NCBI RefSeq assembly: GCF_021532625.1
Contig: NZ_JAKGAR010000004.1
Span: forward strand, 62,001-126,000
DNA from: Octadecabacter algicola
Lineage (GTDB): Bacteria > Pseudomonadota > Alphaproteobacteria > Rhodobacterales > Rhodobacteraceae
Length of the DNA: 64,000 nt
Direction: 5' to 3'
Part shown: positions 1 through 64,000 of the stretch, one piece after another
Numbering within the stretch: the first letter of the stretch is position 1
How the letters are laid out: the number at the start of each line of letters is the position of its first letter
Notes under the pieces: generated by a model
What the model was told of the DNA's origin: nothing
Database searches by the model: none
What the model saw: only the letters and a program-made list of their open reading frames with translations
Program-made: the position numbers and the translations under genes

Positions 1-891
1 AAGCAACAAAAGTACTAGGCCACCAGTCGCGACCTTGGCTTGTCGAAGAAATACCACCCCCACGACAGCGGCGATCGAACCACCCAAATAGGCTGGTGCT
101 CCCATCACAAGAGAAAATGACTCCCCCGGTGCCGAGCGTATTTCGGATCCAGCTACCGTGAGCAGATCCCCCGCATAAGCCATCCAGAAATCAACGCCTG
201 TGAAGGCCGTAATCAATGCGACGACCACAAGGCCTGTCATGACTGCAACACCCAAAGCACGACGTTGACCCGTCAATACCAACGCCAAGACAATTGGAAC
301 GGCGAAAGAGACAAAATAAGTCATCTTGATAAGCGCCATTACGCAGACCAAAAGACCAATAATTATGCCATCCAAAGTGGCGGCCCCCCCTGATTGGCTG
401 TCGCGTTTTGGTGGGATCAAAGCTGCGACAATGGCCAAGAACGCTGCGGCCCATGCCAATCTATTGTAATGCATGGAAATCGAAATGGACTGCTCTGACT
501 CGCCGTGAACGAGGGCCAACAACATCACCATGACGATTAAGCCAAACAAACGCGCCAACCATGGCTGCATCCGTACGCCCGCAATCCAGATAACCATTGG
601 CAAGAAGACCACCGCAGCAAGAACCTGCGCCCAGATCACTGCCATACCAATACCAAGTCCAGCCTTAACCAGCATGGCAATCGGCCAGAACGCCAGCACA
701 CCAATCGGCGTCATGAAATCCAAATGCGGGATCTGCCCGTCGGCCATGCGCAGCACAATCTGGATCAGGTGCAGCGTGTCGCCTTCGTGTTTTCCAACGT
801 AAAGGCCGCCCTTTAGAACGGCCACTCCCCCCAAAAGCACGAGTACAACGATTAGGAATACGGTCGAAACCGTCTGATTTTTAATGTTCAT
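1..891 (-). CDS. Multi-pass membrane protein, truncated by window edge (GT-C-like hypothetical)
   Basis: The reading frame is open for all 297 codons from the ATG at 891 to the window edge, so only the N-terminal part is present. It starts with a hydrophobic segment (about residues 9-28). A soluble stretch follows with the motif EGDTLHLIQ and then PHLDFMTPIGVLAF, before a long series of hydrophobic helices. A short loop with acidic residues followed by many helices is how GT-C glycosyltransferases (ArnT/PMT-like) are built, but no catalytic motif can be assigned, so function is unknown. An AGAGGCAGG ribosome-binding site precedes the ATG. It is divergent from the AAA+ gene at 1048, so 892-1047 should hold both promoters. 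Confidence 0.75.
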   Translation of the reverse strand, partial: MNIKNQTVSTVFLIVVLVLLGGVAVLKGGLYVGKHEGDTLHLIQIVLRMADGQIPHLDFMTPIGVLAFWPIAMLVKAGLGIGMAVIWAQVLAAVVFLPMVIWIAGVRMQPWLARLFGLIVMVMLLALVHGESEQSISISMHYNRLAWAAAFLAIVAALIPPKRDSQSGGAATLDGIIIGLLVCVMALIKMTYFVSFAVPIVLALVLTGQRRALGVAVMTGLVVVALITAFTGVDFWMAYAGDLLTVAGSEIRSAPGESFSLVMGAPAYLGGSIAAVVGVVFLRQAKVATGGLVLLLL

Positions 892-1047
892 GCCTGCCTC
901 TGGAACGGTTTTGTCCCTTTTTTCGACACAATAGTCAGGCAAACCCATTTATGTAAACCTTTCCACGCGTTCGGGCGAAATCCGTCTGAAGTGTGTGTTT
1001 GGGCCACAGAAACGCGCAAAATGGCGCAAAGACACGGGCAAATAGAG

Positions 1048-2358
1048 ATGAACATGCAAGTTTCAGGCGTAATGGCACCGCCGCCACCTAAGACCCTTGA
1101 GGCAATGGCGCTTTCACCAGTGATGATCCGAGACATTCTGATCAAAACGATGTTCCGGACCAATCTGGAAAACGTATCCGCAATCGCCAAAGCGATCTGT
1201 TTGCCGATTAACGTCACTCAGCAAATTGTTGACGAAGCCCGCGAACAACGACTTTGCGAAGCGACAGGTACCTTGAACGCCAACAATGGCAACGAGATGG
1301 GCTATCAGTTGACGGATGCAGGCAAAGCGCGTGCGCTGGATGCTCTCGCACAGTCTGAATACTTCGGTGCGATGCCCGTGCCGCTGGAAGTGTACCGCGA
1401 ACAAGTCGAACGTCAGTCCATCCGTAATATCCACGTCACCCGCGATCAATTGATCGCAGCCATGGGGCACCTTATCCTACCACCCGACCTTTTGGACCAG
1501 CTTGGACCCGCCGTTGGCGCAGGTCGCTCGATCCTAATGTATGGCCCTCCGGGCAACGGTAAGTCCGCGATTTCAAACGGTATTCGTGATGCGCTGGGTG
1601 ACAAGATCTTTATCCCTCGTGCCATCGAATATTCAGGTCAGGTGATCACAGTCTTTGACCCGATTGTGCATTCCGCTGCCGAAGCTGACGTTGATGACCC
1701 AAATTCTTTGCGCCGCACGTCTGGCCGCTATGACACTCGCTATGTGAAATGCGAACGCCCAACGGTTGTAACAGGTGGTGAATTGACCGTCTCCATGCTC
1801 GACCTCGTGTATAACCCGACCGCACGGACCTATCAGGCGCCGTTGCAGTTGAAATCCTCTGGCGGCATCTTCATCATCGATGACCTTGGTCGCCAAGCCG
1901 AACCCCCACAGGCCATCGTGAACCGTTGGATTGTTCCACTGGAAGAAAACCGCGATATCCTTGCGCTGCAGTCTGGTGAAAAGTTCGAGGTGCCGTTTGA
2001 CACGCTCGTCATCTTCTCCACCAACTTCCACCCCAACGAGATTTTCGATAAAGCGGCGTTGCGTCGTATTTTCTACAAGATCAAGATCGACGGGCCTGAC
2101 CAAGAAGGCTTCTTAAAGATTTTCGCGATGATGGCGCGCAAACGGAAGATCCCGTTGGATGAGGCCGCTCTCGTGCACCTCTTGCAGAAGAAATACCCGA
2201 CGATTGATAATATCTACGCCAACTATCAGCCGATCTTCTTGATCGACCAGATGATCGCAATCTGTGAATTTGAAGGCATTCCATATCAGATGTCTCCGGA
2301 TTTGATTGATCGCGCATGGGCCAACATGTTCGTCAAAGAAGAAAAGATCGTACATTAA
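1048..2358 (+). CDS. AAA+ ATPase with N-terminal helical/winged domain
   Basis: A 436-residue AAA+ family ATPase of unknown target. From the ATG at 1048 the Walker A motif GPPGNGKS is near residue 166 and the Walker B motif IFIIDDLG near 278. A sensor-1-like stretch VIFSTNFHP and arginines in ALRRIFYK follow. The roughly 130 residues before the ATPase core resemble a helical or winged-helix module (VSAIAKAICLPINVTQQ, YQLTDAGKARALD), suggesting target binding. The frame is also open to an ATG at 991, but 1048/1054 begins the compact MNMQVSGVMAPPPP sequence and follows a GAGA. The gene appears monocistronic, with a strong terminator at 2388. Role is inferred only as an ATP-driven remodelling or regulatory protein. 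Confidence 0.85.
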   Translation: MNMQVSGVMAPPPPKTLEAMALSPVMIRDILIKTMFRTNLENVSAIAKAICLPINVTQQIVDEAREQRLCEATGTLNANNGNEMGYQLTDAGKARALDALAQSEYFGAMPVPLEVYREQVERQSIRNIHVTRDQLIAAMGHLILPPDLLDQLGPAVGAGRSILMYGPPGNGKSAISNGIRDALGDKIFIPRAIEYSGQVITVFDPIVHSAAEADVDDPNSLRRTSGRYDTRYVKCERPTVVTGGELTVSMLDLVYNPTARTYQAPLQLKSSGGIFIIDDLGRQAEPPQAIVNRWIVPLEENRDILALQSGEKFEVPFDTLVIFSTNFHPNEIFDKAALRRIFYKIKIDGPDQEGFLKIFAMMARKRKIPLDEAALVHLLQKKYPTIDNIYANYQPIFLIDQMIAICEFEGIPYQMSPDLIDRAWANMFVKEEKIVH

Positions 2359-2387
2359 CGGGGCCCTACACACTCCCTTTATTTCAA

Positions 2388-2424
2388 GGCCCGCTGTTCG
2401 CAACAAACGAACAGCGGGCCTTTT
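2388..2424 (+). terminator. Rho-independent terminator after the AAA+ ATPase
   Basis: A perfect 13-bp stem GGCCCGCTGTTCG / CGAACAGCGGGCC encloses a 7-nt loop and is followed by TTTT and a T-rich stretch. It lies 30 nt after the ATPase stop codon and before the helicase start. Confidence 0.9.
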
Positions 2425-2470
2425 GCCTTTTCCAGCTTGACGTTCTGTTCTCTTGCCGCACTTTGGTGGG

Positions 2471-4870
2471 ATGGATTTACCCGCTCACTTTTCTGACTGG
2501 TTCTCAACGAAAGGCTGGTCGATCCATCCCCATCAGCAAGAGATGTTGGATCGTTCTAGCGAGCCGTCATTATTGTTGATCGCCCCTACAGGCGGCGGCA
2601 AAACGTTGGCGGGGTTTCTTCCTAGCGTGGTCGAACTTTCCGACGGTGATCACGACGGGCTGCACACGCTTTATGTTTCGCCCCTCAAGGCACTTGCAGC
2701 GGATATCAAGCGCAACCTTGGCACGCCAATTGCCGAAATGGACCTGCCGATAAGGGTTGAGGATCGAACGGGCGACACATCCTATACCCAGAAAAGAAGA
2801 CAGCGTGCAGACCCGCCTCACATTCTGCTGACTACGCCTGAAAGCCTCGCGTTGTTGGTCAGTTACGAAGACGCCCCACGTATTTTCAAGGGGGTGCAAC
2901 GGATCATTATAGACGAAATCCATGCACTCGCCGAAAGCAAACGGGGTGATCAATTGATGCTCGCAATAAGCCGCATTCAAGCGATGTCACCCGATCTGCG
3001 GCGGGTTGGGTTATCTGCCACAGTCGAAGACCCTGCCGCCATTGCCCACGAGCTGGCAAAGCATCCTGATCCCTGCCCCATCGTGCTGGCTGACCCGGGG
3101 CCAGACCCAGATATTTCTATGCTCGTAACCGAAGAAAAACCACCATGGTCGGGCGGAGGCGCTAAATATTCGATCCCCGCAGTGCTAGACATGGTGAAAC
3201 AGCACAAGACCACGCTCATCTTTCACAACACGCGAGCACAGGCTGAAATCTACTTTCACAACCTTTGGCTCGCCAATGACGACGCCCTTCCAATTGGCAT
3301 CCATCACGGCAGCTTGTCCCGCGACCAACGCGCCAAGGTCGAAGCCGCTATGGTGCGCGGCGATCTACGGGCGATTGTCTGCACAGGATCACTGGACCTT
3401 GGCATTGATTGGGGAGACGTGGATCTGGTGGTGCAAATCGGCGCGCCCAAAAACGTCAAACGACTGATCCAGCGGATCGGGCGCGCAAATCACCGATACA
3501 ATGCACCCTCAAAGGCAGTTCTGGTCCCCGCCAATCGTTTCGAAGTTGTGGAATGTGTCGCGGCACTTGAGGCCGCAAAAGACCGCGACCTTGACGGTGA
3601 TCCCAAGGGGGATGGCCCACGAGACGTCCTATGCCAGCATATCCTGATCACAGCTTGTGCTGCTCCATTTGATGCAACAGACCTGTTCCAAGAGGTAAAG
3701 ACGGTCGGTGCATATAGCACCCTTAGCCGTGCGGCGTTTGATGATTGTCTCGAATTCTGTGCGACGGGTGGCTACGCTCTACAGGCCTATGATCAATGGA
3801 AACGCCTGAAAGAGGTCGGCGGGACATGGCAGCTGCGCGACCCAAGGTCCGCCGCCCGCATCCGCATGAACATCGGAACAATCTTTGACATCGAGACGCT
3901 GAAGGTAAAGTTTCGCCGCTCTCCTAAGACCTTGGGCGAAGTCGAAGAGAGTTTCGCAGCCACCCTGACGCAAGGCGATACCTTTCTGATCGGTGGACAA
4001 ATCGTACGCTACGAAGGGCTCAACCAACTGGTGGTGGAAGTCAGCCGAGAGAAGGGACGAACGCCCAAAGTCGCAACGTTTTCGGGAACGAAGTTCGCGA
4101 CCTCAACCCAACTCAGCCAACGTATCCTGTCCATGTTCAATCGTGACACTTGGCCACTGCTACCTGCTCACACCACTGAGTGGCTTCAGCTTCAGCGGGA
4201 GATGTCGAAACTGCCACAAGCTGGGCGTATTCAGGTCGAAACCTTCCCCCAAGACGGCCGCGAAAACATGGTCGTTTATGGATTTGCGGGGGTGAATGCC
4301 CATCGCACGCTGGGTTTGATCTTAACGCAACGTATGGAGGCTGCAGGTCTCAATCCGCTTGGCTTTGTAGTGACGGATTACGCGCTGTTGATCTGGGGGC
4401 TGACCCCTGTCACCAATGTTGCGCCCTTGTTTGCCCCTGAAAACATCCGCGACGGGCTAGAAACATGGCTGCAAGGCAACGCCGTTATGAAGCGCACGTT
4501 CCGCATCGCCGCAACCGTGGCGGGCCTGATTGAACGCAACAGCCGTCAGGGCCGAAAATCCGGACGGCAGGCCACGTTTTCTAGTGACATTCTTTATGAC
4601 ACTTTGGCCAAATACGACCCCGATCATCTGATGTTGCGGATCACCCGCGAAGAAGCCATGCGCGGGATGGTCGACTTTGGTCGCATCGAAGAAATGCTGC
4701 AGCGTACAAAGGGGCAAGTCGATCATATCGTCGTTGACCGCATCACGCCGCTCGCTGCGCCGTTGTTTTTGGAACCAGGGCGCATTCCGGTATTTGGCGA
4801 AGGGCGCGACAAACTCCTACAGGACAAAGCTGCAGAACTGATGCGCGAGGCCGGCTTATCCGACATATAA
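2471..4870 (+). CDS. Ligase-associated DEXH-box DNA helicase (Lhr-core family)
   Basis: A superfamily 2 helicase of about 799 residues, predicted to act in DNA repair. From the ATG at 2471 there is a Q-like motif HPHQQEML, Walker A APTGGGKT (residues 38-45), TTPESLALL, the DEIH box in IIIDEIHAL, and motif III LSATVED. The second RecA domain carries VQIGAPKNVKRLIQRIGRA. The long C-terminal part matches the winged-helix/Lhr-core extension. A TTG at 2453 would add MPHFGG, but family members begin close to MDLPxxF, so 2471 is preferred. PdeM follows 42 nt downstream, the usual partner. The ATP-dependent ligase and MBL-fold exonuclease that often complete this cluster are not present here. Confidence 0.92.
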   Translation: MDLPAHFSDWFSTKGWSIHPHQQEMLDRSSEPSLLLIAPTGGGKTLAGFLPSVVELSDGDHDGLHTLYVSPLKALAADIKRNLGTPIAEMDLPIRVEDRTGDTSYTQKRRQRADPPHILLTTPESLALLVSYEDAPRIFKGVQRIIIDEIHALAESKRGDQLMLAISRIQAMSPDLRRVGLSATVEDPAAIAHELAKHPDPCPIVLADPGPDPDISMLVTEEKPPWSGGGAKYSIPAVLDMVKQHKTTLIFHNTRAQAEIYFHNLWLANDDALPIGIHHGSLSRDQRAKVEAAMVRGDLRAIVCTGSLDLGIDWGDVDLVVQIGAPKNVKRLIQRIGRANHRYNAPSKAVLVPANRFEVVECVAALEAAKDRDLDGDPKGDGPRDVLCQHILITACAAPFDATDLFQEVKTVGAYSTLSRAAFDDCLEFCATGGYALQAYDQWKRLKEVGGTWQLRDPRSAARIRMNIGTIFDIETLKVKFRRSPKTLGEVEESFAATLTQGDTFLIGGQIVRYEGLNQLVVEVSREKGRTPKVATFSGTKFATSTQLSQRILSMFNRDTWPLLPAHTTEWLQLQREMSKLPQAGRIQVETFPQDGRENMVVYGFAGVNAHRTLGLILTQRMEAAGLNPLGFVVTDYALLIWGLTPVTNVAPLFAPENIRDGLETWLQGNAVMKRTFRIAATVAGLIERNSRQGRKSGRQATFSSDILYDTLAKYDPDHLMLRITREEAMRGMVDFGRIEEMLQRTKGQVDHIVVDRITPLAAPLFLEPGRIPVFGEGRDKLLQDKAAELMREAGLSDI

Positions 4871-4912
4871 GACCGCTGGACCCGCCCGTGCATTTCAGGC
4901 AAGCACGGTGAC

Positions 4913-5578
4913 ATGTCGGATTTTGCGTTCACCTTCTGCGACGCTGACCTTGTCGCGCGGCCAGATGGCACCCTTTGGTGGCCAAGAAAACGGTTGCTGT
5001 GCGTCTCTGATTTGCATTTGGGGAAATCCGAACGAATTGCGCGGCGCGGCGGCACACTCTTGCCCCCATATGAGACCCGAGAAACCCTTTGGCGACTAGA
5101 AGCAGCAATAGCAGCCACCGATCCGGCTTGCGTTGTTTGTTTGGGCGACAGCTTTGATGATTTGACTGCGGCGGACAACGTTTCTGACGACGCACGTAAA
5201 ACACTCACGCGCCTTCAAGCGGGTCGAGACTGGATTTGGATCGAAGGCAACCATGATGCGGGGCCTGTGGACATTGGCGGCACACACCGCGGCGAAGTCG
5301 TTTTAGACAGGATAACCTTTCGCCACATAACCGACCAAGCGACCCGCGGCGAAATCTCGGGTCACTACCACCCCAAAGCAGGGCCTACCGGCCTTCCTCA
5401 GCGCGCTTGTTTTCTATTGGACAAGGTTAAACTCATCCTGCCCGCGTTCGGCGCTTATACGGGTGGGCTCTCAGTTCGGGATCCCGATCTATCGGGGCTG
5501 ATGGAGTCCGCGGGTGTGGCCATCCTCACGGGCAAGAAAGCAGTGGCTGTTCCGATTTCAGCCTGCCTTAAGCGCTAA
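4913..5578 (+). CDS. pdeM: Ligase-associated DNA damage response endonuclease PdeM
   Basis: A 221-residue calcineurin-type metallophosphoesterase. The metal-binding motifs are in order: SDLHLGK (D-x-H), LGDSFDD (GD), EGNHDAG (GNHD) and SGHYHPKA (GHxH). It is predicted to hydrolyse phosphodiester bonds in DNA repair alongside the Lhr-type helicase directly upstream. The pairing of helicase and phosphoesterase fixes the family. Its 3' end overlaps the 3' end of the convergent LytTR gene by 11 bp, and no terminator separates them. Confidence 0.9.
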   Translation: MSDFAFTFCDADLVARPDGTLWWPRKRLLCVSDLHLGKSERIARRGGTLLPPYETRETLWRLEAAIAATDPACVVCLGDSFDDLTAADNVSDDARKTLTRLQAGRDWIWIEGNHDAGPVDIGGTHRGEVVLDRITFRHITDQATRGEISGHYHPKAGPTGLPQRACFLLDKVKLILPAFGAYTGGLSVRDPDLSGLMESAGVAILTGKKAVAVPISACLKR

Positions 5579-6353
5579 GCTTTCCTACTTCCACTAAGTT
5601 AGATCGATACTTGGGACCGACCGGCAGTTTGCATCCACAAGGCATGCTGACATGTTCACGACCATCTGTAGTTTCCACTGCTGTGATCTGCGACAGGGCG
5701 ACCCAATGAGATCGGTGAACACAAATACCCGGTTCGACATCTATATCTGCGACGGCATCCCGCAGCCTCATCAATTCGCGATAAACTTGATTATCAGTGG
5801 TCTTGATAACGATGTGGTGGTTGTCTGAACTAACCCTCTTTAGTCGGACTCCTTCTGGCGCTCCGATCCTATCCAGCAAACGGTCACGCGATCTAGCCTT
5901 TGGGGGCATCAAGGTTTTGTGTTGAATGAAATGCCTTAGCACAACAGAGCCGATACCGATGAGGAAAGTAATCAAACTTACCAAAGGCCATGTTAATGTA
6001 GGTTCTTGGACGCCCCAAACTTTCGCATTGAAAAAGACTGCTACTGGCCCAAACCCGATTGCAAGTGTTCCAGCGACCAACACGTCCTCAAACCACGGAG
6101 GGTCATTTTTTATGATTGGACGCCAAACAACGCGCGCAACGATGGCGATGACCGCGGCCACAGCAAGTATTGCGCCCCAATAGCCAAAACGCCCGGAAAG
6201 CGACAATGCTTCATAGGTTCCGAATGGGCCAGAAAGTGACACAACAGCGGTTGTAATTAACCACACAAAAAAGATTACAAGCGTAACCGTTTCTTTCAAA
6301 GTAGCGATAACGCTAGAAAACTGCTTCTTCACCACGTCCCCCCAGACACACAT
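5568..6353 (-). CDS. Membrane-anchored LytTR-family transcriptional regulator
   Basis: A 261-residue protein with four hydrophobic segments (about residues 22-42, 57-78, 90-108, 121-141), a short basic linker, and a C-terminal LytTR DNA-binding domain (about 165-258). Recognisable LytTR elements are VHRSHWVAL near 212-220 and LPVGPKYRSNL near 243-253. There is no receiver domain, so any signal is probably sensed through the membrane part. The start is uncertain: the ATG at 6353 has no ribosome-binding site, while a GTG at 6332 lies five bases after a run of six G. It is convergent with pdeM and does not obviously belong to the one-carbon genes on its other side. Target genes are unknown. Confidence 0.85.
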   Translation of the reverse strand: MCVWGDVVKKQFSSVIATLKETVTLVIFFVWLITTAVVSLSGPFGTYEALSLSGRFGYWGAILAVAAVIAIVARVVWRPIIKNDPPWFEDVLVAGTLAIGFGPVAVFFNAKVWGVQEPTLTWPLVSLITFLIGIGSVVLRHFIQHKTLMPPKARSRDRLLDRIGAPEGVRLKRVSSDNHHIVIKTTDNQVYRELMRLRDAVADIDVEPGICVHRSHWVALSQITAVETTDGREHVSMPCGCKLPVGPKYRSNLVEVGKLSA

Positions 6354-6416
6354 GACGATATAGAATCAACTAATTACACGTCAAACGCTATACAATGGGG
6401 TTACGTTGGGAAAGAC

Positions 6417-7310
6417 TTAGGCAGTCAAACCGACAGGCTCAGGCAAATTATTAGCGCGGCAACAGGCGGTTAGCGTATTGGCTAGCAGACAAGCGATTGT
6501 CATCGGCCCAACGCCGCCGGGGACGGGCGTGATGGCGCCTGCGACGGCAGCACAGCTGTCATAATCAGCATCTCCAACCAACCGTGTTCCTCCTTCAGGT
6601 TTTTCAATGCGGTTGATGCCCACATCGATCACAGTCGCACCTGGTTTAATCCAGTCGCCTTGCACCATTTGCGGGCGACCAACGGCGGCAACCACGATGT
6701 CAGCTTGGCGCACGACCGCAGGCAAGTCTTTGGTCCGAGAATGGGCAATCGTAACAGTACAGCTATCGCCTAGCAGAAGCTGCGCCATAGGTTTACCGAC
6801 AATATTCGACCGGCCAATCACAACTGCATTCATGCCAGACAGGCTGCCGTGATGATCCCGCAGCATCATCAATGAACCCAGTGGCGTGCAAGGCACCATA
6901 GATTTTTGTCCGGTGCCCAAAAGGCCAACGTTTGAGATATGGAACCCATCCACATCCTTTGCTGGGTCGATCGAATTGATCACCAAATCACTGTTAAGAT
7001 GGCCCGGCAACGGCAGCTGCACCAGAATACCGTGGATCGTCGGGTCTTCATTGAGGCTGTTCACAACCGCGAGCAACTCAGCTTCCGATACAGTGGCATC
7101 AAGACGGTGCTCTACCGACTTCATGCCAACTTCGACTGTCATCTTGCCTTTGGATTTAACGTAAACTTGGCTCGCGGGGTCTTCGCCCACCAACACAACA
7201 GCCAATCCTGGCGTAATGCCGTGTTCGGATTTCAATTTGGCGACGTGATCACCAACTTGGCCGCGTACATTGGCCGCAAAGGCTTTGCCGTCGATTACTG
7301 TAGCTGTCAT
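6417..7310 (-). CDS. folD: Bifunctional methylenetetrahydrofolate dehydrogenase / cyclohydrolase FolD
   Basis: A cytosolic 297-residue enzyme that interconverts 5,10-methylene-, 5,10-methenyl- and 10-formyl-tetrahydrofolate using NADP(H). The catalytic lysine region YVKSKGK, the signature QLPLPGHL, and PCTPLG are present. The nucleotide-binding [11 protein letters not shown] and the C-terminal [10 protein letters not shown] are also clear, and length is typical. It lies downstream of fhs in the same direction with an 85-bp gap. Fhs makes 10-formyl-THF and FolD carries it on, so the pair supplies one-carbon units for purine, thymidylate and methionine synthesis or for oxidation of C1 compounds. 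Confidence 0.97.
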
Positions 7311-7395
7311 TTCAATCCCTCAATGTTGTCCCGAATGGGAAGGTGGGCGGCGCGTCTTAGCAACCACTAAATAGCGACGTCCCACCTTTTACGTG

Positions 7396-9072
7396 TTAGA
7401 ACAAGCCTTCAATTTGGCCATCATCGTTCAAGTGAATATTTTCTGCGGATGGCACCCGCGGCAACCCCGGCATCGTCATGATTTCACCGCAGACGACGAC
7501 AATGAATCCAGCCCCAGCGCTCAAGCGCACTTCACGAACCGGCACCGAGAACCCCGTAGGAGCCCCACGTAATGTCGGATCCGTCGAGAACGAATACTGC
7601 GTCTTCGCCATACAAACGGGCAAATCGCCGTAGCCCTGTTCTTCCCAGAGTTTCAGCTGGTCCCGGATCTTTTGATCCATCAGGGCTTCGTCAGCGCGAT
7701 AGATCCGCTTGCAGACAGTCTGAACTTTATCCGCCAACGACATGTCATCACGGTAAAGCGGAGCGAACTGACTGATGCCGCTGTCCGCAATTTCTGCAAC
7801 GCGCGTCGCCAATGCCTCGGACCCTTTGGACCCATGTTCCCAGTGTTGGGACAAGATCGCTTCGGCCCCTTGGGTTGCAACATAATCTTTCACGGCTTGA
7901 ACTTCGGCATCGGTGTCCGTCACGAAGTGGTTGATCGCTACGACAACAGGCACGCCAAATGATTTCAGGTTGCCGATATGGCGCCCAAGGTTGGCGCAAC
8001 CATTCTCTACGGCCGCAACGTTCTCGGCACCCAGATCGCCTTTGGCGACACCACCATTCATCTTCATCGCACGCACCGTCGCGACCAGCACAACGCAATC
8101 AGGCGAAAGCCCTGCTTTGCGGCATTTGATGTTCAGAAACTTTTCGGCGCCAAGGTCAGCGCCAAAGCCCGCTTCCGTGACCACATAATCAGCCGTCTTC
8201 AACGCGGTGGTCGTGGCAATCACCGAGTTACAGCCGTGGGCAATATTGGCGAACGGGCCCCCATGCACGAAGGCCGGATTGTTTTCCAACGTCTGCACAA
8301 GGTTGGGCTGCATCGCGTCTTTCAACAACACGGTCATAGCGCCGTCCGCTTTAATGTCACGTGCAAAAACAGGGCTGCGATCACGGCGATAAGCTACGAT
8401 CATGTCGCCCAAACGTTTCTCAAGGTCTTTTAAATCTTTGGACAGACACAGGATCGCCATCACTTCGGACGCCACTGTAATGTCAAACCCTGCTTCGCGA
8501 GGGAACCCGTTGGCAACCCCACCCAAAGATGCCGTAATCTGGCGTAGCGCACGATCGTTCATGTCAACAACACGGCGCCACACAACGCGGCGTACGTCGA
8601 TTTCCAGCTCATTACCCCAATAAATGTGGTTGTCGATCATCGCGCTCAACAGTGAATGCGCTGAGGTAATCGCGTGGAAATCACCCGTAAAGTGAAGGTT
8701 CATGTCTTCCATCGGAACGATTTGTGCGTAGCCGCCTCCCGCGGCGCCACCTTTCATACCGAAGTTCGGCCCAAGCGAGGCTTCGCGAATACAAACCGCA
8801 GCCTTCTTGCCAATACGGTTCAGGCCATCCCCAAGCCCCACTGTCGTCGTTGTCTTTCCCTCGCCTGCGGGTGTCGGGTTGATTGCCGTGACAAGGATCA
8901 GCTTGCCGTTCTCGTTTTTCTGGACGCCGTTGATAAAGGCTTGGCTAACCTTTGCTTTATCGTGCCCGTAAGGCAAAAGATCATCGCTCCCGATGCCAAG
9001 TTTCGCACCAATCTCTTGGATTGGTTTCTTATTCGCTTCCCGTGCGATCTCGATATCGGTTTTGTATGCCAC
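7396..9072 (-). CDS. fhs: Formate-tetrahydrofolate ligase
   Basis: A 558-residue enzyme making 10-formyl-THF from formate, ATP and THF. The P-loop [10 protein letters not shown] is at about residues 67-76, and the family signatures [11 protein letters not shown] and [12 protein letters not shown] are intact. The start codon is GTG at 9072 (GTGGCATACAAA), supported by a GGGAG eight bases upstream and by the expected N-terminus [10 protein letters not shown]. It precedes folD on the same strand. In marine roseobacters this pair is commonly tied to use of methylated compounds, but no methylotrophy gene lies beside it here, so that role is inference. Confidence 0.97.
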
Positions 9073-9234
9073 TTCAATTTCTCCCTAATGAGCAAAATTG
9101 CCCGTCTTCATTTGTCAGTAAGCACGTCGACAAACAGTCAGCACCATGCGGTTACGACATTTTCGATGCCGGAATCGTCGGGCAGCTCGTGACAGAAAAA
9201 CTATTCCGCAAAAAATCTTATCGGACAAACAAAA

Positions 9235-9263
9235 TCGTGAAATTTTTGGATTTTTTTTCACGA
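9235..9263 (-). terminator. Probable terminator after the MOSC gene
   Basis: An 8-bp inverted repeat (TCGTGAAA / TTTCACGA, 13-nt spacer) is followed on the minus strand by TTTTG. It lies 43 nt beyond the MOSC stop codon. It also sits in the leader region of fhs, so an operator role is possible. Confidence 0.45.
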
Positions 9264-9305
9264 CCCATTTGAAAGGTAATTCTTGCGGGGCTTAGGGTTG
9301 GTGGA

Positions 9306-9887
9306 TCAGGGGGTCCAGACGGGTTGATCCGGGATGTGAAGTGTCAAGATATCACCAAGTGCAACGCGGCCCTCAGCCGCGACCCAAGCCGTGACTCCTC
9401 GTCGGTTTTTCGCTGCTGGCTTAAACCCCTTAGCAAGGTCACCATGATCCAGAACGAGGGATTTTGCAGGAAACTGACAGGGGCGGTTTTCCATATCGAT
9501 TGTAACGGTAGCCCCGCTCGCGGCCTGAAGACGCGACGACGGCGGCACATGGCTAAAGTCAGTTATGCCCCTCACGACCATAGACGCCCCCATCCGAACA
9601 GGATCAATTGCATCAACACCCATCTCTTTGGCAATCTGGTCGAGCTCTTCTTGGCTTACGATACTCAGCTGGCGTTCGTTCTTGATCGGTGTGCCACGCT
9701 CATATTGCGATTTGACACGACTGCAGCTTGGTCGTGTAAGGCCCGCGTGAAATGCGCCTGCAACGCCTTCGAATGTCAGATCAAGGCTTTCTCGGGCTGG
9801 GGCGGTCAACTCATTACGATCGCTATTCATAACGGCTCCGAGCCAGATGATTTCCGCAGTGAAATGTGTGGGTTTTAACGCAGGCAT
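9306..9887 (-). CDS. MOSC domain-containing protein
   Basis: A 193-residue protein resembling the MOSC (molybdenum cofactor sulfurase C-terminal) family. It has the MOSC-type hallmarks of a conserved cysteine in RPSCSRV, the segment PVRMGASMVVRGITDFSHVPP, the ENRPCQFPAK stretch with a second cysteine, and a C-terminal GDILTLHIP barrel strand. MOSC domains are thought to carry sulfur or bind pyranopterin cofactor; the substrate here is unknown. The frame extends upstream to 9968, but the ATG at 9887 is preceded by a perfect AAGGAG with a 7-base spacer and is chosen as the start. Confidence 0.85.
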   Translation of the reverse strand: MPALKPTHFTAEIIWLGAVMNSDRNELTAPARESLDLTFEGVAGAFHAGLTRPSCSRVKSQYERGTPIKNERQLSIVSQEELDQIAKEMGVDAIDPVRMGASMVVRGITDFSHVPPSSRLQAASGATVTIDMENRPCQFPAKSLVLDHGDLAKGFKPAAKNRRGVTAWVAAEGRVALGDILTLHIPDQPVWTP

Positions 9888-9976
9888 GGCAGGTCTCCTT
9901 TTGGGTGGAGAGTGCCGCCTGTTCCTGACGGGTTCAAGCGACCATCTGTGATATCTTGTATGATGCATAGAAATGA

Positions 9977-10009
9977 AAAACCCCGCGGGCGTGTTGGCCT
10001 GCGGGGTTT
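9977..10009 (-). terminator. Rho-independent terminator of ftsH
   Basis: Read on the minus strand, a G+C-rich stem (AACCCCGCAGGC pairing with GCCCGCGGGGTT) closes a short loop and ends in TTTTTC. It starts about 14 nt after the ftsH stop codon. Confidence 0.85.
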
Positions 10010-10022
10010 AGGATCGTGTCGC

Positions 10023-11939
10023 TTATGTCGCTTCCGGTTCAAGGTCCGGATCGGGCGACTTTGGCTTGCGCGGCTTGGTTTTTGGAACCGCTGTCACTGA
10101 GTTGCCTGATGCAGGTGGCACATCGGTGCCATCATCATTGTCATCATGGGGCAATTCGCCCGCCATCACGCGCTTGATCTCGGCCCCTGTCAGAGTTTCA
10201 TATTCAAGCAGGCCCAGAGCCAGACGTTCGAACTCTTCGTTCTTGTCTTTCAGGATTTCAAGCGCACGTTGGTAGCCTGCTTCGATGAAGTTTTTCACTT
10301 CTTCTTCGATCAACCCCTTGGTTTCGGCTGAGACAGAGAAACCACCGGTGTTGCCAGAGTATCCCTCATGGGCCTCAGCATAATCAATGTTGCCGACCTT
10401 ATCGGACATGCCCCACCGCATGATCATAGCGCGGGCCAATTGGCTGGCCTGCTGAATGTCACCTGCAGGACCGTTGGATACGTGGTCTTCACCGTATTTA
10501 ATTACCTCAGCCGCTTTACCAGCCATCGTCATAGCAAGACGTTGGTGGCATTCGTCGCGGAACATGTTGAGGCGGTCCATTTCGGGCAAAGACATTACCA
10601 TGCCCAACGCACCGCCGCGTGGAATGATTGTCGCCTTATAGACCGGATCGCATTTCGGCAGTGATATGCCCACAATTGCGTGGCCTGCTTCGTGATACGC
10701 GGTCATTTCCTTCTGGGCGTCTGTCATAACCATGGAACGACGTTCCGCGCCCATCATGACCTTGTCTTTGGCCTGTTCAAAGTCGAGCATTGCCACAAAA
10801 CGTCGGCCAATGCGCGCAGCCATCAAGGCAGCTTCGTTCACGAGGTTGGCCAGATCGGCCCCCGAGAAACCAGGAGTTCCGCGTGCAATGATCCGTAAAT
10901 CGACATCGGGGCCAAGTGGAACTTTGCGTGCATGCACACCGAGGATTTTTTCACGGCCTTTGATGTCTGGGTTTGGCACCGTCACCTGACGGTCAAAACG
11001 GCCTGGACGCAGCAAGGCTGGGTCCAACACGTCACGACGGTTGGTGGCCGCAACGATGATAATACCTTCGTTGGCCTCAAAGCCATCCATTTCAACCAAC
11101 AATTGGTTTAACGTCTGTTCACGTTCATCGTTACCGCCACCGTGGCCAGCGCCACGGGCACGGCCAACAGCGTCGATTTCATCGATAAACAGAATACATG
11201 GCGCGTTCTTCTTGGCTTGTTCGAACATATCGCGCACGCGGGATGCACCCACGCCGACAAACATTTCGACAAAGTCAGAACCAGAAATTGTGAAGAACGG
11301 CACACCAGCTTCGCCCGCGATGGCCCGTGCCAAAAGCGTTTTACCAGTACCAGGAGGGCCAACAAGCAAAGCACCTTTCGGGATCTTACCGCCAAGACGG
11401 GAATACTTCTGCGGGTTGCGCAGGAACTCAACGATCTCTTCAAGTTCTTCTTTAGCTTCATCAATTCCGGCCACGTCATCAAACGTCACACGGCCTGCCT
11501 TTTCGGTCAGCAGTTTGGCACGTGATTTGCCAAAGCCCATTGCGCCACCTTTGCCGCCACCCTGCATGCGGTTCATGAAGTAAATCCAAACACCGATCAA
11601 AAGCAGGAATGGCAAAAGCCCGACAAGGAAGGTCGCGATACCCGATTGCTCTTGGGCTTCAGCGGACAGGGGAACGCCTTTTTCGATCAAGAGACTGGTG
11701 ACTTCCGCATCTTCAGGAAGGACCACGACATAGGTGCGGCCATCGGCCCCACGATACGTGAGTTTCTCACCATCAATGCGCGCTTCGGCGACCGCGCTAG
11801 CTTCAACTGCCTGCACAAATTCTGAATAGCTCTTCTCGTTAGATTGCGCACTGCTTTGGGTGTTCCCAAAGAGGTTGAACAGCGAAATAACAAGAACGAA
11901 TAGCACGACCCAAAAGGCCAGATTGCGTGCGTTGCCCAA
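10023..11939 (-). CDS. ftsH: ATP-dependent zinc metalloprotease FtsH
   Basis: A 638-residue inner-membrane AAA+ protease that degrades misassembled membrane proteins and short-lived regulators. Two transmembrane helices (about residues 5-23 and 103-123) flank a periplasmic domain. The AAA+ module has Walker A GPPGTGKT, the pore-loop segment [17 protein letters not shown], Walker [12 protein letters not shown] and the second region of homology [19 protein letters not shown]. The zinc site HEAGH begins at residue 416. The C-terminal tail is charged and proline-rich. It is the last gene of the minus-strand tol-tilS-ftsH series and is followed by its own terminator. Confidence 0.98.
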
Positions 11940-12025
11940 GGCGACACTCCTTTAGAAAATCAGTTGGCTCACAAAACCTAAGATTTAGTGACCACTTGCC
12001 TAAGATAGACCCTTAGCTGCCGAGT

Positions 12026-13294
12026 TCAACGGGAAACCAGTAAAGACGTGAAATCCGCGACAATGCGCGCGATAAATCCGTTACTAAGACCTGCAACAGG
12101 TGCCGAAACAAGAGTTTCACCCTGAAATATGGCAGGGCTGGCCATGAGAGAAGCCCGAGGTAGCCCCGATTCACGCCAATCAGGCACATCCTTAATGTGT
12201 TCACCCAACGCACCGACGGTCAAATTGGCCATGTCAAAGGCCTGTGACTCCTCGCTCACAAGCCACCGCGCATCCCACAAGAGGCCATGCGACCGATTGC
12301 GCCATTCAATCATCGGTTCGGTCGCCTTTACCTCGCGCGCAAACCGCAAAGCGCCCTCTTCTTTGCATACAATACAGCCGCCAACCGTGTGACGGGCCTG
12401 CGTCGTCAATGCCACGTCCAGATTGATCAACGCGCTTTCCCTTGGCGCATAGCCCTTGCCGTTGATGTATCGCACCGCCGCAAGCCTTAGGCGGCGTTCC
12501 ACGTCGGGGTGCACTGGCGGGTGTGATCGGGTCTGGATTAAGACATCCCCGCGATCCGCAGTGACCAGCCGCCGCGCTTCGTTGCAAGTATAGCTTTGAA
12601 CTGCGCTTTTGGCAGACGCCAACGCCGCCGCCGTCGACTTCAATCCCTCGACATCAATTCCAAGCGGTTCTAGGGCCGTCAAAATCTTACGCGCTTTGGG
12701 GCGAGTTTGCGTTAAGTCTTCGTTAGAGGGGTCATCAATCCAAGGCACATCATGACGCTGCAAGTAGTTCCGCAATTCCTCGCGGGATTGTTGCCAAAGC
12801 GGGCGTACGAATTGCGAACGGTGAAGGCTAAAGACAGGCGGCATAGCAGCCAGCCCATCGAGCCCCGCCTTGCGCCCCAAGCGCATGAGGAAGGTTTCAG
12901 CCACGTCATTGGCCGTATGCCCTAAAGCAATCGCTTCAGCGCCGTTTTCCCATGCCCAGTCCGACAAAAGCTGATACCGTGCATCCCGCGCCGCAGCTTG
13001 CACATTTCCAACGGCCTTTGTGCCATCCCATTTCAGAATACTGTGGGGAATTTGATGATCTGCGCAAAACGCCCCGACAAAAGCAGCTTCGTCAGCGGCC
13101 TCAGCCCGCAAACCGTGATCCACAGTCGCCGCGATAACTGGAACACCTGTTTGGTTTGACCAGCGCATGTAGAGGTGCAGCAGCGCCATTGAATCCCCGC
13201 CGCCGGACACGGCAATGGCGACCTTGTCGGGCTGCTCTCCCATGAAAATCGTATCAACAAAATGCAGCAAAGCGGCATCTTCGCCCTGCGTCAT
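12026..13294 (-). CDS. tilS: tRNA(Ile)-lysidine synthetase TilS
   Basis: An ATP-dependent enzyme that converts cytidine-34 of the CAU-anticodon isoleucine tRNA to lysidine, changing both charging and decoding specificity; it is essential in most bacteria. The N-terminal PP-loop SGGGDSMALLHL is clear, followed by ATVDHGLRAEAADEA and the LGHTANDVAETFLMRL signature. The frame is open back to 13402, but that would overlap cpoB by 94 bp. The ATG at 13294 gives a 422-residue protein starting 14 bp after the cpoB stop and close to the PP-loop. No clear ribosome-binding site is visible, so the start is provisional. Confidence 0.93.
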   Translation of the reverse strand: MTQGEDAALLHFVDTIFMGEQPDKVAIAVSGGGDSMALLHLYMRWSNQTGVPVIAATVDHGLRAEAADEAAFVGAFCADHQIPHSILKWDGTKAVGNVQAAARDARYQLLSDWAWENGAEAIALGHTANDVAETFLMRLGRKAGLDGLAAMPPVFSLHRSQFVRPLWQQSREELRNYLQRHDVPWIDDPSNEDLTQTRPKARKILTALEPLGIDVEGLKSTAAALASAKSAVQSYTCNEARRLVTADRGDVLIQTRSHPPVHPDVERRLRLAAVRYINGKGYAPRESALINLDVALTTQARHTVGGCIVCKEEGALRFAREVKATEPMIEWRNRSHGLLWDARWLVSEESQAFDMANLTVGALGEHIKDVPDWRESGLPRASLMASPAIFQGETLVSAPVAGLSNGFIARIVADFTSLLVSR

Positions 13295-13308
13295 CAACCA
13301 ATCTTGGT

Positions 13309-14136
13309 CTAACCGCACCCGAGCGTCGCCATCGCGTTTTGTGCTTCGCCGACCTCTGGCGCTCCGGGGAAGCGAACGTTGACTTCGCCCAATGTAACAC
13401 AAGCATCTTGTGTCTCGCCCAAGGCCCCGAGCGTTACACCCAATTTCATCAAGGCAGCAGGGGCGATGTTACCTTCTGGGTTGCCTGAAAACGCCGAAAG
13501 ATAGGCGCGGGCGGCATTGCTCGTCTCGCCTAAATTTTCAAACGCTTGTCCACGTAAGAAATGCGCGTCTGCAGCTACTGGGCTACCGGGATAATTCTCA
13601 TTGAAGGACGCAAGGAGGTCAGCGGCGCTGCGAAAGTCACCGGAAGCGAGCGCCTCCTGCGCCCGCGTGAAGTCTTCTTGCTCTGCCACGGCCAAAGACG
13701 GCGCATTCGTTACGGGTGTTTCCACAACGGCTGCTGTTGGTTCAACATCCACGCCACCAAGGCTGGGCGTTTCGCCAAGCGCGCCGATGTCACAGCCTGC
13801 TTCAAGTTCGCAGAGGCGGAATTCCAGATCACCAATGCGATTGGTCCCATCGCGAGTCAGTCGCGTGATGCGGAACTCAAGCTCTTCGGTTTTTGAGGTC
13901 AGACGTGTGAGTTCGGCTTCGATGGAGTTGAGACGGTCCAGCGGAGTCGCCCCTGCCGTGCCCTGACCGGATTGGCCGGAAGCCACCAGTTCATTGCGCA
14001 ATCCTGTCACATCAACATAAAGCGTCGTCAGTTCTGCACGGATGTCAGCCAATGTCTGATCTTGTGCAAAGGCCGCGCTGGACATCAGTCCGGCAGGTGC
14101 GGCCAGCGCCAAACACAAAGAAATCGTTCTCAGCAT
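13309..14136 (-). CDS. cpoB: Tol-Pal system protein CpoB (YbgF)
   Basis: A 275-residue periplasmic protein that links Tol-Pal action to peptidoglycan synthesis at the division site. A signal peptide of about 24 residues ends in SSAAFA. A coiled-coil segment (about 25-100: DIRAELTTLYVD, LNSIEAELTRLTSKTEELE) is followed by a linker. C-terminal TPR-like repeats then follow (DFTRAQEALASGDFRSA, FLRGQAFENLGETSNAA). It is the last tol gene, followed at 14 bp by tilS on the same strand. Confidence 0.93.
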   Translation of the reverse strand: MLRTISLCLALAAPAGLMSSAAFAQDQTLADIRAELTTLYVDVTGLRNELVASGQSGQGTAGATPLDRLNSIEAELTRLTSKTEELEFRITRLTRDGTNRIGDLEFRLCELEAGCDIGALGETPSLGGVDVEPTAAVVETPVTNAPSLAVAEQEDFTRAQEALASGDFRSAADLLASFNENYPGSPVAADAHFLRGQAFENLGETSNAARAYLSAFSGNPEGNIAPAALMKLGVTLGALGETQDACVTLGEVNVRFPGAPEVGEAQNAMATLGCG

Positions 14137-14154
14137 GTCGTCCCCCAGCAGAGT

Positions 14155-14691
14155 TTAGCTACCTTGGCCGATCGAAATGATCGTCACGGCACGGCGGTTC
14201 TGCGCATAGCAGCTTTCATCCGAACATACGGCCAACGGGCGTTCCTTACCGTAAGATACGGTGCGAACGCGGCTGGATGCCAGCCCCTTGGAAATCAGAT
14301 ACTCGCGCACAGCATTCGCGCGACGTGCACCCAGCGCGAGGTTATATTCACGTGTGCCCTGTTCGTCAGCGTGACCTTCGATTACGGCAAGATAATCGGA
14401 ATTGGTTGCCAACCATCCGGCCTGACCATCCAAGGTCGCGCGGCCTTGGGCCGTCAATGTGGATGTATCGACTTCAAACAATACACGGTCGCCAATGGTT
14501 TGGCTGAAATACTGTGGGCTGGCTGGGTTATTGGCCCCTGTCAGCGCTGTCTGGTCAATGCCTGTGTTCGCGGCGGCCAAGTTCTGAGAATTCAGATCAG
14601 CTGCGTCAGTATTGTCGAAGCGGTCCGCGTTTGTACAAGCGCCCAGCGCCAATGTACCGACCAAGAGAATGGCTTTTGTAAGATGTGTCAT
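14155..14691 (-). CDS. pal: Peptidoglycan-associated lipoprotein Pal
   Basis: A 178-residue outer-membrane lipoprotein that binds peptidoglycan and TolB/TolA to pull the outer membrane inward during division. The lipobox LALGAC places the lipidated cysteine at residue 19. The OmpA-like domain contains LDGQAGWLATN and the diaminopimelate-binding signature VIEGHADEQGTREYNLALG with RRANAVREYL. Spacing to cpoB (18 bp) and to tolB (92 bp) fits one operon. Confidence 0.97.
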   Translation of the reverse strand: MTHLTKAILLVGTLALGACTNADRFDNTDAADLNSQNLAAANTGIDQTALTGANNPASPQYFSQTIGDRVLFEVDTSTLTAQGRATLDGQAGWLATNSDYLAVIEGHADEQGTREYNLALGARRANAVREYLISKGLASSRVRTVSYGKERPLAVCSDESCYAQNRRAVTIISIGQGS

Positions 14692-14783
14692 GGGTCTGTC
14701 CCGTTTTTATTATATGCTCGTTTGGACGCAGCTTAGCACGCCCGACTTGAATTGAGAATCGCGAATGCGTGATCTGCGCATGC

Positions 14784-16208
14784 TTACTGCTGCAATGGCC
14801 CCCATGAAGGATCAGACCCGCCTTGTGGTGTTGTAACCCGGCGCAAATTACGGCCGGTGATATCAACCGAATACAAGGCTGTGGTGCCGTCAGCCCCTTG
14901 GGTTTCACGGGCAAACATGATGACGCGGCCGTTGGGCGCCCAAGTCGGACCCTCGTCCAAGAAAGACGACGTCAGAAGGCGTTCTTCGGTGCCATCTGTG
15001 CGCATTACGCCAATGTGGAACCGCCCGGCCTCTTGTTTGGTGAATGCAATCAAATCACCGCGCGGGGACCAGACAGGTGTGCCATATCGCCCGTTTCCAA
15101 AGGAAATTCGCTGTGGTTCGCCGCCATTAGCGGACATTATGTAAAGCTGCTGAGTACCGGAACGATCACTTTCAAACACGATCTGGCTGCCATCTGGGCT
15201 AAAGCTCGGCGCAGTTTCAATCGCCGGCGTGTTGGTCAGACGCTGGTGTTGGCCCGTCGCTAAATCCGTGCGGAAGATGTCCGTGTTACCGCCTTGAATC
15301 AGCGAATAGATCACCTGACGACCATCAAGACTGAATCGAGGGGAAAACGCCATGTCGCCTTCTGACGTGGTCAATTGCTGGCGTGTAACAGACGCGACAT
15401 TCAAGACATTGATGCGCGGAAACCCGCTTTCGTAGCTGGTATAAAGGATGCGATCGCCGTTCGGGCTGAACCGAGGAGCCAGAACGATGGCTGCACTGTC
15501 GGTGAGATACTGAACATTCGAACCATCGTAATCCATGATCGCAAGCCGTTTGGCCCGGTCATCTTTGGGGCCTGTTTCCGCAACAAACACGACGCGGCTG
15601 TCGAAGTAACCCGCCTCACCCGTGATACGGCTGTAGACCACATCGGCCACTTTATGCGCCATGCGACGCCAACCATCCGTGGTACCAACAAATTGCAACC
15701 CCTCGCCCATCTCAGAGCCCGAGAACACATCATAAAGGCGGAACTTAACCGTAATCTGCGACCCGTTTACCGCCACAGCGCCCGTCACCAAGGCCTGCGC
15801 ATTGATTGCGCGCCAGTCGGCGAAAGCAACAGGCGTCCCAAAGGCACCCGGCGTTGAGATAAACGCCGACGATGGGATCTGGCGGAATAGTCCCGTGCCG
15901 TTCAAATCTTCAGCAATGACGCGGCTGATATCGCTGGCCATTTGTTCTGAGCCCGCGACCTCAGCTTGAAGGGTCGGTATTGCGAAGGGCAAAGCTTCGA
16001 TGACGCCAATGCGTATCGTTCCCAAGTCGATCATTTCCTCCTGCGCGCTTGCAGGAGCAACCAACGTTAAAGCCAAAACCAAGGTGGTCAAGAAGGTCAT
16101 AAATTTTGTCATCATGGCTCTCATTCTTACTGGTTTTGCCCCATTATCAACGGGGAGAATTTTAAGCGGCAGATCATTGCCGTTCATCTTTTGGACATCG
16201 CGTTTCAT
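14784..16208 (-). CDS. tolB: Tol-Pal system beta-propeller protein TolB
   Basis: A periplasmic beta-propeller protein that shuttles between Pal and TolA. After an N-terminal domain, the propeller repeats are visible ([61 protein letters not shown]). The ATG at 16208 overlaps the tolA stop as ATGA and has a GAGG five bases upstream. That start, however, puts the signal peptide ([19 protein letters not shown]) behind a polar extension of about 36 residues. An internal ATG at 16115 or 16112 would give a normal-length signal peptide and is a serious alternative. Confidence 0.93.
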
Positions 16209-17344
16209 CGCAGCCTCATTTCAGACGGATCAAAGACAAGTTGCAAATCACGTCGTGTCTGGAATTGCTCTTGTGGAACGTCATATGAAGTACGTCCGCC
16301 ATAGGTTCGGCACCGCACAAGGGCCGATTTAGACGCTCTGAAAATGACTGCGGCATCTGTTTCAGATCCGCCTGCGAACGCCGTCATGCGAATACTCCCT
16401 GTGTCAAGGATACCCCCTGCATCCATTGAGAACCGAACGGTCACAATTGTACTCATGGCTGCAGTTGAGACCGCCCCAAGAGTCCAACATGATCCAATCT
16501 GGCGCAAGAGGCTTGCCGTTTGACTGTCGGTCAACTGCCCACCTGACTGCCCACCCGACAGGCCCGCCGTCGGCGTAGAAGACGGCGCAGGTTCAGCTGG
16601 CGTGCTGGTTTCTCCGGTTAGAATGTCAGCCAACACATCATCGACCACAGATTGATCGGCCTCTTGGGCCGCGGCAGCTACACTTGCAGGCCGTGACGGT
16701 GGGCGGCTGGAAATTTCAGGTGCGAAAGATGGTTCTTCAGCTTCGGTCACGATCTGATCGGCAGCAGCTACAGGTGCCGTGGTTTCTTCAGCTGGCTCTG
16801 TCGTTTCTTCGACAGGTGCCTCTGCTTGATCGCTGGCCGCGGTTGTTTCCTCAGGCGCAACGGTCGCGTCGGGTTCAGGGGGTGCTACGCTTTCTGGCGC
16901 AACGCGCGGTGCTGGGCGCGGCACAGGGCGCAAGCTGCTGCCCAATTCCGCCGATTGCGGTGCCGTTATGATTTGCGGCGTATCAGGCACATCAGGCGGC
17001 GTGTCCGTGACAACAGTTTCCGGCACGGTCAAATCTGGCGCCGCGGGCGGTGTTTCAACCGCTGGCGGTTCAACAGGTGCAGGGGCCTCTGGCACAACGG
17101 GGGGTGTTTCAACCTCTGGCGCTGGTGGCGTTTCATCAACGGGCGGCTGTTCAATCGCGGCAGGTTCGCTTGGCGGCAGTTCGGGCTGCGCACCTTGCGT
17201 CATCGCGGCGAAATCATCGCCGGAGACCACGGACACTTCGGTGATCTCGAACGGCAACGGCTCAGAGGACATGCCCCAGCCGACAACCATCCATACGATC
17301 AGTGCCGTATGCCCGATGCCTGAAATATAGGTGCCAGCGCTCAT
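16205..17344 (-). CDS. tolA: TolA-like energy-transducing envelope protein
   Basis: A 379-residue inner-membrane protein predicted to span the periplasm and connect TolQR with TolB/Pal. One N-terminal membrane helix (about residues 8-24) is followed by an extended region of about 200 residues. That region is very rich in proline, glutamate, alanine and threonine ([16 protein letters not shown]), in place of the alanine/lysine helix of enterobacterial TolA. A C-terminal domain (about 270-379) contains [13 protein letters not shown] and [11 protein letters not shown], matching TolA domain III. Identification rests on this architecture and on its place between tolR and tolB; it starts 14 bp after tolR. 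Confidence 0.9.
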
Positions 17345-17358
17345 TCGCGATTACCGCC

Positions 17359-17838
17359 CTAGTTGCCTGAACCGCCGTCGAGCGTCGGCCCGCCGATATC
17401 CGTCACCAAGCCGATGTTGTTGAATCCCGCAGCATTCAGAGCGCCCATGACCTGAGCCACTTCGTTCCACGCATTCACGCCATCTGCCCGCAGGAAAATC
17501 TGGTCACTGTCACGCTCTGCCGCGATCCCGCGCAGACGGCTGACCAATTCAGCCCGCTCTACTTCCGTTTCTTGAATGAAGACACCACCGTCGGCGTTTA
17601 ATGTAACTGTCAGCGGTTCTTCTTCAGGTGTTGGCAATGCATTGGCTGCTGTTTCTGGCGTGTTCACAGGGACACCGACCACCGACAACGGAGCCGCCAC
17701 CATGAAGATGATCAGCAATACCAACATAACATCGACAAACGGCGTGACGTTGATTTCTGACATCGGCCGAGACCGACGGGATCGACGCCGCGCGCGACGC
17801 CCGCCCCCGTCGTCTTTTTGAATGACACCCGCGCCCAT
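17359..17838 (-). CDS. tolR: Tol-Pal system protein TolR (ExbD family)
   Basis: A 159-residue subunit of the proton-driven TolQR motor. A basic N-terminus (RRARRRSRRSRPMSEINVTP) leads into a single transmembrane helix carrying the conserved proton-pathway aspartate in PFVDVMLVLLIIFMV. The periplasmic domain contains FLRADGVNAWNEVAQVM. The start is 3 bp from the tolQ stop, so the two are probably translationally coupled. Confidence 0.96.
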   Translation of the reverse strand: MGAGVIQKDDGGGRRARRRSRRSRPMSEINVTPFVDVMLVLLIIFMVAAPLSVVGVPVNTPETAANALPTPEEEPLTVTLNADGGVFIQETEVERAELVSRLRGIAAERDSDQIFLRADGVNAWNEVAQVMGALNAAGFNNIGLVTDIGGPTLDGGSGN

Positions 17839-17841
17839 GGC

Positions 17842-18510
17842 TTAGGAATCCAACTGACGGCTAAGGATCGTTGCAAACTCATCCGCAAACGCCTCGTAGC
17901 CATTGACGATACTGTCAGCATCCGCGCTGAGCTTATTGTAAAAGATAACCGCTGGAATAGCCGCCAAAAGACCAAGGCCCGTCGCCAACAAAGCTTCGGC
18001 GATGCCAGGTGCGACAACCGCGAGGTTAGTGTTTTGTTGTTCCGCAATCTCGATGAACGCGTTCATGATACCGAACACGGTCCCAAGCAGCCCGATAAAC
18101 GGAGCCGCAGACCCGACGGTCGCCAAAACGGTCAGCCCGCGTTGCAAGCTTGCGGTTTCCTTGGCAATTGCCACATCCATATTTCGATCAATCCGCGCGG
18201 TGGCACCCGCGATCAACCCGCCGTCTTGGCGGTGGGACCTGCGCCATTCCAACATGCCTGACGCAAAAATCTTTTCGGACTGGCCCTTTGGCGTCGCACC
18301 GATTTGGTCAAACAGCTCATCCAATGGATTGCCGGACCAGAAAGCGTCGTCAAAAACACGCGCTTCGGCGCGGGCTTTGCGATATTGAATATACTTGTCC
18401 ACGATCACCTTCCACGACCATAGGGACGCGACGATAAGGATGATCATGACGATTTTTACGGTAATGGTCGCGCGGGCGAACAACGCCCACATCGTGAAAT
18501 CTTCTACCAT
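17842..18510 (-). CDS. tolQ: Tol-Pal system protein TolQ (ExbB/MotA family)
   Basis: A 222-residue inner-membrane motor subunit with three hydrophobic segments (about residues 15-38, 128-150, 163-185). The MotA/TolQ/ExbB signature is visible as VGSAAPFIGLLGTVFGIMNAF and GIAEALLATGLGLLAAIPAV. With TolR it converts the proton gradient into movement of TolA. It is the first tol motor gene, 117 bp after ybgC, and that gap could carry an internal promoter. Confidence 0.97.
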   Translation of the reverse strand: MVEDFTMWALFARATITVKIVMIILIVASLWSWKVIVDKYIQYRKARAEARVFDDAFWSGNPLDELFDQIGATPKGQSEKIFASGMLEWRRSHRQDGGLIAGATARIDRNMDVAIAKETASLQRGLTVLATVGSAAPFIGLLGTVFGIMNAFIEIAEQQNTNLAVVAPGIAEALLATGLGLLAAIPAVIFYNKLSADADSIVNGYEAFADEFATILSRQLDS

Positions 18511-18627
18511 TTGATACTGCCTGCTCTGCGTTTTGGACCGATTTTGGCCTCTGTTGAATACAGATGTAACGCAGCTTGCACAGAATTGCCAACAAAACGC
18601 GCGTAAACTGGCCGTTAAGTGCAGTTT

Positions 18628-19017
18628 CTAATGTAGATTTCGGCGAAAAGCCGCCGGAAGCCGTGCGGGTGCCCCAGCGTCATTGATCGCAACGATGGTC
18701 ACGAGCGCCGTGAACAACACCTTGCCATCGCGTTCAACGTTTTGACGCACGATCAATCGCGCGCCGGTTACCGCATCGACTTCCGTCGTCACCACCAACT
18801 CATCATCATACTGAGCTGGGGAATGATAATCGGCCTCCACACGGCGCACCGCGAACACGACACCCTCGTCGCGCTTCATCGCCGCTTGATCAACGCCCAG
18901 TTCACGCACCCACTCACTGCGGCCACGCTCAATAAACTTCAGGTAATTTGCGTAATAAACGATCCCAGCAAGATCGGTGTCTTCGTAATAAACACGTACT
19001 GGAAAACGGTGTGTCAT
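18628..19017 (-). CDS. ybgC: Tol-Pal-associated acyl-CoA thioesterase YbgC
   Basis: A 129-residue hotdog-fold thioesterase. The catalytic segment YYEDTDLAGIVYYANYLKFIERGRSEW contains the family aspartate and tyrosines (quoted here in parts: YEDTDLAGIVYYANYL). It hydrolyses acyl-CoA and is associated with phospholipid metabolism at the membrane. It heads the tol cluster as in many proteobacteria. Its ATG overlaps the TGA of the upstream unknown gene as ATGA, indicating translational coupling. Confidence 0.94.
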   Translation of the reverse strand: MTHRFPVRVYYEDTDLAGIVYYANYLKFIERGRSEWVRELGVDQAAMKRDEGVVFAVRRVEADYHSPAQYDDELVVTTEVDAVTGARLIVRQNVERDGKVLFTALVTIVAINDAGAPARLPAAFRRNLH

Positions 19018-19640
19018 TCTGCAACCTCCATGCGGGCTGATAGCCGCAATGCATGACTTGGGTCCTGCGCAACGACGGGCATCACCGGATCATATACCGC
19101 GCGGATCACGCCTGCGATATCGGGGCGCACAACAGCAGTCCCATCTATTAGCGCAAGTGGAGACTGTTTTTTGAATGCGGTTTCTGACCATAGGACAATG
19201 GCGTGTACGGCTTGGGTCAACGCCAAAGCGTCTGCTGGCACTTGCTCCAACGCGTCGTCCATTCGCAGGAATACAAAACAGGCTTTGATCGCGCCGGCCT
19301 CATCAAATCGGAAAATTCGGTATTGGTTGGCATCCGCTTTGATCAACCGCCCGACCAAATCACGCAGTTCAGGCACCATATGGTCGAGGTCTTTGACACC
19401 TGTCAGCTCGTCCCAATCACGGCAAAAGAACACCATCAGGTTGACGCCAAATTCTGAATCCAACTCATCCATCTTCGCGCCGGACAGGACACAGATCGCT
19501 TCAATCGCACCCTTGAATAAGCCAACGGTGTCGTCTTCAACCCCGAAAATTACTGGGACGATTGGACGCCCCCATCGCGCGCACAGGTAGTTGCCGTCAG
19601 CGCGGGTAAAAAGAGGTTCGATATTTTGTACGTTTGTCAT
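19014..19640 (-). CDS. Conserved hypothetical protein upstream of ybgC
   Basis: I do not recognise a characterised family. The protein is about 208 residues from the ATG at 19640 (an ATG at 19658 adds six residues; neither has a good ribosome-binding site). It is soluble, acidic and without a signal peptide or membrane helix. Notable segments are YLCARWGRPIVPVIFGVEDDT, LMVFFCRDWDELTGV (parts) and NQYRIFRFDEAGAIKACFVF. It overlaps ybgC by 4 bp (ATGA) and probably heads the tol operon, so a link to envelope or acyl-CoA metabolism is possible but only inferred from position. Confidence 0.8.
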   Translation of the reverse strand: MTNVQNIEPLFTRADGNYLCARWGRPIVPVIFGVEDDTVGLFKGAIEAICVLSGAKMDELDSEFGVNLMVFFCRDWDELTGVKDLDHMVPELRDLVGRLIKADANQYRIFRFDEAGAIKACFVFLRMDDALEQVPADALALTQAVHAIVLWSETAFKKQSPLALIDGTAVVRPDIAGVIRAVYDPVMPVVAQDPSHALRLSARMEVAE

Positions 19641-19875
19641 GGCGTTTTGATACGCCATTCATAAATGATCGAAAACCCCGCCTCGCAAACGCCCACAAAA
19701 CGCGCTCTAAGGGCGTTCGCTCAAAACCTTCCCAATGTCAGCAATGCGGGACGAAGCTGCCATTCATCGAAACGTTTTCGACCTATAGGTTGTCTGAAAC
19801 GTATCGCTGATTGCCTTCCATGCTAAAAACACAATAACTACATTTGATTGACAGCTTTGCAGGCCAACCAAGGGC

Positions 19876-20871
19876 ATGTTTACCAAAAAATCAAAACTTC
19901 CAATTACATGCTTGTTAGCATTTCTGCTTTATTCGGATGTTCAACAAGCTAGCGCACAAGACATTTTTGAGCTCGGCGAGGGGCACAACGTCAAAACTCT
20001 CGAGATGTTTCGAGAGTGTTCAGTATGCCCAGAAATGATCGTGTTGCCACTGGGTGGGTTTCGGATGGGCGCGCCGGTCGGTGAGGCGCGTTTCAACTTA
20101 ATGGCGACCGTAGACGGAGGGCTTTATCGTGCCGAACCGGGCGACCCAGCTATCGAGGCCGATGAGCGCCCGCTGCATCAAGTCGTCATGGATATGCCAA
20201 TCGCGATGGGACGCAACGAAATCACCCGCGGGGAGTGGATGGCCTGTGTTATTGCGGGCGGCTGTAATGGCTTTGTGCCGACAGAATACACCCTGCGCAG
20301 CCCGCTCCGATTTGAATCGCCCTATTATTACCTGACGGATGATCATCCCGTTGTCGGGGTGTCCTATCTTGATGCTGTGTCCTACGTCCAATGGCTAAAC
20401 GAAACTGTGGGAGCAGATGTTTACCGGATTCCTACAGAAGCGGAGTGGGAATACGCTGCGCGTGCGGGCACTCAAGCGCGATTTGCTCAAGGTGATACCA
20501 TCAACACAGATCAAGCGAACTTTAATGGTGAAGCGACGGAGCGCGCGTATGGCCTCGGTGAGGAACGCCTAGTTTTTCGATACAATCCTGTGACCGTCAA
20601 CGACCTCGACGCGGCCAACGCTTGGGGGCTTCGACATATGTCTGGCAATGTCACTGAGCTTACAAGTTCTTGTTATACAAACAGTTATGCAGGGTGGTCG
20701 ACGGCCAGTGAATGGCGCGACAAAAGTGTTGGATTGACCTGTCGAAGGGCAACACGGGGAGGATCGTATCTCGCCTCTGTTGAATTTTCACGTGTCGCTC
20801 AGCGAGGTCGCGCAGATGAAGATACTCGAAACGACAACGGCGGCTTCAGGGTTGTTCGGGACTTGCAATGA
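19876..20871 (+). CDS. Exported formylglycine-generating-enzyme-fold (SUMF1-like) protein
   Basis: A 331-residue secreted protein. The signal peptide of about 27 residues ends in QQASAQ. The FGE/sulfatase-modifying fold is shown by VLPLGGFRMGA, GRNEITRGEWMACV, HPVVGVSYLDAVSYVQWLN, YRIPTEAEWEYAARAGT, and the final RGGSY (from residue 294) with GGFRVVRDL. True aerobic FGE has a C-x4-C copper site after the RGGSW motif; the matching stretch here (VEFSRVAQRGRAD) has none. It is therefore probably not a sulfatase activator and may be a binding protein of the same fold. AAGGG precedes the ATG. It is convergent with ruvB. Confidence 0.88.
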   Translation: MFTKKSKLPITCLLAFLLYSDVQQASAQDIFELGEGHNVKTLEMFRECSVCPEMIVLPLGGFRMGAPVGEARFNLMATVDGGLYRAEPGDPAIEADERPLHQVVMDMPIAMGRNEITRGEWMACVIAGGCNGFVPTEYTLRSPLRFESPYYYLTDDHPVVGVSYLDAVSYVQWLNETVGADVYRIPTEAEWEYAARAGTQARFAQGDTINTDQANFNGEATERAYGLGEERLVFRYNPVTVNDLDAANAWGLRHMSGNVTELTSSCYTNSYAGWSTASEWRDKSVGLTCRRATRGGSYLASVEFSRVAQRGRADEDTRNDNGGFRVVRDLQ

Positions 20872-20933
20872 ACCGTAATATGATAAGTAGCCTTGGGCTC
20901 TTCGCAGACCTTCAACGTCACCGCAAAAAATCG

Positions 20934-21962
20934 CTACCCGCCAAACATGTCGCCCTGACCTTTAGGCGCAGGCATTCCTAAATGGGTCCACGCCTTCTGC
21001 GCCAGCATTCGGCCACGCGGCGTGCGTTGGATCAACCCTTGTTGCAGCAAATAGGGTTCAACCACGTCTTCCAATGCGTCGCGCGGTTCAGACAGCGCAG
21101 CAGACAGGGTTTCAATTCCAACTGGTCCGCCCTGATAATTCTCAGCAATCAATGTCAAATAACGGCGGTCTGCACCATCCAAGCCAAGCTCATCCACGCC
21201 CAAACGTGTCAGCGCTTTATCCGCAATTTCATGGGTAACGGTGCCGTTCCCTTCAACGATCGCGAAATCAACCACGCGGCGCAGCAGGCGGCCAGCGATG
21301 CGGGGTGTGCCGCGTGCCCGTTTGGCGATCTCTTGTGCCCCGCTTTCTGTTGCTGGCGCGCCCATTAGGCGTGCGCCACGGGTGACGATGTCATGCAGTT
21401 CGGGCACCGTGTAAAATTGCAACCGTGTCGGTATTCCAAAACGGTCACGTAGCGGCGTCGTCAACAGCCCCATGCGTGTGGTTGCTCCGATCAGGGTAAA
21501 TGGCTGCAGTTCGATCCGAACAGTCCGCGCAGCAGGCCCTTCCCCGATCACAAGATCCAGCTCAAAATCTTCTAGTGCTGGGTAAAGCACTTCTTCTACA
21601 GCCGGATTGAGCCTGTGAATTTCGTCAATGAACAAGACGTCGCGCGCTTCCAGATTGGTCAGGATCGCGGCCAAATCGCCCGCCTTGGCCAATACGGGAC
21701 CAGACGTCATCCGAAACCCAACACCCAGTTCCCGCGCCATGATCTGCGCCAAGGTTGTTTTGCCCAACCCCGGAGGCCCGTGAAACAACGTGTGGTCCAT
21801 TGCTTCGCCACGTCGCTTTGCGGACTCAATGAACACTTTCAGGTTCGCCCGTGCTTCGGCCTGCCCGATAAATTCGTCCAAGACCTGCGGCCGCAAGGCA
21901 CGATCGCCCTCATGGGTGGAATCCTCGGATTGTCGTTCCGGCTGCATTGATGGGTCTGTCAT
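20934..21962 (-). CDS. ruvB: Holliday junction branch migration ATPase RuvB
   Basis: A 342-residue AAA+ motor that drives Holliday junction branch migration with RuvA. Walker A is [12 protein letters not shown], Walker B is LFIDEIHRL, the RuvB hairpin/sensor segment is [13 protein letters not shown], and the arginine finger lies in PLRDRFG. The C-terminal winged helix includes [11 protein letters not shown]. The frame runs back to 21992, but the ATG at 21962 has GGGAG six bases upstream and gives the usual MTDPS start. It follows ruvA closely in a ruvC-ruvA-ruvB operon. Confidence 0.97.
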
Positions 21963-21992
21963 CTCGATCTCCCGCAAGGTCTTAAACCTCAC

Positions 21993-22670
21993 TTAGCCTT
22001 TCGGCGCCAACAGCTTCAACGCAGCGCGAATGAGGGTCTCTGCATTGGCACCCTCATTTTCGCCCGCCGCTTGCGCCACGGCACTTGCAGCATCTGACGG
22101 CCCATAGCCAAGATTGCCCAAAGCTGACAATGCATCCGACTGCGCCGCACCATCTGCAACGATAGGGCCAGGCACCGGCTCGAGGACAGCGTCGTCCGCC
22201 GCTTCAGCGGTGAGCGACGCGCCCCCGCCCGCCACAGGCACAGCACCGGTTCCTGCCATCGCCATCACGGCATGGGCTTTGTCTTTTAGTTCAAGAATTA
22301 CTTTCTTGGCCGTCTTTGGCCCGACACCTTTTGCCGTTGCCACTGCAGCCCAATCACCAAGCGCAATCGCGCGGCTGACGCCATCCGCACCTAGGCCACC
22401 TAAAATGGCCATCGACGCCTTAGCGCCGATCCCTTGAACTGACATCAATAGACGGTGCCATTCCTTTTCCACAAGCGTCGAGAACCCGAACAGTTGCAAC
22501 AGGTCTTCGCGCACCAACAGATCGGTATACAGCGCCACAGCCTCACCATTGGCAGGTAAGGATGCCATCACGCGCTCACTGACAAAGACGATGTAACCCA
22601 CACCCTTAACATCAATCAAAACATGATCCGCGGTGCGGTATTCAAGCCGGCCTGCGATACGTCCAATCAT
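21993..22670 (-). CDS. ruvA: Holliday junction DNA-binding protein RuvA
   Basis: A 225-residue protein forming tetramers that clamp the junction and load RuvB. The N-terminal barrel begins [12 protein letters not shown]. Two helix-hairpin-helix motifs follow ([17 protein letters not shown] and [17 protein letters not shown]). A flexible acidic linker precedes the C-terminal RuvB-binding domain with [12 protein letters not shown]. The start at 22670 overlaps the ruvC stop codon as ATGA, so the two are translationally coupled; the longer frame to 22724 would lie inside ruvC. Confidence 0.97.
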
Positions 22671-23164
22671 GCACTCACCCTTTTTGAAATTCTGTGGGCT
22701 GTTTGCGCATGGTGAGCGTGGCAAATCGCAATTGCCAAAGCATCCGCCGCATCTGACCCCGCCAAATCAACCCCCGGCAATTGCAGTTTAACCATATGTG
22801 CAATCTGCCCCTTGTCGGCATGACCCACGCCGACAACAGCTTTTTTCACGCTGTTGGGGGCATATTCGCCAACGCTCAGACCCGCCTGTGCAGGCACCAA
22901 CATCGCAATGCCGCGCGCTTGGCCCAACTTTAGGGTCGCTGCGCCGTTGGTGTTTACAAAAGTTTGCTCGACCGCCGCAGTGTCAGGCGCATAGGTTGAC
23001 ACCACTTCGCTCAGGGCTGTGTGAAGCCTCATCAGCCGCTGCGCGAGATCGCCCGTACCGGACACACAAACACCGTTTGCCACATGGCTTAGTCTTGATC
23101 CATCAACGTGAATCACCCCCCAGCCCATATTTCTGAGACCTGGATCAATGCCCAAAACCCGCAT
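22667..23164 (-). CDS. ruvC: Crossover junction endodeoxyribonuclease RuvC
   Basis: A 165-residue RNase H-fold resolvase that nicks Holliday junctions symmetrically. The catalytic acids are in [14 protein letters not shown] (first aspartate), [11 protein letters not shown] (glutamate) and the C-terminal [17 protein letters not shown] (two aspartates). It is the first gene of the ruvCAB operon. Confidence 0.97.
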
Positions 23165-23491
23165 TAGCGCCCCTCATTCTGCTCGTTTTATTCTTTGTTA
23201 AGGTTTGACCTAGCACAAAAGGCGAACATCCGCCTAGCCCTTTTCGCGTCCCACCTTCAGGCGCCATACGTGTCCGAGGTAAGAAAACGCCACCCAAAGC
23301 GCTATGAGCGACACTTTTTTGTGCAAAAAATAGATATAAAAAACATTCCGTTAGGAATTTATTAGGCCATGCGCAAACCGCATATCGCCTTTGTGATTAT
23401 TGCATTTGCAGTCAAGAAACGGACCCCCTAAGTGAGCCTCAGAACAAGCCCTTTTATTCGGCGCCAGCCCACATCAATCAGGAGACTTTCC
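23165..23491. other. Intergenic region between ruvC and the DUF1127 gene
   Basis: This 327-bp divergent region has no credible gene. It contains an A+T-rich island (23312-23370) with two small palindromes: TTTTTTG-TG-CAAAAAA at 23316-23331 and ATTCC-GTTA-GGAAT at 23345-23358. These probably belong to the promoter of the small DUF1127 gene. The ruvC promoter should lie at the left end. Confidence 0.5.
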
Positions 23492-23689
23492 ATGGCCGCC
23501 ATCGACATCCGCACCACATCCACGAAATCCGGTTCTCCGTTGTTTTCGTTCTTCGGCACAATCGCCACTTGGAACGACGAACGCATGACTCGCAAAGCGT
23601 TGAACAAACTGTCCGCTCGCGAACTTGACGACATCGGCCTAACTCGTGGCGATATTGAAGTCATCGCCAAAGGTAACCTGATCCGCTGA
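23492..23689 (+). CDS. Small DUF1127 (YjiS-like) protein
   Basis: A 65-residue basic protein. The C-terminal half matches DUF1127 (RKALNKLSARELDDIGLTRGDI), a short helical motif found in many alphaproteobacterial small proteins. In some species these proteins influence RNA turnover, phosphate or carbon metabolism; the role here is unknown. The ATG at 23492 follows AGGAG with an 8-base spacer. A strong terminator follows within 50 nt, so it is a monocistronic and probably well-expressed unit. Confidence 0.88.
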   Translation: MAAIDIRTTSTKSGSPLFSFFGTIATWNDERMTRKALNKLSARELDDIGLTRGDIEVIAKGNLIR

Positions 23690-23735
23690 TCCGGCTTACT
23701 TCGCTCCGCTACGCCGAAGCAGTAAACACAAAAAG

Positions 23736-23772
23736 ACGCCGCGCCCGATTATCGGACGCGGCGCTTTTTTTT
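23736..23772 (+). terminator. Rho-independent terminator after the DUF1127 gene
   Basis: A G+C-rich stem (GCCGCG-C-CCGAT pairing with ATCGG-A-CGCGGC) with a tiny loop is followed by eight T residues (23765-23772). Confidence 0.9.
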
Positions 23773-23865
23773 GCTTAGGGCGAACCGGTTACCGGTGAGG
23801 AGACGCCCAAACTTTATCAAACCAACACATCACCTCGTCGAAACACATGACGAAGTGGCAGAATT

Positions 23866-24219
23866 CTAATTAGCGCTAAAGAAAAACTGTCTCAAGAAAC
23901 CACCCGTCGCGACGGTAATTGGTTCTTCTTGCATCAGGACAGCGCCAGCTTGTTCGACCATCGTTCCTTGACGAAGATCGTCGACTTTGAGCGCGTAGTT
24001 CCCAGATCCGATCTGCGCAAACATCAAAGATTTGAAAGCAATCAAGAGGCCCACCATGATGAGCGCGCCTTTAAGAGGAAACCGTGGGCGGATCAAACGA
24101 GGGCGCGAACGGATCAAACCATCGCGGCCGACACGATGCACCACGCCATTGCGGCGCATTTTGTTGTGCGTCCGCACAACCTTTTTCAAACGTTTATCTA
24201 ACGAAGCATCAATCGTCAT
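23866..24219 (-). CDS. Hypothetical basic single-pass membrane protein
   Basis: A 117-residue protein I cannot assign to a family. The N-terminal 45 residues are strongly basic (DKRLKKVVRTHNKMRRN, RSRPRLIRPRF) and would be cytoplasmic. One membrane helix follows (about 50-68, LKGALIMVGLLIAFKSLMFA), then a periplasmic tail with VDDLRQGTMVEQAGAVLM. The basic N-terminus next to a membrane anchor suggests contact with nucleic acid or acidic lipid, which is inference. Its neighbours give no functional hint. Confidence 0.7.
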   Translation of the reverse strand: MTIDASLDKRLKKVVRTHNKMRRNGVVHRVGRDGLIRSRPRLIRPRFPLKGALIMVGLLIAFKSLMFAQIGSGNYALKVDDLRQGTMVEQAGAVLMQEEPITVATGGFLRQFFFSAN

Positions 24220-24335
24220 TTAACAGCCTAACATTACTCGGCCCCCACCGAACGTGGCCAAAATCCACGCCAAATGAGGCGGAAATAAGGCAAACCCTTA
24301 AAAATCAGGCTAAATTCGCTTTAATTACGTTTAAA

Positions 24336-25208
24336 CTATGTTTCTTTCCCTAGCGTCAATGTTGACCATTCACCAATCTGGTCGTGGTGCAAAAGATTGT
24401 ATCCGTTCTGTGCATAAACGGATGTGATTTCTTCGGCCTGTTCGTTCAACAACCCGGAAAGAATCGCGATTCCGTTGGGTTTTGTGTGTGCTGCCATGTC
24501 TGGGGCCAGCATGATCAGCGGCCCTTTCAGGATGTTGGCAAAGATCAAATCAAACGGAGCAGCCTTAGAAAGGGCGGGGTCATCAAACCCTGCTGCCGTC
24601 ACACATGTGACTGCGTCGCCCATATCGTTGGCTGCCATATTCGCTACAGCCACATCCACAGCGACAGGATCGATATCGCTGGCGATGACATTTGCAGTTC
24701 CGGTCTTGGCGGCTGCCATTCCCAAAACGGCCGTCCCACAGCCAACGTCAGCAACATCGTCAAACGACTGCCCGTCGCTTAGCAAACGATCATAGGCCTT
24801 CAGGCACCCCAGCGTCGTTCCGTGGTGCCCCGTGCCAAATGCCATCGCAGCATCGATTAACAGACCAATGCGCCCCTCAGGCAACTGGTCCGCGTCATGC
24901 GTGCCATAAACAAAGAAGCGTCCAGCCTCGACAGGCGGCAACTCCCGTTTCACATGGGCCACCCAATCAGTTTCGGGAACTTCTGACACCACAAAGGGCT
25001 TGGCACCAAAGGTTGCTGCAAGCAATGCGAGTGCCACCTCGTCGGGTTCACCTTCGAAGTAGCCGCCCACTTCCCATAACCCGCTGTCATCTTCGACCTC
25101 AAACACGCCAACGCCCATCGGCGTCGGATCCATGTCCTCCATCGCGGCGCCCAGCGCATCTGCGGCGGGTTTTCCTGTCAGGGTGGTAAGGGCTGTAAAG
25201 GTCGTCAT
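24336..25208 (-). CDS. prmA: Ribosomal protein L11 methyltransferase
   Basis: A 290-residue S-adenosylmethionine-dependent enzyme that trimethylates ribosomal protein L11. The SAM-binding motif I is DVADVGCGTAVLGMAAAK, preceded by the family signature AMAFGTGHHGTTLGCL. Motif ASDIDPVAVDVAVANMAAN and catalytic FDLIFANILKGPL follow. It lies 3 bp after the MFS transporter gene on the same strand, so they are co-transcribed. Confidence 0.96.
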   Translation of the reverse strand: MTTFTALTTLTGKPAADALGAAMEDMDPTPMGVGVFEVEDDSGLWEVGGYFEGEPDEVALALLAATFGAKPFVVSEVPETDWVAHVKRELPPVEAGRFFVYGTHDADQLPEGRIGLLIDAAMAFGTGHHGTTLGCLKAYDRLLSDGQSFDDVADVGCGTAVLGMAAAKTGTANVIASDIDPVAVDVAVANMAANDMGDAVTCVTAAGFDDPALSKAAPFDLIFANILKGPLIMLAPDMAAHTKPNGIAILSGLLNEQAEEITSVYAQNGYNLLHHDQIGEWSTLTLGKET

Positions 25209-25211
25209 GGC

Positions 25212-26456
25212 TTACTCCGCCGGTCTAGCGCGATTGGCGCGGTCAATAATTGATTCATATCCCGGCTCTGGGTGGCGCGGGATCAGCAAAGCAAGAAGCA
25301 GCGATACAATCGCCATTCCTGCCGCTGCCAAAAACACCAATCCGGGTGATGTCAGCCAGAGGTATCCCAACAACGCCGGCAAAAAGACTGCCGCGATGTG
25401 ATTGATTGTAAACGCCACGGCCGCTGTTGGTGCAATATCTTGCGGGTCGGCGATTTTTTGAAAGTAAGTCTTAAGCGCCAGCGCCAGACTGAAAAAGAGG
25501 TGATTAAACACATAAAGCGCCGAGGCCAGAACCACGCCCCAGCCGAAATAATAAAGCCCGCCGTACAGGAAGAAGATCACCGCAAGGCCAACGTATTCAA
25601 ACACCAGCGCATTGCGTTCCCCGAACACACCAACCGCACGCCCAACCAAGGGGGCAGAAACCATATTGGCAAGAAGGGTGATCAAGAAGAGCGACGTGAC
25701 TTCGTGCACAGCAAAGCCGAACTTTTCGACCATCATAAAGCCGGCAAAGACCACAAAGATTTGCCGCCGCGCACCCGACATGAACTGCAGCGCATAATAG
25801 AGCCAGTATCGCCTGCGCAGCACGAATTGTTTGCGCTGGGGGTTTGGGCTTTCGAATTGCGGGTAGGCAAACATACAGAACAACCCGATCGCCGCTGTCA
25901 GCCCGCCGGATGCCCAAAAGACCATTGAGTAAGACAGGCCGATGGCCTCCCACGTTAGCACAATCAGAACATAGGCCACGAACGTCGCACCAGACCCAGC
26001 GGCAATGATCCAACCCAAAAGCTGCGGCGCGCGCTGCTTGTCGATCCATTGCAATTGCAGCGACTGGTTTACTGTTTCGTAATAGTGGAACCCGATCGAG
26101 CTGAGCATTGTGATCGTCAAAATCCCGCCCATGGACGGAAACTGTGCGGTTACCGCTGTCGCGACCCCTAGCAAGATCAGCGACACCAGCCCTAAGACCT
26201 GTTCTCGGAACAGCATCAACAGGGCGATCACGCCGATTGCAAAGAAACCGGGGATTTCGCGTACAGTATGCAGCCAGCCAATGTCCGAGCCGTCAAAATT
26301 GGCGACCTCGATCACGAAGTTATTGATCAGCGCCAACCACGTCGAAAACGCTATTGGCATTGCCGCGGCCATCAAGAACAAGAGCGTGACAGGTCGACGC
26401 CAGAGCGGCAGGTTTCGAGCGTCTGAGAGCGGCAGGGTTTTCATACCTTCCGCCAT
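25212..26456 (-). CDS. MFS transporter
   Basis: A 414-residue major facilitator superfamily protein with about twelve hydrophobic segments. It has no motif that reveals the substrate. Visible features are HTVREIPGFFAIGVIAL near the second helix and RYWLYYALQFMSGARRQ after the central loop. The ATG at 26456 has a modest GGCAGG upstream; an ATG at 26444 is an alternative. It is transcribed together with prmA, which follows 3 bp downstream; the two functions are not obviously related. Confidence 0.88.
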   Translation of the reverse strand: MAEGMKTLPLSDARNLPLWRRPVTLLFLMAAAMPIAFSTWLALINNFVIEVANFDGSDIGWLHTVREIPGFFAIGVIALLMLFREQVLGLVSLILLGVATAVTAQFPSMGGILTITMLSSIGFHYYETVNQSLQLQWIDKQRAPQLLGWIIAAGSGATFVAYVLIVLTWEAIGLSYSMVFWASGGLTAAIGLFCMFAYPQFESPNPQRKQFVLRRRYWLYYALQFMSGARRQIFVVFAGFMMVEKFGFAVHEVTSLFLITLLANMVSAPLVGRAVGVFGERNALVFEYVGLAVIFFLYGGLYYFGWGVVLASALYVFNHLFFSLALALKTYFQKIADPQDIAPTAAVAFTINHIAAVFLPALLGYLWLTSPGLVFLAAAGMAIVSLLLALLIPRHPEPGYESIIDRANRARPAE

Positions 26457-26515
26457 ACGCCTGCCCCCATGATTTGTCGAACCCGCATTTTTGCACAGTT
26501 GGTCTGTCGTCTTGA

Positions 26516-28708
26516 TTAATAAAAGCTCTGCGGGTCGATATCGATCGCCATGCGCAATTCACCACGCAGCTTGAATTGCCCCGCCCAGGCCGCCAACGCT
26601 TGCTGCAATGGTGCGGATTTTTCGGCCTTCACCAACAAGCGCACACGATGCCGCCCTCTGATGCGCGCGATAGGCGCTGGCGCAGGGCCAAAGACTTGCG
26701 CCCCAATTTTGCGCAACGGCCCGTCTTGACGCGCCATCGCCGCGCCGAGGTCAAAGACCTCTTGCACGTTCGAACTGCTGAGCACGATGCCTGCCATGCG
26801 CCCATAAGGCGGAACGCCTGCTGCCCTACGCTCTCCGGCCTCCGCGGCCCAGAACGCTTCTTCGTCGCCGCCCAGAATTGCGCGGATCACGGGGTGTTCT
26901 GGCTGAAACGTCTGCATCACAGCCTCACCTTCGATTTCCGCGCGCCCTGCGCGGCCCGCGACTTGGCGCATCAATTGAAATGTTCGTTCAGCTGCACGAA
27001 GATCACTGCCTTGCAGACCAAGGTCGGCATCGATGACCCCAACAAGAGTAAGTTTGGGGAAGTTATGCCCCTTGGCAACCAACTGGGTTCCCACGATCAC
27101 ATCCGCCTCGCCGCGTGCGATGCTTTCAATGTGCTCTTTGAGCGCCCGCGCCGATCCATAAAGGTCCGAGCTTAGCACCGCGATCTTTGCATCCGGGAAC
27201 AGCTCTTGCGCCTCTTCAGCCATGCGTTCCACACCGGGGCCGACGGGCGCCAGTTTGTCTTCGGCTTCACACGACGGGCAAACGGATGGCATGGGTTTGG
27301 TCTCACCGCACTGGTGACACATCAAGCGTTTCAGGAACCGGTGTTCCACCATCGTCGCATCGCAATGATCACAGCCGATCTGATGGCCACAGGCCCGACA
27401 AATCGTCACCGGCGCATAGCCGCGACGGTTCAGGAACAGCAGCGACTGTTCGCCTTTTTCTAGCCGTGTCTGGACCATGCGTTGCAAAGACGGCGACACC
27501 CAACGGCTTGCGGGAAGGTCCTCAACCCGCATATCGATCGCCGACATTTTAGGAAGAACCGCAACCCCATAACGCGACGCGAGCGTGACGCGGGCATATT
27601 TTCCGGCCTCGACATTGGCCCAGCTTTCAAGACTAGGCGTCGCGCTTGCCAGCACCACCTGCGCAGAATTCAGCGACGCCCGCAGCACCGTCATATCCCG
27701 CGCGTTATATAGAACCCCGTCTTCTTGTTTGTAAGACGTATCATGTTCTTCATCGACAATGATCAGCCCGAGATCCTGAAACGGCAAAAACAGTGCCGAG
27801 CGCGCACCGACGACCAATTGTGCAGCACCCTGCCCGACCATTTTCCAGCAGCGGCGACGTTCTGTCATTGTCACACCGCTGTGCCATTCGGCGGGCTTCA
27901 TGCCGAACCGCGCTTCAACACGAGTAATGAATTCTGATGTCAGTGCGATCTCGGGCAGTAGCACAAGCGCCTGTCGGCCGCTGCGTAGACATTCGGCTAC
28001 GGCTTCGAGGTAGACTTCGGTCTTACCCGAACCAGTGACGCCTTTCAGCAAGGTCGTACCGTAAGCCCCTGATCTGACGGCTTCGCGCAGTATTTTTGCG
28101 CCAGCGAGCTGGTCTTTGGTCAGTTCTTTGCTGCCATAGTCCGGGTCAAGCATTGGATACGGCAGATCGCGCGGGCTATCTTCTTCTGATACCGCCCCGA
28201 GTTTGACCAAGCCTTTGACCACCGAGGACGTAACCCCAGCCATGTCTGCGACTTCTTTCAATGTAAACGCCAACCCGCCGTATTCGCGAAGAACTTCAAG
28301 CACCTTAGTACGGGCATCCGTCATGCGAGTTGGTGTTTCACTGCCCAAGCGGTATACTTTGCGCATGGACGGGGCATCGCCCAAACCCGGTGCGCGGGTC
28401 GCAAGACGCAGCATCGCAGACATGGGCGTCAGCGTATAATCGGCTGCCCGCTGCAAGAACTGCTGCATCTCGTCCGCCATCGGGGCTACGTCCAAGACGC
28501 GAATGACTTTCCGCACCTTGGCATAGTCAAAATCACCCTGCCCTTTGCCCCAAACGACGCCCAGCACTTTGCGCGGGCCAAGGGGCACTTCGACGAATGC
28601 GCCCAAATGGCAGCCGCCCTCGGGGGCTTTGTAGTCCAACATGCGGTCAATCGGTTGCGTCGTTAGAACGCCCACCAAATCACCTTCATGAAAGAAGTCC
28701 TGCGTCAT
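26516..28708 (-). CDS. priA: Primosomal replication restart helicase PriA
   Basis: A 730-residue 3'-to-5' helicase that restarts stalled replication forks. An N-terminal 3'-end binding domain is followed by Walker A GVTGSGKT (residues 223-230) and Walker B IIVDEEHDTSYKQ. The zinc-binding insert has paired cysteines (CRACGHQIGCDHC, CHQCGETKPMPSVCPSCE). Motif VGTQLVAKGHNFPKLTLVGV and the Q-x2-G-R-A-G-R motif in QVAGRAGRA complete the core. The lysE-type gene lies immediately upstream on the same strand, with one base between them. Confidence 0.97.
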   Translation of the reverse strand: MTQDFFHEGDLVGVLTTQPIDRMLDYKAPEGGCHLGAFVEVPLGPRKVLGVVWGKGQGDFDYAKVRKVIRVLDVAPMADEMQQFLQRAADYTLTPMSAMLRLATRAPGLGDAPSMRKVYRLGSETPTRMTDARTKVLEVLREYGGLAFTLKEVADMAGVTSSVVKGLVKLGAVSEEDSPRDLPYPMLDPDYGSKELTKDQLAGAKILREAVRSGAYGTTLLKGVTGSGKTEVYLEAVAECLRSGRQALVLLPEIALTSEFITRVEARFGMKPAEWHSGVTMTERRRCWKMVGQGAAQLVVGARSALFLPFQDLGLIIVDEEHDTSYKQEDGVLYNARDMTVLRASLNSAQVVLASATPSLESWANVEAGKYARVTLASRYGVAVLPKMSAIDMRVEDLPASRWVSPSLQRMVQTRLEKGEQSLLFLNRRGYAPVTICRACGHQIGCDHCDATMVEHRFLKRLMCHQCGETKPMPSVCPSCEAEDKLAPVGPGVERMAEEAQELFPDAKIAVLSSDLYGSARALKEHIESIARGEADVIVGTQLVAKGHNFPKLTLVGVIDADLGLQGSDLRAAERTFQLMRQVAGRAGRAEIEGEAVMQTFQPEHPVIRAILGGDEEAFWAAEAGERRAAGVPPYGRMAGIVLSSSNVQEVFDLGAAMARQDGPLRKIGAQVFGPAPAPIARIRGRHRVRLLVKAEKSAPLQQALAAWAGQFKLRGELRMAIDIDPQSFY

Positions 28709-28709
28709 C

Positions 28710-29339
28710 CTAGGCTGCTTTTCGCAACGTCGCGGTCAGCACACCCATGGCGATCAAAACACTGCCACCGATGCGGGTCATCCAGCCCAGCACGTTGGGT
28801 TTGCGGATGGTGCTGCGCAAACGGTCAGCCAGCACCGCATAGATCACGACGTTCAACGCCGCCAAGCCCACGAACGTTGCGATCAGGATTGAAAATTGCG
28901 GGAGCAACGCCGCCTCGGGCCGAATGAACTGCGGCACGAAGGCGATGAAAAAGACGATGGGTTTTGGGTTCAGCGCGGTCACCACTGTGGCGTTACGGAA
29001 AACGGCCCCAGCGCTCAGCTGTGGCGCGTCTTCGATCTTGCCTAACGTCGCGCCCCCCGCGCTACGGATCATGCCAATACCCATCCAGATAAGATAAACC
29101 GCACCAACCCATTTAAGAACACTGAACAATGTGGCGGACGCTAAAACCAATGCCCCAAGCCCTACCAATGACGTGGTCATGGCAATGAAGTCCCCCAAAG
29201 CGACCCCCGCAGCGGAAGCCACAGCAACGCGCCGACCTTGGGTCAAAGCGTAGGTCAGAACCAGAACAATCGTCGGCCCAGGAATGATCAACAAGACCAC
29301 AGTTGCCGCCACAAAAGTCATCCAAAGTGAAAGGTCCAT
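28710..29339 (-). CDS. LysE family translocator
   Basis: A 209-residue inner-membrane exporter of the LysE/RhtB amino-acid family, with about six hydrophobic segments. The family signature is the N-terminal IIPGPTIVLVLTYALTQGRR, and GVALGDFIAMTTSLVGL follows. The exported amino acid or other small molecule cannot be told from sequence. Its stop is adjacent to the priA start. Confidence 0.92.
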   Translation of the reverse strand: MDLSLWMTFVAATVVLLIIPGPTIVLVLTYALTQGRRVAVASAAGVALGDFIAMTTSLVGLGALVLASATLFSVLKWVGAVYLIWMGIGMIRSAGGATLGKIEDAPQLSAGAVFRNATVVTALNPKPIVFFIAFVPQFIRPEAALLPQFSILIATFVGLAALNVVIYAVLADRLRSTIRKPNVLGWMTRIGGSVLIAMGVLTATLRKAA

Positions 29340-29475
29340 GGGATTCTCCTACTTGCCCCGAAGCCGCATTAGACACCTGCCGCTCCAGTCATTCAACGGG
29401 CATTCAACCAACCCTTTCGAAGCGTCGCGCATTAGGGTATCCCTGCGCTAAATTCATAACGCCGGAGTCGCACAC

Positions 29476-30129
29476 ATGAAATTCTTCGTAGATACCGCAG
29501 ATATCGCCGCTATCACCGAACTCAATGATTTGGGTATGGTAGATGGCGTTACGACCAACCCTTCCATCATCGCCAAGTCCGGCCGTGATATCCTTGAAGT
29601 GACAAAAGAGATTTGTGACCTCGTCAGTGGTCCGGTTTCCGCAGAAGTTGTTGCAACAGACGCCGACGACATGATCGCAGAAGGCCGCAAGCTTGCGAAG
29701 ATCGCAGACAACATCGCCGTAAAAGTGCCGCTCACATGGGACGGCCTTAAGGCCTGTAACGTACTGTCGAGCGAAGGCAATATGGTCAACGTGACGCTTT
29801 GCTTCTCTGCAAATCAGGCGCTTTTGGCGGCCAAAGCGGGCGCGACATTCATCAGCCCGTTCATCGGTCGCCTTGATGACATCAACCTAGATGGCCTTGA
29901 GCTGATCGAGGACATCCGCACGATCTATGACAACTACGGCTACGACACGCAGATCCTTGCAGCGTCTATCCGCAATGCAAACCACATGTCTGAATGCGCC
30001 AAGATCGGTGCTGACGTCGCGACTGCGCCGCCGAATGTGATCAAAGCTATGGCGAACCACGTGTTGACGGACAATGGTCTTGCCGCGTTCCTGAAGGACG
30101 CTGCAAAAGCGAACATCAAAATCGTTTAA
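29476..30129 (+). CDS. fsa: Fructose-6-phosphate aldolase / transaldolase (TalC/FSA type)
   Basis: A 217-residue small TIM-barrel aldolase. The Schiff-base lysine is in [15 protein letters not shown], and the N-terminal signature is [13 protein letters not shown] with [14 protein letters not shown]. The short length is that of the TalC/FSA subfamily rather than the 310-plus residue TalB. Many such proteins act as transaldolase in the pentose phosphate pathway; activity as FSA or transaldolase cannot be separated by sequence alone. It is monocistronic. A GGAG lies upstream of the ATG, and a hairpin (CTCGCGG/CCGCGAG, 30140-30159) lies downstream. Confidence 0.94.
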
Positions 30130-30299
30130 TTCCAAAGCTCTCGCGGTTATCGCCGCGAGCGTCATCGTGAAATCATTTCGGCAGGGCGGCATTCTACATG
30201 AGTGTCGCCCTGCAACACTTTGGATTCATCGTAAATAATCCTAGCGTGAGCCCGCGCGCGTCTGCTAGATACGACCCCAATCAATAAGAGAAGACCAAA

Positions 30300-31007
30300 A
30301 TGAGCAGTGATCCCCTCCTGAACGATGACGTTCGGTCCAAAATCATGTCCGACCCCGAAGCCTTGCTTGAGGATCAGGATATCATGCGCGCGCTGGTCGC
30401 TGCGAATGAGAAAAACCTTGGCGGCAACATCGTCGATCTTCGCGGTATCGCGATGGAGCGGTTGGAAGGGCGTCTTGACCGCCTGGAAGACACACACCGC
30501 AACGTGATAGCGGCGGCGTATGAAAACCTTGCGGGTACTAACCAGATCCACCGCGCTATTTTGCGGATGATGGACGCGGGCAAGTTCGAAAACTTCTTGA
30601 ATGATCTTCGCGGCGACGTCTCTGACATCTTACGCGTGGATGCTGTGCGTTTGGTGTTGGAGTCTTCAACATCCGAAGCCGACCCAGCGATTGCACGGCT
30701 CAGTGATGTGTTGTCGATCGCGGAACCGGGTTTTGTGCAAAACTATATCAGCCATGGGCGCTCCGCCCCTGCGCGCCAAGTGACTTTGCGCCAAGTGAAG
30801 ACTGACGACGTTGAAGTCTTTGGTGACAAGGCGGAGTACATTCGCTCTGAGGCCTGTTTGCGTTTGAACCTTGGCGATGGCCGTTTGCCGGGCATGTTGA
30901 TCTTTGGTGCTGAAGACCCGCACCAATTCACGCCTCAGCAAGGCACCGACTTGCTAACTTTCTTTGCCGGCGTCTTTGAACGCGTCATGCGGCACTGGTT
31001 AAGCTGA
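30300..31007 (+). CDS. DUF484 family protein (YigA-like)
   Basis: A 235-residue cytosolic protein with a GAF-like fold. Helical N-terminus includes GNIVDLRGIAMERLEGRLDRL, and the C-terminal part includes LRLNLGDGRLPGMLIFGAEDP with GTDLLTFFAGVFERVM. DUF484 genes lie directly before xerC in many proteobacteria, as yigA does in E. coli. The stop codon overlaps the xerC start (TGATG), so the two are coupled. Biochemical function is unknown. Confidence 0.92.
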   Translation: MSSDPLLNDDVRSKIMSDPEALLEDQDIMRALVAANEKNLGGNIVDLRGIAMERLEGRLDRLEDTHRNVIAAAYENLAGTNQIHRAILRMMDAGKFENFLNDLRGDVSDILRVDAVRLVLESSTSEADPAIARLSDVLSIAEPGFVQNYISHGRSAPARQVTLRQVKTDDVEVFGDKAEYIRSEACLRLNLGDGRLPGMLIFGAEDPHQFTPQQGTDLLTFFAGVFERVMRHWLS

Positions 31008-31927
31008 TGGTATCGCCAGCCCTATCCCGCGCATTGGCGGATTGGCTGGACCATCAACGCGCGCTCAAGGGGGCTGCGCAAAACACACTAACGGCCTATC
31101 AAACTGACGTACTTGGTTTTTTGTCTTTTATGACCCAGCACCACGGTGAGGCGCAGGGACTTGGCCCAATCTCGAAGATCGCTGTGACCGACATGCGGTC
31201 TTGGATGGCCCATGAACGGGGGCGCGGTGTGTCGGCGCGGTCGTTGGCGCGATCTTTGTCTGCTGTAAAATCATTCTATCGGTGGCTGGCGGATCGCGAA
31301 GGGTTTGAACCGACTGCCGTTTTATCTACACGCTCACCTAAATTCCAAAAGAAGTTACCACGCCCACTAGCCGTGGATGCCGCCCGTGCAATGATCGACA
31401 CCGTCGAACTACAAGCCCGCGAACCGTGGATCGCCCAACGCGATGTCGCGGTTGTGACGCTTTTATACGGGTGCGGCTTGCGTATCTCCGAGGCGCTGGG
31501 GCTAACCGGCGCAGACGTCCCCCTGCCCGCCACGTTGCGCATAATGGGTAAGGGCGGCAAAGAGCGGTTGGTTCCGGTAATCCCCGCGGCCCGTGCGGCT
31601 GTAGACGCTTACTTGCGTGCCTGCCCGTTCCCGCCAGAAGACGACCAGCCGGTCTTTCGAGGCGCGCGCGGCGGTGCACTTTACCCCAAGGCGATTCAGT
31701 CGGTGATGGCGCAGGCAAGGATGCAATTGGGTTTGCCAGCCACAGCGACACCCCACGCCATGCGCCACAGTTTTGCGACCCATTTATTGAATGCTGGCGG
31801 CGATTTGCGATCAATTCAAGAACTGCTCGGTCACGCGTCGCTGTCGACAACACAAGCCTACACGGCCGTCGACACCGCCCGCCTTATGGAAGTCTACGAC
31901 GCGGCGCACCCAAAGGCCGCTGGATAA
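31007..31927 (+). CDS. xerC: Tyrosine recombinase XerC
   Basis: A 306-residue site-specific recombinase that resolves chromosome dimers at dif with XerD at the end of replication. The N-terminal SAM-like domain includes SARSLARSLSAVKSFYRWL. The catalytic residues are arginine in GCGLRISEALGL, lysine in GKGGKERLVPV, H-x2-R in HAMRHSFATHLL, histidine in LGHASLSTTQ, and nucleophile tyrosine in AYTAVD. It is assigned XerC rather than XerD from the DUF484 context. Confidence 0.94.
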   Translation: MVSPALSRALADWLDHQRALKGAAQNTLTAYQTDVLGFLSFMTQHHGEAQGLGPISKIAVTDMRSWMAHERGRGVSARSLARSLSAVKSFYRWLADREGFEPTAVLSTRSPKFQKKLPRPLAVDAARAMIDTVELQAREPWIAQRDVAVVTLLYGCGLRISEALGLTGADVPLPATLRIMGKGGKERLVPVIPAARAAVDAYLRACPFPPEDDQPVFRGARGGALYPKAIQSVMAQARMQLGLPATATPHAMRHSFATHLLNAGGDLRSIQELLGHASLSTTQAYTAVDTARLMEVYDAAHPKAAG

Positions 31928-31981
31928 CCCAAGCGCCATGCAGCGGTTGCCCTGCTGCTTCAAATCCGTCATGACACGGGG

Positions 31982-32689
31982 ATGACTTCAATGACTCCCG
32001 CACAGACCAAAGCGCTAGGCGTTCACCTTTTCACCGCCACTGGCGCCGTTTTTGCGATGCTAGCGATGTTGCAAGCAATTCAAAAAGACTGGGCGATGAT
32101 GTTCGTTTGGTTGATCGTTGCCTTTGCGGTGGATGGGGTCGACGGGCCATTGGCGCGTCATTATCACGTTAAGAAACATGCGCCGCAGTTTGATGGCGTC
32201 CTGCTGGACCTGATTATCGATTACCTCACCTATGTCTTTATTCCAGCTTATGCGCTTTATGCGTCGGGCTTGATGGATGGCTGGTCAGGCTGGGTGGCTA
32301 TCATCGTGATCACCTTTGGATCGGCATTATATTTTTGCGATACGCGCATGAAAACAAGCGACAATTCGTTTTCCGGATTTCCGGGATGCTGGAACATGGT
32401 GATCCTTGTTTTGTTTGCTCTAACCCCGCCGTGGTGGGCCTGTTTGGCACTCGTCGCAGTGCTGGCGGTGACAATGTTCGTGCCCGTGAAATTCATCCAC
32501 CCTGTACGGACAGACCGCTGGCGGGCGATCTCTTTGCCGATGGCTCTGGCGTGGACCGTGTTTGCGGGTGTTTCAGCGTGGGTTGGGTTCGAACCACCTA
32601 CCCCAGTCTTTTGGGGGCTGATGATAACGTCGCTCTACCTTCTTGGTGCAGGCGCCATGCAACAGGTGCTTCACGGCCCCAACGGATAA
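31982..32689 (+). CDS. pcs: Phosphatidylcholine synthase
   Basis: A 235-residue integral membrane CDP-alcohol phosphatidyltransferase that makes phosphatidylcholine from CDP-diacylglycerol and choline. The active-site motif is VDGVDGPLARHYHV, then PQFDGVLLDLIIDYLTY, with the conserved aspartates spaced as in Pcs of rhizobia and Pseudomonas. The long insertion between AR and the FDG motif separates it from PssA and PgsA. Six to eight hydrophobic segments follow. An ATG at 31991 (MTPAQ) with GGGGA eight bases upstream is an equally good start. Confidence 0.92.
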   Translation: MTSMTPAQTKALGVHLFTATGAVFAMLAMLQAIQKDWAMMFVWLIVAFAVDGVDGPLARHYHVKKHAPQFDGVLLDLIIDYLTYVFIPAYALYASGLMDGWSGWVAIIVITFGSALYFCDTRMKTSDNSFSGFPGCWNMVILVLFALTPPWWACLALVAVLAVTMFVPVKFIHPVRTDRWRAISLPMALAWTVFAGVSAWVGFEPPTPVFWGLMITSLYLLGAGAMQQVLHGPNG

Positions 32690-32694
32690 GACGC

Positions 32695-33147
32695 CTAGAT
32701 CAGGAAACCGCCCGCACCTTCGTGGCGCAATAAGGCGACTTTGGTTTCGACACCGCCCTTGCCTGAAAATCCAGTTAGGCCCTTAGCCCCCATAACCCGA
32801 TGACACGGGATAATGACAGGTATGGGGTTGCCGCCACAGGCAGACCCGACGGCCTGCGCCGACTGGCCCAGCGCCTTAGCGATGTCGCCGTACGTCACCG
32901 TATCTCCAAACGGGATCGCTGCCATTTGATCACAAACAGCGCGCTGAAAATCGGACCCAGCAACACGCAACGGAAGATCAAAGTCCTGCAGTTGCCCAGC
33001 GTCATAAGCCCGCAACTGCCGCGCGGCCTCGTTCAACAATGGCGTGTCGTCAGACCCGTCACCATCCCATTCAACGCGCACAATCGCGCCGTCTTCTTCC
33101 CAAAGGGTCAATGGGCCAAACTGGGAGTGGATGGTGAGGCTAGGCAT
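32695..33147 (-). CDS. ogt: Methylated-DNA-[protein]-cysteine S-methyltransferase
   Basis: A 150-residue suicide repair enzyme that removes O6-alkyl groups from guanine. The active-site cysteine lies in VIIPCHRVMGAKGLTGFSGK. The helix-turn-helix segment FGDTVTYGDIAKALGQSAQAV and the asparagine hinge GGNPIPV are present. There is no Ada regulatory domain. It is convergent with pcs, 5 bp apart, and lies downstream of ileS on the same strand. Confidence 0.95.
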   Translation of the reverse strand: MPSLTIHSQFGPLTLWEEDGAIVRVEWDGDGSDDTPLLNEAARQLRAYDAGQLQDFDLPLRVAGSDFQRAVCDQMAAIPFGDTVTYGDIAKALGQSAQAVGSACGGNPIPVIIPCHRVMGAKGLTGFSGKGGVETKVALLRHEGAGGFLI

Positions 33148-33198
33148 AGGCCCACCCTCACCAATTCTTATCGCTTCGGCAATCCGAAACCTGCGCTT

Positions 33199-36126
33199 TT
33201 AGCTCAAAGCCTCGTCACAACGCCCGCAAACACCTGCATGGCTGTGGCTGCCTACATCCGGCAAGATCTTCCAGCAGCGGGCACATTTTTCACCTTCGGA
33301 CATACCGAAGACCACGCCAACACCTGCGACATCGTCCAATGTAAACGCACCTTCTGGGGCATCGCCTTCGAGAACCGTGATCTGGCTGGTGATGCAAAGG
33401 TCCGCAAAGGTTTCGGTGTTGGTGATGATCGCCGCCAGCTCAGGTGACAGATAAACGGTTGGCGCTGCTTCCAGCGACGACCCGATCACTTTGGCCGTAC
33501 GCTGTTCTTCGAGCGCGCCCGTTACCACACGACGCACAGCACGAACCGTTTCAGCCCGTGCGGCCAGAACATCGTCGCGCCATTCAGCCGGCGTATCAGG
33601 GAAATCCGTCAAGTGGACAGATGTGTCGCCACCATTGCGCTCAAGCCAAACCTCTTCCATCGTGAAGATCAGGATCGGCGCCAACCAGCTGGTTAGACGT
33701 GTATAAAGGGCATCCAGAACCGTCAGTGCAGCACGCTGGCGTTTCGTATCACCATCGCAATACAGCGCATCTTTACGGACGTCGAAATAAAACGACGACA
33801 GGTCCAATGTCGCGAAATCAAACACAGCGCGGAACACACCTTGGAAATCGTATTTCGCGTAACCTTCGCGCACGACGCCATCCAGAACTGCCAGTTTGTG
33901 CAAGATCAACTGCTCAAGCTCAGGCATGTCGTCTCGGGCTACGGACTTGGACGCATCGAAATCACCGAGTGATCCAAGCATATACCGCATGGTGTTGCGC
34001 AAACGGCGGTAGCTGTCTGCCACACCTTTGAGGATTTCATCCCCGATCCGCTGGTCATTCGTGAAATCAACCTGCGCCACCCAAAGACGCAGGATGTCCG
34101 CGCCATACTGCTGGACGACCTTTTCAGGAACGATGGTGTTGCCGATGGATTTGGACATCTTCATGCCCTTTTCGTCCAGCGTGAACCCGTGTGTCAGAAC
34201 ACCACGGTACGGCGCGCGGCCAATGGTGCCACAGCCCTGCAACATCGAAGAATGGAACCACCCACGGTGCTGGTCGGTGCCCTCAAGGTAGAGATCGGCA
34301 AGCCCGTCTTCGGATCCATCTTCGCGGTCACGCAATGTGAACGCGTGTGTAGACCCAGAATCGAACCACACATCTAAGATGTCCATCACCTGATCATAGT
34401 CATCAGGGTTGTGATCCCCACCCAAGAAACGCTCTTTGGCGCCCTTTGCATACCACGCATCAGAGCTTTCGACCTCAAACGCCTCAAGAATCCGCGCATT
34501 AACCTTAGGATCGCGCAACAGGTAATCCGCATCCGTAGGCTGAGCACCCTTCTTGGTGAAACACGTCAGTGGAACACCCCAAGCCCGCTGACGGGACAGA
34601 ACCCAGTCAGGCCGCGCTTCGATCATAGAGAACAGACGGTTACGTCCCTTTTGCGGGGTCCATGTCACCAATTCATCGATAGAGCGCAAAGCGCGTTCAC
34701 GGATCGTGGTGCCGTATGTGTCTTGGCCATCGCCAACTTCTTTATCAATCGCGGCAAACCATTGCGGCGTATTGCGGAAGATGATCGGCGCTTTGGACCG
34801 CCAGCTGTGCGGATAAGAGTGCTTGATCTTGCCACGCGCCAACAACCCGCCAACTTCAGCCAGCTTGGACATGACTGCGCCATTGGCATCGCCTTCCCAA
34901 TCGCCTTTTTTGGCTTTGGCACGAAGGATGCGTTTGCCACCAAAGAACGGCATGTCTTCGCGGAAGGTGCCATCGTCCATCACGTTGTAAGTGATGACTT
35001 CGGCCAACATGCCAAGATCACGGTAGAGTTCGAACTCCTCCATCCCGTGGGATGGCGCACAATGCACAAACCCTGTACCTTCGTCGTCGGTCACAAAGTC
35101 AGCCGCGCGGAAATCGCGAAGGTCATCCCATTCGCCGTTGCCGCCTTCAACACCGTTCAGCGGGTGCTGCAACGACAGGCCTGCCAGCTCATCAGCAGAC
35201 ACATCGCGAACTCGGGTCCATTGGCCTTCTTCAAGACGTGCCTTAGCGAAAACATCGCCAGCCAATTTGTCAGCCAGCAAGAATTTTTCGCCGACCTCGG
35301 CCCAGCATTCATCCGGCGTCGAGGTCACCTCATACAAACCATAAGAATAGTCGGCACCATAAACGACCGCCTTGTTGGACGGGATAGTCCAAGGAGTTGT
35401 CGTCCAGATCACAACTTTCGCGCCAGCTAGGTCGCCTGCATCCACCGCAAACTTCACCCAGATCGCAAAGCTCTCTTTGTCGTGGTACTCCACCTCGGCC
35501 TCAGCCAGCGCCGTCTCCTCAACAGGGGACCACATCACAGGCTTGGACCCTTGATAGAGCGTGCCATTCATCAAGAACTTTTGGAATTCCTCAGCGATCA
35601 CTTTTTCAGCGTGGAAGTTCATCGTCAGGTAAGGGTCATCCCATTTACCAGTGATGCCCAAACGCTTGAACTCATCACGTTGGATGTCGACCCAACCGGA
35701 AGCAAAATCACGGCATTCCTGACGGAATTCAACAACATCAACGTCGTCTTTGTTCTTACCCTTTTCGCGGTACTTTTCTTCGATCTTCCACTCGATCGGC
35801 AGACCGTGGCAATCCCAACCAGGGATGTAACGCGCGTCTTTGCCCATCATCTGCTGGGACCGCACCACCATGTCCTTCAGGATTTTGTTCAGCGCGTGGC
35901 CGATGTGCAAATGGCCGTTCGCATAAGGAGGGCCATCGTGCAGCGTGAACGGCTGGCGGGTCTCGCCCTTGGCCTTTTCGCGCAGCGTTTCATAAACGTC
36001 GAGCTTATCCCAATGGGCCAGCCATTCAGGCTCGCGCTTGGGCAATCCGGCCCGCATCGGGAAATCCGTCTTCGGCAGGTTCAACGTTGTTTTGTATTCG
36101 GGTGTTTCAGTCTTATCGGCGCACAT
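33199..36126 (-). CDS. ileS: Isoleucine-tRNA ligase
   Basis: A 975-residue class I aminoacyl-tRNA synthetase. The HIGH motif is PYANGHLHIGHALN (around residue 70) and the KMSKS motif is EKGMKMSKSIGNT (around 660). The editing domain contains TTTPWTIPSNKAV. The C-terminal zinc-binding cysteines are CARCWKI and CGRCDEALS. Length and domain order are normal. It is followed 51 bp downstream by ogt. Confidence 0.98.
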   Translation of the reverse strand: MCADKTETPEYKTTLNLPKTDFPMRAGLPKREPEWLAHWDKLDVYETLREKAKGETRQPFTLHDGPPYANGHLHIGHALNKILKDMVVRSQQMMGKDARYIPGWDCHGLPIEWKIEEKYREKGKNKDDVDVVEFRQECRDFASGWVDIQRDEFKRLGITGKWDDPYLTMNFHAEKVIAEEFQKFLMNGTLYQGSKPVMWSPVEETALAEAEVEYHDKESFAIWVKFAVDAGDLAGAKVVIWTTTPWTIPSNKAVVYGADYSYGLYEVTSTPDECWAEVGEKFLLADKLAGDVFAKARLEEGQWTRVRDVSADELAGLSLQHPLNGVEGGNGEWDDLRDFRAADFVTDDEGTGFVHCAPSHGMEEFELYRDLGMLAEVITYNVMDDGTFREDMPFFGGKRILRAKAKKGDWEGDANGAVMSKLAEVGGLLARGKIKHSYPHSWRSKAPIIFRNTPQWFAAIDKEVGDGQDTYGTTIRERALRSIDELVTWTPQKGRNRLFSMIEARPDWVLSRQRAWGVPLTCFTKKGAQPTDADYLLRDPKVNARILEAFEVESSDAWYAKGAKERFLGGDHNPDDYDQVMDILDVWFDSGSTHAFTLRDREDGSEDGLADLYLEGTDQHRGWFHSSMLQGCGTIGRAPYRGVLTHGFTLDEKGMKMSKSIGNTIVPEKVVQQYGADILRLWVAQVDFTNDQRIGDEILKGVADSYRRLRNTMRYMLGSLGDFDASKSVARDDMPELEQLILHKLAVLDGVVREGYAKYDFQGVFRAVFDFATLDLSSFYFDVRKDALYCDGDTKRQRAALTVLDALYTRLTSWLAPILIFTMEEVWLERNGGDTSVHLTDFPDTPAEWRDDVLAARAETVRAVRRVVTGALEEQRTAKVIGSSLEAAPTVYLSPELAAIITNTETFADLCITSQITVLEGDAPEGAFTLDDVAGVGVVFGMSEGEKCARCWKILPDVGSHSHAGVCGRCDEALS

Positions 36127-36392
36127 TTGGGGCGTCCTTTAGATCGGTCAAATTGGAAAGGCTGGGACGGTGCGATAACTCAACACCTCTGCTCCGACGT
36201 GTGGGGGTCACAGCGTCGGGGATATAATTCGAATAATCTGGATCATGCGAGTGTCCATAGGGCGGCTTATAGGGCCGCCTGCGCCGAGGGTAAAGTGCAG
36301 CGTTTGCGTCCCGCGACCTTGCCCCGCTGTCGGCATTTACCCATACGGTTTCTACATCGATTCTATATTAAGGTAGTAAGGGGTTTATTGTC

Positions 36393-37571
36393 ATGCACAT
36401 CGCCATAATCGGGGCCGGAATGGGTGGTCTGACGGCTGCGTGCCTCCTCGCGGATCAAGGCCATAAGATCACGATCTTCGATCAGTTCAACACACCGAAA
36501 CCTGTCGGTTCAGGTCTGGTCATTCAACCTGTCGGACAAGATGTCTTGCGCGAAGTCGGTGCCTTGGAAACAACCCTTGGATATGGCAACCGCGTCACCC
36601 ACATGCTTGGCCTCGAGGCGCAGAACGGTCGGCGTGTGCTGGATGTGACGTATGACCTTGTTGACCCCAATGCCTATGGACTAGCAATTCACCGCTCGGC
36701 ACTGTTTGACGCACTTTGGCAAGCGATGGAGAAACGAACCGGTATTGAGGTTGTGACCTCTGCGGACGTGACCTCCGTTCGCCAGGATCCAGAAAGCATT
36801 GAGGTTTTCACAGCTCACGGCGACATCTTTGGGCCGTTCGATTTATGCATTGATAGCTCAGGTGCGGGGTCGCCTTTATCGCCAATCAAGGCCAACCCGC
36901 TCGGCTACGGCGCGATCTGGGGAACCGTCGATTGGCCCGAAGACACAGAACTACCGAAAAACCACCTAAGTCAACGTTATCTCGGGGCGTCCCATATGAT
37001 CGGCGCGCTGCCAATCGGTTCATTTGCTGGCGAAACCGGATTCAAGGCGGCGGTGTTCTGGTCCCTCCCACGAGACGCCTATACAGCATGGCGCGAAAAC
37101 GGCATCGACGCATGGAAGTCAGAGGCCACATCACTCTGGCCTGCGCTCACACCGTTCCTTGATCAAATCACTGATCCGGATCAAATGACAATGGCTCGTT
37201 ATAGCCACGGTACCCTGAACCGCCCTTACAACAATCGCCTCGTACACATCGGCGACGCGGCACATCGTGCATCGCCTCAGCTTGGCCAAGGGGCAAACAT
37301 GGCCCTGCTCGATGCACAGGCCCTGTCCCGTGCTCTTGCGACCCGAACTGTCGCCCGCGCCCTACCCGCCTATGCCCGTGCCCGCCGCCTGCACACAAGA
37401 ATATACCAAGCTATGTCGTGGGGTTTCACACCGATGTATCAATCCGACAGCCGCCTTCTTCCCCTATTGAGAGATCGCGCCCTGTTCCCTGTTTCTCAAA
37501 TACCACCCGTACCGCGCATTCTCACAAGCCTTGTTTGCGGCACCATGGTTCCACCAATCGGACGCCTCTAG
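36393..37571 (+). CDS. FAD-dependent monooxygenase (PHBH/UbiH-like)
   Basis: A 392-residue flavoprotein hydroxylase. The N-terminal dinucleotide-binding motif is IAIIGAGMGGLTAACLLADQG, given here in part as GAGMGGLTAA. The mid-region carries FDLCIDSSGAGSPL in the position of the DG motif. The C-terminal FAD ribityl-binding motif is HIGDAAHRASPQLGQGANMAL, in part GDAAHRASPQLGQG. It resembles salicylate or kynurenine hydroxylases, but the substrate is not known. UbiK lies nearby on the opposite strand, so a ubiquinone hydroxylase role is conceivable, though UbiH/F/L-specific motifs are not evident. The ATG has a weak GGGG upstream. Confidence 0.88.
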   Translation: MHIAIIGAGMGGLTAACLLADQGHKITIFDQFNTPKPVGSGLVIQPVGQDVLREVGALETTLGYGNRVTHMLGLEAQNGRRVLDVTYDLVDPNAYGLAIHRSALFDALWQAMEKRTGIEVVTSADVTSVRQDPESIEVFTAHGDIFGPFDLCIDSSGAGSPLSPIKANPLGYGAIWGTVDWPEDTELPKNHLSQRYLGASHMIGALPIGSFAGETGFKAAVFWSLPRDAYTAWRENGIDAWKSEATSLWPALTPFLDQITDPDQMTMARYSHGTLNRPYNNRLVHIGDAAHRASPQLGQGANMALLDAQALSRALATRTVARALPAYARARRLHTRIYQAMSWGFTPMYQSDSRLLPLLRDRALFPVSQIPPVPRILTSLVCGTMVPPIGRL

Positions 37572-37652
37572 CGCGTACCGTTGCTTCGTAAATACCTCGG
37601 GGGGATGTAGCGGGGTCAGCGACCCTCGTCCGGTTCGCCCCTCAATGCCATT

Positions 37653-37677
37653 AAAAAGGGCCACCAAACGGCAGCCC
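37653..37677 (-). terminator. Rho-independent terminator after ubiK
   Basis: On the minus strand an 8-bp stem (GGGCTGCC pairing with GGTGGCCC through two G-T pairs) with a GTTT loop is followed by five T residues. It lies about 40 nt beyond the ubiK stop codon. Confidence 0.65.
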
Positions 37678-37716
37678 CAATAAAACCAAATACCACGTGC
37701 GGCAAAGCCGCTCTGC

Positions 37717-37956
37717 TTACTTACCTTCAAGCGCCTCGATACGCGCCAAAAGTGCTGCATTTTCTTCGCGCGCCTTTTGCGCCATGACGCGAACCGCATC
37801 GAATTCTTCGCGCGTCACGAAGTCGCGGTCGGCCAGCCAGCGGTCAACCATGCCTGACATTGCAGTTGATGCCTCATCCTTAGCGCCCTGCGCCACGCCC
37901 ATTGCATTGGTCATCAATTGCGACAGGTCGTCAAAAACTTTGTTGCGGGTTTGCAT
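37717..37956 (-). CDS. ubiK: Ubiquinone biosynthesis accessory factor UbiK (BMFP family)
   Basis: A 79-residue helical protein. It has the BMFP/YqiC pattern: an amphipathic N-terminal helix (FDDLSQLMTNAMGVAQG), then DFVTREEFDAVRVMAQKAREENAALLARIEALE, which forms a trimeric coiled coil. UbiK helps the soluble ubiquinone-synthesis complex and binds lipid. It is divergent from lgt, an arrangement common in Rhodobacteraceae. Confidence 0.9.
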   Translation of the reverse strand: MQTRNKVFDDLSQLMTNAMGVAQGAKDEASTAMSGMVDRWLADRDFVTREEFDAVRVMAQKAREENAALLARIEALEGK

Positions 37957-38059
37957 GGTACTCTCCTTGATCTCTTATCCCTATATGGGCAGCCCTTCCC
38001 CCCATAACAACCCCGTTCAAACGGTTGACATCGTCGCACCCTGAGGCACTAAAGGGCCC

Positions 38060-38986
38060 ATGTTGACGTCGATCCCCTTTCCAGAGATTTCACCCGTGAT
38101 CTTTTCGATCACGCTGTTTGGCTTCACCTTCGCGCTGCGCTGGTATGCGATGGGGTATATTGTCGGCATCCTCATCGGCTGGTGGATTGCGGCACGTGCA
38201 ATCAAACGCCCCAACCTTTGGCGCAATGACACAGCCCCCCTGAACCGAGACCAAATCGAAGATTTGCTAACGTGGATTGTTCTCGGCGTCATTTTCGGTG
38301 GTCGCATCGGGTATGTGTTGTTTTACGGCGATGGCCAATTCCGCCAAGACCCGCTCTCGATCATTCGCGTGTGGGATGGCGGCATGTCGTTCCACGGCGG
38401 CTTTATCGGGGTGTGCATCGCGGTGTTCTTCTGTGCCCGCCGCTACGGGGCCGCTATAGGTGACGTTGCAAATGTCCTCGCCCTGACCGCTACGCCTGCG
38501 ATTTTCCTTGTTCGGATCACCAATTTCATCAACGCCGAACTTTACGGCCGTGCAACGGATTTGCCGTGGGGTATGAAATTCCCGAGCATGTGTGTTGATC
38601 CGACCTACCAGGCCTGTGCCGTAGCAGGCGAGTGGTTTTACAATGGCACCGAAGTACCACGTCACCCCAGCCAACTCTATGAGGCTGGTCTTGAAGGTCT
38701 TTTATTGGGTGCAATTATCCTGTTCCTCGCATTCTCACGGGGCTGGCTGAAACGCCAATGGTCCCTCGTGGCCGTGTTTTTAATGGGCTACGGCTTGTCG
38801 CGGTTCGCGGTGGAATTCGTCCGCCAGCCAGACGCACAATTCACATCCACCGACAATCCAATCGGTTGGGCTTATGAATTTGGCAACTGGGGTTTGACCC
38901 AAGGCCAAGCGCTGTCCTTGCCGATGATCCTTGTGGGCTTTGCGCTTGTGATCATCACCCGCCGCATGGCCAAGTCGACCACATGA
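38060..38986 (+). CDS. lgt: Prolipoprotein diacylglyceryl transferase
   Basis: A 308-residue inner-membrane enzyme that attaches diacylglycerol from phosphatidylglycerol to the lipobox cysteine of prolipoproteins such as Pal. About seven hydrophobic segments are seen. Family motifs are GGRIGYVLFYG, GGMSFHGGFIGV, RITNFINAELYGR, PRHPSQLYEAGLEGL and SRFAVEFVRQPDAQ. Its stop overlaps the start of the MidA-like gene by 4 bp (ATGA). Confidence 0.97.
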   Translation: MLTSIPFPEISPVIFSITLFGFTFALRWYAMGYIVGILIGWWIAARAIKRPNLWRNDTAPLNRDQIEDLLTWIVLGVIFGGRIGYVLFYGDGQFRQDPLSIIRVWDGGMSFHGGFIGVCIAVFFCARRYGAAIGDVANVLALTATPAIFLVRITNFINAELYGRATDLPWGMKFPSMCVDPTYQACAVAGEWFYNGTEVPRHPSQLYEAGLEGLLLGAIILFLAFSRGWLKRQWSLVAVFLMGYGLSRFAVEFVRQPDAQFTSTDNPIGWAYEFGNWGLTQGQALSLPMILVGFALVIITRRMAKSTT

Positions 38987-40038
38987 CGGCGCTAACTGAC
39001 TTGCTGGCGGCCCGTATCGCGGCGGATGGGCCCATGACCTTGGCTGATTATATGGCCGAAGCGCTGATGCATCCCGAGCATGGATATTACAGCACGCGCG
39101 ACCCGCTTGGCGCAGCGGGAGATTTCATCACGGCGCCGGAAATCAGCCAGATGTTTGGGGAACTTGTAGGCTTGTCGCTTGCGCAGGCATGGATCGATCA
39201 AGGCCAACCAAATCCGTTTTGCTTGGCCGAACTCGGCCCGGGGCGCGGAACGCTGATGGCAGACCTGTTGCGGGCCACAGCCAAAGTACCCGGTTTTCAC
39301 GCGGCCGCGCAGATCCACCTTGTCGAAGCCTCGCCCACACTGCGGGCAGAACAAGCCAAGCGTGTCAGTGCTACTTGGCACGACGACACCACGACCCTGC
39401 CCGATCTGCCCCTCTTTCTAATCGCCAATGAATTCTTTGACGCCCTACCGATCCGCCAGTTCCAACGCGATGGTTCAGGCTGGCGCGAAGTACAAGTCAC
39501 CGTTGAAGGCAACGCATTGGTGAGCGCCCTGTCCCCGGCCAAACCCGTTCCAGAGCTTGAATACCGTTTGCAAGACACCAAAGACGGCGACATCGTCGAG
39601 ATTTGCCCAGCGCTCCTCGCAATCACGTCCGTCATTGCATCCCGCATCGACGCCCACGGTGGCACTGCGCTCATCGTTGACTATGGGGATTGGCGTTCGC
39701 TGGGAGACACATTGCAAGCCGTGCAAGACCACGCCCCCGTTAACCCTTTTGCCGCCCCCGGTCAGGCAGACATCACAGCCCATGTGGATTTCGAGGCCAT
39801 CGCGCTGGCCTCGTCGCCCGCAAAGTACACACGCCTGACACCGCAGGGTGTCTTTCTTGAACGCCTCGGCATCACGCAGCGGGCCCAGACTTTGGCCGCG
39901 CCTCTGAGCGGAGATGCTCTCGACACGCTGGTTGCCGCACACCGCCGCTTGACGGACCCCGCGGAAATGGGTTCCTTGTTTAAAGTAATTGGGATTTACC
40001 CCAACGGTGCACCACCACCCGCAGGACTTGAACCATGA
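38983..40038 (+). CDS. Class I SAM-dependent methyltransferase of the MidA/NDUFAF7 family
   Basis: A 351-residue protein. Family features are PMTLADYMAEALMHPEHGYY, the RDPLGAAGDFITAPEISQMFGEL signature (shown here as GAAGDFITAPEISQMFGE), the SAM site LAELGPGRGTLMADLLR and LIANEFFDALPIRQF. The mitochondrial relative NDUFAF7 dimethylates an arginine in complex I. A similar role in bacteria is plausible but unproven. ATGA overlaps link it to lgt upstream and pgeF downstream. Confidence 0.93.
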   Translation: MTALTDLLAARIAADGPMTLADYMAEALMHPEHGYYSTRDPLGAAGDFITAPEISQMFGELVGLSLAQAWIDQGQPNPFCLAELGPGRGTLMADLLRATAKVPGFHAAAQIHLVEASPTLRAEQAKRVSATWHDDTTTLPDLPLFLIANEFFDALPIRQFQRDGSGWREVQVTVEGNALVSALSPAKPVPELEYRLQDTKDGDIVEICPALLAITSVIASRIDAHGGTALIVDYGDWRSLGDTLQAVQDHAPVNPFAAPGQADITAHVDFEAIALASSPAKYTRLTPQGVFLERLGITQRAQTLAAPLSGDALDTLVAAHRRLTDPAEMGSLFKVIGIYPNGAPPPAGLEP

Positions 40039-40802
40039 CACTCGAAATCATCACGACTGACAGCCTTTCACCGATCCGGCATGGATTCTTTACCCGCCGC
40101 GGTGGCGCCTCGTCTGGTGTGTTTGAAGGGCTGAACTGCGGAACCGGTAGCTCCGATCAAATCGAAGCAGTCACCATCAACAGGGCGCGCGTGGCCGATG
40201 CGATGGGCGTGGGTGAGCATGACTTGATGGGGGTTTATCAGGTGCATTCCCCAGACGTGATTACTGTGACCGGTCCGAGCAAAGATCGCCCAAAAGCAGA
40301 CGCTATGGTCACCGCGACCCCGGGTGTCGCGCTGTCTGTTCTTTCTGCGGACTGCCAACCTGTTCTTTTTGCTGACACTGAGGCTGGCGTTATCGGCGCG
40401 GCCCATGCCGGCTGGAAAGGTGCCTTGGACGGCGTCCTCGAAGCGACACTTGATGCGATGGAAAATTTGGGGGCCTCTCGCGCAAATACCTGTGCCGTCA
40501 TTGGGCCCTGTATTTCGCAGCGCGCCTATGAAGTCGGGCCCGAATTCTTCGAAGACTTTATCGCGCAAGACATGGCCTTCGCCCGTTTCTTTGCCAATGG
40601 CGAGGACGGTAGATACCAATTTGACCTGCCCGCCTTGGGGCTGCACCGATTACGTGAGGCCGGTGTCGGCACTGCAGAATGGACACGTCACTGTACCTAT
40701 AGCGACGCTGAACGTTTCTATAGCTACCGTCGTGCGACTCATAACAAAGACGCTGACTACGGCCGATTGATCGCGGCAATTACATTAGGGCCTTCAGGCT
40801 GA
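40035..40802 (+). CDS. pgeF: Peptidoglycan editing factor PgeF (YfiH, laccase-domain family)
   Basis: A 255-residue multicopper-type hydrolase that removes wrongly incorporated amino acids from peptidoglycan precursors. Conserved elements are HGFFTRRGGASSGVFEGLN, VHSPDV, LSADCQPVLFAD with the metal-binding cysteine, AAHAGWKGALDGVLE, GPCISQRAYEVGPEF, and the final CTYSDAERFYSYRRA. It is the last gene of the lgt-midA-pgeF operon, overlapping the previous gene by 4 bp. Confidence 0.94.
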   Translation: MTLEIITTDSLSPIRHGFFTRRGGASSGVFEGLNCGTGSSDQIEAVTINRARVADAMGVGEHDLMGVYQVHSPDVITVTGPSKDRPKADAMVTATPGVALSVLSADCQPVLFADTEAGVIGAAHAGWKGALDGVLEATLDAMENLGASRANTCAVIGPCISQRAYEVGPEFFEDFIAQDMAFARFFANGEDGRYQFDLPALGLHRLREAGVGTAEWTRHCTYSDAERFYSYRRATHNKDADYGRLIAAITLGPSG

Positions 40803-41063
40803 ATTTGACGCCAATTAGGCTTTCATGGCCTAAACCGTGCCACAGTCAGCGCGAAACAATCCCGCCCTCCGGCATATGATTGTTGCCCAAAGCCCTAAAA
40901 CATGAGGTTTGCGCGCCATTTCACTGGCGCCCCCCGCTGTCACATTCTACCGGGTTTGCGACCCGCAAAAATTTGATTCTTCCCGATCTGGCCCAACTCA
41001 TGCCCGTTTGCGCCGTCAGTTTGTATCCATCGAGCAAACACACAGAACCATGAGGCAAACCCC

Positions 41064-41231
41064 ATGACCAAACAAAACCGTTGGATCAAATCCACTATTC
41101 GCGAAGCACAAAAATGCACAACGAAAATGCCGTGGGAACGAGGCCTGCGCCGCGAAGCGTTTATCGCAAGCCGCCGCGCCGTTGAGACGCTTGCGGCTAC
41201 GCCTTCTCGGACGATGCGCCCTGCTGCCTAG
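41064..41231 (+). CDS. Small basic protein of 55 residues
   Basis: The frame from the ATG at 41064 to TAG at 41229-41231 encodes a 55-residue, strongly basic protein (begins MTKQNRWIKSTIREAQK, then MPWERGLRREAFIASRR). TGAGG lies eight bases upstream. A hairpin sits on the stop codon (41223-41240) and a stronger one lies at 41280-41321. The start context and the compact, charged sequence make it credible as a real gene, although it is short. I do not know its function. It precedes the Hint-domain gene on the same strand. Confidence 0.7.
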   Translation: MTKQNRWIKSTIREAQKCTTKMPWERGLRREAFIASRRAVETLAATPSRTMRPAA

Positions 41232-41247
41232 ATCGGCAGCCTAGTCC
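41223..41247 (+). terminator. Hairpin on the stop codon of the 55-aa gene
   Basis: The stem GCTGCC / GGCAGC with a 6-nt loop that contains the stop codon is followed by CTAGTCCTTTTG. It could be a weak terminator or a translation-linked structure. Confidence 0.4.
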
Positions 41248-41552
41248 TTTTGAACATCGCTGGCCCGCCCGTCAGCAATAGAATCGCCGCCCCTGTTGCA
41301 TTCTCTGGGGGCGGCGATTCTCGTTCTGGCCCCCAAACAGACCTACCGCGACACGCCAAATGTGGCAGCGCTGTTTTCGAGACGTGAACAATCCAAGCCA
41401 CTCCGCGGTGATTGACCCCAATATGCACCGATCTTTCAAATTCGTTTGACGAAACGAGGCACAATCGGCCACATTTTAGCTAACGCAACTCTCCTCAGAT
41501 GTTGTTGGCGGGGGCCAACAGATGATGTGACCGACCGGATTTTGGTGATCGC
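41232..41552. other. Intergenic region before the Hint-domain gene, with a 14-bp hairpin
   Basis: This 321-bp stretch holds no convincing gene. Its main feature is a perfect inverted repeat, AGAATCGCCGCCCC at 41280-41293 and GGGGCGGCGATTCT at 41308-41321, with a 14-nt loop. There is no T run on either side, so it is not a classical terminator. The promoter of the Hint-domain gene should lie between 41330 and 41552. Confidence 0.6.
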
Positions 41553-42359
41553 ATGATACGAATGACCCCCTCCGCCACCGCAGGCCTCGCGGCGGCACGA
41601 AATAATACAGCACCGGTGGCCTCCTCAGCCCGGTTAGCTCAGTTTGAAGGACGACCTCAGCGCGCCCAGCCTCTTATGCGCAGATATGAGGTCGTCCATC
41701 TTACTCCTGATGGCGACATTGACGAATTTACACGCAATGCTCCCGCACATGCATCTTTCGAAGACAGCTTTAGTTCGCTTGCGCGTGGTGCATTGCTGAA
41801 AACCGATCGAGGTATGGTCGCAATCGAAGATATTCTTCCGGGTGACAAAGTAGAAACGGTAACCAACGGTTTCCAAACGGTTTGCTGGCGTGGATCAATG
41901 ACACTTGTTCCCGGTGCGTCAGGCCAAGATTCCCGGATGGGCAAACTCATCCGTGTCGCTGCAGATGCGCTCGGCATTGGGCGTCCAATGCCTGACTTAC
42001 TGCTTGGGCCATCTGCCCGCCTTTATCACCGCTCACCGCAGTTGCAGCGCGTGACCGGTCACGAGGCCGCCTTTGTCCCTGCTGTCGATTTCGTGGACGG
42101 TGTGAATATCGTCGAAATCACACCGCAAACGCCGGTTCAAGTGTTCCAGATTGGGTTTATGTCCCACGAACGGATCGTTGCGAACGGCGTCGAACTCGAC
42201 AGCCACAACCCTGGTGCACGTCACGAACTTGGCCTGCGCGGCGATCATCTGGCTTTGTATCTGACACTGTTCCCGCACGTTGAGCGGATCGAAGACTTCG
42301 GGATGCTAATGCACCCGCGCTTGTCCTTACATGATCTGGATTTCGGAGTGGTCGCTTAA
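41553..42359 (+). CDS. Hint (Hedgehog/intein) domain-containing protein
   Basis: A 268-residue protein with a Hint_2-type domain from about residue 70 on. The domain starts SSLARGALLKTDRGMVAIEDILPGDKVET and continues with GFQTVCWRGSMTLVP, LLLGPSARLYHRSP, EAAFVPAVDFVDG, VQVFQIGFMSHERIVANGVELDSHNPG. Residue 75 is serine where intein-like domains have the nucleophilic cysteine. The histidine-containing HNPG stretch sits where inteins end. There is no signal peptide. Related roseobacter proteins are often exported or lie near type I secretion, but nothing of that kind is adjacent. Its stop is one base from the convergent lrp stop. Confidence 0.88.
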   Translation: MIRMTPSATAGLAAARNNTAPVASSARLAQFEGRPQRAQPLMRRYEVVHLTPDGDIDEFTRNAPAHASFEDSFSSLARGALLKTDRGMVAIEDILPGDKVETVTNGFQTVCWRGSMTLVPGASGQDSRMGKLIRVAADALGIGRPMPDLLLGPSARLYHRSPQLQRVTGHEAAFVPAVDFVDGVNIVEITPQTPVQVFQIGFMSHERIVANGVELDSHNPGARHELGLRGDHLALYLTLFPHVERIEDFGMLMHPRLSLHDLDFGVVA

Positions 42360-42360
42360 C

Positions 42361-42861
42361 TTAAGCGTCCTTACTTAACCGTTCTTCGAGCACATCAAAC
42401 GGCACGCCAGGTTCATCTTTTGCACCGCGAATAACAAGCGAGGTCTTCACACTGGCGACGTTTTCAGCGCTGGTCAGGTCTTCGGTCAGGAAGTTCTGGA
42501 ATGTACGTAGGTCTGGCGCCACACATTTCAGAACGAAATCTACTTCGCCGTTGAGCATGTGGCATTCGCGGACCAGCGGCCAATCTTGGCACTTCGCTTC
42601 AAACGCACTGAGATCCACTTCGGCTTGCGACACAAGCCCGACCATAGCAAAGACTTGCACCTCAAAGCCGAGCTCGCGGGAATTCACATCTGCATGGTAG
42701 CCGCGAATGAACCCCTGTTCTTCCAGTGTGCGCACACGGCGCAAGCATGGGGGCGCCGAGATGCCGACTCGTTTTGCCAATTCAACGTTGGTCATTCGGC
42801 CGTCTGCTTGCAGCTCTGCAAGAATCATCCGATCGATCTCATCCAGCTTCTGTCCTGGCAT
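42361..42861 (-). CDS. Lrp/AsnC family transcriptional regulator
   Basis: A 166-residue regulator. The N-terminal winged helix-turn-helix (about residues 5-60) reads LDEIDRMILAELQADGR then TNVELAKRVGISAPPCLRRVRTLEEQGFI. The C-terminal RAM domain (about 70-150) contains CHMLNGEVDFVLKCVAPDL, likely binding an amino acid. It is divergent from trxB, so it may control trxB or itself. This lrp-trxB arrangement is common in Rhodobacteraceae. Confidence 0.95.
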   Translation of the reverse strand: MPGQKLDEIDRMILAELQADGRMTNVELAKRVGISAPPCLRRVRTLEEQGFIRGYHADVNSRELGFEVQVFAMVGLVSQAEVDLSAFEAKCQDWPLVRECHMLNGEVDFVLKCVAPDLRTFQNFLTEDLTSAENVASVKTSLVIRGAKDEPGVPFDVLEERLSKDA

Positions 42862-43043
42862 AATGGCGCAAATCCCCTGTAGTTGCGTCGATTCATACGT
42901 CAGACATTAACCCTGCGCAACAATATTTCGCGCCTCGGTAATTTTCCATCATACCGTCACGGGTTGGTGACATTGTACCACGCCCCCTTTTACCCGCCCC
43001 TGTTGCTGCGTATATCCATCTCAACCAAAGAGGATTTACAGCC

Positions 43044-43985
43044 ATGGCCGACACCCGCAAAACCAAAGTTCTTATCATCGGCTCCGGCCCGACAGGCTAC
43101 ACCGCTGGTGTCTACGCCAGCCGCGCCATGCTGGAACCGATCCTTGTGCAGGGCATCGAACCAGGTGGCCAGCTGACCACCACAACCGAAGTTGAAAACT
43201 GGCCCGGCGACATTGAAGTCCAAGGCCCGGACCTAATGGTCCGCATGGAAGCTCACGCCAAGGCAATGGGCACTGAAATCATCGGCGATATCATTACCTC
43301 CATCGATTTTTCTAAGCGGCCGTTTGTCTGCCAATCAGACAGCGGCACCGAATATGTCGCCGACGCGATCATCCTTGCCACTGGCGCGCGCGCCAAATGG
43401 CTGGGTCTTGAGACGGAAGAGAAATTCAAAGGCTTCGGCGTATCTGCCTGTGCCACCTGCGACGGTTTCTTCTATCGCAACCAAGAAATCGTTGTTGTCG
43501 GCGGTGGTAATACAGCTGTTGAAGAGGCGCTTTTCCTCACCAACTTCGCATCCAAGGTTACATTGGTTCACCGCCGCGATGAGCTCCGCGCAGAAGCGAT
43601 CCTTATCGACCGCTTGATGAAAAACCCGAAGATCGAACCGCTCTGGGACAACCAGCTCGAAGAAGTCTATGGCACTGACAACCCATTGGGTGTTGAAGGC
43701 ATCAAGACAAAGAACGTCAAGACTGGCGAGATCACCGATATCGCCTGTAAGGGCGTGTTCATCGCCATCGGCCACGCCCCCGCAAACGAACTGGTCAAAG
43801 ACCACCTCGAAACCCACATGGGCGGCTATGTTGTTACAAAACCAGACAGCACCGAAACATCCATCCCCGGTATCTATGCCGCAGGCGATCTGACCGACCA
43901 CAAATACCGCCAAGCGGTTACATCTGCAGGCATGGGCTGCATGGCCGCGCTTGAGGTTGAGCGCTGGCTGGCCGAACAAGACTAG
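43044..43985 (+). CDS. trxB: Thioredoxin-disulfide reductase
   Basis: A 313-residue flavoprotein that reduces thioredoxin with NADPH. The FAD-binding motif is LIIGSGPTGYTAGVYASRA. The redox-active disulfide is C136-A-T-C139 in GVSACATCDGFF. The NADPH-binding motif is VVGGGNTAVEEALFL, and the C-terminal FAD motif is GIYAAGDLTDHKYRQAVTSAG (shown in part as YAAGDLTDHKYRQAV). GAGG lies nine bases before the ATG. It is transcribed away from lrp. Confidence 0.98.
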   Translation: MADTRKTKVLIIGSGPTGYTAGVYASRAMLEPILVQGIEPGGQLTTTTEVENWPGDIEVQGPDLMVRMEAHAKAMGTEIIGDIITSIDFSKRPFVCQSDSGTEYVADAIILATGARAKWLGLETEEKFKGFGVSACATCDGFFYRNQEIVVVGGGNTAVEEALFLTNFASKVTLVHRRDELRAEAILIDRLMKNPKIEPLWDNQLEEVYGTDNPLGVEGIKTKNVKTGEITDIACKGVFIAIGHAPANELVKDHLETHMGGYVVTKPDSTETSIPGIYAAGDLTDHKYRQAVTSAGMGCMAALEVERWLAEQD

Positions 43986-44128
43986 ACAATAAGGTAACCT
44001 AAGACTCGCTTCACTCAGGGAGTCTGTTTCGGTTTAACTCTCCACGCCGCCACCTTTTTGTGGATAGAGTGTAGGTTCTTAGATGAAGTCGCACGATCGA
44101 ATGTGATTGAGACAATGCATACAAAATG

Positions 44129-44168
44129 GAACGGCAGCACCGTTAAACGGGCCGCCGTTCATATTTTT
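44129..44168. terminator. Hairpin between trxB and the VPLPA-CTERM gene, possibly bidirectional
   Basis: The arms GAACGGC (44129-44135) and GCCGTTC (44154-44160) enclose a further CCGTT/AACGG pairing. On the plus strand ATATTTTTT follows. On the minus strand it lies 24 nt after the stop codon of the VPLPA gene. A weaker hairpin (AGACTC/GAGTCT, 44002-44025) lies just after trxB. Confidence 0.6.
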
Positions 44169-44183
44169 TAGCCAAACTAAAAC

Positions 44184-44831
44184 TTAGCTTTTCTTGCGGC
44201 GACCCGCGGCAGCCATTCCACCAAGTCCAGCCAAAAGCATCCAACCAGCGGCAGGCAATGGTACCGGAGATGGATTGACGACTGCCGTTGCAGCTGAACT
44301 ATAAGCTATGTCCGAAATACCGACATTCCAAGAATCTGGGCCGAAAAAGATCTCAAAGCCAGCGCTTGACTGTGCGTTGAGAACGTAATCAAGACTGCCG
44401 TCAAACGTTGTTTCAAAATCACCAGTATCCAGAAGTACGGAGCTGTCTGCCAAGTCGACTACAGTAATACTCGTTGTCACCACTCGGTTAGCATATCGAG
44501 CAATGCTGAACCCATCGAGTAAGGCATCGAAACCAGCCGCCGCAGCGAAAGTAATCGACATGCCCGTCCCCGAACTGAGCGAGTAAGCAACCGATCCTAG
44601 GTCCTCATAGTTGCCATTCCAAAACAATACGTTCTCATTGGCAGCGGTCGCTGTGTCAGCATCCCAAACGACATCTAGTTCACCAGCAATGTCACCATAA
44701 GCTTGGTCAATCTGAAGGCCGTTAGAACAGGCACCGCCACCTGTGCAAATGTCGCCGCTAAAATCGAGGGTTGCAGCAAACGCTGGTGACGAAAAAGCCA
44801 CCAATGCTGCGGCTGTAGAAATCAGTCTCAT
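44184..44831 (-). CDS. VPLPA-CTERM sorting domain protein
   Basis: A 215-residue exported protein. An N-terminal signal peptide (about 19 residues, ending SSPAFA) precedes a beta-rich region with paired cysteines (DICTGGGACSNG). The C-terminus has the motif VPLPA at about residue 190, then a hydrophobic segment GWMLLAGLGGMAA and the basic tail GRRKKS. That is the PEP-CTERM-like tripartite signal cleaved by an exosortase, typically linked to extracellular polysaccharide. A GGAGA lies upstream of the ATG. The exosortase itself is not in the window. The next gene, divergent, encodes an EPS-associated type regulator domain, which suits this theme. Confidence 0.88.
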   Translation of the reverse strand: MRLISTAAALVAFSSPAFAATLDFSGDICTGGGACSNGLQIDQAYGDIAGELDVVWDADTATAANENVLFWNGNYEDLGSVAYSLSSGTGMSITFAAAAGFDALLDGFSIARYANRVVTTSITVVDLADSSVLLDTGDFETTFDGSLDYVLNAQSSAGFEIFFGPDSWNVGISDIAYSSAATAVVNPSPVPLPAAGWMLLAGLGGMAAAGRRKKS

Positions 44832-45037
44832 AGTAATTCTCCGTAACTCTAAAAATTTGTCCGATTAATTAGAAAAACTTACTATTATTTTTTGTTGTTG
44901 TAAATTCGTACGGACCCAGCCCGCTCTCCCCCCCTCAACACGGAAACAGTAACGAAAGTGATCGCCAAATAAGGTGAGATTTCGAAACAATAACCTCCAA
45001 CTCCCGACCACAATCAGGAAAAACGATCAGCACGTAA

Positions 45038-45089
45038 GTTTGTTCTTGCGTGAACAAACTCTGACACTATGTTCACGCTTGAACAAACA
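45038..45089. promoter_or_regulatory. Tandem palindromic operator sites upstream of the HTH-sat-cysC gene
   Basis: Two copies of TGTTC-N6-GAACA occur at 45041-45056 and 45070-45085, starting 29 bp apart. The first extends to AGTTTGTTC / GAACAAACT (45038-45060). Both right half-sites share GAACAAAC. The pair ends 15 bp before the ATG at 45104, where a repressor would block transcription. The gene's own N-terminal winged-helix domain is the obvious candidate ligand, which is inference. Confidence 0.7.
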
Positions 45090-45103
45090 GTGAGTCGCGC
45101 CTG

Positions 45104-47182
45104 ATGGCCATGTCGCCCGCAAAAATCACAACCGAACAAGAGGACCAAATGTTCCGATTGTTACGGCAGTTGGATCTCGCACCTGATGCGTCCCAACGGG
45201 TGACGGCAGAGGCGATCGGCGTATCTTTAGGTCGACTTAACGCACTCCTAAAACAAGCTACCGAAGCCGGCCTTGTAAACATCGAAGACCGCAACGGCCC
45301 CGACAAACGTGCGCGCCATACCTATGCCATCACGGCACGTGGCGCGGGCGAAAAGAACCGCCTTACAACTCAATTTCTAGCTCGAAAACTTGCCGAATAT
45401 GACGCGCTACATGCCGAACTTACGGGCAGTGCATCCGGCCTCACATCTCTTAGTAACAGGACCAAACTTATGGAACACAACCTTTCCCCGATCCCAGAGC
45501 TGTATGTCTCTTACGACTCGGCACAGAAGCTTAAAGTTGAAGCTGGCGAACTCGTCAGCCACGATCTGACACCGCGTCAGATCTGCGATCTTGAATTGCT
45601 GATGAACGGCGGCTTCAACCCACTTAAGGGATTCCTGACCGAAGCCGACTACGACAGCGTTGTGGACGACATGCGCCTGACAACAGGTGAACTTTGGCCA
45701 ATGCCGATCACTTTGGATGTGTCCGAAGAATTCGCAGCATCCCTTGAAGCTGGTCAAGACATCGCCTTGCGCGACCAAGAAGGCGTCATTTTGGCGACCA
45801 TGACTGTCACCGACAATTGGGTACCAAACAAAGCCAAGGAAGCTGAAAAGGTCTTCGGCGCCGATGATGACGCGCACCCTGCGGTCAACTACCTGCATAA
45901 CCAAGCTGGCAAAGTTTACCTTGGCGGTCCGGTCACAGGCATCCAACAGCCGGTTCACTACGATTTCCGCGCCCGTCGCGACACGCCAAACGAAATGCGC
46001 GCTTACTTCCGCAAAATGGGCTGGCGCAAAGTAGTTGCGTTCCAAACACGTAACCCGCTGCACCGCGCGCACCAAGAACTGACATTCCGCGCAGCACGCG
46101 AAGCACAGGCCAACCTGTTGATCCACCCTGTTGTGGGCCTTACCAAGCCGGGCGATGTTGACCACTTTACACGCGTTCGTTGCTACGAAGCAGTTCTGGA
46201 CAAGTACCCAGCATCCACAACAGCGATGTCCCTGCTTAACCTTGCCATGCGTATGGCAGGCCCACGCGAAGCAGTTTGGCACGGCCTGATCCGTAAGAAC
46301 CACGGCTGTACACACTTCATCGTTGGCCGTGACCACGCGGGTCCAGGGTCCAATTCCGCTGGTGAAGATTTCTACGGTGCCTACGACGCACAGGACCTGT
46401 TCCGTGCCCACCAAGAAGAAATGGGCATCGAAATGGTCGACTTCAAACACATGGTTTGGGTAGACGAACGCGCACAGTACGAAGCGATTGACGAGATTGA
46501 AGACAAAGACAAGGTCACGATCCTCAACATCTCTGGAACAGAACTGCGCCGCCGTTTGGCCGAAGGTCTGGAAATCCCTGAATGGTTCTCCTTCCCAGAA
46601 GTCGTCAAGGAATTGCGCCGCACAAAGCCGCCACGCTCCAAGCAGGGTTTCACAGTGTTCTTCACTGGCTTCTCCGGCTCAGGCAAATCCACAATCGCCA
46701 ACGCTTTGATGGTGAAGCTGATGGAAATGGGCGGTCGCCCGGTAACGCTTTTGGATGGCGACATTGTTCGTAAGAACCTGTCTTCCGAACTCGGTTTCTC
46801 TAAAGAGCACCGCGATCTGAACATCCGTCGCATCGGTTATGTTGCATCCGAGATCACTAAGAACGGTGGTATCGCGATCTGTGCGCCAATCGCGCCATAC
46901 GCAACGACACGCCGCGCCGTTCGTGAAGACATCGAAGCTTTCGGTGCATTCATCGAAGTGCACGTCGCAACGTCCATTGAAGAGTGCGAAAAGCGCGACC
47001 GCAAAGGCCTCTACAAGCTGGCCCGCGAAGGCAAGATCAAGGAATTCACAGGGATCTCTGATCCTTATGACGTTCCGGTCAACCCAGAACTGTCAGTTGA
47101 GACCGAGAACGTCGACGTCGACAACTGCGCACATCAGGTCATCCTGAAGCTCGAATCCATGGGCCTGATTGCCGCTGAATAA
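45104..47182 (+). CDS. MarR/EPS-type winged-helix domain fused to ATP sulfurylase / APS kinase
   Basis: One uninterrupted 692-codon frame with three parts. Residues about 8-113 match MarR-family EPS-associated regulators (DQMFRLLRQLDL, SQRVTAEAIGVSLGRLNALLKQATEAGLV, GAGEKNRLTTQFLARKLAEYDALHAEL, each given in part). From residue 123 (MEHNLSPIPELYVSYDSAQK) there is a complete sulfate adenylyltransferase with RNPLHRAHQEL near 317. From about 510 there is adenylylsulfate kinase with Walker A FTGFSGSGKST and DGDIVRKNLS. The enzyme makes APS then PAPS for sulfate assimilation or sulfation. No stop separates regulator and enzyme; the ATG at 45470 with AGGA eight bases upstream could start a free 570-residue enzyme. 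The codon join reads TCT CTT AGT AAC AGG. Confidence 0.9.
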   Translation: MAMSPAKITTEQEDQMFRLLRQLDLAPDASQRVTAEAIGVSLGRLNALLKQATEAGLVNIEDRNGPDKRARHTYAITARGAGEKNRLTTQFLARKLAEYDALHAELTGSASGLTSLSNRTKLMEHNLSPIPELYVSYDSAQKLKVEAGELVSHDLTPRQICDLELLMNGGFNPLKGFLTEADYDSVVDDMRLTTGELWPMPITLDVSEEFAASLEAGQDIALRDQEGVILATMTVTDNWVPNKAKEAEKVFGADDDAHPAVNYLHNQAGKVYLGGPVTGIQQPVHYDFRARRDTPNEMRAYFRKMGWRKVVAFQTRNPLHRAHQELTFRAAREAQANLLIHPVVGLTKPGDVDHFTRVRCYEAVLDKYPASTTAMSLLNLAMRMAGPREAVWHGLIRKNHGCTHFIVGRDHAGPGSNSAGEDFYGAYDAQDLFRAHQEEMGIEMVDFKHMVWVDERAQYEAIDEIEDKDKVTILNISGTELRRRLAEGLEIPEWFSFPEVVKELRRTKPPRSKQGFTVFFTGFSGSGKSTIANALMVKLMEMGGRPVTLLDGDIVRKNLSSELGFSKEHRDLNIRRIGYVASEITKNGGIAICAPIAPYATTRRAVREDIEAFGAFIEVHVATSIEECEKRDRKGLYKLAREGKIKEFTGISDPYDVPVNPELSVETENVDVDNCAHQVILKLESMGLIAAE
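45456..45472 (+). promoter_or_regulatory. Internal ribosome-binding site and ATG for a free Sat-CysC enzyme
   Basis: AGGA followed by eight bases and ATG (45470-45472) lies inside the long frame, exactly at the residue where stand-alone Sat-CysC proteins of this group would begin. This suggests the enzyme was, and may still be, translated separately. Confidence 0.6.
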
Positions 47183-47227
47183 ATCGGCAAGGTTGAAGAA
47201 CAGCCTTTCAAAATCGACCAATAAAGA

Positions 47228-47255
47228 GGCGCGGGCATCTAGCTCGCGCCTTTTT
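47228..47255 (+). terminator. Rho-independent terminator after the Sat-CysC gene
   Basis: A 9-bp stem (GGCGCGGGC pairing with GCTCGCGCC through one G-T pair) with a 5-nt loop is followed by TTTTT. Confidence 0.9.
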
Positions 47256-47432
47256 CGCATTTCCTAAACGCAGAAGACACATATCTACCGCAAGCGGATC
47301 ATATCAATGACTTTTCTATTGCGACCAATTGTTAAAATCGCGACTACTGCGCAAGGTCCTGCTTTAATTCATCGCAGTCGGCCCCGCTCTTTCTAGGGCG
47401 TGTTATGAGTACGAATAATTTGGCCGCACTTT

Positions 47433-48026
47433 ATGAATAACGACCTTTTGATCACCACGCTTATCGATGATGGTGTTCGCTACATTCACTTACTTGCAGT
47501 AGCCATCGGGATTGGAGCGTCATTCTTCGCGGACTTCAACGTCTTCCGCAGTATTCGCTCTACTGTCGATCAAGCGTTGCTGGACATGCTCCACATCTGC
47601 CATCGCATTGTGTGGGCCGCGATTGTTGTGATGTGGGCATCTGGCCTCGCGCTCATCTATTTGCGCACGGGCTTTGTTTTGGAAAACTTCAGCCCAAAAC
47701 TGTTCACGAAAGTACTGGTCGTTACGGTTCTAACGGTGAACGCTTTGGTGATCGGCCTCTATGCAGTGCCCTGCCTTGAGCAGCGACTGGGCAAAAGCAT
47801 ATTGGATATGCCCAAGTCTTTAAGACTGCCAATGGCCTGCATCGCAGGTATTTCGACGCTCAGCTGGCTATTCGCGTTGGCGCTCGGCAGCAGCCGCTTC
47901 TTAGCGAATGGCTCAGCCGAGCTGTTTTACACGCTAATTCCATTTGCCTACGGAAGTTGCATCGCCGTTGCATTGCTATCGGCCGTCGCCATTGGCACGT
48001 CACAAGGCAAGCCGAGCCTCGACTAA
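47433..48026 (+). CDS. Hypothetical multi-pass membrane protein
   Basis: A 197-residue protein with about five hydrophobic segments (near residues 18-36, 58-78, 90-110, 130-150, 165-188). It has one early RYIHLLAVAIGIGASFFADF segment with histidine in a helix and HICHRIVWAA in the second; conserved histidines in helices could bind heme or metal. I cannot assign it to a family with confidence; CopD-like or DUF2214-like proteins are possible. It is monocistronic and convergent with the DUF1150-hsp20 pair, whose end is 4 bp away. Confidence 0.75.
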   Translation: MNNDLLITTLIDDGVRYIHLLAVAIGIGASFFADFNVFRSIRSTVDQALLDMLHICHRIVWAAIVVMWASGLALIYLRTGFVLENFSPKLFTKVLVVTVLTVNALVIGLYAVPCLEQRLGKSILDMPKSLRLPMACIAGISTLSWLFALALGSSRFLANGSAELFYTLIPFAYGSCIAVALLSAVAIGTSQGKPSLD

Positions 48027-48029
48027 GAC

Positions 48030-48254
48030 TTAATGAACGGTAACCGGCTGCATGTCGTTTTGGCGCGCCAGCACAAACGCCATCTGGCGATCAGCGACCA
48101 ATGCCAATTGCTGCCCCTCGCTGTCGTGTACCGCGAATAATTCTTCACGATCACCAGCGGCTTCGCGAACCTCTTCAGGCAGTTCGGCTACATTTACGGA
48201 TTTCACATAAACAACACGGTCGCCCATTTCGGCAAAATTGAATTTCGTATCCAT
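48030..48254 (-). CDS. DUF1150 family small protein
   Basis: A 74-residue protein matching DUF1150: DRVVYVKSVNVAELPEEVR, LFAVHDSEGQQLALVADRQMAFVLARQND. This family is nearly always next to an Hsp20 gene in alphaproteobacteria, as here (3 bp gap), so a link to small heat-shock chaperone function is inferred from context. No enzymatic motif is visible. Confidence 0.9.
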   Translation of the reverse strand: MDTKFNFAEMGDRVVYVKSVNVAELPEEVREAAGDREELFAVHDSEGQQLALVADRQMAFVLARQNDMQPVTVH

Positions 48255-48257
48255 GAC

Positions 48258-48671
48258 TTAACCCTTTCTGATATTAATCGTCTGCACCACAGACTCCGGC
48301 ACTGCGCGTGATAAGTCGACGTGCAGCAACCCGTTTTCCATGATTGCTTCGCCCACATCGACACCTTCAGCCAACACAAAAGACCGCTGGAACTGGCGCG
48401 CCGCGATTCCACGGTGCAGGAACACGCGCCCTTCGCTGTCGTCTGATTGTCGCCCACGGATCACCAACTGGTTATCCTCAACCGTGATCGAAAGATCAGC
48501 CTCCGCAAAGCCGGCCACAGCCAACGTGATGCGATAAGTCGTCTGCGAGGTTTGTTCGATGTTGTAAGGGGGGTAACCCTCGTTGCCGGACTTTGCTGTC
48601 CGTTCAACCAAGCGCTCCAACTCTTCAAAGCCAAGAAGGAACGGATGCGTTCCAAGTGATAGTTTCGTCAT
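48258..48671 (-). CDS. Hsp20/alpha-crystallin family small heat-shock protein
   Basis: A 137-residue holdase chaperone. The N-terminus reads SLGTHPFLLGFEELERLVER as in IbpA. The alpha-crystallin domain (about 35-125) includes YRITLAVAGFAEADLSITVEDNQLVIRGRQ (in part), the FLHRGIAARQFQRSFVLAEGV segment and ENGLLHVDLSRAVPE. No CIRCE or ROSE-type element is evident upstream by eye. DUF1150 follows in the same operon. Confidence 0.94.
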   Translation of the reverse strand: MTKLSLGTHPFLLGFEELERLVERTAKSGNEGYPPYNIEQTSQTTYRITLAVAGFAEADLSITVEDNQLVIRGRQSDDSEGRVFLHRGIAARQFQRSFVLAEGVDVGEAIMENGLLHVDLSRAVPESVVQTINIRKG

Positions 48672-48835
48672 GCGACACGTCCTTACGTTAAGCGACAGTC
48701 AAATTTTATGGCCCCAAGAGTGGCGGCCTGATTAAAATATGGGGGGTCATCTGCCCTGTTGCAAGCGTATGTGTGTGGTTTTACTTTGTTAAACTACCGT
48801 TTGCACATACATCTATGGCCAACGGCCCTGACAAT

Positions 48836-49066
48836 ATGGATTCGCTCGTGAACAACAGCACCCCTATGAAAACTGACGAAGTGCTGCGCATTCAATTGGG
48901 CGTACTACGACAAGAACACCGTGACCTTGATGAGGCAATCCATGCGCTTCAGGAAACCGGAACGGCAGACATGCTTACGGTCAAGCGCCTGAAGAAACAG
49001 AAGCTCAAGCTGAAAGACAAAATCGCGGTGCTTGAGGATCGAACAACCCCTGATATCATTGCTTAA
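48836..49066 (+). CDS. DUF465 (YdcH-like) small helical protein
   Basis: A protein of about 76 residues forming a helical hairpin: VLRIQLGVLRQEHRDLDEAI then MLTVKRLKKQKLKLKDKIAVLED, ending PDIIA. This is the DUF465 pattern; function is unknown. The start is uncertain because candidate ATGs at 48815, 48836 and 48866 all lack a good ribosome-binding site and the frame is open to 48773. It precedes purE on the same strand by 69 bp. Confidence 0.85.
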   Translation: MDSLVNNSTPMKTDEVLRIQLGVLRQEHRDLDEAIHALQETGTADMLTVKRLKKQKLKLKDKIAVLEDRTTPDIIA

Positions 49067-49135
49067 ACGGCTGGGCTGATTGCACCTGCCCGCCTGCCCG
49101 CTATAAAGCCCCTTCAGAATGAAAGGCGCACAAAC

Positions 49136-49621
49136 ATGACCCCATCCGTCGGCATTATTATGGGCAGCCAGTCCGATTGGCCCACCATGCGCGAAGCTGC
49201 AACGCTTCTGGATGAATTGGGTATTTCGTACGAGGCTAAGATTGTCTCGGCCCATCGCACGCCTGACCGCCTGTGGACCTACGGCAAAGAAGCCGCGGGA
49301 CGTGGGCTGCAGGCAATAATCGCCGGAGCTGGCGGTGCTGCGCATTTGCCGGGGATGATGGCTAGTAAAACCCGCGTGCCCGTGATTGGCGTACCTGTGC
49401 AAACCAAAGCGCTCTCTGGTGTCGATAGCCTCTATTCCATCGTGCAGATGCCCAAAGGGTTTCCCGTCGCGACAATGGCGATTGGCGCCGCAGGGGCCGC
49501 CAATGCCGCACTTATGGCCGCTGGTATCTTAGCCTTGCAAGACACCGCTCTTGCTGAACGCCTCGACGCGTGGCGCGATGCCTTGTCAGCCTCTATTCCG
49601 GATGAACCAAGTGATGACTGA
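49136..49621 (+). CDS. purE: N5-carboxyaminoimidazole ribonucleotide mutase PurE
   Basis: A 161-residue enzyme of de novo purine synthesis that moves the carboxyl group from N5-CAIR to CAIR. The signature is [14 protein letters not shown], with [12 protein letters not shown] and [19 protein letters not shown] lies upstream of the ATG. The last codons overlap the purK start by 8 bp. Confidence 0.97.
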
Positions 49622-50699
49622 TACTCAACCTCACGTGCTGAAAACTGGTGCCACCATTGGCATCCTTGGCGGTGGCCAATTGGGCCGCATGCTGTCGGTG
49701 GCAGCGTCGCGCCTTGGCTTCAAAACCTGTATCTTTGAACCACAGGCAGACTGCCCCGCCTCCCATGTCGCCCATACGCATATCAAGGCCGAGTATTCGG
49801 ACACAGAAGCGCTTACGGCCTTCGCGAATGCCTGTGATGTGGTGACTTACGAATTCGAAAACATCCCGACCGAAGCGCTCGATATTGTCGAAGCTATCGC
49901 CCCGATCCATCCTAACCGCGACGCATTGGCGACATCCCAAGATCGCTTCATCGAGAAGAATTTTCTGACCCGCATCGGCCTACAAACGGCCCCCTATGCG
50001 GCTGTGGAAACCGCCGAAGACCTTGAACGCGCGATCGATCAAATTGGTATTCCCGCGATCCTGAAAACCCGTCGTTTGGGCTATGACGGCAAGGGCCAGT
50101 CTCGCCTGATCTCGCCAGATGACGCCCCACAAGCACTGGCCGACATGGCAGGCGCGCCATCTGTCCTTGAAGGTTTCATCGACTTCAGTATGGAAGTGTC
50201 GGTTATTGGCACCCGCAGCTCTGACGGTGCGATCTCATGCTTTGATCCCGGCGAAAACGTCCACCGTGATGGCATATTGCACACCACAACATTGCCCGCG
50301 AAACTGTCGCCCGCGCAACGCACGGATGCCGTACTTCTGACCGCCAACATCCTGAACGCGCTGGATTATGTAGGCACCATGGGTGTCGAACTTTTCGTCA
50401 CGTCCCACGGGCTCATCGTCAATGAAATTGCACCGCGTGTGCACAACTCTGGCCACTGGACCCAAGCGGGCTGCGCCGTCGATCAATTCGAACAACACAT
50501 CCGTGCGATTTCGGGTTGGCCCTTGGGTGATGGCACGCGTCACTCAGACGTGGTTATGGAAAACCTCATCGGCGATGACGTAGATCGCCTCCCCGAGATC
50601 GCCACGACCAACACGGCAATCCACCTGTACGGCAAAGCTGACGCCAAACCCGGTCGCAAGATGGGTCACATCAATACGGTTACAGGTCCGGCCAAGTAG
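49614..50699 (+). CDS. purK: N5-carboxyaminoimidazole ribonucleotide synthase PurK
   Basis: A 361-residue ATP-grasp enzyme making N5-CAIR from AIR, bicarbonate and ATP. The N-terminal motif is [20 protein letters not shown]. The ATP-grasp region has [16 protein letters not shown], and [15 protein letters not shown] is near the metal site. The frame extends upstream to 49551, but the ATG at 49614 overlapping the purE stop is the natural start. It works with PurE as a sequential pair. Confidence 0.97.
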
Positions 50700-50701
50700 C
50701 C

Positions 50702-51436
50702 CTACTGAAAGCCAAACATCACGCCACTTAAGCTGAGAGAGCGGTCAAACTGCCCCTCAGCAATAAACTCCATCGCTTGGCGCATCGCCAGCGGGTTGTT
50801 CATCATGAACGTGTGCGTCACAGGCAAAGTGATATGGTCCTGCATTCCGTCCAATCGTGTTGATGCCACGCTAACCTTGCCGTCATCAGGCCCATCAATA
50901 AGGCTCGAGTAATAGGCGTTCAGGGATCGATCCCCCGCGATGATCCCCAATTCATATCCCGGCCATGGCAGGCTCAGCGGCGCGCCCTCTTCGTCTATTT
51001 CTTCCGTGCCAAGCTGCATGCCTGCGGGGCCGTTGATCCATTCAAACGGTTCCAAATCCCCAAGCACGTCAACCAGTTGCGATCCGTCGTTGGGTGGTCC
51101 GAACATCACGACACGGCCCATAATCTCTGGGCGATCGGTGGATAGATACACCCGCACCAAAATGCCGCCCATGGAATGGGTCACAAAATGCACGCGCCTG
51201 TTTCCACATGCTGCCACCGCTTGTGGCACATTTTGATCCACCAAAGTGCGAATGTCTGCGCTGGTTGACGGGTAGCCCCTATTGACGACGTGGTAGCCAT
51301 CAAACTCCAATAATTCCTGCAATGGCAGAAACGACGTCTCGGACCGCGCCAACCCGTGCAACAGCACAACGCAATCTTCCGCAAACGCCGAGACTGGGGC
51401 CAAGGCCAAAAAAGCTATCGTAAAAATCCGTTTCAT
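50702..51436 (-). CDS. Exported alpha/beta hydrolase (lipase-like)
   Basis: A 244-residue protein with a signal peptide of about 19 residues (ending SAFAED). The oxyanion-hole motif is [18 protein letters not shown]. The nucleophile elbow is [17 protein letters not shown] (G-x-S-x-G replaced by T-H-S-M-G-G). The later [13 protein letters not shown] and HTFMMNNP stretches would hold the acid and histidine. Triacylglycerol-lipase or PGAP1-like esterase is most likely; substrate is unknown. It is convergent with purK and divergent from the NUDIX gene. Confidence 0.87.
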
Positions 51437-51468
51437 GGTCCCTACATAACCCGCCCGCGATAAAAAAT

Positions 51469-51490
51469 AAGGTCAGACTTGCCTGACCTT
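51469..51490. promoter_or_regulatory. Palindrome in the lipase/NUDIX divergent promoter region
   Basis: AAGGTCAG-ACTTGC-CTGACCTT is a perfect 8-bp inverted repeat with a 6-bp spacer. It lies 24 bp before the NUDIX start and 33 bp from the lipase start, in a 77-bp divergent gap. It could be a repressor site controlling both genes. Confidence 0.5.
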
Positions 51491-51513
51491 TCGCACCGCG
51501 TCACTCTGCCCCT

Positions 51514-51960
51514 ATGACACGCCCTATTCGCCTCGCCGTACGCGGCATTCTGATCCATGAAGACCGGCTGTTGTTGGTGAACGCCTATGGCGGGCGCGAT
51601 GATTTGTGGTGCGCACCAGGGGGCGGGGCCGAACTACACCAGAGCCTGCCAGAAAACCTCGCCCGCGAAATTCACGAGGAAACGGGGCTGACCGTCACCG
51701 TGGGCGCCCTATGCTTGGCCAACGAATTCCACGACCCCGACGGCGACTTCCATCAAGTCGAACTGTTTTTTCGCTGCGGCCTTGTGGAGGGTACGCTGGA
51801 TGATGCGTGGCAGGACCCCGAACAGGTCGTTTCCATGCGTCGGTGGGTCACACGGGATGAGTTAGAAGCTATGAACGTCCGCCCCAAATCCCTCGCCGCT
51901 GTGGCATGGCGCGACAAGGACGCGCCACTCTACGATCCACTTGAGGCAATTTTGAAATAG
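51514..51960 (+). CDS. NUDIX hydrolase
   Basis: A 148-residue hydrolase of nucleoside diphosphate derivatives. The Nudix box reads GGGAELHQSLPENLAREIHEETGL (in part: AREIHEETGL); the catalytic REIHEE core is intact, while the first conserved glutamate is glutamine. Helix and strands after it include FHQVELFFRCGLVEG. Substrate is unknown. It is divergent from the lipase-like gene. Confidence 0.9.
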   Translation: MTRPIRLAVRGILIHEDRLLLVNAYGGRDDLWCAPGGGAELHQSLPENLAREIHEETGLTVTVGALCLANEFHDPDGDFHQVELFFRCGLVEGTLDDAWQDPEQVVSMRRWVTRDELEAMNVRPKSLAAVAWRDKDAPLYDPLEAILK

Positions 51961-52090
51961 AAGACTTGAAGGGCAGAGATGGGAAGCTGTAGCGAATGAC
52001 GGGTTTGCGCCCAAGTTGTCATATTTGCGCATTGTAGCTAACGTCTGCTTTGGCGATGATCGAAGGCAACAAAGCAGCACCCAATTGAGC

Positions 52091-52396
52091 ATGAAAAAAC
52101 TCTTCGTATCCTTGGCCGCGCTTCTCATCGCTACACTAGTGCTGATTTCAAGAAGCAGTTTGGACAAGGATGCTGAATCTTTGGCAAACTTAATCGCGGT
52201 ACGCCAAACCTGCGGTCTCACGCCGGTCTTTCTTGGGTACGATGGTGTGGCTGGACAGTACGATTTTGATCGCGTTGATCAACAGAAGTTCCAGTTGGCG
52301 TATGATCATTACTTCGCTGAAGCAGAAAGCCGAATTTTGGAAATGACATCCGAAGAACGAACAGAGATGTGCGAAGATGCTTCACGGTCCGAATAG
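52091..52396 (+). CDS. Hypothetical small exported or anchored protein
   Basis: A 101-residue protein with an N-terminal hydrophobic segment (KKLFVSLAALLIATLVLIS) that is a signal peptide or anchor, followed by a polar helical domain with two cysteines (TCGLTPVF, TEMCEDASRSE). I do not recognise a family. Base composition looks somewhat more A+T-rich than its neighbours. The ribosome-binding site is poor, so confidence is moderate. Confidence 0.55.
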   Translation: MKKLFVSLAALLIATLVLISRSSLDKDAESLANLIAVRQTCGLTPVFLGYDGVAGQYDFDRVDQQKFQLAYDHYFAEAESRILEMTSEERTEMCEDASRSE

Positions 52397-52504
52397 GATG
52401 GCGCCTCAAACCAGACATTGGTTCACTTGCAGCGAAGGTCTGAAAAGTCCCGAATAGCCGACCTTCCGCTCCCAACTCTCCAACTACGTATGAGTCTTCA
52501 CACG

Positions 52505-52537
52505 AAAAAGGGCGGCCCATTCTAGGCCGCCCTTTCT
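52505..52537. terminator. Terminator downstream of groEL, probably bidirectional
   Basis: The stem AAAGGGCGGCC / GGCCGCCCTTT with a short loop is followed by five T residues on the minus strand, which serves groEL about 90 nt upstream. On the plus strand it ends TTTCTATCTTT and could also stop the small gene before it. Confidence 0.8.
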
Positions 52538-52626
52538 ATCTTTAGGCAATAGACTTCAAAGCTCTCATTGTTTCTTCGAAACAACTGCCGCTTTGCTCCC
52601 TGGTCACAAACGCTTTGCGTTTGTGA

Positions 52627-54279
<1,653 letters not shown>

Positions 54280-54316
54280 TTAGCTCCTTTTGAATTTCGA
54301 AATTAGATCGGTCGAC

Positions 54317-54604
54317 TTAGGACAGGATGCCCATGATGTCGGATTCTTTCATCATCAGCAGCTCTTCGCCGTCGATGGTGACTTCGGTGCCGGACCATTT
54401 GCCGAACAGCACGCGATCGCCAGCTTTAACAGCCATTGCAATCAGCTCGCCGCTGTCTTTGCGGGCGCCTTCGCCAACAGATACAACTTCGCCTTCGGCT
54501 GGTTTTTCTTTAGCGGCATCTGGAATAATCAGACCGCCAGCGGTCTTTTCTTCGCCCTCAGTGCGACGAACAACGACGCGGTCGTGAAGCGGTGTAAAAG
54601 CCAT
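54317..54604 (-). CDS. groS: Co-chaperonin GroES
   Basis: The 95-residue 10-kDa lid of the GroEL chamber. Signature: [19 protein letters not shown], with the mobile loop [21 protein letters not shown] (in part [16 protein letters not shown]) and [21 protein letters not shown]. The ATG follows a GGGAG. It is under a CIRCE operator at 54660-54686. Confidence 0.99.
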
Positions 54605-54659
54605 TTCTGTAGCTCCCTAGCTTAACAGTTTTAAATCTCCGGCCCCTTATTGGGGGTCG

Positions 54660-54686
54660 TTAGCACTCACGTCATATGAGTGCTAG
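54660..54686 (-). promoter_or_regulatory. CIRCE operator (HrcA binding site) of groESL
   Basis: TTAGCACTC-N9-GAGTGCTAG, matching the consensus TTAGCACTC-N9-GAGTGCTAA in all but the last base. It begins right after the predicted -10 box, so HrcA binding would block transcription start. Confidence 0.96.
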
Positions 54687-54693
54687 CAGCGGA

Positions 54694-54722
54694 TAGGTAA
54701 GGAAGCAAAATGGGTGAGTCAA
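54694..54722 (-). promoter_or_regulatory. Predicted sigma70-type promoter of groESL
   Basis: On the minus strand TTGACT (54717-54722) and TACCTA (54694-54699) are separated by 17 bp. The transcription start would fall near 54687, directly at the CIRCE element. A heat-shock sigma factor promoter cannot be excluded. Confidence 0.7.
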
Positions 54723-54794
54723 CAACTACCGGAAAATAATTGGCACGCCCTGCCTCGACCGCAGACCTTAGGCGTTTTTGAACTTGGTTTGGCG

Positions 54795-55505
54795 CTAGAC
54801 GTTGAATAGGTTACCAACGCCAAAGGCCAGCCCAGCGGCAGCGCCGCCGATCAGCATCGTTTCCAGTGCGGACCTCCACCACGGTGTGAGCGACCAGTGA
54901 CTTTTTAGTGCGCCAATGCAAAAGAACGTAAACATGGTCATCCATGCGGACAGCTGAAACGCGTTATCCAATCCAAACAGGAACGGCGAAACCGGAACCA
55001 TGCCCGCGACAAGGAACGCCACGAACGTGGTAAGTGCGGCGCGTAGAGGGCGTGGATCGATTCCGCCCAATCCGTACTCGCCTTCCATCATCAACTCGAT
55101 CCAGCTTTCTTTGTCTTGGGTTACCGCGTCCGTTGCTTGATCCAGAACACGGCCACTCAACCCTTTACGAGACAAGATTTCCCGCACCTCAAGCCTTTCG
55201 CCCTTGGGGTGGTCGTTGATGTGTTGCTCTTCGATCTGGCGGATACGTTTATAGTTGTCTTGTTCGGCTTTGATGCCGGAATAATTGGCCGCTGCCATGG
55301 AAAACCCATCCGCCAACACATTGGCAAGACCCAGCACGACGACCACAAACGGCGACAGCCCAGCGCCCGCGACGCCAGCAACGATGGCAAATGTTGTAAC
55401 CGTCCCGTCGATCGCGCCATAGACAGCGTCACGAAGAACCCCGCGCCCCTTTGGCTCGCCGATCCGAGCGGAAATGTCTTGTGGCTCGTGTGAATGATCC
55501 GTCAT
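54795..55505 (-). CDS. VIT1/CCC1-family transporter
   Basis: A 236-residue membrane protein of the VIT family, which moves iron or manganese. The conserved N-terminal segment reads DAVYGAIDGTVTTFAIVAGVAGAGLS (in part), then NVLADGFSMAAANYSG. A cytoplasmic acidic region (EQDNYKRIRQIEEQHINDHP) resembles the metal-binding domain between helices 2 and 3. Two further helices with AALTTFVAFLVAGMVPV and the C-terminal pair follow. The metal is unproven. Confidence 0.92.
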   Translation of the reverse strand: MTDHSHEPQDISARIGEPKGRGVLRDAVYGAIDGTVTTFAIVAGVAGAGLSPFVVVVLGLANVLADGFSMAAANYSGIKAEQDNYKRIRQIEEQHINDHPKGERLEVREILSRKGLSGRVLDQATDAVTQDKESWIELMMEGEYGLGGIDPRPLRAALTTFVAFLVAGMVPVSPFLFGLDNAFQLSAWMTMFTFFCIGALKSHWSLTPWWRSALETMLIGGAAAGLAFGVGNLFNV

Positions 55506-55653
55506 GTGATCCCCTCTTCAAGCGTAGACTAACACATAAAGGCGAAGCCACTTTGCGTTGGATCAAGCCGTTTTCCTAGCATGATTGTGTTGGCACATTG
55601 CACGGTATGCCCCCGCACCCTAAGTTGAACAGGTAACCATCCAAGGGAATACC

Positions 55654-56640
55654 ATGTCGCGTTTGCTTGCTACTATTTTTGCGTTTGCTCTGCCTCTTCC
55701 GGCCTTTGCACTGTGTAGCGGAGATCGGTTTGAAACCTATCTGACGCCGCAAGAATTGGTCGAGATCAACGAAACCGTTGCGGCGACACCTTATGCATCG
55801 GGAAATTATTGGCAGGCCCAAAAAGACAGCCACACTGTCACCATCCTTGGCACGATGCATTTGCCCGACCCGCGCCATGCCGCAACCCTTGATGTTGCTC
55901 TGCCGCGCCTGACGGCTGCCGATTTATTGCTGGTCGAAGCCACGCAGCAAGATCAAGCCGACATACAGACCTATATGGCGCAAAACCCTGACATGTTGGT
56001 GATTACCGATGGCCCCACCCTGCCAGACCTGCTGAGCGACACCACATGGGACGCGATCAGCGAGGCAGCCGAAGACCGTGGGCTTCCAAGTTTCATGGCA
56101 GCCAAAATGCAGCCTTGGTTTCTCGCTTTGACGTTGGCCATTCCAACCTGTGCTGCCACCAAAATGATGAGCGGCGAAGGCGGGCTTGATGCGCTTTTGA
56201 TGGACCAAGCTGCGACGCTCGACATCCCTGTAGCCCCGCTCGAACCGTGGCAAGATATGTTCGCTCTGCTGACGTCAGGCACTTTTGACGAACAGGTAGA
56301 TGCCTTGCGCATGGGGCTGCTTGAGCCTGACATGTCCGACGCGCTCATGGTCACGCTGGTTGAAGACTACTTTGCGGGCCAAACCGCCCACGCTTGGCAG
56401 ATGAGCTATTACACACAACAATTTCTACCTGACTTGGATCCTGCCGTTTTCGAAGAACAAATGGCCATGGTAGAGGAAATGTTGCTGACGCAGCGCAACG
56501 CGAACTGGATTCCAGTGATCGAAAAAGCTGCTGCCGATAATGCAAATGTCTTTGTGGCCTTCGGCGCCGCGCATCTGATCGGTGAAAAAGGCGTCTTGCG
56601 TTTGCTTGAAAACGAAGGCTGGACGATCTCGCCGCTTTGA
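55654..56640 (+). CDS. TraB/GumN family protein
   Basis: A 328-residue exported protein with a signal peptide of about 17-19 residues (ending PAFALCSG). TraB/PrgY/GumN features: TVTILGTMHLPDPRHAATL with a conserved histidine, DLLLVEATQQDQ, and FVAFGAAHLIGEKGVLRLLENEGW (in part) near the C-terminus. The family fold resembles Tiki metalloproteases; activity of bacterial members is not established. AAGGGAA lies seven bases before the ATG. Confidence 0.88.
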   Translation: MSRLLATIFAFALPLPAFALCSGDRFETYLTPQELVEINETVAATPYASGNYWQAQKDSHTVTILGTMHLPDPRHAATLDVALPRLTAADLLLVEATQQDQADIQTYMAQNPDMLVITDGPTLPDLLSDTTWDAISEAAEDRGLPSFMAAKMQPWFLALTLAIPTCAATKMMSGEGGLDALLMDQAATLDIPVAPLEPWQDMFALLTSGTFDEQVDALRMGLLEPDMSDALMVTLVEDYFAGQTAHAWQMSYYTQQFLPDLDPAVFEEQMAMVEEMLLTQRNANWIPVIEKAAADNANVFVAFGAAHLIGEKGVLRLLENEGWTISPL

Positions 56641-56644
56641 CCCG

Positions 56645-57307
56645 TCAGCCGAGGACATCGCCCCAATCCTTAACGCCCTGCTGCCCTTTGGGTGTCAGGG
56701 AATACACGCCCTTTTCGACCTTTTCGAACCATCCATAATGGTTGTCGCGCATGATCCTTGTGGCCACCGGGACGCCCGTGGCCTTAGCAACGATTGCACC
56801 TTTCTCGGCCCCTGAATTCACCAGATACAAAGCACACTTAAGCGCGTCTTGCCGATACCCTGTCACGATTCCATGCCGCGTCGCCCCGCCTTCATTCGGG
56901 TCGCCATCCAATCGATCAAAGGCGCGCAACATCTTGGTCTTCTTTTTCTTGATCTTGCGCGCTGCGTACGGCCCCGGATCGGCCAATGCTTCAACGACCC
57001 CATCCCGCAACCGCACAGTCAGAACACCAAGCCCCAAACGGCGTGCCAATTTCACGTTGGATCGCAGGGCTTTATTTTTTCCGCCAGCAGGCACAGCAAC
57101 GTACACGTCATCGGTCACCGCCAAGCGCTCAATCCCTTGATGAAACAGCGCCAGCGAGAACCCGACCTTGAGCTCAACAATAACCACTTCGTCACCACGT
57201 CGCCCGACGACATCGGCGGCCCCGACCTCGCCCTTTACATCGTATCCTTGCCGCTGAAGGTAGGCTTTGACGGGGGCGTATAAATCTGCTTCGCGAGGTT
57301 TGCTCAT
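56645..57307 (-). CDS. DUF2161 family protein with PD-(D/E)XK nuclease-like fold
   Basis: A 220-residue protein. It begins MSKPREADLYAPVKAYLQRQGYDV. The nuclease-fold core is GEVGAADVVGRRGDEVVIVELKVGFSLALFHQGIERL (in part DEVVIVELKVG: D-x6-E-x-K). The C-terminal region has a basic stretch RKIKKKKTKML and a winged-helix-like end GVYSLTPKGQQGVKDWG. A role on DNA is inferred from fold. The frame extends to 57550, but that would overlap the divergent MmcQ gene; 57307 is chosen. Confidence 0.88.
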   Translation of the reverse strand: MSKPREADLYAPVKAYLQRQGYDVKGEVGAADVVGRRGDEVVIVELKVGFSLALFHQGIERLAVTDDVYVAVPAGGKNKALRSNVKLARRLGLGVLTVRLRDGVVEALADPGPYAARKIKKKKTKMLRAFDRLDGDPNEGGATRHGIVTGYRQDALKCALYLVNSGAEKGAIVAKATGVPVATRIMRDNHYGWFEKVEKGVYSLTPKGQQGVKDWGDVLG

Positions 57308-57361
57308 GATGACGAGATTAACAGCATTTACACCAGCGAACCAAGCCAGCAAACTGCCTGT

Positions 57362-57715
57362 ATGAACCGCGAAGACATCAACGCCTTTTGTGCATCCCTC
57401 CCGCAGGCGACCCATGTCGTTCAATGGGGCAATTCGGATGTCTGGAAAGTCGGCGGTAAGTTGTTCGCCGTTCTTGGATGGAACAATGGCGAAACCGCCG
57501 TGACGTTCAAAGTCTCGCCAATTGCCTTTGAAGTGCTGCCGGACATGCAAGGTATTCGCCCCGCGCCCTACCTTGCCTCACGCGGGATGAAATGGCTGCA
57601 AGACACCCGTGATCCCGGGCTGTCAGATGCGGAGTTGCAAAACCACATCACCTATTCCCACGAGATGGCCGTCGCCGCACTTACCAAGAAGAAACGCGCT
57701 GAGTTGGGGCTATAG
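57362..57715 (+). CDS. MmcQ/YjbR family protein
   Basis: A 117-residue cytosolic protein of the MmcQ/YjbR family, named for a DNA-binding-like fold. Features: MNREDINAFCASLPQATHVV, WGNSDVWKVGGKLFAVL, FKVSPIAFEVLP, SHEMAVAALTKKKR. Its role is not known. It is divergent from the DUF2161 gene (54-bp gap). Confidence 0.9.
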   Translation: MNREDINAFCASLPQATHVVQWGNSDVWKVGGKLFAVLGWNNGETAVTFKVSPIAFEVLPDMQGIRPAPYLASRGMKWLQDTRDPGLSDAELQNHITYSHEMAVAALTKKKRAELGL

Positions 57716-57834
57716 CCTCATCCGCTTGAGCTGCCTGCCCGCGTCAAATCAGCCATGCCTATGCGTAGGGGTGACAGGCAGAACGGCGCGCCCTATAAGG
57801 CCCCAAATTCCAACCGGTAATAGGCGCATTCTTA

Positions 57835-58752
57835 ATGACAACTCTCGTTTTCGGCCATAAGGCCCCCGATACAGACTCCCTCGGCTCTGCCCTAATTTGG
57901 GCGTGGTTCATGAACCACACTGGCACCAAAGCCGAAGCGAAACTGCTTGGCACGCCAAACACCGAAGCGGCTTTCGTTGCGAAAAAATGGGGCTTTGCAC
58001 AGCCAGACATTATCGATGACGTCGCTGACGATCAGGACTGCGTGATTGTTGACACCAATAACCCTGCCGAACTGCCGGCCAACATCAATGGGGCGAACGT
58101 TACGGCGATCATCGACCACCACAAACTGGTTGGCGGTCTGGAAACAAAAGGCCCGATCGACATTACGATCCGCCCGCTGGCATGCACAGCGACAATTATG
58201 CACGACCTGATGGGTGACGTTGCCGCAGAGATGCCGGACAACGTTAAAGGCTTGGTTCTGTCGTGTATCATCTCTGATACGTTGGAATTCCGCTCCCCGA
58301 CAACAACCGACACAGACAAGGCACTGGCTGAAAAGCTCGCTGGTGAGTTGAACCTGTCCATCGCAGATTATGCGACTGAAATGTTCGCGGCCAAATCCGA
58401 CGTGTCTGAATTCTCTGACGCAGAACTCCTACGCATGGACTCCAAAGAATACGAAGTCGACGGCACCAAATTCCGCGTCTCCGTTCTGGAAACAACTGCC
58501 CCTGCAATCGTTCTGGACCGCAAAGCATCCATCATGGAAAGCATGACAGGCGTTGCATCTGAGGATAGTGTTGATCAGGTTCTCTTGTTCGTTGTCGACA
58601 TCCTGAACGAAGAAGCAACAATGCTGATCCCGAACGACCTGACCAAAACAGTCGCTGAGAAATCTTTCGGCGCGACGGTGACAGGCGACAACGTTGTTCT
58701 TCCAGGCGTCATGAGCCGCAAGAAACAGATCATTCCGGCGTTGAAAGTCTAA
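57835..58752 (+). CDS. ppaC: Manganese-dependent inorganic pyrophosphatase
   Basis: A 305-residue family II pyrophosphatase that hydrolyses pyrophosphate to drive biosynthesis. The DHH-family motifs are GHKAPDTDSLGSAL, VIVDTNNPAE, and TAIIDHHKLVGG. The C-terminal DHHA2 domain contains VMSRKKQIIPAL with the substrate-binding basic residues. Most alphaproteobacteria use family I PPases; family II is less frequent. A strong terminator follows. Confidence 0.96.
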   Translation: MTTLVFGHKAPDTDSLGSALIWAWFMNHTGTKAEAKLLGTPNTEAAFVAKKWGFAQPDIIDDVADDQDCVIVDTNNPAELPANINGANVTAIIDHHKLVGGLETKGPIDITIRPLACTATIMHDLMGDVAAEMPDNVKGLVLSCIISDTLEFRSPTTTDTDKALAEKLAGELNLSIADYATEMFAAKSDVSEFSDAELLRMDSKEYEVDGTKFRVSVLETTAPAIVLDRKASIMESMTGVASEDSVDQVLLFVVDILNEEATMLIPNDLTKTVAEKSFGATVTGDNVVLPGVMSRKKQIIPALKV

Positions 58753-58776
58753 GACTTTCCAAATGACAGACAATGG

Positions 58777-58809
58777 GGGCGTCGATCAAATGATCGACGC
58801 CCTTTTTTT
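58777..58809 (+). terminator. Rho-independent terminator after ppaC
   Basis: A perfect 12-bp stem GGGCGTCGATCA / TGATCGACGCCC with an AA loop is followed by seven T residues. Confidence 0.95.
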
Positions 58810-58881
58810 CTATGCCTACGGTCTGTACAGATCGTCTAAGCACTGCGTTGCGCACCGTGTTTGCTAACAAGAGGTAAGCCC

Positions 58882-59757
58882 ATGTCCCAGATCGTCACTA
58901 CATTCGCCGAAATTTCCAATCAGTATGACGTGGCTTTCGTCGATCTTTGGGGCTGCGTGCACAATGGCATCACGGCCTATCCAGATGCGGTGGCGGCTTT
59001 GCAGGGCTACCGCGCCGCGGGCGGCAATGTTGTCCTCGTTACGAACTCCCCTCGTCCGTGGGATTCTGTGGCCAAACAAATTGCGGAAATGGGCGCCCCC
59101 GATGATTGCTGGGACGCTATCGCGACCTCAGGCGACAGCGCCCGCGCCGCGATGTTTCGCGGTATTGTCGGTGAAAAGGTCTACTTCATGGGCGAAACAC
59201 CCCGTGATGACGATTTCTTCAAACCGCTGAGCATCATCAAAAACCCCGTGAATATCCAAAAAGTACCACTGGATCAGGCCGAAGGCATCGTTTGTTGCGG
59301 GCCGTTTGATACGCAAGCCGACGTCGACGTGAACCGTGCAGATTTCCTTTATGCGAAATCCAAGGGGCTGAAACTGCTTTGTGCTAACCCAGACATTATC
59401 GTCGATCGCGGCGAAACCCGCGAATGGTGTGCAGGCGCTTTGGCTGCGCTTTACACCGAAATGGGCGGCGAAAGCCTTTACTTCGGGAAACCGCACCCCC
59501 CAATCTACGACCTCGCGCGCCGCCGGTATGCCGCACTTTCGGGTTCTATGTCGGACCCTCGGATCATTGCCATTGGCGATGGGATTCGCACGGACGTGCT
59601 GGGCGGCCAGCAAGAAGATATCGACACGCTCTTTATCACAGGCGGACTGTCAGCCGCTGAAACGAAGACCGCCGAGCAACCAGATCAAGACGCGTTAGAC
59701 GCCTATATTGCTAGTGAAATGGTAACGCCGACCTATTCGATTGGGTTCCTAAGGTAA
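58882..59757 (+). CDS. HAD-IIA family hydrolase (TIGR01459 type)
   Basis: A 291-residue HAD-superfamily protein. Motif I reads D21-L-W-G-C-V-H-N-G, so tryptophan sits where most HAD phosphatases have the second aspartate. Motif II VLVTNSPRP and the later YFGKPHPPIYDLA (motif III lysine) and IGDGIRTDVLGG (motif IV) are intact. Substrate is unknown. The ATG at 58882 has AGAGG with a good spacer; a TTG at 58861 is less likely. Confidence 0.9.
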   Translation: MSQIVTTFAEISNQYDVAFVDLWGCVHNGITAYPDAVAALQGYRAAGGNVVLVTNSPRPWDSVAKQIAEMGAPDDCWDAIATSGDSARAAMFRGIVGEKVYFMGETPRDDDFFKPLSIIKNPVNIQKVPLDQAEGIVCCGPFDTQADVDVNRADFLYAKSKGLKLLCANPDIIVDRGETREWCAGALAALYTEMGGESLYFGKPHPPIYDLARRRYAALSGSMSDPRIIAIGDGIRTDVLGGQQEDIDTLFITGGLSAAETKTAEQPDQDALDAYIASEMVTPTYSIGFLR

Positions 59758-59769
59758 CTCAAGAACACC

Positions 59770-59799
59770 TTGACAATTGCTGCGCTTGCAAAGTAATAA
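59770..59799 (+). promoter_or_regulatory. Predicted sigma70 promoter of the MaoC gene
   Basis: TTGACA at 59770-59775 and TAATAA at 59794-59799 are separated by 18 bp, close to the housekeeping consensus. The start would be about 35 bp before the ATG at 59840. Confidence 0.65.
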
Positions 59800-59832
59800 A
59801 ATTTCAACCAATCTTCGGTAGAAGTTTTATTA
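59794..59832. repeat. Inverted repeat overlapping the maoC promoter -10 and leader
   Basis: TAATAAAATTTC (59794-59805) pairs with GAAGTTTTATTA (59821-59832), 11 exact pairs and one G-T, around a 15-nt loop. The left arm includes the -10 hexamer. It may be an operator or a leader stem-loop. Confidence 0.55.
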
Positions 59833-59839
59833 TTACCCC

Positions 59840-60295
59840 ATGGATCAAAACATGCTCGACAATGCGCCCCGCGGAACCATCTGTATCGAAGACATTGAAA
59901 TCGGCATGTCTCGGTCTTTGCGAAAGATCATCACTGATCGCGACATCGAATTGTTTGCCGAAGTCTCTACGGATCGCAATCCTGTTCACTTGGACGATGC
60001 CTACGCGCAGGACACAATCTTTGAGGGGCGAATCGCGCACGGCATGCTGACAGCGGGCCTGATTTCCGCGGTTATCGGCGAACAGTTGCCCGGGCATGGG
60101 ACGGTGTACCTTGGGCAAAGCTTGAAATTCCTCGCTCCTGTGCGCCCCGGAGATATGGTTGAAGCTGTTGTAACTGTGGCTGACATGGACATCGCCAAGC
60201 GCCGCGTCACCATGGAAACCTACTGCGAAATCGACGGTAAAAAGGTTCTCAAAGGCGAAGCTGTCGTGCTTGCCCCGTCGCGTAAATTCGACTGA
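59840..60295 (+). CDS. MaoC-like hotdog dehydratase ((R)-specific enoyl-CoA hydratase family)
   Basis: A 151-residue hotdog-fold protein. The R-hydratase catalytic motif is STDRNPVHLDDAYAQDTIFEGRIAHGMLTAGL (in part DRNPVHLDDAYA), with the Asp and His of the dyad present. GTVYLGQSLKFLAPVRPGD and VTVADMDIAKRRVTMET follow. It hydrates trans-2-enoyl-CoA, feeding polyhydroxyalkanoate or fatty-acid routes, but no phaC lies nearby. A start at 59852 (MLDNAP) is possible. Confidence 0.9.
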   Translation: MDQNMLDNAPRGTICIEDIEIGMSRSLRKIITDRDIELFAEVSTDRNPVHLDDAYAQDTIFEGRIAHGMLTAGLISAVIGEQLPGHGTVYLGQSLKFLAPVRPGDMVEAVVTVADMDIAKRRVTMETYCEIDGKKVLKGEAVVLAPSRKFD

Positions 60296-60331
60296 CTTGT
60301 AACCCGCGCTTTTGCGGGCTACCGATGCCTT

Positions 60332-61264
60332 ATGCGCATCATTCGAGACCCAGATTTCATTGCCCCACAAGATCGCGGCGCCGCTGCAGCCATTGGTAAC
60401 TTCGATGGCGTGCACCTTGGCCATCAAGCCGTCATTGATCTGACCCGCAGTGTTGCGGGCGACGCGCCTTTGGGGATCGTGACGTTCGAACCTCATCCTC
60501 GTGAATATTTTGCGCCAGATGGGAAAGCATTCCGATTGATGAATGCCGTAACCAAGGCCCACCGCCTTGAAAAGCTGGGCGTTGAGCGCCTTTATGAGGT
60601 GCCGTTCAATACATCCCTTGCCGAGCTATCCCCTGAAGAGTTCGCGAAGACCTTTATCAAAGACCGCCTTGGATTGACCCATGTTGTTGTTGGCGAAGAT
60701 TTTTGTTTTGGCAAAGGCCGCGCAGGAACCGCAGAAGACCTGAAAGCGTTCGGCGCTGAGTTTGGATTTGGCGTAACGATTGCCCCTCTCCTCGCCACGC
60801 CTGCAGGCCATGTTTCATCAACGGCGATCCGCACGGCACTTAGCGATGGCGAGCTGCGCATCGTGGCTGAAATGTTAGGACACTGGCACCGCATCGACGG
60901 ACCAGTCATCAAAGGCGACCAACGCGGACGAGACCTTGGGTTTCCGACGGCCAATATGTCGATCCAAGGGCTGCATCAGCCAAGGTTTGGCGTCTACGCC
61001 GTCAAAGTCGACGTTCTGGATGGCCCCCACAAAGGCAGCTATGATGGCGCAGCCTCTATTGGTATTCGGCCGACGTTTGGCGTGAACACGCCCAACTGCG
61101 AAAGCCATATCTTTGATTTTGCGGGTGATCTTTATGGCGCTGAACTAAGCATTGCACTTGTGGACTACCTGCGACCCGAAGAAAAATACGACAGCCTTGA
61201 TGCACTGATCACTCAGATGAACGCTGATTGCGACCGCGCGCGCGAAATTCTGTCACATGTCTGA
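60332..61264 (+). CDS. ribF: Bifunctional riboflavin kinase / FAD synthetase
   Basis: A 310-residue enzyme making FMN and FAD. The N-terminal nucleotidyltransferase has IGNFDGVHLGHQAVIDL, VVGEDFCFGKGRAGT, and SSTAIRTALSDGEL. The C-terminal kinase has GPVIKGDQRGRDLGFPTANM and GAASIGIRPTFG. Its last codons overlap the YcgN-like gene by 8 bp. Confidence 0.97.
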   Translation: MRIIRDPDFIAPQDRGAAAAIGNFDGVHLGHQAVIDLTRSVAGDAPLGIVTFEPHPREYFAPDGKAFRLMNAVTKAHRLEKLGVERLYEVPFNTSLAELSPEEFAKTFIKDRLGLTHVVVGEDFCFGKGRAGTAEDLKAFGAEFGFGVTIAPLLATPAGHVSSTAIRTALSDGELRIVAEMLGHWHRIDGPVIKGDQRGRDLGFPTANMSIQGLHQPRFGVYAVKVDVLDGPHKGSYDGAASIGIRPTFGVNTPNCESHIFDFAGDLYGAELSIALVDYLRPEEKYDSLDALITQMNADCDRAREILSHV

Positions 61265-61727
61265 TCCGATTGATCGCAGCGATGTGCGGCCCGAATTCTG
61301 GGCCCACGTTCCACTCACAAAGATGACGCAACCCGAATGGGAAGCACTGTGTGATGGCTGCGGAAAATGCTGCCTGAACAAGCTTGAGGACGAAGACAGT
61401 GGAGAAGTCGTTTTGACCCGCGTCGCCTGCAAGCTACTTGATGACAGTGATTGCCTTTGCACGTCCTACAAAACGCGTCACACTTATGTCCCCGAATGCA
61501 TCGTGCTGACACCCAGTACCATTCAGGAACATATGTATTGGTTGCCGCAAACATGCGCTTACCGTCTTTTGCATGAAGGCAAGCCGCTGTTTCACTGGCA
61601 CCCCTTGTTGTCGGGCACCGCGCAATCGGTTCATGATGCGGGTGTGTCGGTCCAAGACTTGACGGTCAGTGAAGCCAATACCCCAGAAGACGACTGGGAA
61701 GACCACATAATCGAGGAGCCATATTAA
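61257..61727 (+). CDS. YcgN family cysteine cluster protein
   Basis: A 156-residue protein with conserved cysteines in CDGCGKCCLNKLED and ACKLLDDSDCLCTSYKTR, then VPECIVLT and CAYRLLHEGKPLFHWHPL. This matches the YcgN/UPF0260 cysteine-cluster family; the cysteines probably bind zinc or an iron-sulfur cluster. Function is unknown. It overlaps ribF at its start and touches the threonine aldolase gene at its end. Confidence 0.92.
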   Translation: MSDPIDRSDVRPEFWAHVPLTKMTQPEWEALCDGCGKCCLNKLEDEDSGEVVLTRVACKLLDDSDCLCTSYKTRHTYVPECIVLTPSTIQEHMYWLPQTCAYRLLHEGKPLFHWHPLLSGTAQSVHDAGVSVQDLTVSEANTPEDDWEDHIIEEPY

Positions 61728-62768
61728 ATGTTTTTCGCCTCAGACAATTCCGGCCCAGCCCACCCATCTGTGATGAATGCTGTGATGCGCGCAAACGAAG
61801 GATTTCGTTTTGGCTATGGCGCCGACGAAGAAATGGCCCGTGTCACAACGATGGTGCGCGATCTGTTCGAAGCACCCGAAGCCGCCGTCTATCTGGCAGC
61901 CACAGGAACAGCCGCCAATTCGATTGCCTTGGCGACACTGACAAAGCCCTGGGAAACGATCTTTTGCACCAAGCCCAGTCACATCAACGAAGACGAATGT
62001 AATGCGCCAGAGTTTTATAGCGGTGCCAAGCTAACGTTGGTCGGGGACGACAACTGCAAAATGACAGCGGCAACCCTGCGCACCGCACTGGACGCCGAAG
62101 AAACCCGTGGCGTGCACGGGCCCCAGCGCGGGCCAGTGTCCATTACGCAGGTCACTGAAAAAGGTACCGTTTATACGCTGGATGAGATTAAGGCCGTCAC
62201 TGGCATCGCCCGTGAATTCGGCGTTTCGACCCACTTGGATGGCGCGCGCTTTGCCAACGCGATCGTGACGTTGGGCTGCACCCCAGCCGAGATGACATGG
62301 AAAGCCGGCGTTGATTGCGTGTCATTTGGGGGCACCAAGAACGGGTTGATGGGCGTCGAAGCCGTTATCTTCTTTGACCCGAAACACGCTTGGGAATTTG
62401 AGCTGCGCCGCAAACGCGGCGGTCATCTTTTTTCCAAACACCGCTACCTGTCCGCCCAGATGGAAGCCTATCTGACGGACAACCTATGGCACGAACTGGC
62501 AACCTCTGCGAACACCTCAGGCAAGCGTCTGGCCGATGGGTTGCGCGCGCACAATGACGTGTCGTTCCCCAACGAGCCTGAGGCAAACTTGATGTTCTTT
62601 GAAATGCCCCGTGGCCTGCACAAAAAGGTACAAGCGGCAGGTGCCCAATATTACGTTATGGGATCGCTCGACGGGAATGACGACGAACCCGTTCTTGGCC
62701 GTTTGGTTTGTGATTGGTCGGTTGGGTCGGACGGCGTGGATGCGTTCCTCGCCGCCCTAAACGCTTAG
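61728..62768 (+). CDS. Low-specificity threonine aldolase family protein
   Basis: A 346-residue PLP-dependent enzyme that cleaves L-threonine or related beta-hydroxy amino acids to glycine and aldehyde. Family elements: SDNSGPAHPSVMNAVM, AATGTAANSIALATL, HINEDECNAPEFYSGAKL, THLDGARFANAIV, and the PLP lysine in SFGGTKNGLMG. It directly follows the YcgN-like gene and overlaps the convergent isomerase gene by 4 bp. Confidence 0.94.
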   Translation: MFFASDNSGPAHPSVMNAVMRANEGFRFGYGADEEMARVTTMVRDLFEAPEAAVYLAATGTAANSIALATLTKPWETIFCTKPSHINEDECNAPEFYSGAKLTLVGDDNCKMTAATLRTALDAEETRGVHGPQRGPVSITQVTEKGTVYTLDEIKAVTGIAREFGVSTHLDGARFANAIVTLGCTPAEMTWKAGVDCVSFGGTKNGLMGVEAVIFFDPKHAWEFELRRKRGGHLFSKHRYLSAQMEAYLTDNLWHELATSANTSGKRLADGLRAHNDVSFPNEPEANLMFFEMPRGLHKKVQAAGAQYYVMGSLDGNDDEPVLGRLVCDWSVGSDGVDAFLAALNA

Positions 62769-63361
62769 AAATCGCCAGAAAGGTGACGATCAAGATCGTC
62801 TAGGCGGTCCTCGCCCCAGAACCGTTCATCCGCGTCCGAGATAAAGAACGGTGCGCCAAACACGCCCTTTGCGACGGCTTCTTCAAGGTTGCGCGCGTAA
62901 GTGTCTGCACCTTCGAGCAAACCACTGTCTGCCAAGGCAGGATCAAACCCTGTTTCTTCTAGACAGGCGCGGATGACGTCATCCTCGGCGATGTTCTTAT
63001 CATCTGCCCAGCAGCTGCGTGTCAGCGCGTTGACCAGTGCGCCCACGTCACCACCCGCGTTTTGTGCCGCGATAATCGCATAGGATGACGGCGCCATGTT
63101 TGTCGGCCAGAATGCTGGTTTCATTGTAAACGGCTGGCCCGTGACAATCGCACGACGACGCATGTCTTGCAGGCGGTATTCCTGACGGTTCGGGTGACGG
63201 TCTTTCGGCGGGACGCCACCGGTACGGGCAAACAACGCCATGATGTCCAACGGCTTATACGTCACCGTCGCACCGTGTTTCTTTGTGATCTCTTCGAACT
63301 TTGGTCCGGCCAGATAGGTAAATGGTGAAATGGTTGCGAAGTAATAGTCGATATTTGGCAT
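62765..63361 (-). CDS. 2-hydroxychromene-2-carboxylate isomerase / DsbA-like kappa-GST family
   Basis: A 198-residue thioredoxin-fold protein with helical insertion. Features: [20 protein letters not shown] with the active serine-proline in place of Cxx[32 protein letters not shown] (in part), GVFGAPFFI and [12 protein letters not shown]. Named members isomerise a naphthalene catabolite with glutathione, but most homologues have unknown substrate. No aromatic-degradation genes are nearby. Confidence 0.88.
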
Positions 63362-63457
63362 TTAGTGCTCCTGAGCGGTGCTTGGTTTGTTGGTCAGACC
63401 CTAAGGACGTGCTACGCCGTGTCAACGTCACGAATCTGTCATCTGGGACCCCTGCAC

Positions 63458-64000
63458 ATGCCAAACCTCATCGAGCCGAAACTCATTTCCGGTAATGCCA
63501 ACTTGCCATTGGCCGAAAACGTCGCCAAGCGCATGTCTATGCATCGCGGCATCAACGTCGGCCTTGTGGATGCACGGGTTGAACGTTTCAACGACGGTGA
63601 AATTTTCGTCGAAGTTTACGAGAACGTCCGCGGCGAGGATATGTATATCATCCAGCCCACATCGAACCCAGCCAACGACAATCTGATGGAATTGCTGATC
63701 ATTTCCGATGCGCTGCGCCGCTCATCTGCTGGCCGCATCACTGCGGTAATCCCTTACTTTGGTTACGCACGTCAGGACCGCCGATCCAAGGCGCGTACAC
63801 CAATCACGGCCAAACTGGTCGCCAACATGTTGGTCGAAGCCGGCATTGAACGCATACTGACACTCGATTTGCACGCCACCCAGATCCAAGGGTTCTTCGA
63901 TATTCCTGTGGACAACCTTTATGCCAGCCCTGTCTTCGCGCTGGACGCCATGCACCACTTCAAAGGGCAAATGGAAGACGTAATGGTTGTGTCCCCTGAT
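63458..64000 (+). CDS. prs: Ribose-phosphate pyrophosphokinase (partial, 5' end only)
   Basis: The first 181 codons of PRPP synthetase, which makes phosphoribosyl pyrophosphate for nucleotide, histidine and tryptophan synthesis. Motifs: [62 protein letters not shown] (in part) and [20 protein letters not shown] (in part). The frame continues past the window. Confidence 0.96.

Follow-up and report, generated by a model that had tools for sequence, protein, structure and literature searches.

An in-frame fusion in Octadecabacter joins a winged-helix DNA-binding part of helix-turn-helix (HTH) type to ATP sulfurylase (Sat) and APS kinase (CysC), and the reading that we favor, at a probability of roughly 0.7, is that the gene would be autoregulated through dyad elements upstream of it and would give rise to two products. 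Translation revealed an open frame of 692 codons without a stop at 45104–47182 on the forward strand of the window (the whole 64,000-nucleotide stretch of DNA analyzed), corresponding to an HTH-Sat-CysC protein of 692 aa and 77.1 kDa. The suggestion in a preliminary description that this is a sulfate-activating enzyme that binds DNA and regulates its own gene became probable by sequence, because the dyads sit where the gene's own promoter is presumed to be, accompany the fusion, and are also seen at unfused genes of the MarR_EPS regulator family.

Domains, distribution and history of the fusion

The preliminary description had claimed that one 692-codon frame joins an HTH domain to a complete Sat-CysC enzyme through junction codons lacking a stop (TCT CTT AGT AAC AGG ACC AAA CTT ATG); translation and profile matches bore out the frame, and the codons were found exactly as first quoted. 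The MarR_EPS profile TIGR04176 matched residues ~12–107 with 81.7 bits (E 3.5e-23) when the HTH part was searched alone and with 77.1 bits when the whole protein was used, below the curated cut-off of 88, so that the HTH part is best described as a near relative and not a filed member of MarR_EPS. Its match to HTH_24 exceeded the cut-off of that profile, and the two matches, together with the structure model and a pN/pS of 0.29, placed the winged-helix DNA-binding part at residues 12–83 (45137–45352, forward strand). The bifunctional Sat/CysC profile NF004040 covered residues 121–690 with 1037 bits against a cut-off of 669, and the protein contained the sequences QTRNPLHRAH, GRDHAGPG and the P-loop GFSGSGKST, which we take to be the putative catalytic motifs of Sat-CysC. 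By its sequence, the enzyme part is a complete bifunctional ATP sulfurylase/APS kinase.

An AlphaFold2 model of the HTH part (mean pLDDT 84.5 over 128 residues) predicted a winged helix followed by a 30-residue C-terminal helix, with helices at residues 5–25, 31–38, 42–54 and 78–107 and strands at 58–62 and 72–76, which is the helix-helix-helix plus two-stranded wing arrangement of the MarR/winged-helix fold. The model of the full-length protein, with a mean pLDDT of only 68.0, was too poor for use. Foldseek searches with the HTH model returned MarR proteins with the best E-values (1.2e-5 and higher), and the top TM among the targets listed, 0.74–0.76, belonged to Sso10a-2, a protein that dimerizes via a long helix. 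The long helix predicted in the fusion (residues 78–107; 45335–45424, forward strand) is a probable dimerization helix. Comparison of 14 Octadecabacter sequences (91 pairs) gave pN/pS values of 0.29 for the HTH, 0.16 for the long helix (residues 84–108), 0.44 for the linker, 0.09 for Sat and 0.06 for CysC, and by this measure the HTH is under purifying selection. The linker itself (45425–45469, forward strand) was of constant length, with 12 residues from G108 to R119 and no stop in 106 of 106 aligned fused genes.

A protein search of 61 genomes recovered the full-length fusion in 14 of the 19 genomes of the genus, the present one included, and in three other genera (G020, G028 and G029). The other members of the genus ranged from a copy 99% identical to the present fusion (G005) through a fused fragment cut by a contig end (G002), interrupted fusions (G007 and G010) and a remnant of residues 408–692 only (G018) to an unfused enzyme with both the HTH and the dyad absent (G016). 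When the HTH profile was run against 394 genomes of the family, a sample of about one genome per genus, 90 genomes scored at least 155 bits, and in 88 of these the match lay in a frame of at least 690 aa, the exceptions being G422 (601 aa) and G074 (267 aa); proteins combining an HTH of this type with Sat-CysC are thus found well beyond the present genome. Below this group, scores among the matches listed reached at most 111 bits and nearly all came from short frames; a 75-bit match in G337 lay in a 713-aa frame that also held Sat-CysC. HTH and Sat-CysC shared one frame in all 30 loci taken from the family profile search and in all 80 further loci fetched. The full tally of 144 loci comprised 130 with HTH and Sat-CysC in one frame (a number that includes duplicates and L018 of genome G007, which retains only the HTH end in that frame), 12 with Sat-CysC only and 2 with neither. 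Sat-CysC was present in 326 of the 394 family genomes (E up to 1e-100), and the HTH appears dispensable because it is missing from most of these (~90/394 versus 326/394). Among 385 genomes of the class searched with the HTH at E up to 1e-8, only two matches lay in long frames, both in the same family, and the remaining matches lay in frames of 343 aa or less. The fusion is present in just under a quarter of the sampled genera of the family.

The same frame was kept across many genera, which ruled out a sequencing or assembly error as the cause of the fusion. It also ruled out the recent loss of a single stop codon, and the preliminary view that the simplest origin was a stop lost between two adjacent genes did not hold as a recent event in one genome. 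In a tree of the HTH parts (a quick tree of few columns, with the divergent locus L210 not counted), 74 thinned fused HTHs formed one clade against 20 unfused MarR_EPS proteins, with an SH-aLRT of 91. A FastTree phylogeny of the 112 enzymes whose matches were long (75 fused, 36 unfused and L210; L019 and L214 are the same gene, leaving 35 unfused genes, one of them the outgroup) interspersed fused and unfused enzymes with 13 changes, at least nine of them forced by starred branches, and did not show a single clean origin of the fusion. We favor one old fusion followed by repeated loss of the HTH together with its putative operator, of which G016 would be an example within Octadecabacter; enzyme transfer or re-fusion may account for the pattern instead. 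In G007 (L018/L215), the HTH frame was broken, the proximal dyad had decayed and the internal AGG described below was changed, with the enzyme frame still open, which by its sequence looks like a loss in progress. The HTH frame was also broken in L216 (G010), and these broken frames in G007 and G010 may be assembly errors instead of real losses. The G337 locus (L210) encoded a divergent HTH-Sat-CysC whose linker is longer; GTTCAN4TGAAC occurs there as two dyads at a spacing of 25 bp, and a separate internal GAGAGGA followed by ATG precedes the enzyme. Its position on the HTH tree was unsure, with an end branch of 1.88, and from these features it is perhaps a second, independent fusion.

The frames neighboring the present gene were read by eye as thioredoxin reductase (trxB; 43044–43985, upstream), a small CopD-like frame, Hsp20, purE and purK. 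Fused to Sat-CysC and placed among these neighbors, the HTH does not occur here as the free-standing regulator in an exopolysaccharide cluster that typifies MarR_EPS. Between trxB and the fusion, at 44184–44831 on the reverse strand, lay a frame whose small product looks secreted and terminates in VPLPAAGWMLLAGLGG...RRKKS, a tail that we take to be VPLPA/PEP-CTERM-like. This frame appears to be extra in the window, because the end of a trxB-like frame was seen by eye close to the dyads in relatives such as L006 and L008. Around the unfused MarR_EPS genes, a GCGGTAG/GCGGCAG element, presumably akin to the ops/JUMPstart element, occurred at most 200 nt upstream of 19 of 20 loci (L150–L169; L246 and L247 are also concerned), and GCGGTAG was seen in 1 of 107 fused loci. 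A gene for a NusG-family protein or RfaH adjoined the MarR_EPS regulator in two annotated plasmids.

A conserved internal start

Eight nucleotides downstream of an AGGA Shine-Dalgarno sequence at 45458–45461 (forward strand), an internal ATG opened an enzyme-only Sat-CysC frame at 45470–47182 (forward strand), predicted to encode 570 aa and 63.8 kDa. In the 106 fused genes aligned by codon, a set that leaves out L018, the arginine at position 119 was encoded by AGG in 105 genes. AGG accounted for only 0.73% of the other Arg codons (38 of 5185), and when 40 Arg columns with almost no variation were compared, the column with the second most AGG codons had 9. The first base of codon 120 was A in 105 of 106 genes, with the residue itself varying between T, N, S, M and I, and codon 123 was a start codon in 105 of 106 (ATG 94, GTG 10, TTG 1 and ATA 1). 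The internal Shine-Dalgarno and start were therefore conserved beyond the need of the protein (n = 106). Exceptions were limited to L008 (ATA), L144 (CGG), L071 (AGGT) and the broken copy L018/L215 (AGA). The median pairing energy with the anti-Shine-Dalgarno sequence was −4.0 at the internal start, whereas the first start and random places both gave −2.2; the value for the first start was the best of several candidate starts, which favors it. The first start thus had no good Shine-Dalgarno, its pairing being no better than at random places.

The conserved internal Shine-Dalgarno and start, together with the stop-free linker of constant length, suggest that one gene probably yields a 77-kDa regulator-enzyme and a 64-kDa enzyme. 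Selection apparently maintains read-through as well as the internal start, given that the internal start is conserved and the 12-residue linker remains free of stops. The preliminary description had set the fusion against an enzyme made alone from 45470; the internal start proved to be real in its conservation, and the choice between the two gave way to the probable formation of both. A 64.39-kDa entry named 'subunit 1/adenylylsulfate kinase' appears in one report (PMC4103551), by its name another type of enzyme.

Operator-like dyads, proposed control and alternatives

Two TGTTC-N6-GAACA dyads spaced 29 bp apart preceded the present gene. The distal dyad, AGTTTGTTC-N6-GAACAAACT at 45037–45060, had perfect 9-bp arms separated by 6 nt, with the core TGTTCN6GAACA at 45041–45056. 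The proximal dyad, at 45068–45088 with its core TGTTCACGCTTGAACA at 45070–45085, overlapped a −10-like TATGTT at 45068–45073 identified by eye. A sigma-70 promoter scan upstream of the gene gave no consensus site, and the overlap of dyad and promoter therefore relies on reading by eye. Directly after the proximal dyad came a leader element around TGAGTCG (TTTGAGTCGC-like; 45091–45097, forward strand, position in the window by eye), and across the fused loci columns +19 to +26 from the dyad start were 66–84% one base. At the other end of the gene, a terminator scan found none; a hairpin with a T stretch was seen by eye near 47228–47256.

Each of the 107 distinct fused loci carried GTTCN6GAAC at −70 to −20 relative to the HTH model start (18 from L001–L018, 28 from L035–L064 and 61 from L065–L144, after collapsing identical HTH sequences; the set includes L018, in which the HTH frame breaks near residue 72). 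The match was the distal copy only in L008, L018 and L077, and 34 of the 107 loci carried a second upstream dyad, usually at a spacing of 29 or 32 bp to the proximal copy. The stricter TGTTCN6GAACA occurred in 69 of 107 fused loci versus 0.014% of single-base shuffles. Upstream of unfused sat-cysC genes (12 from L019–L030 and 40 hand-picked among the matches listed, in frames of at most 631 aa), GTTCN6GAAC was present within 300 nt in only 1 of 52, at −254, and within 200 nt in 0 of 52. The dyad therefore tracks the HTH and not the enzyme. Among 20 unfused MarR_EPS loci, hand-picked from mainly the higher-scoring profile matches, the same type of dyad preceded 16 in the relaxed form G[TC]TCN6GA[AG]C, a pattern chosen after inspecting these upstream regions, and 9 in the strict form. 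Random windows gave 193/5000 relaxed and 131/5000 strict matches, a background that is inflated because the windows were drawn from loci holding true operators. These patterns are most simply explained if GTTCA-N4-TGAAC is the site bound by this HTH family and the fused gene controls itself through it.

Autoregulation through the dyads could then proceed as follows. The long form would dimerize via its long helix, bind the dyads at the presumed promoter and repress its own transcription, and the short form, made from the stronger internal site, would supply most of the enzyme. The long and short forms would also co-assemble, and because of this DNA binding could depend on which ligands the enzyme carries (APS, PAPS, or ATP and sulfate), such that an excess of APS/PAPS would tighten repression and depletion would release it. 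Such gating by a metabolite, taken alone, is a tentative proposal with odds slightly short of even. It was raised because the solved structure best matching the present protein was Penicillium ATP sulfurylase, and the APS-kinase-like domain of this related enzyme is reported to bind PAPS and to control the ATP sulfurylase (PMC3734648). More tentative still is the complete single-gene feedback device, in which HTH-bearing and HTH-less subunits would form a mixed oligomer, the APS/PAPS state would set its grip on the operator, and the two ribosome-binding sites would fix the ratio of regulator to enzyme. The only gene of the PAPS/APS-reductase family found in the genome (L245; G000:C7:855010) encoded a CysH with CC and CxxC, presumably the pattern typical of APS reductases. 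If CysH is an APS reductase, cysteine synthesis would draw on APS, with PAPS on a side branch, which would place the regulator where the two routes part; PAPS may be dispensable for cysteine synthesis here.

It is possible, though rather unlikely, that the HTH is a plain autorepressor that keeps its own message level steady, with the enzyme part as a passenger and no metabolite sensed. The dyads, the fusion and the internal start would all be explained in this way without a ligand; yet a separate regulator gene would suffice for the task, and the linker is fixed and stop-free in 106 of 106 genes, which suggests that the physical linkage matters. Activation by the fused HTH of its own gene, for example under sulfur need, is clearly unlikely: the distal dyad, where present, lies upstream of the presumed −10 region and would also suit an activator, but the proximal dyad, retained in almost all loci, coincides by eye with the presumed −10 region, as would suit a repressor.

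The strict patterns were rare in the genome at large. TGTTCN6GAACA occurred five times in 3.45 Mb, two of them at the present gene, and GTTCAN4TGAAC seven times, one of them at the present gene. Of the nine strict sites elsewhere, seven fell within predicted frames, one in the gap between two convergent frames (L240) and one before a putative atpG, and none of them formed a close pair. The last of these is a single TGTTCN6GAACA 28 nt before a frame read as atpG (L148; G000:C10:134181). GTTCN6GAAC was absent from a 3516-base cysH stretch that stops short of the start of the frame before cysH and hence of the promoter of the cluster. A wider regulon was not found in the present genome with the strict patterns, and as far as one genome and these patterns tell, this suggests a local device. 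We accordingly consider it highly improbable that the protein mainly controls other genes, such as those of exopolysaccharide or sulfation, as is believed for the unfused relatives; in two plasmids those relatives do sit in polysaccharide clusters, one with a sulfotransferase, but the sites outside the present gene fall mostly inside frames (7/9) and are unpaired. The least probable reading, that the upstream part is a decaying passenger and only the enzyme from 45470 matters, would agree with the better Shine-Dalgarno of the internal start and with the broken HTH of G007 and G010 and the lack of one in G016, but is opposed by pN/pS values of 0.29 (HTH) and 0.16 (its helix), by a linker without a stop or length change in 106 of 106 genes, and by the retention of the dyads together with the HTH.

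Comparison with known systems

The proposed autoregulatory fusion has its closest relatives in the unfused MarR_EPS proteins (TIGR04176), which belong by sequence to the same HTH family and whose genes are preceded by the same type of dyad (16/20). They differ from it in being short and free-standing, in lying in exopolysaccharide clusters with no enzyme attached, and in the distance from the dyad to the HTH model start, which is ~70–145 nt in the unfused genes and mostly ~40 nt in the fused ones. Among the papers listed in a literature search by family name, none was evidently on a DNA site for MarR_EPS, and the dyad is a candidate for the sequence that MarR_EPS regulators recognize in exopolysaccharide clusters. 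The enzyme part is very similar to bifunctional Sat-CysC (NF004040) and to the solved structures 1i2d and 1m8p (Penicillium ATP sulfurylase) and 2gks (bifunctional SAT/APS kinase), whereas these structures contain no DNA-binding domain and their matches start after residue 141 of the present protein. Among the papers listed in a literature search largely without subscription journals, none was found on a DNA-binding domain attached to a sulfate-activating enzyme, and no account was found of the control of sulfate activation in roseobacters.

Two products from one gene have precedents. Two-polypeptide phage endolysins are reported to arise from in-frame internal starts with a shared stop and to form a mixed complex in one case (PMC9430671). 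Those are lysis enzymes whose products were shown experimentally, whereas here a regulator is concerned and the products are predicted. A sulfur-assimilation enzyme with a reported role in transcription is PAPS reductase A of Tuber melanosporum (PMC4848566), which differs in being another enzyme, in being fungal, and in activating through a C-terminal peptide. If our reading is true, control of the first step of sulfate assimilation would be built into the enzyme itself in just under a quarter of the sampled genera of the family, and the gene would offer a clean natural case in which a regulator and its target enzyme are split from one gene via two conserved starts, with the unfused relatives as natural controls.

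NadR, BirA and PutA are enzymes that regulate their own genes, each a single polypeptide in which a metabolic enzyme is combined with a DNA-binding domain, and the effector of BirA and NadR is a nucleotide linked to the reaction. The present fusion departs from these in its enzyme, in its HTH family, and in having a conserved second start from which the enzyme would be made without the HTH. Two-start genes and self-regulating enzymes are already known, and the fusion is therefore rated as a variant of them, in which the use of a sulfate-activating enzyme appears to be new.
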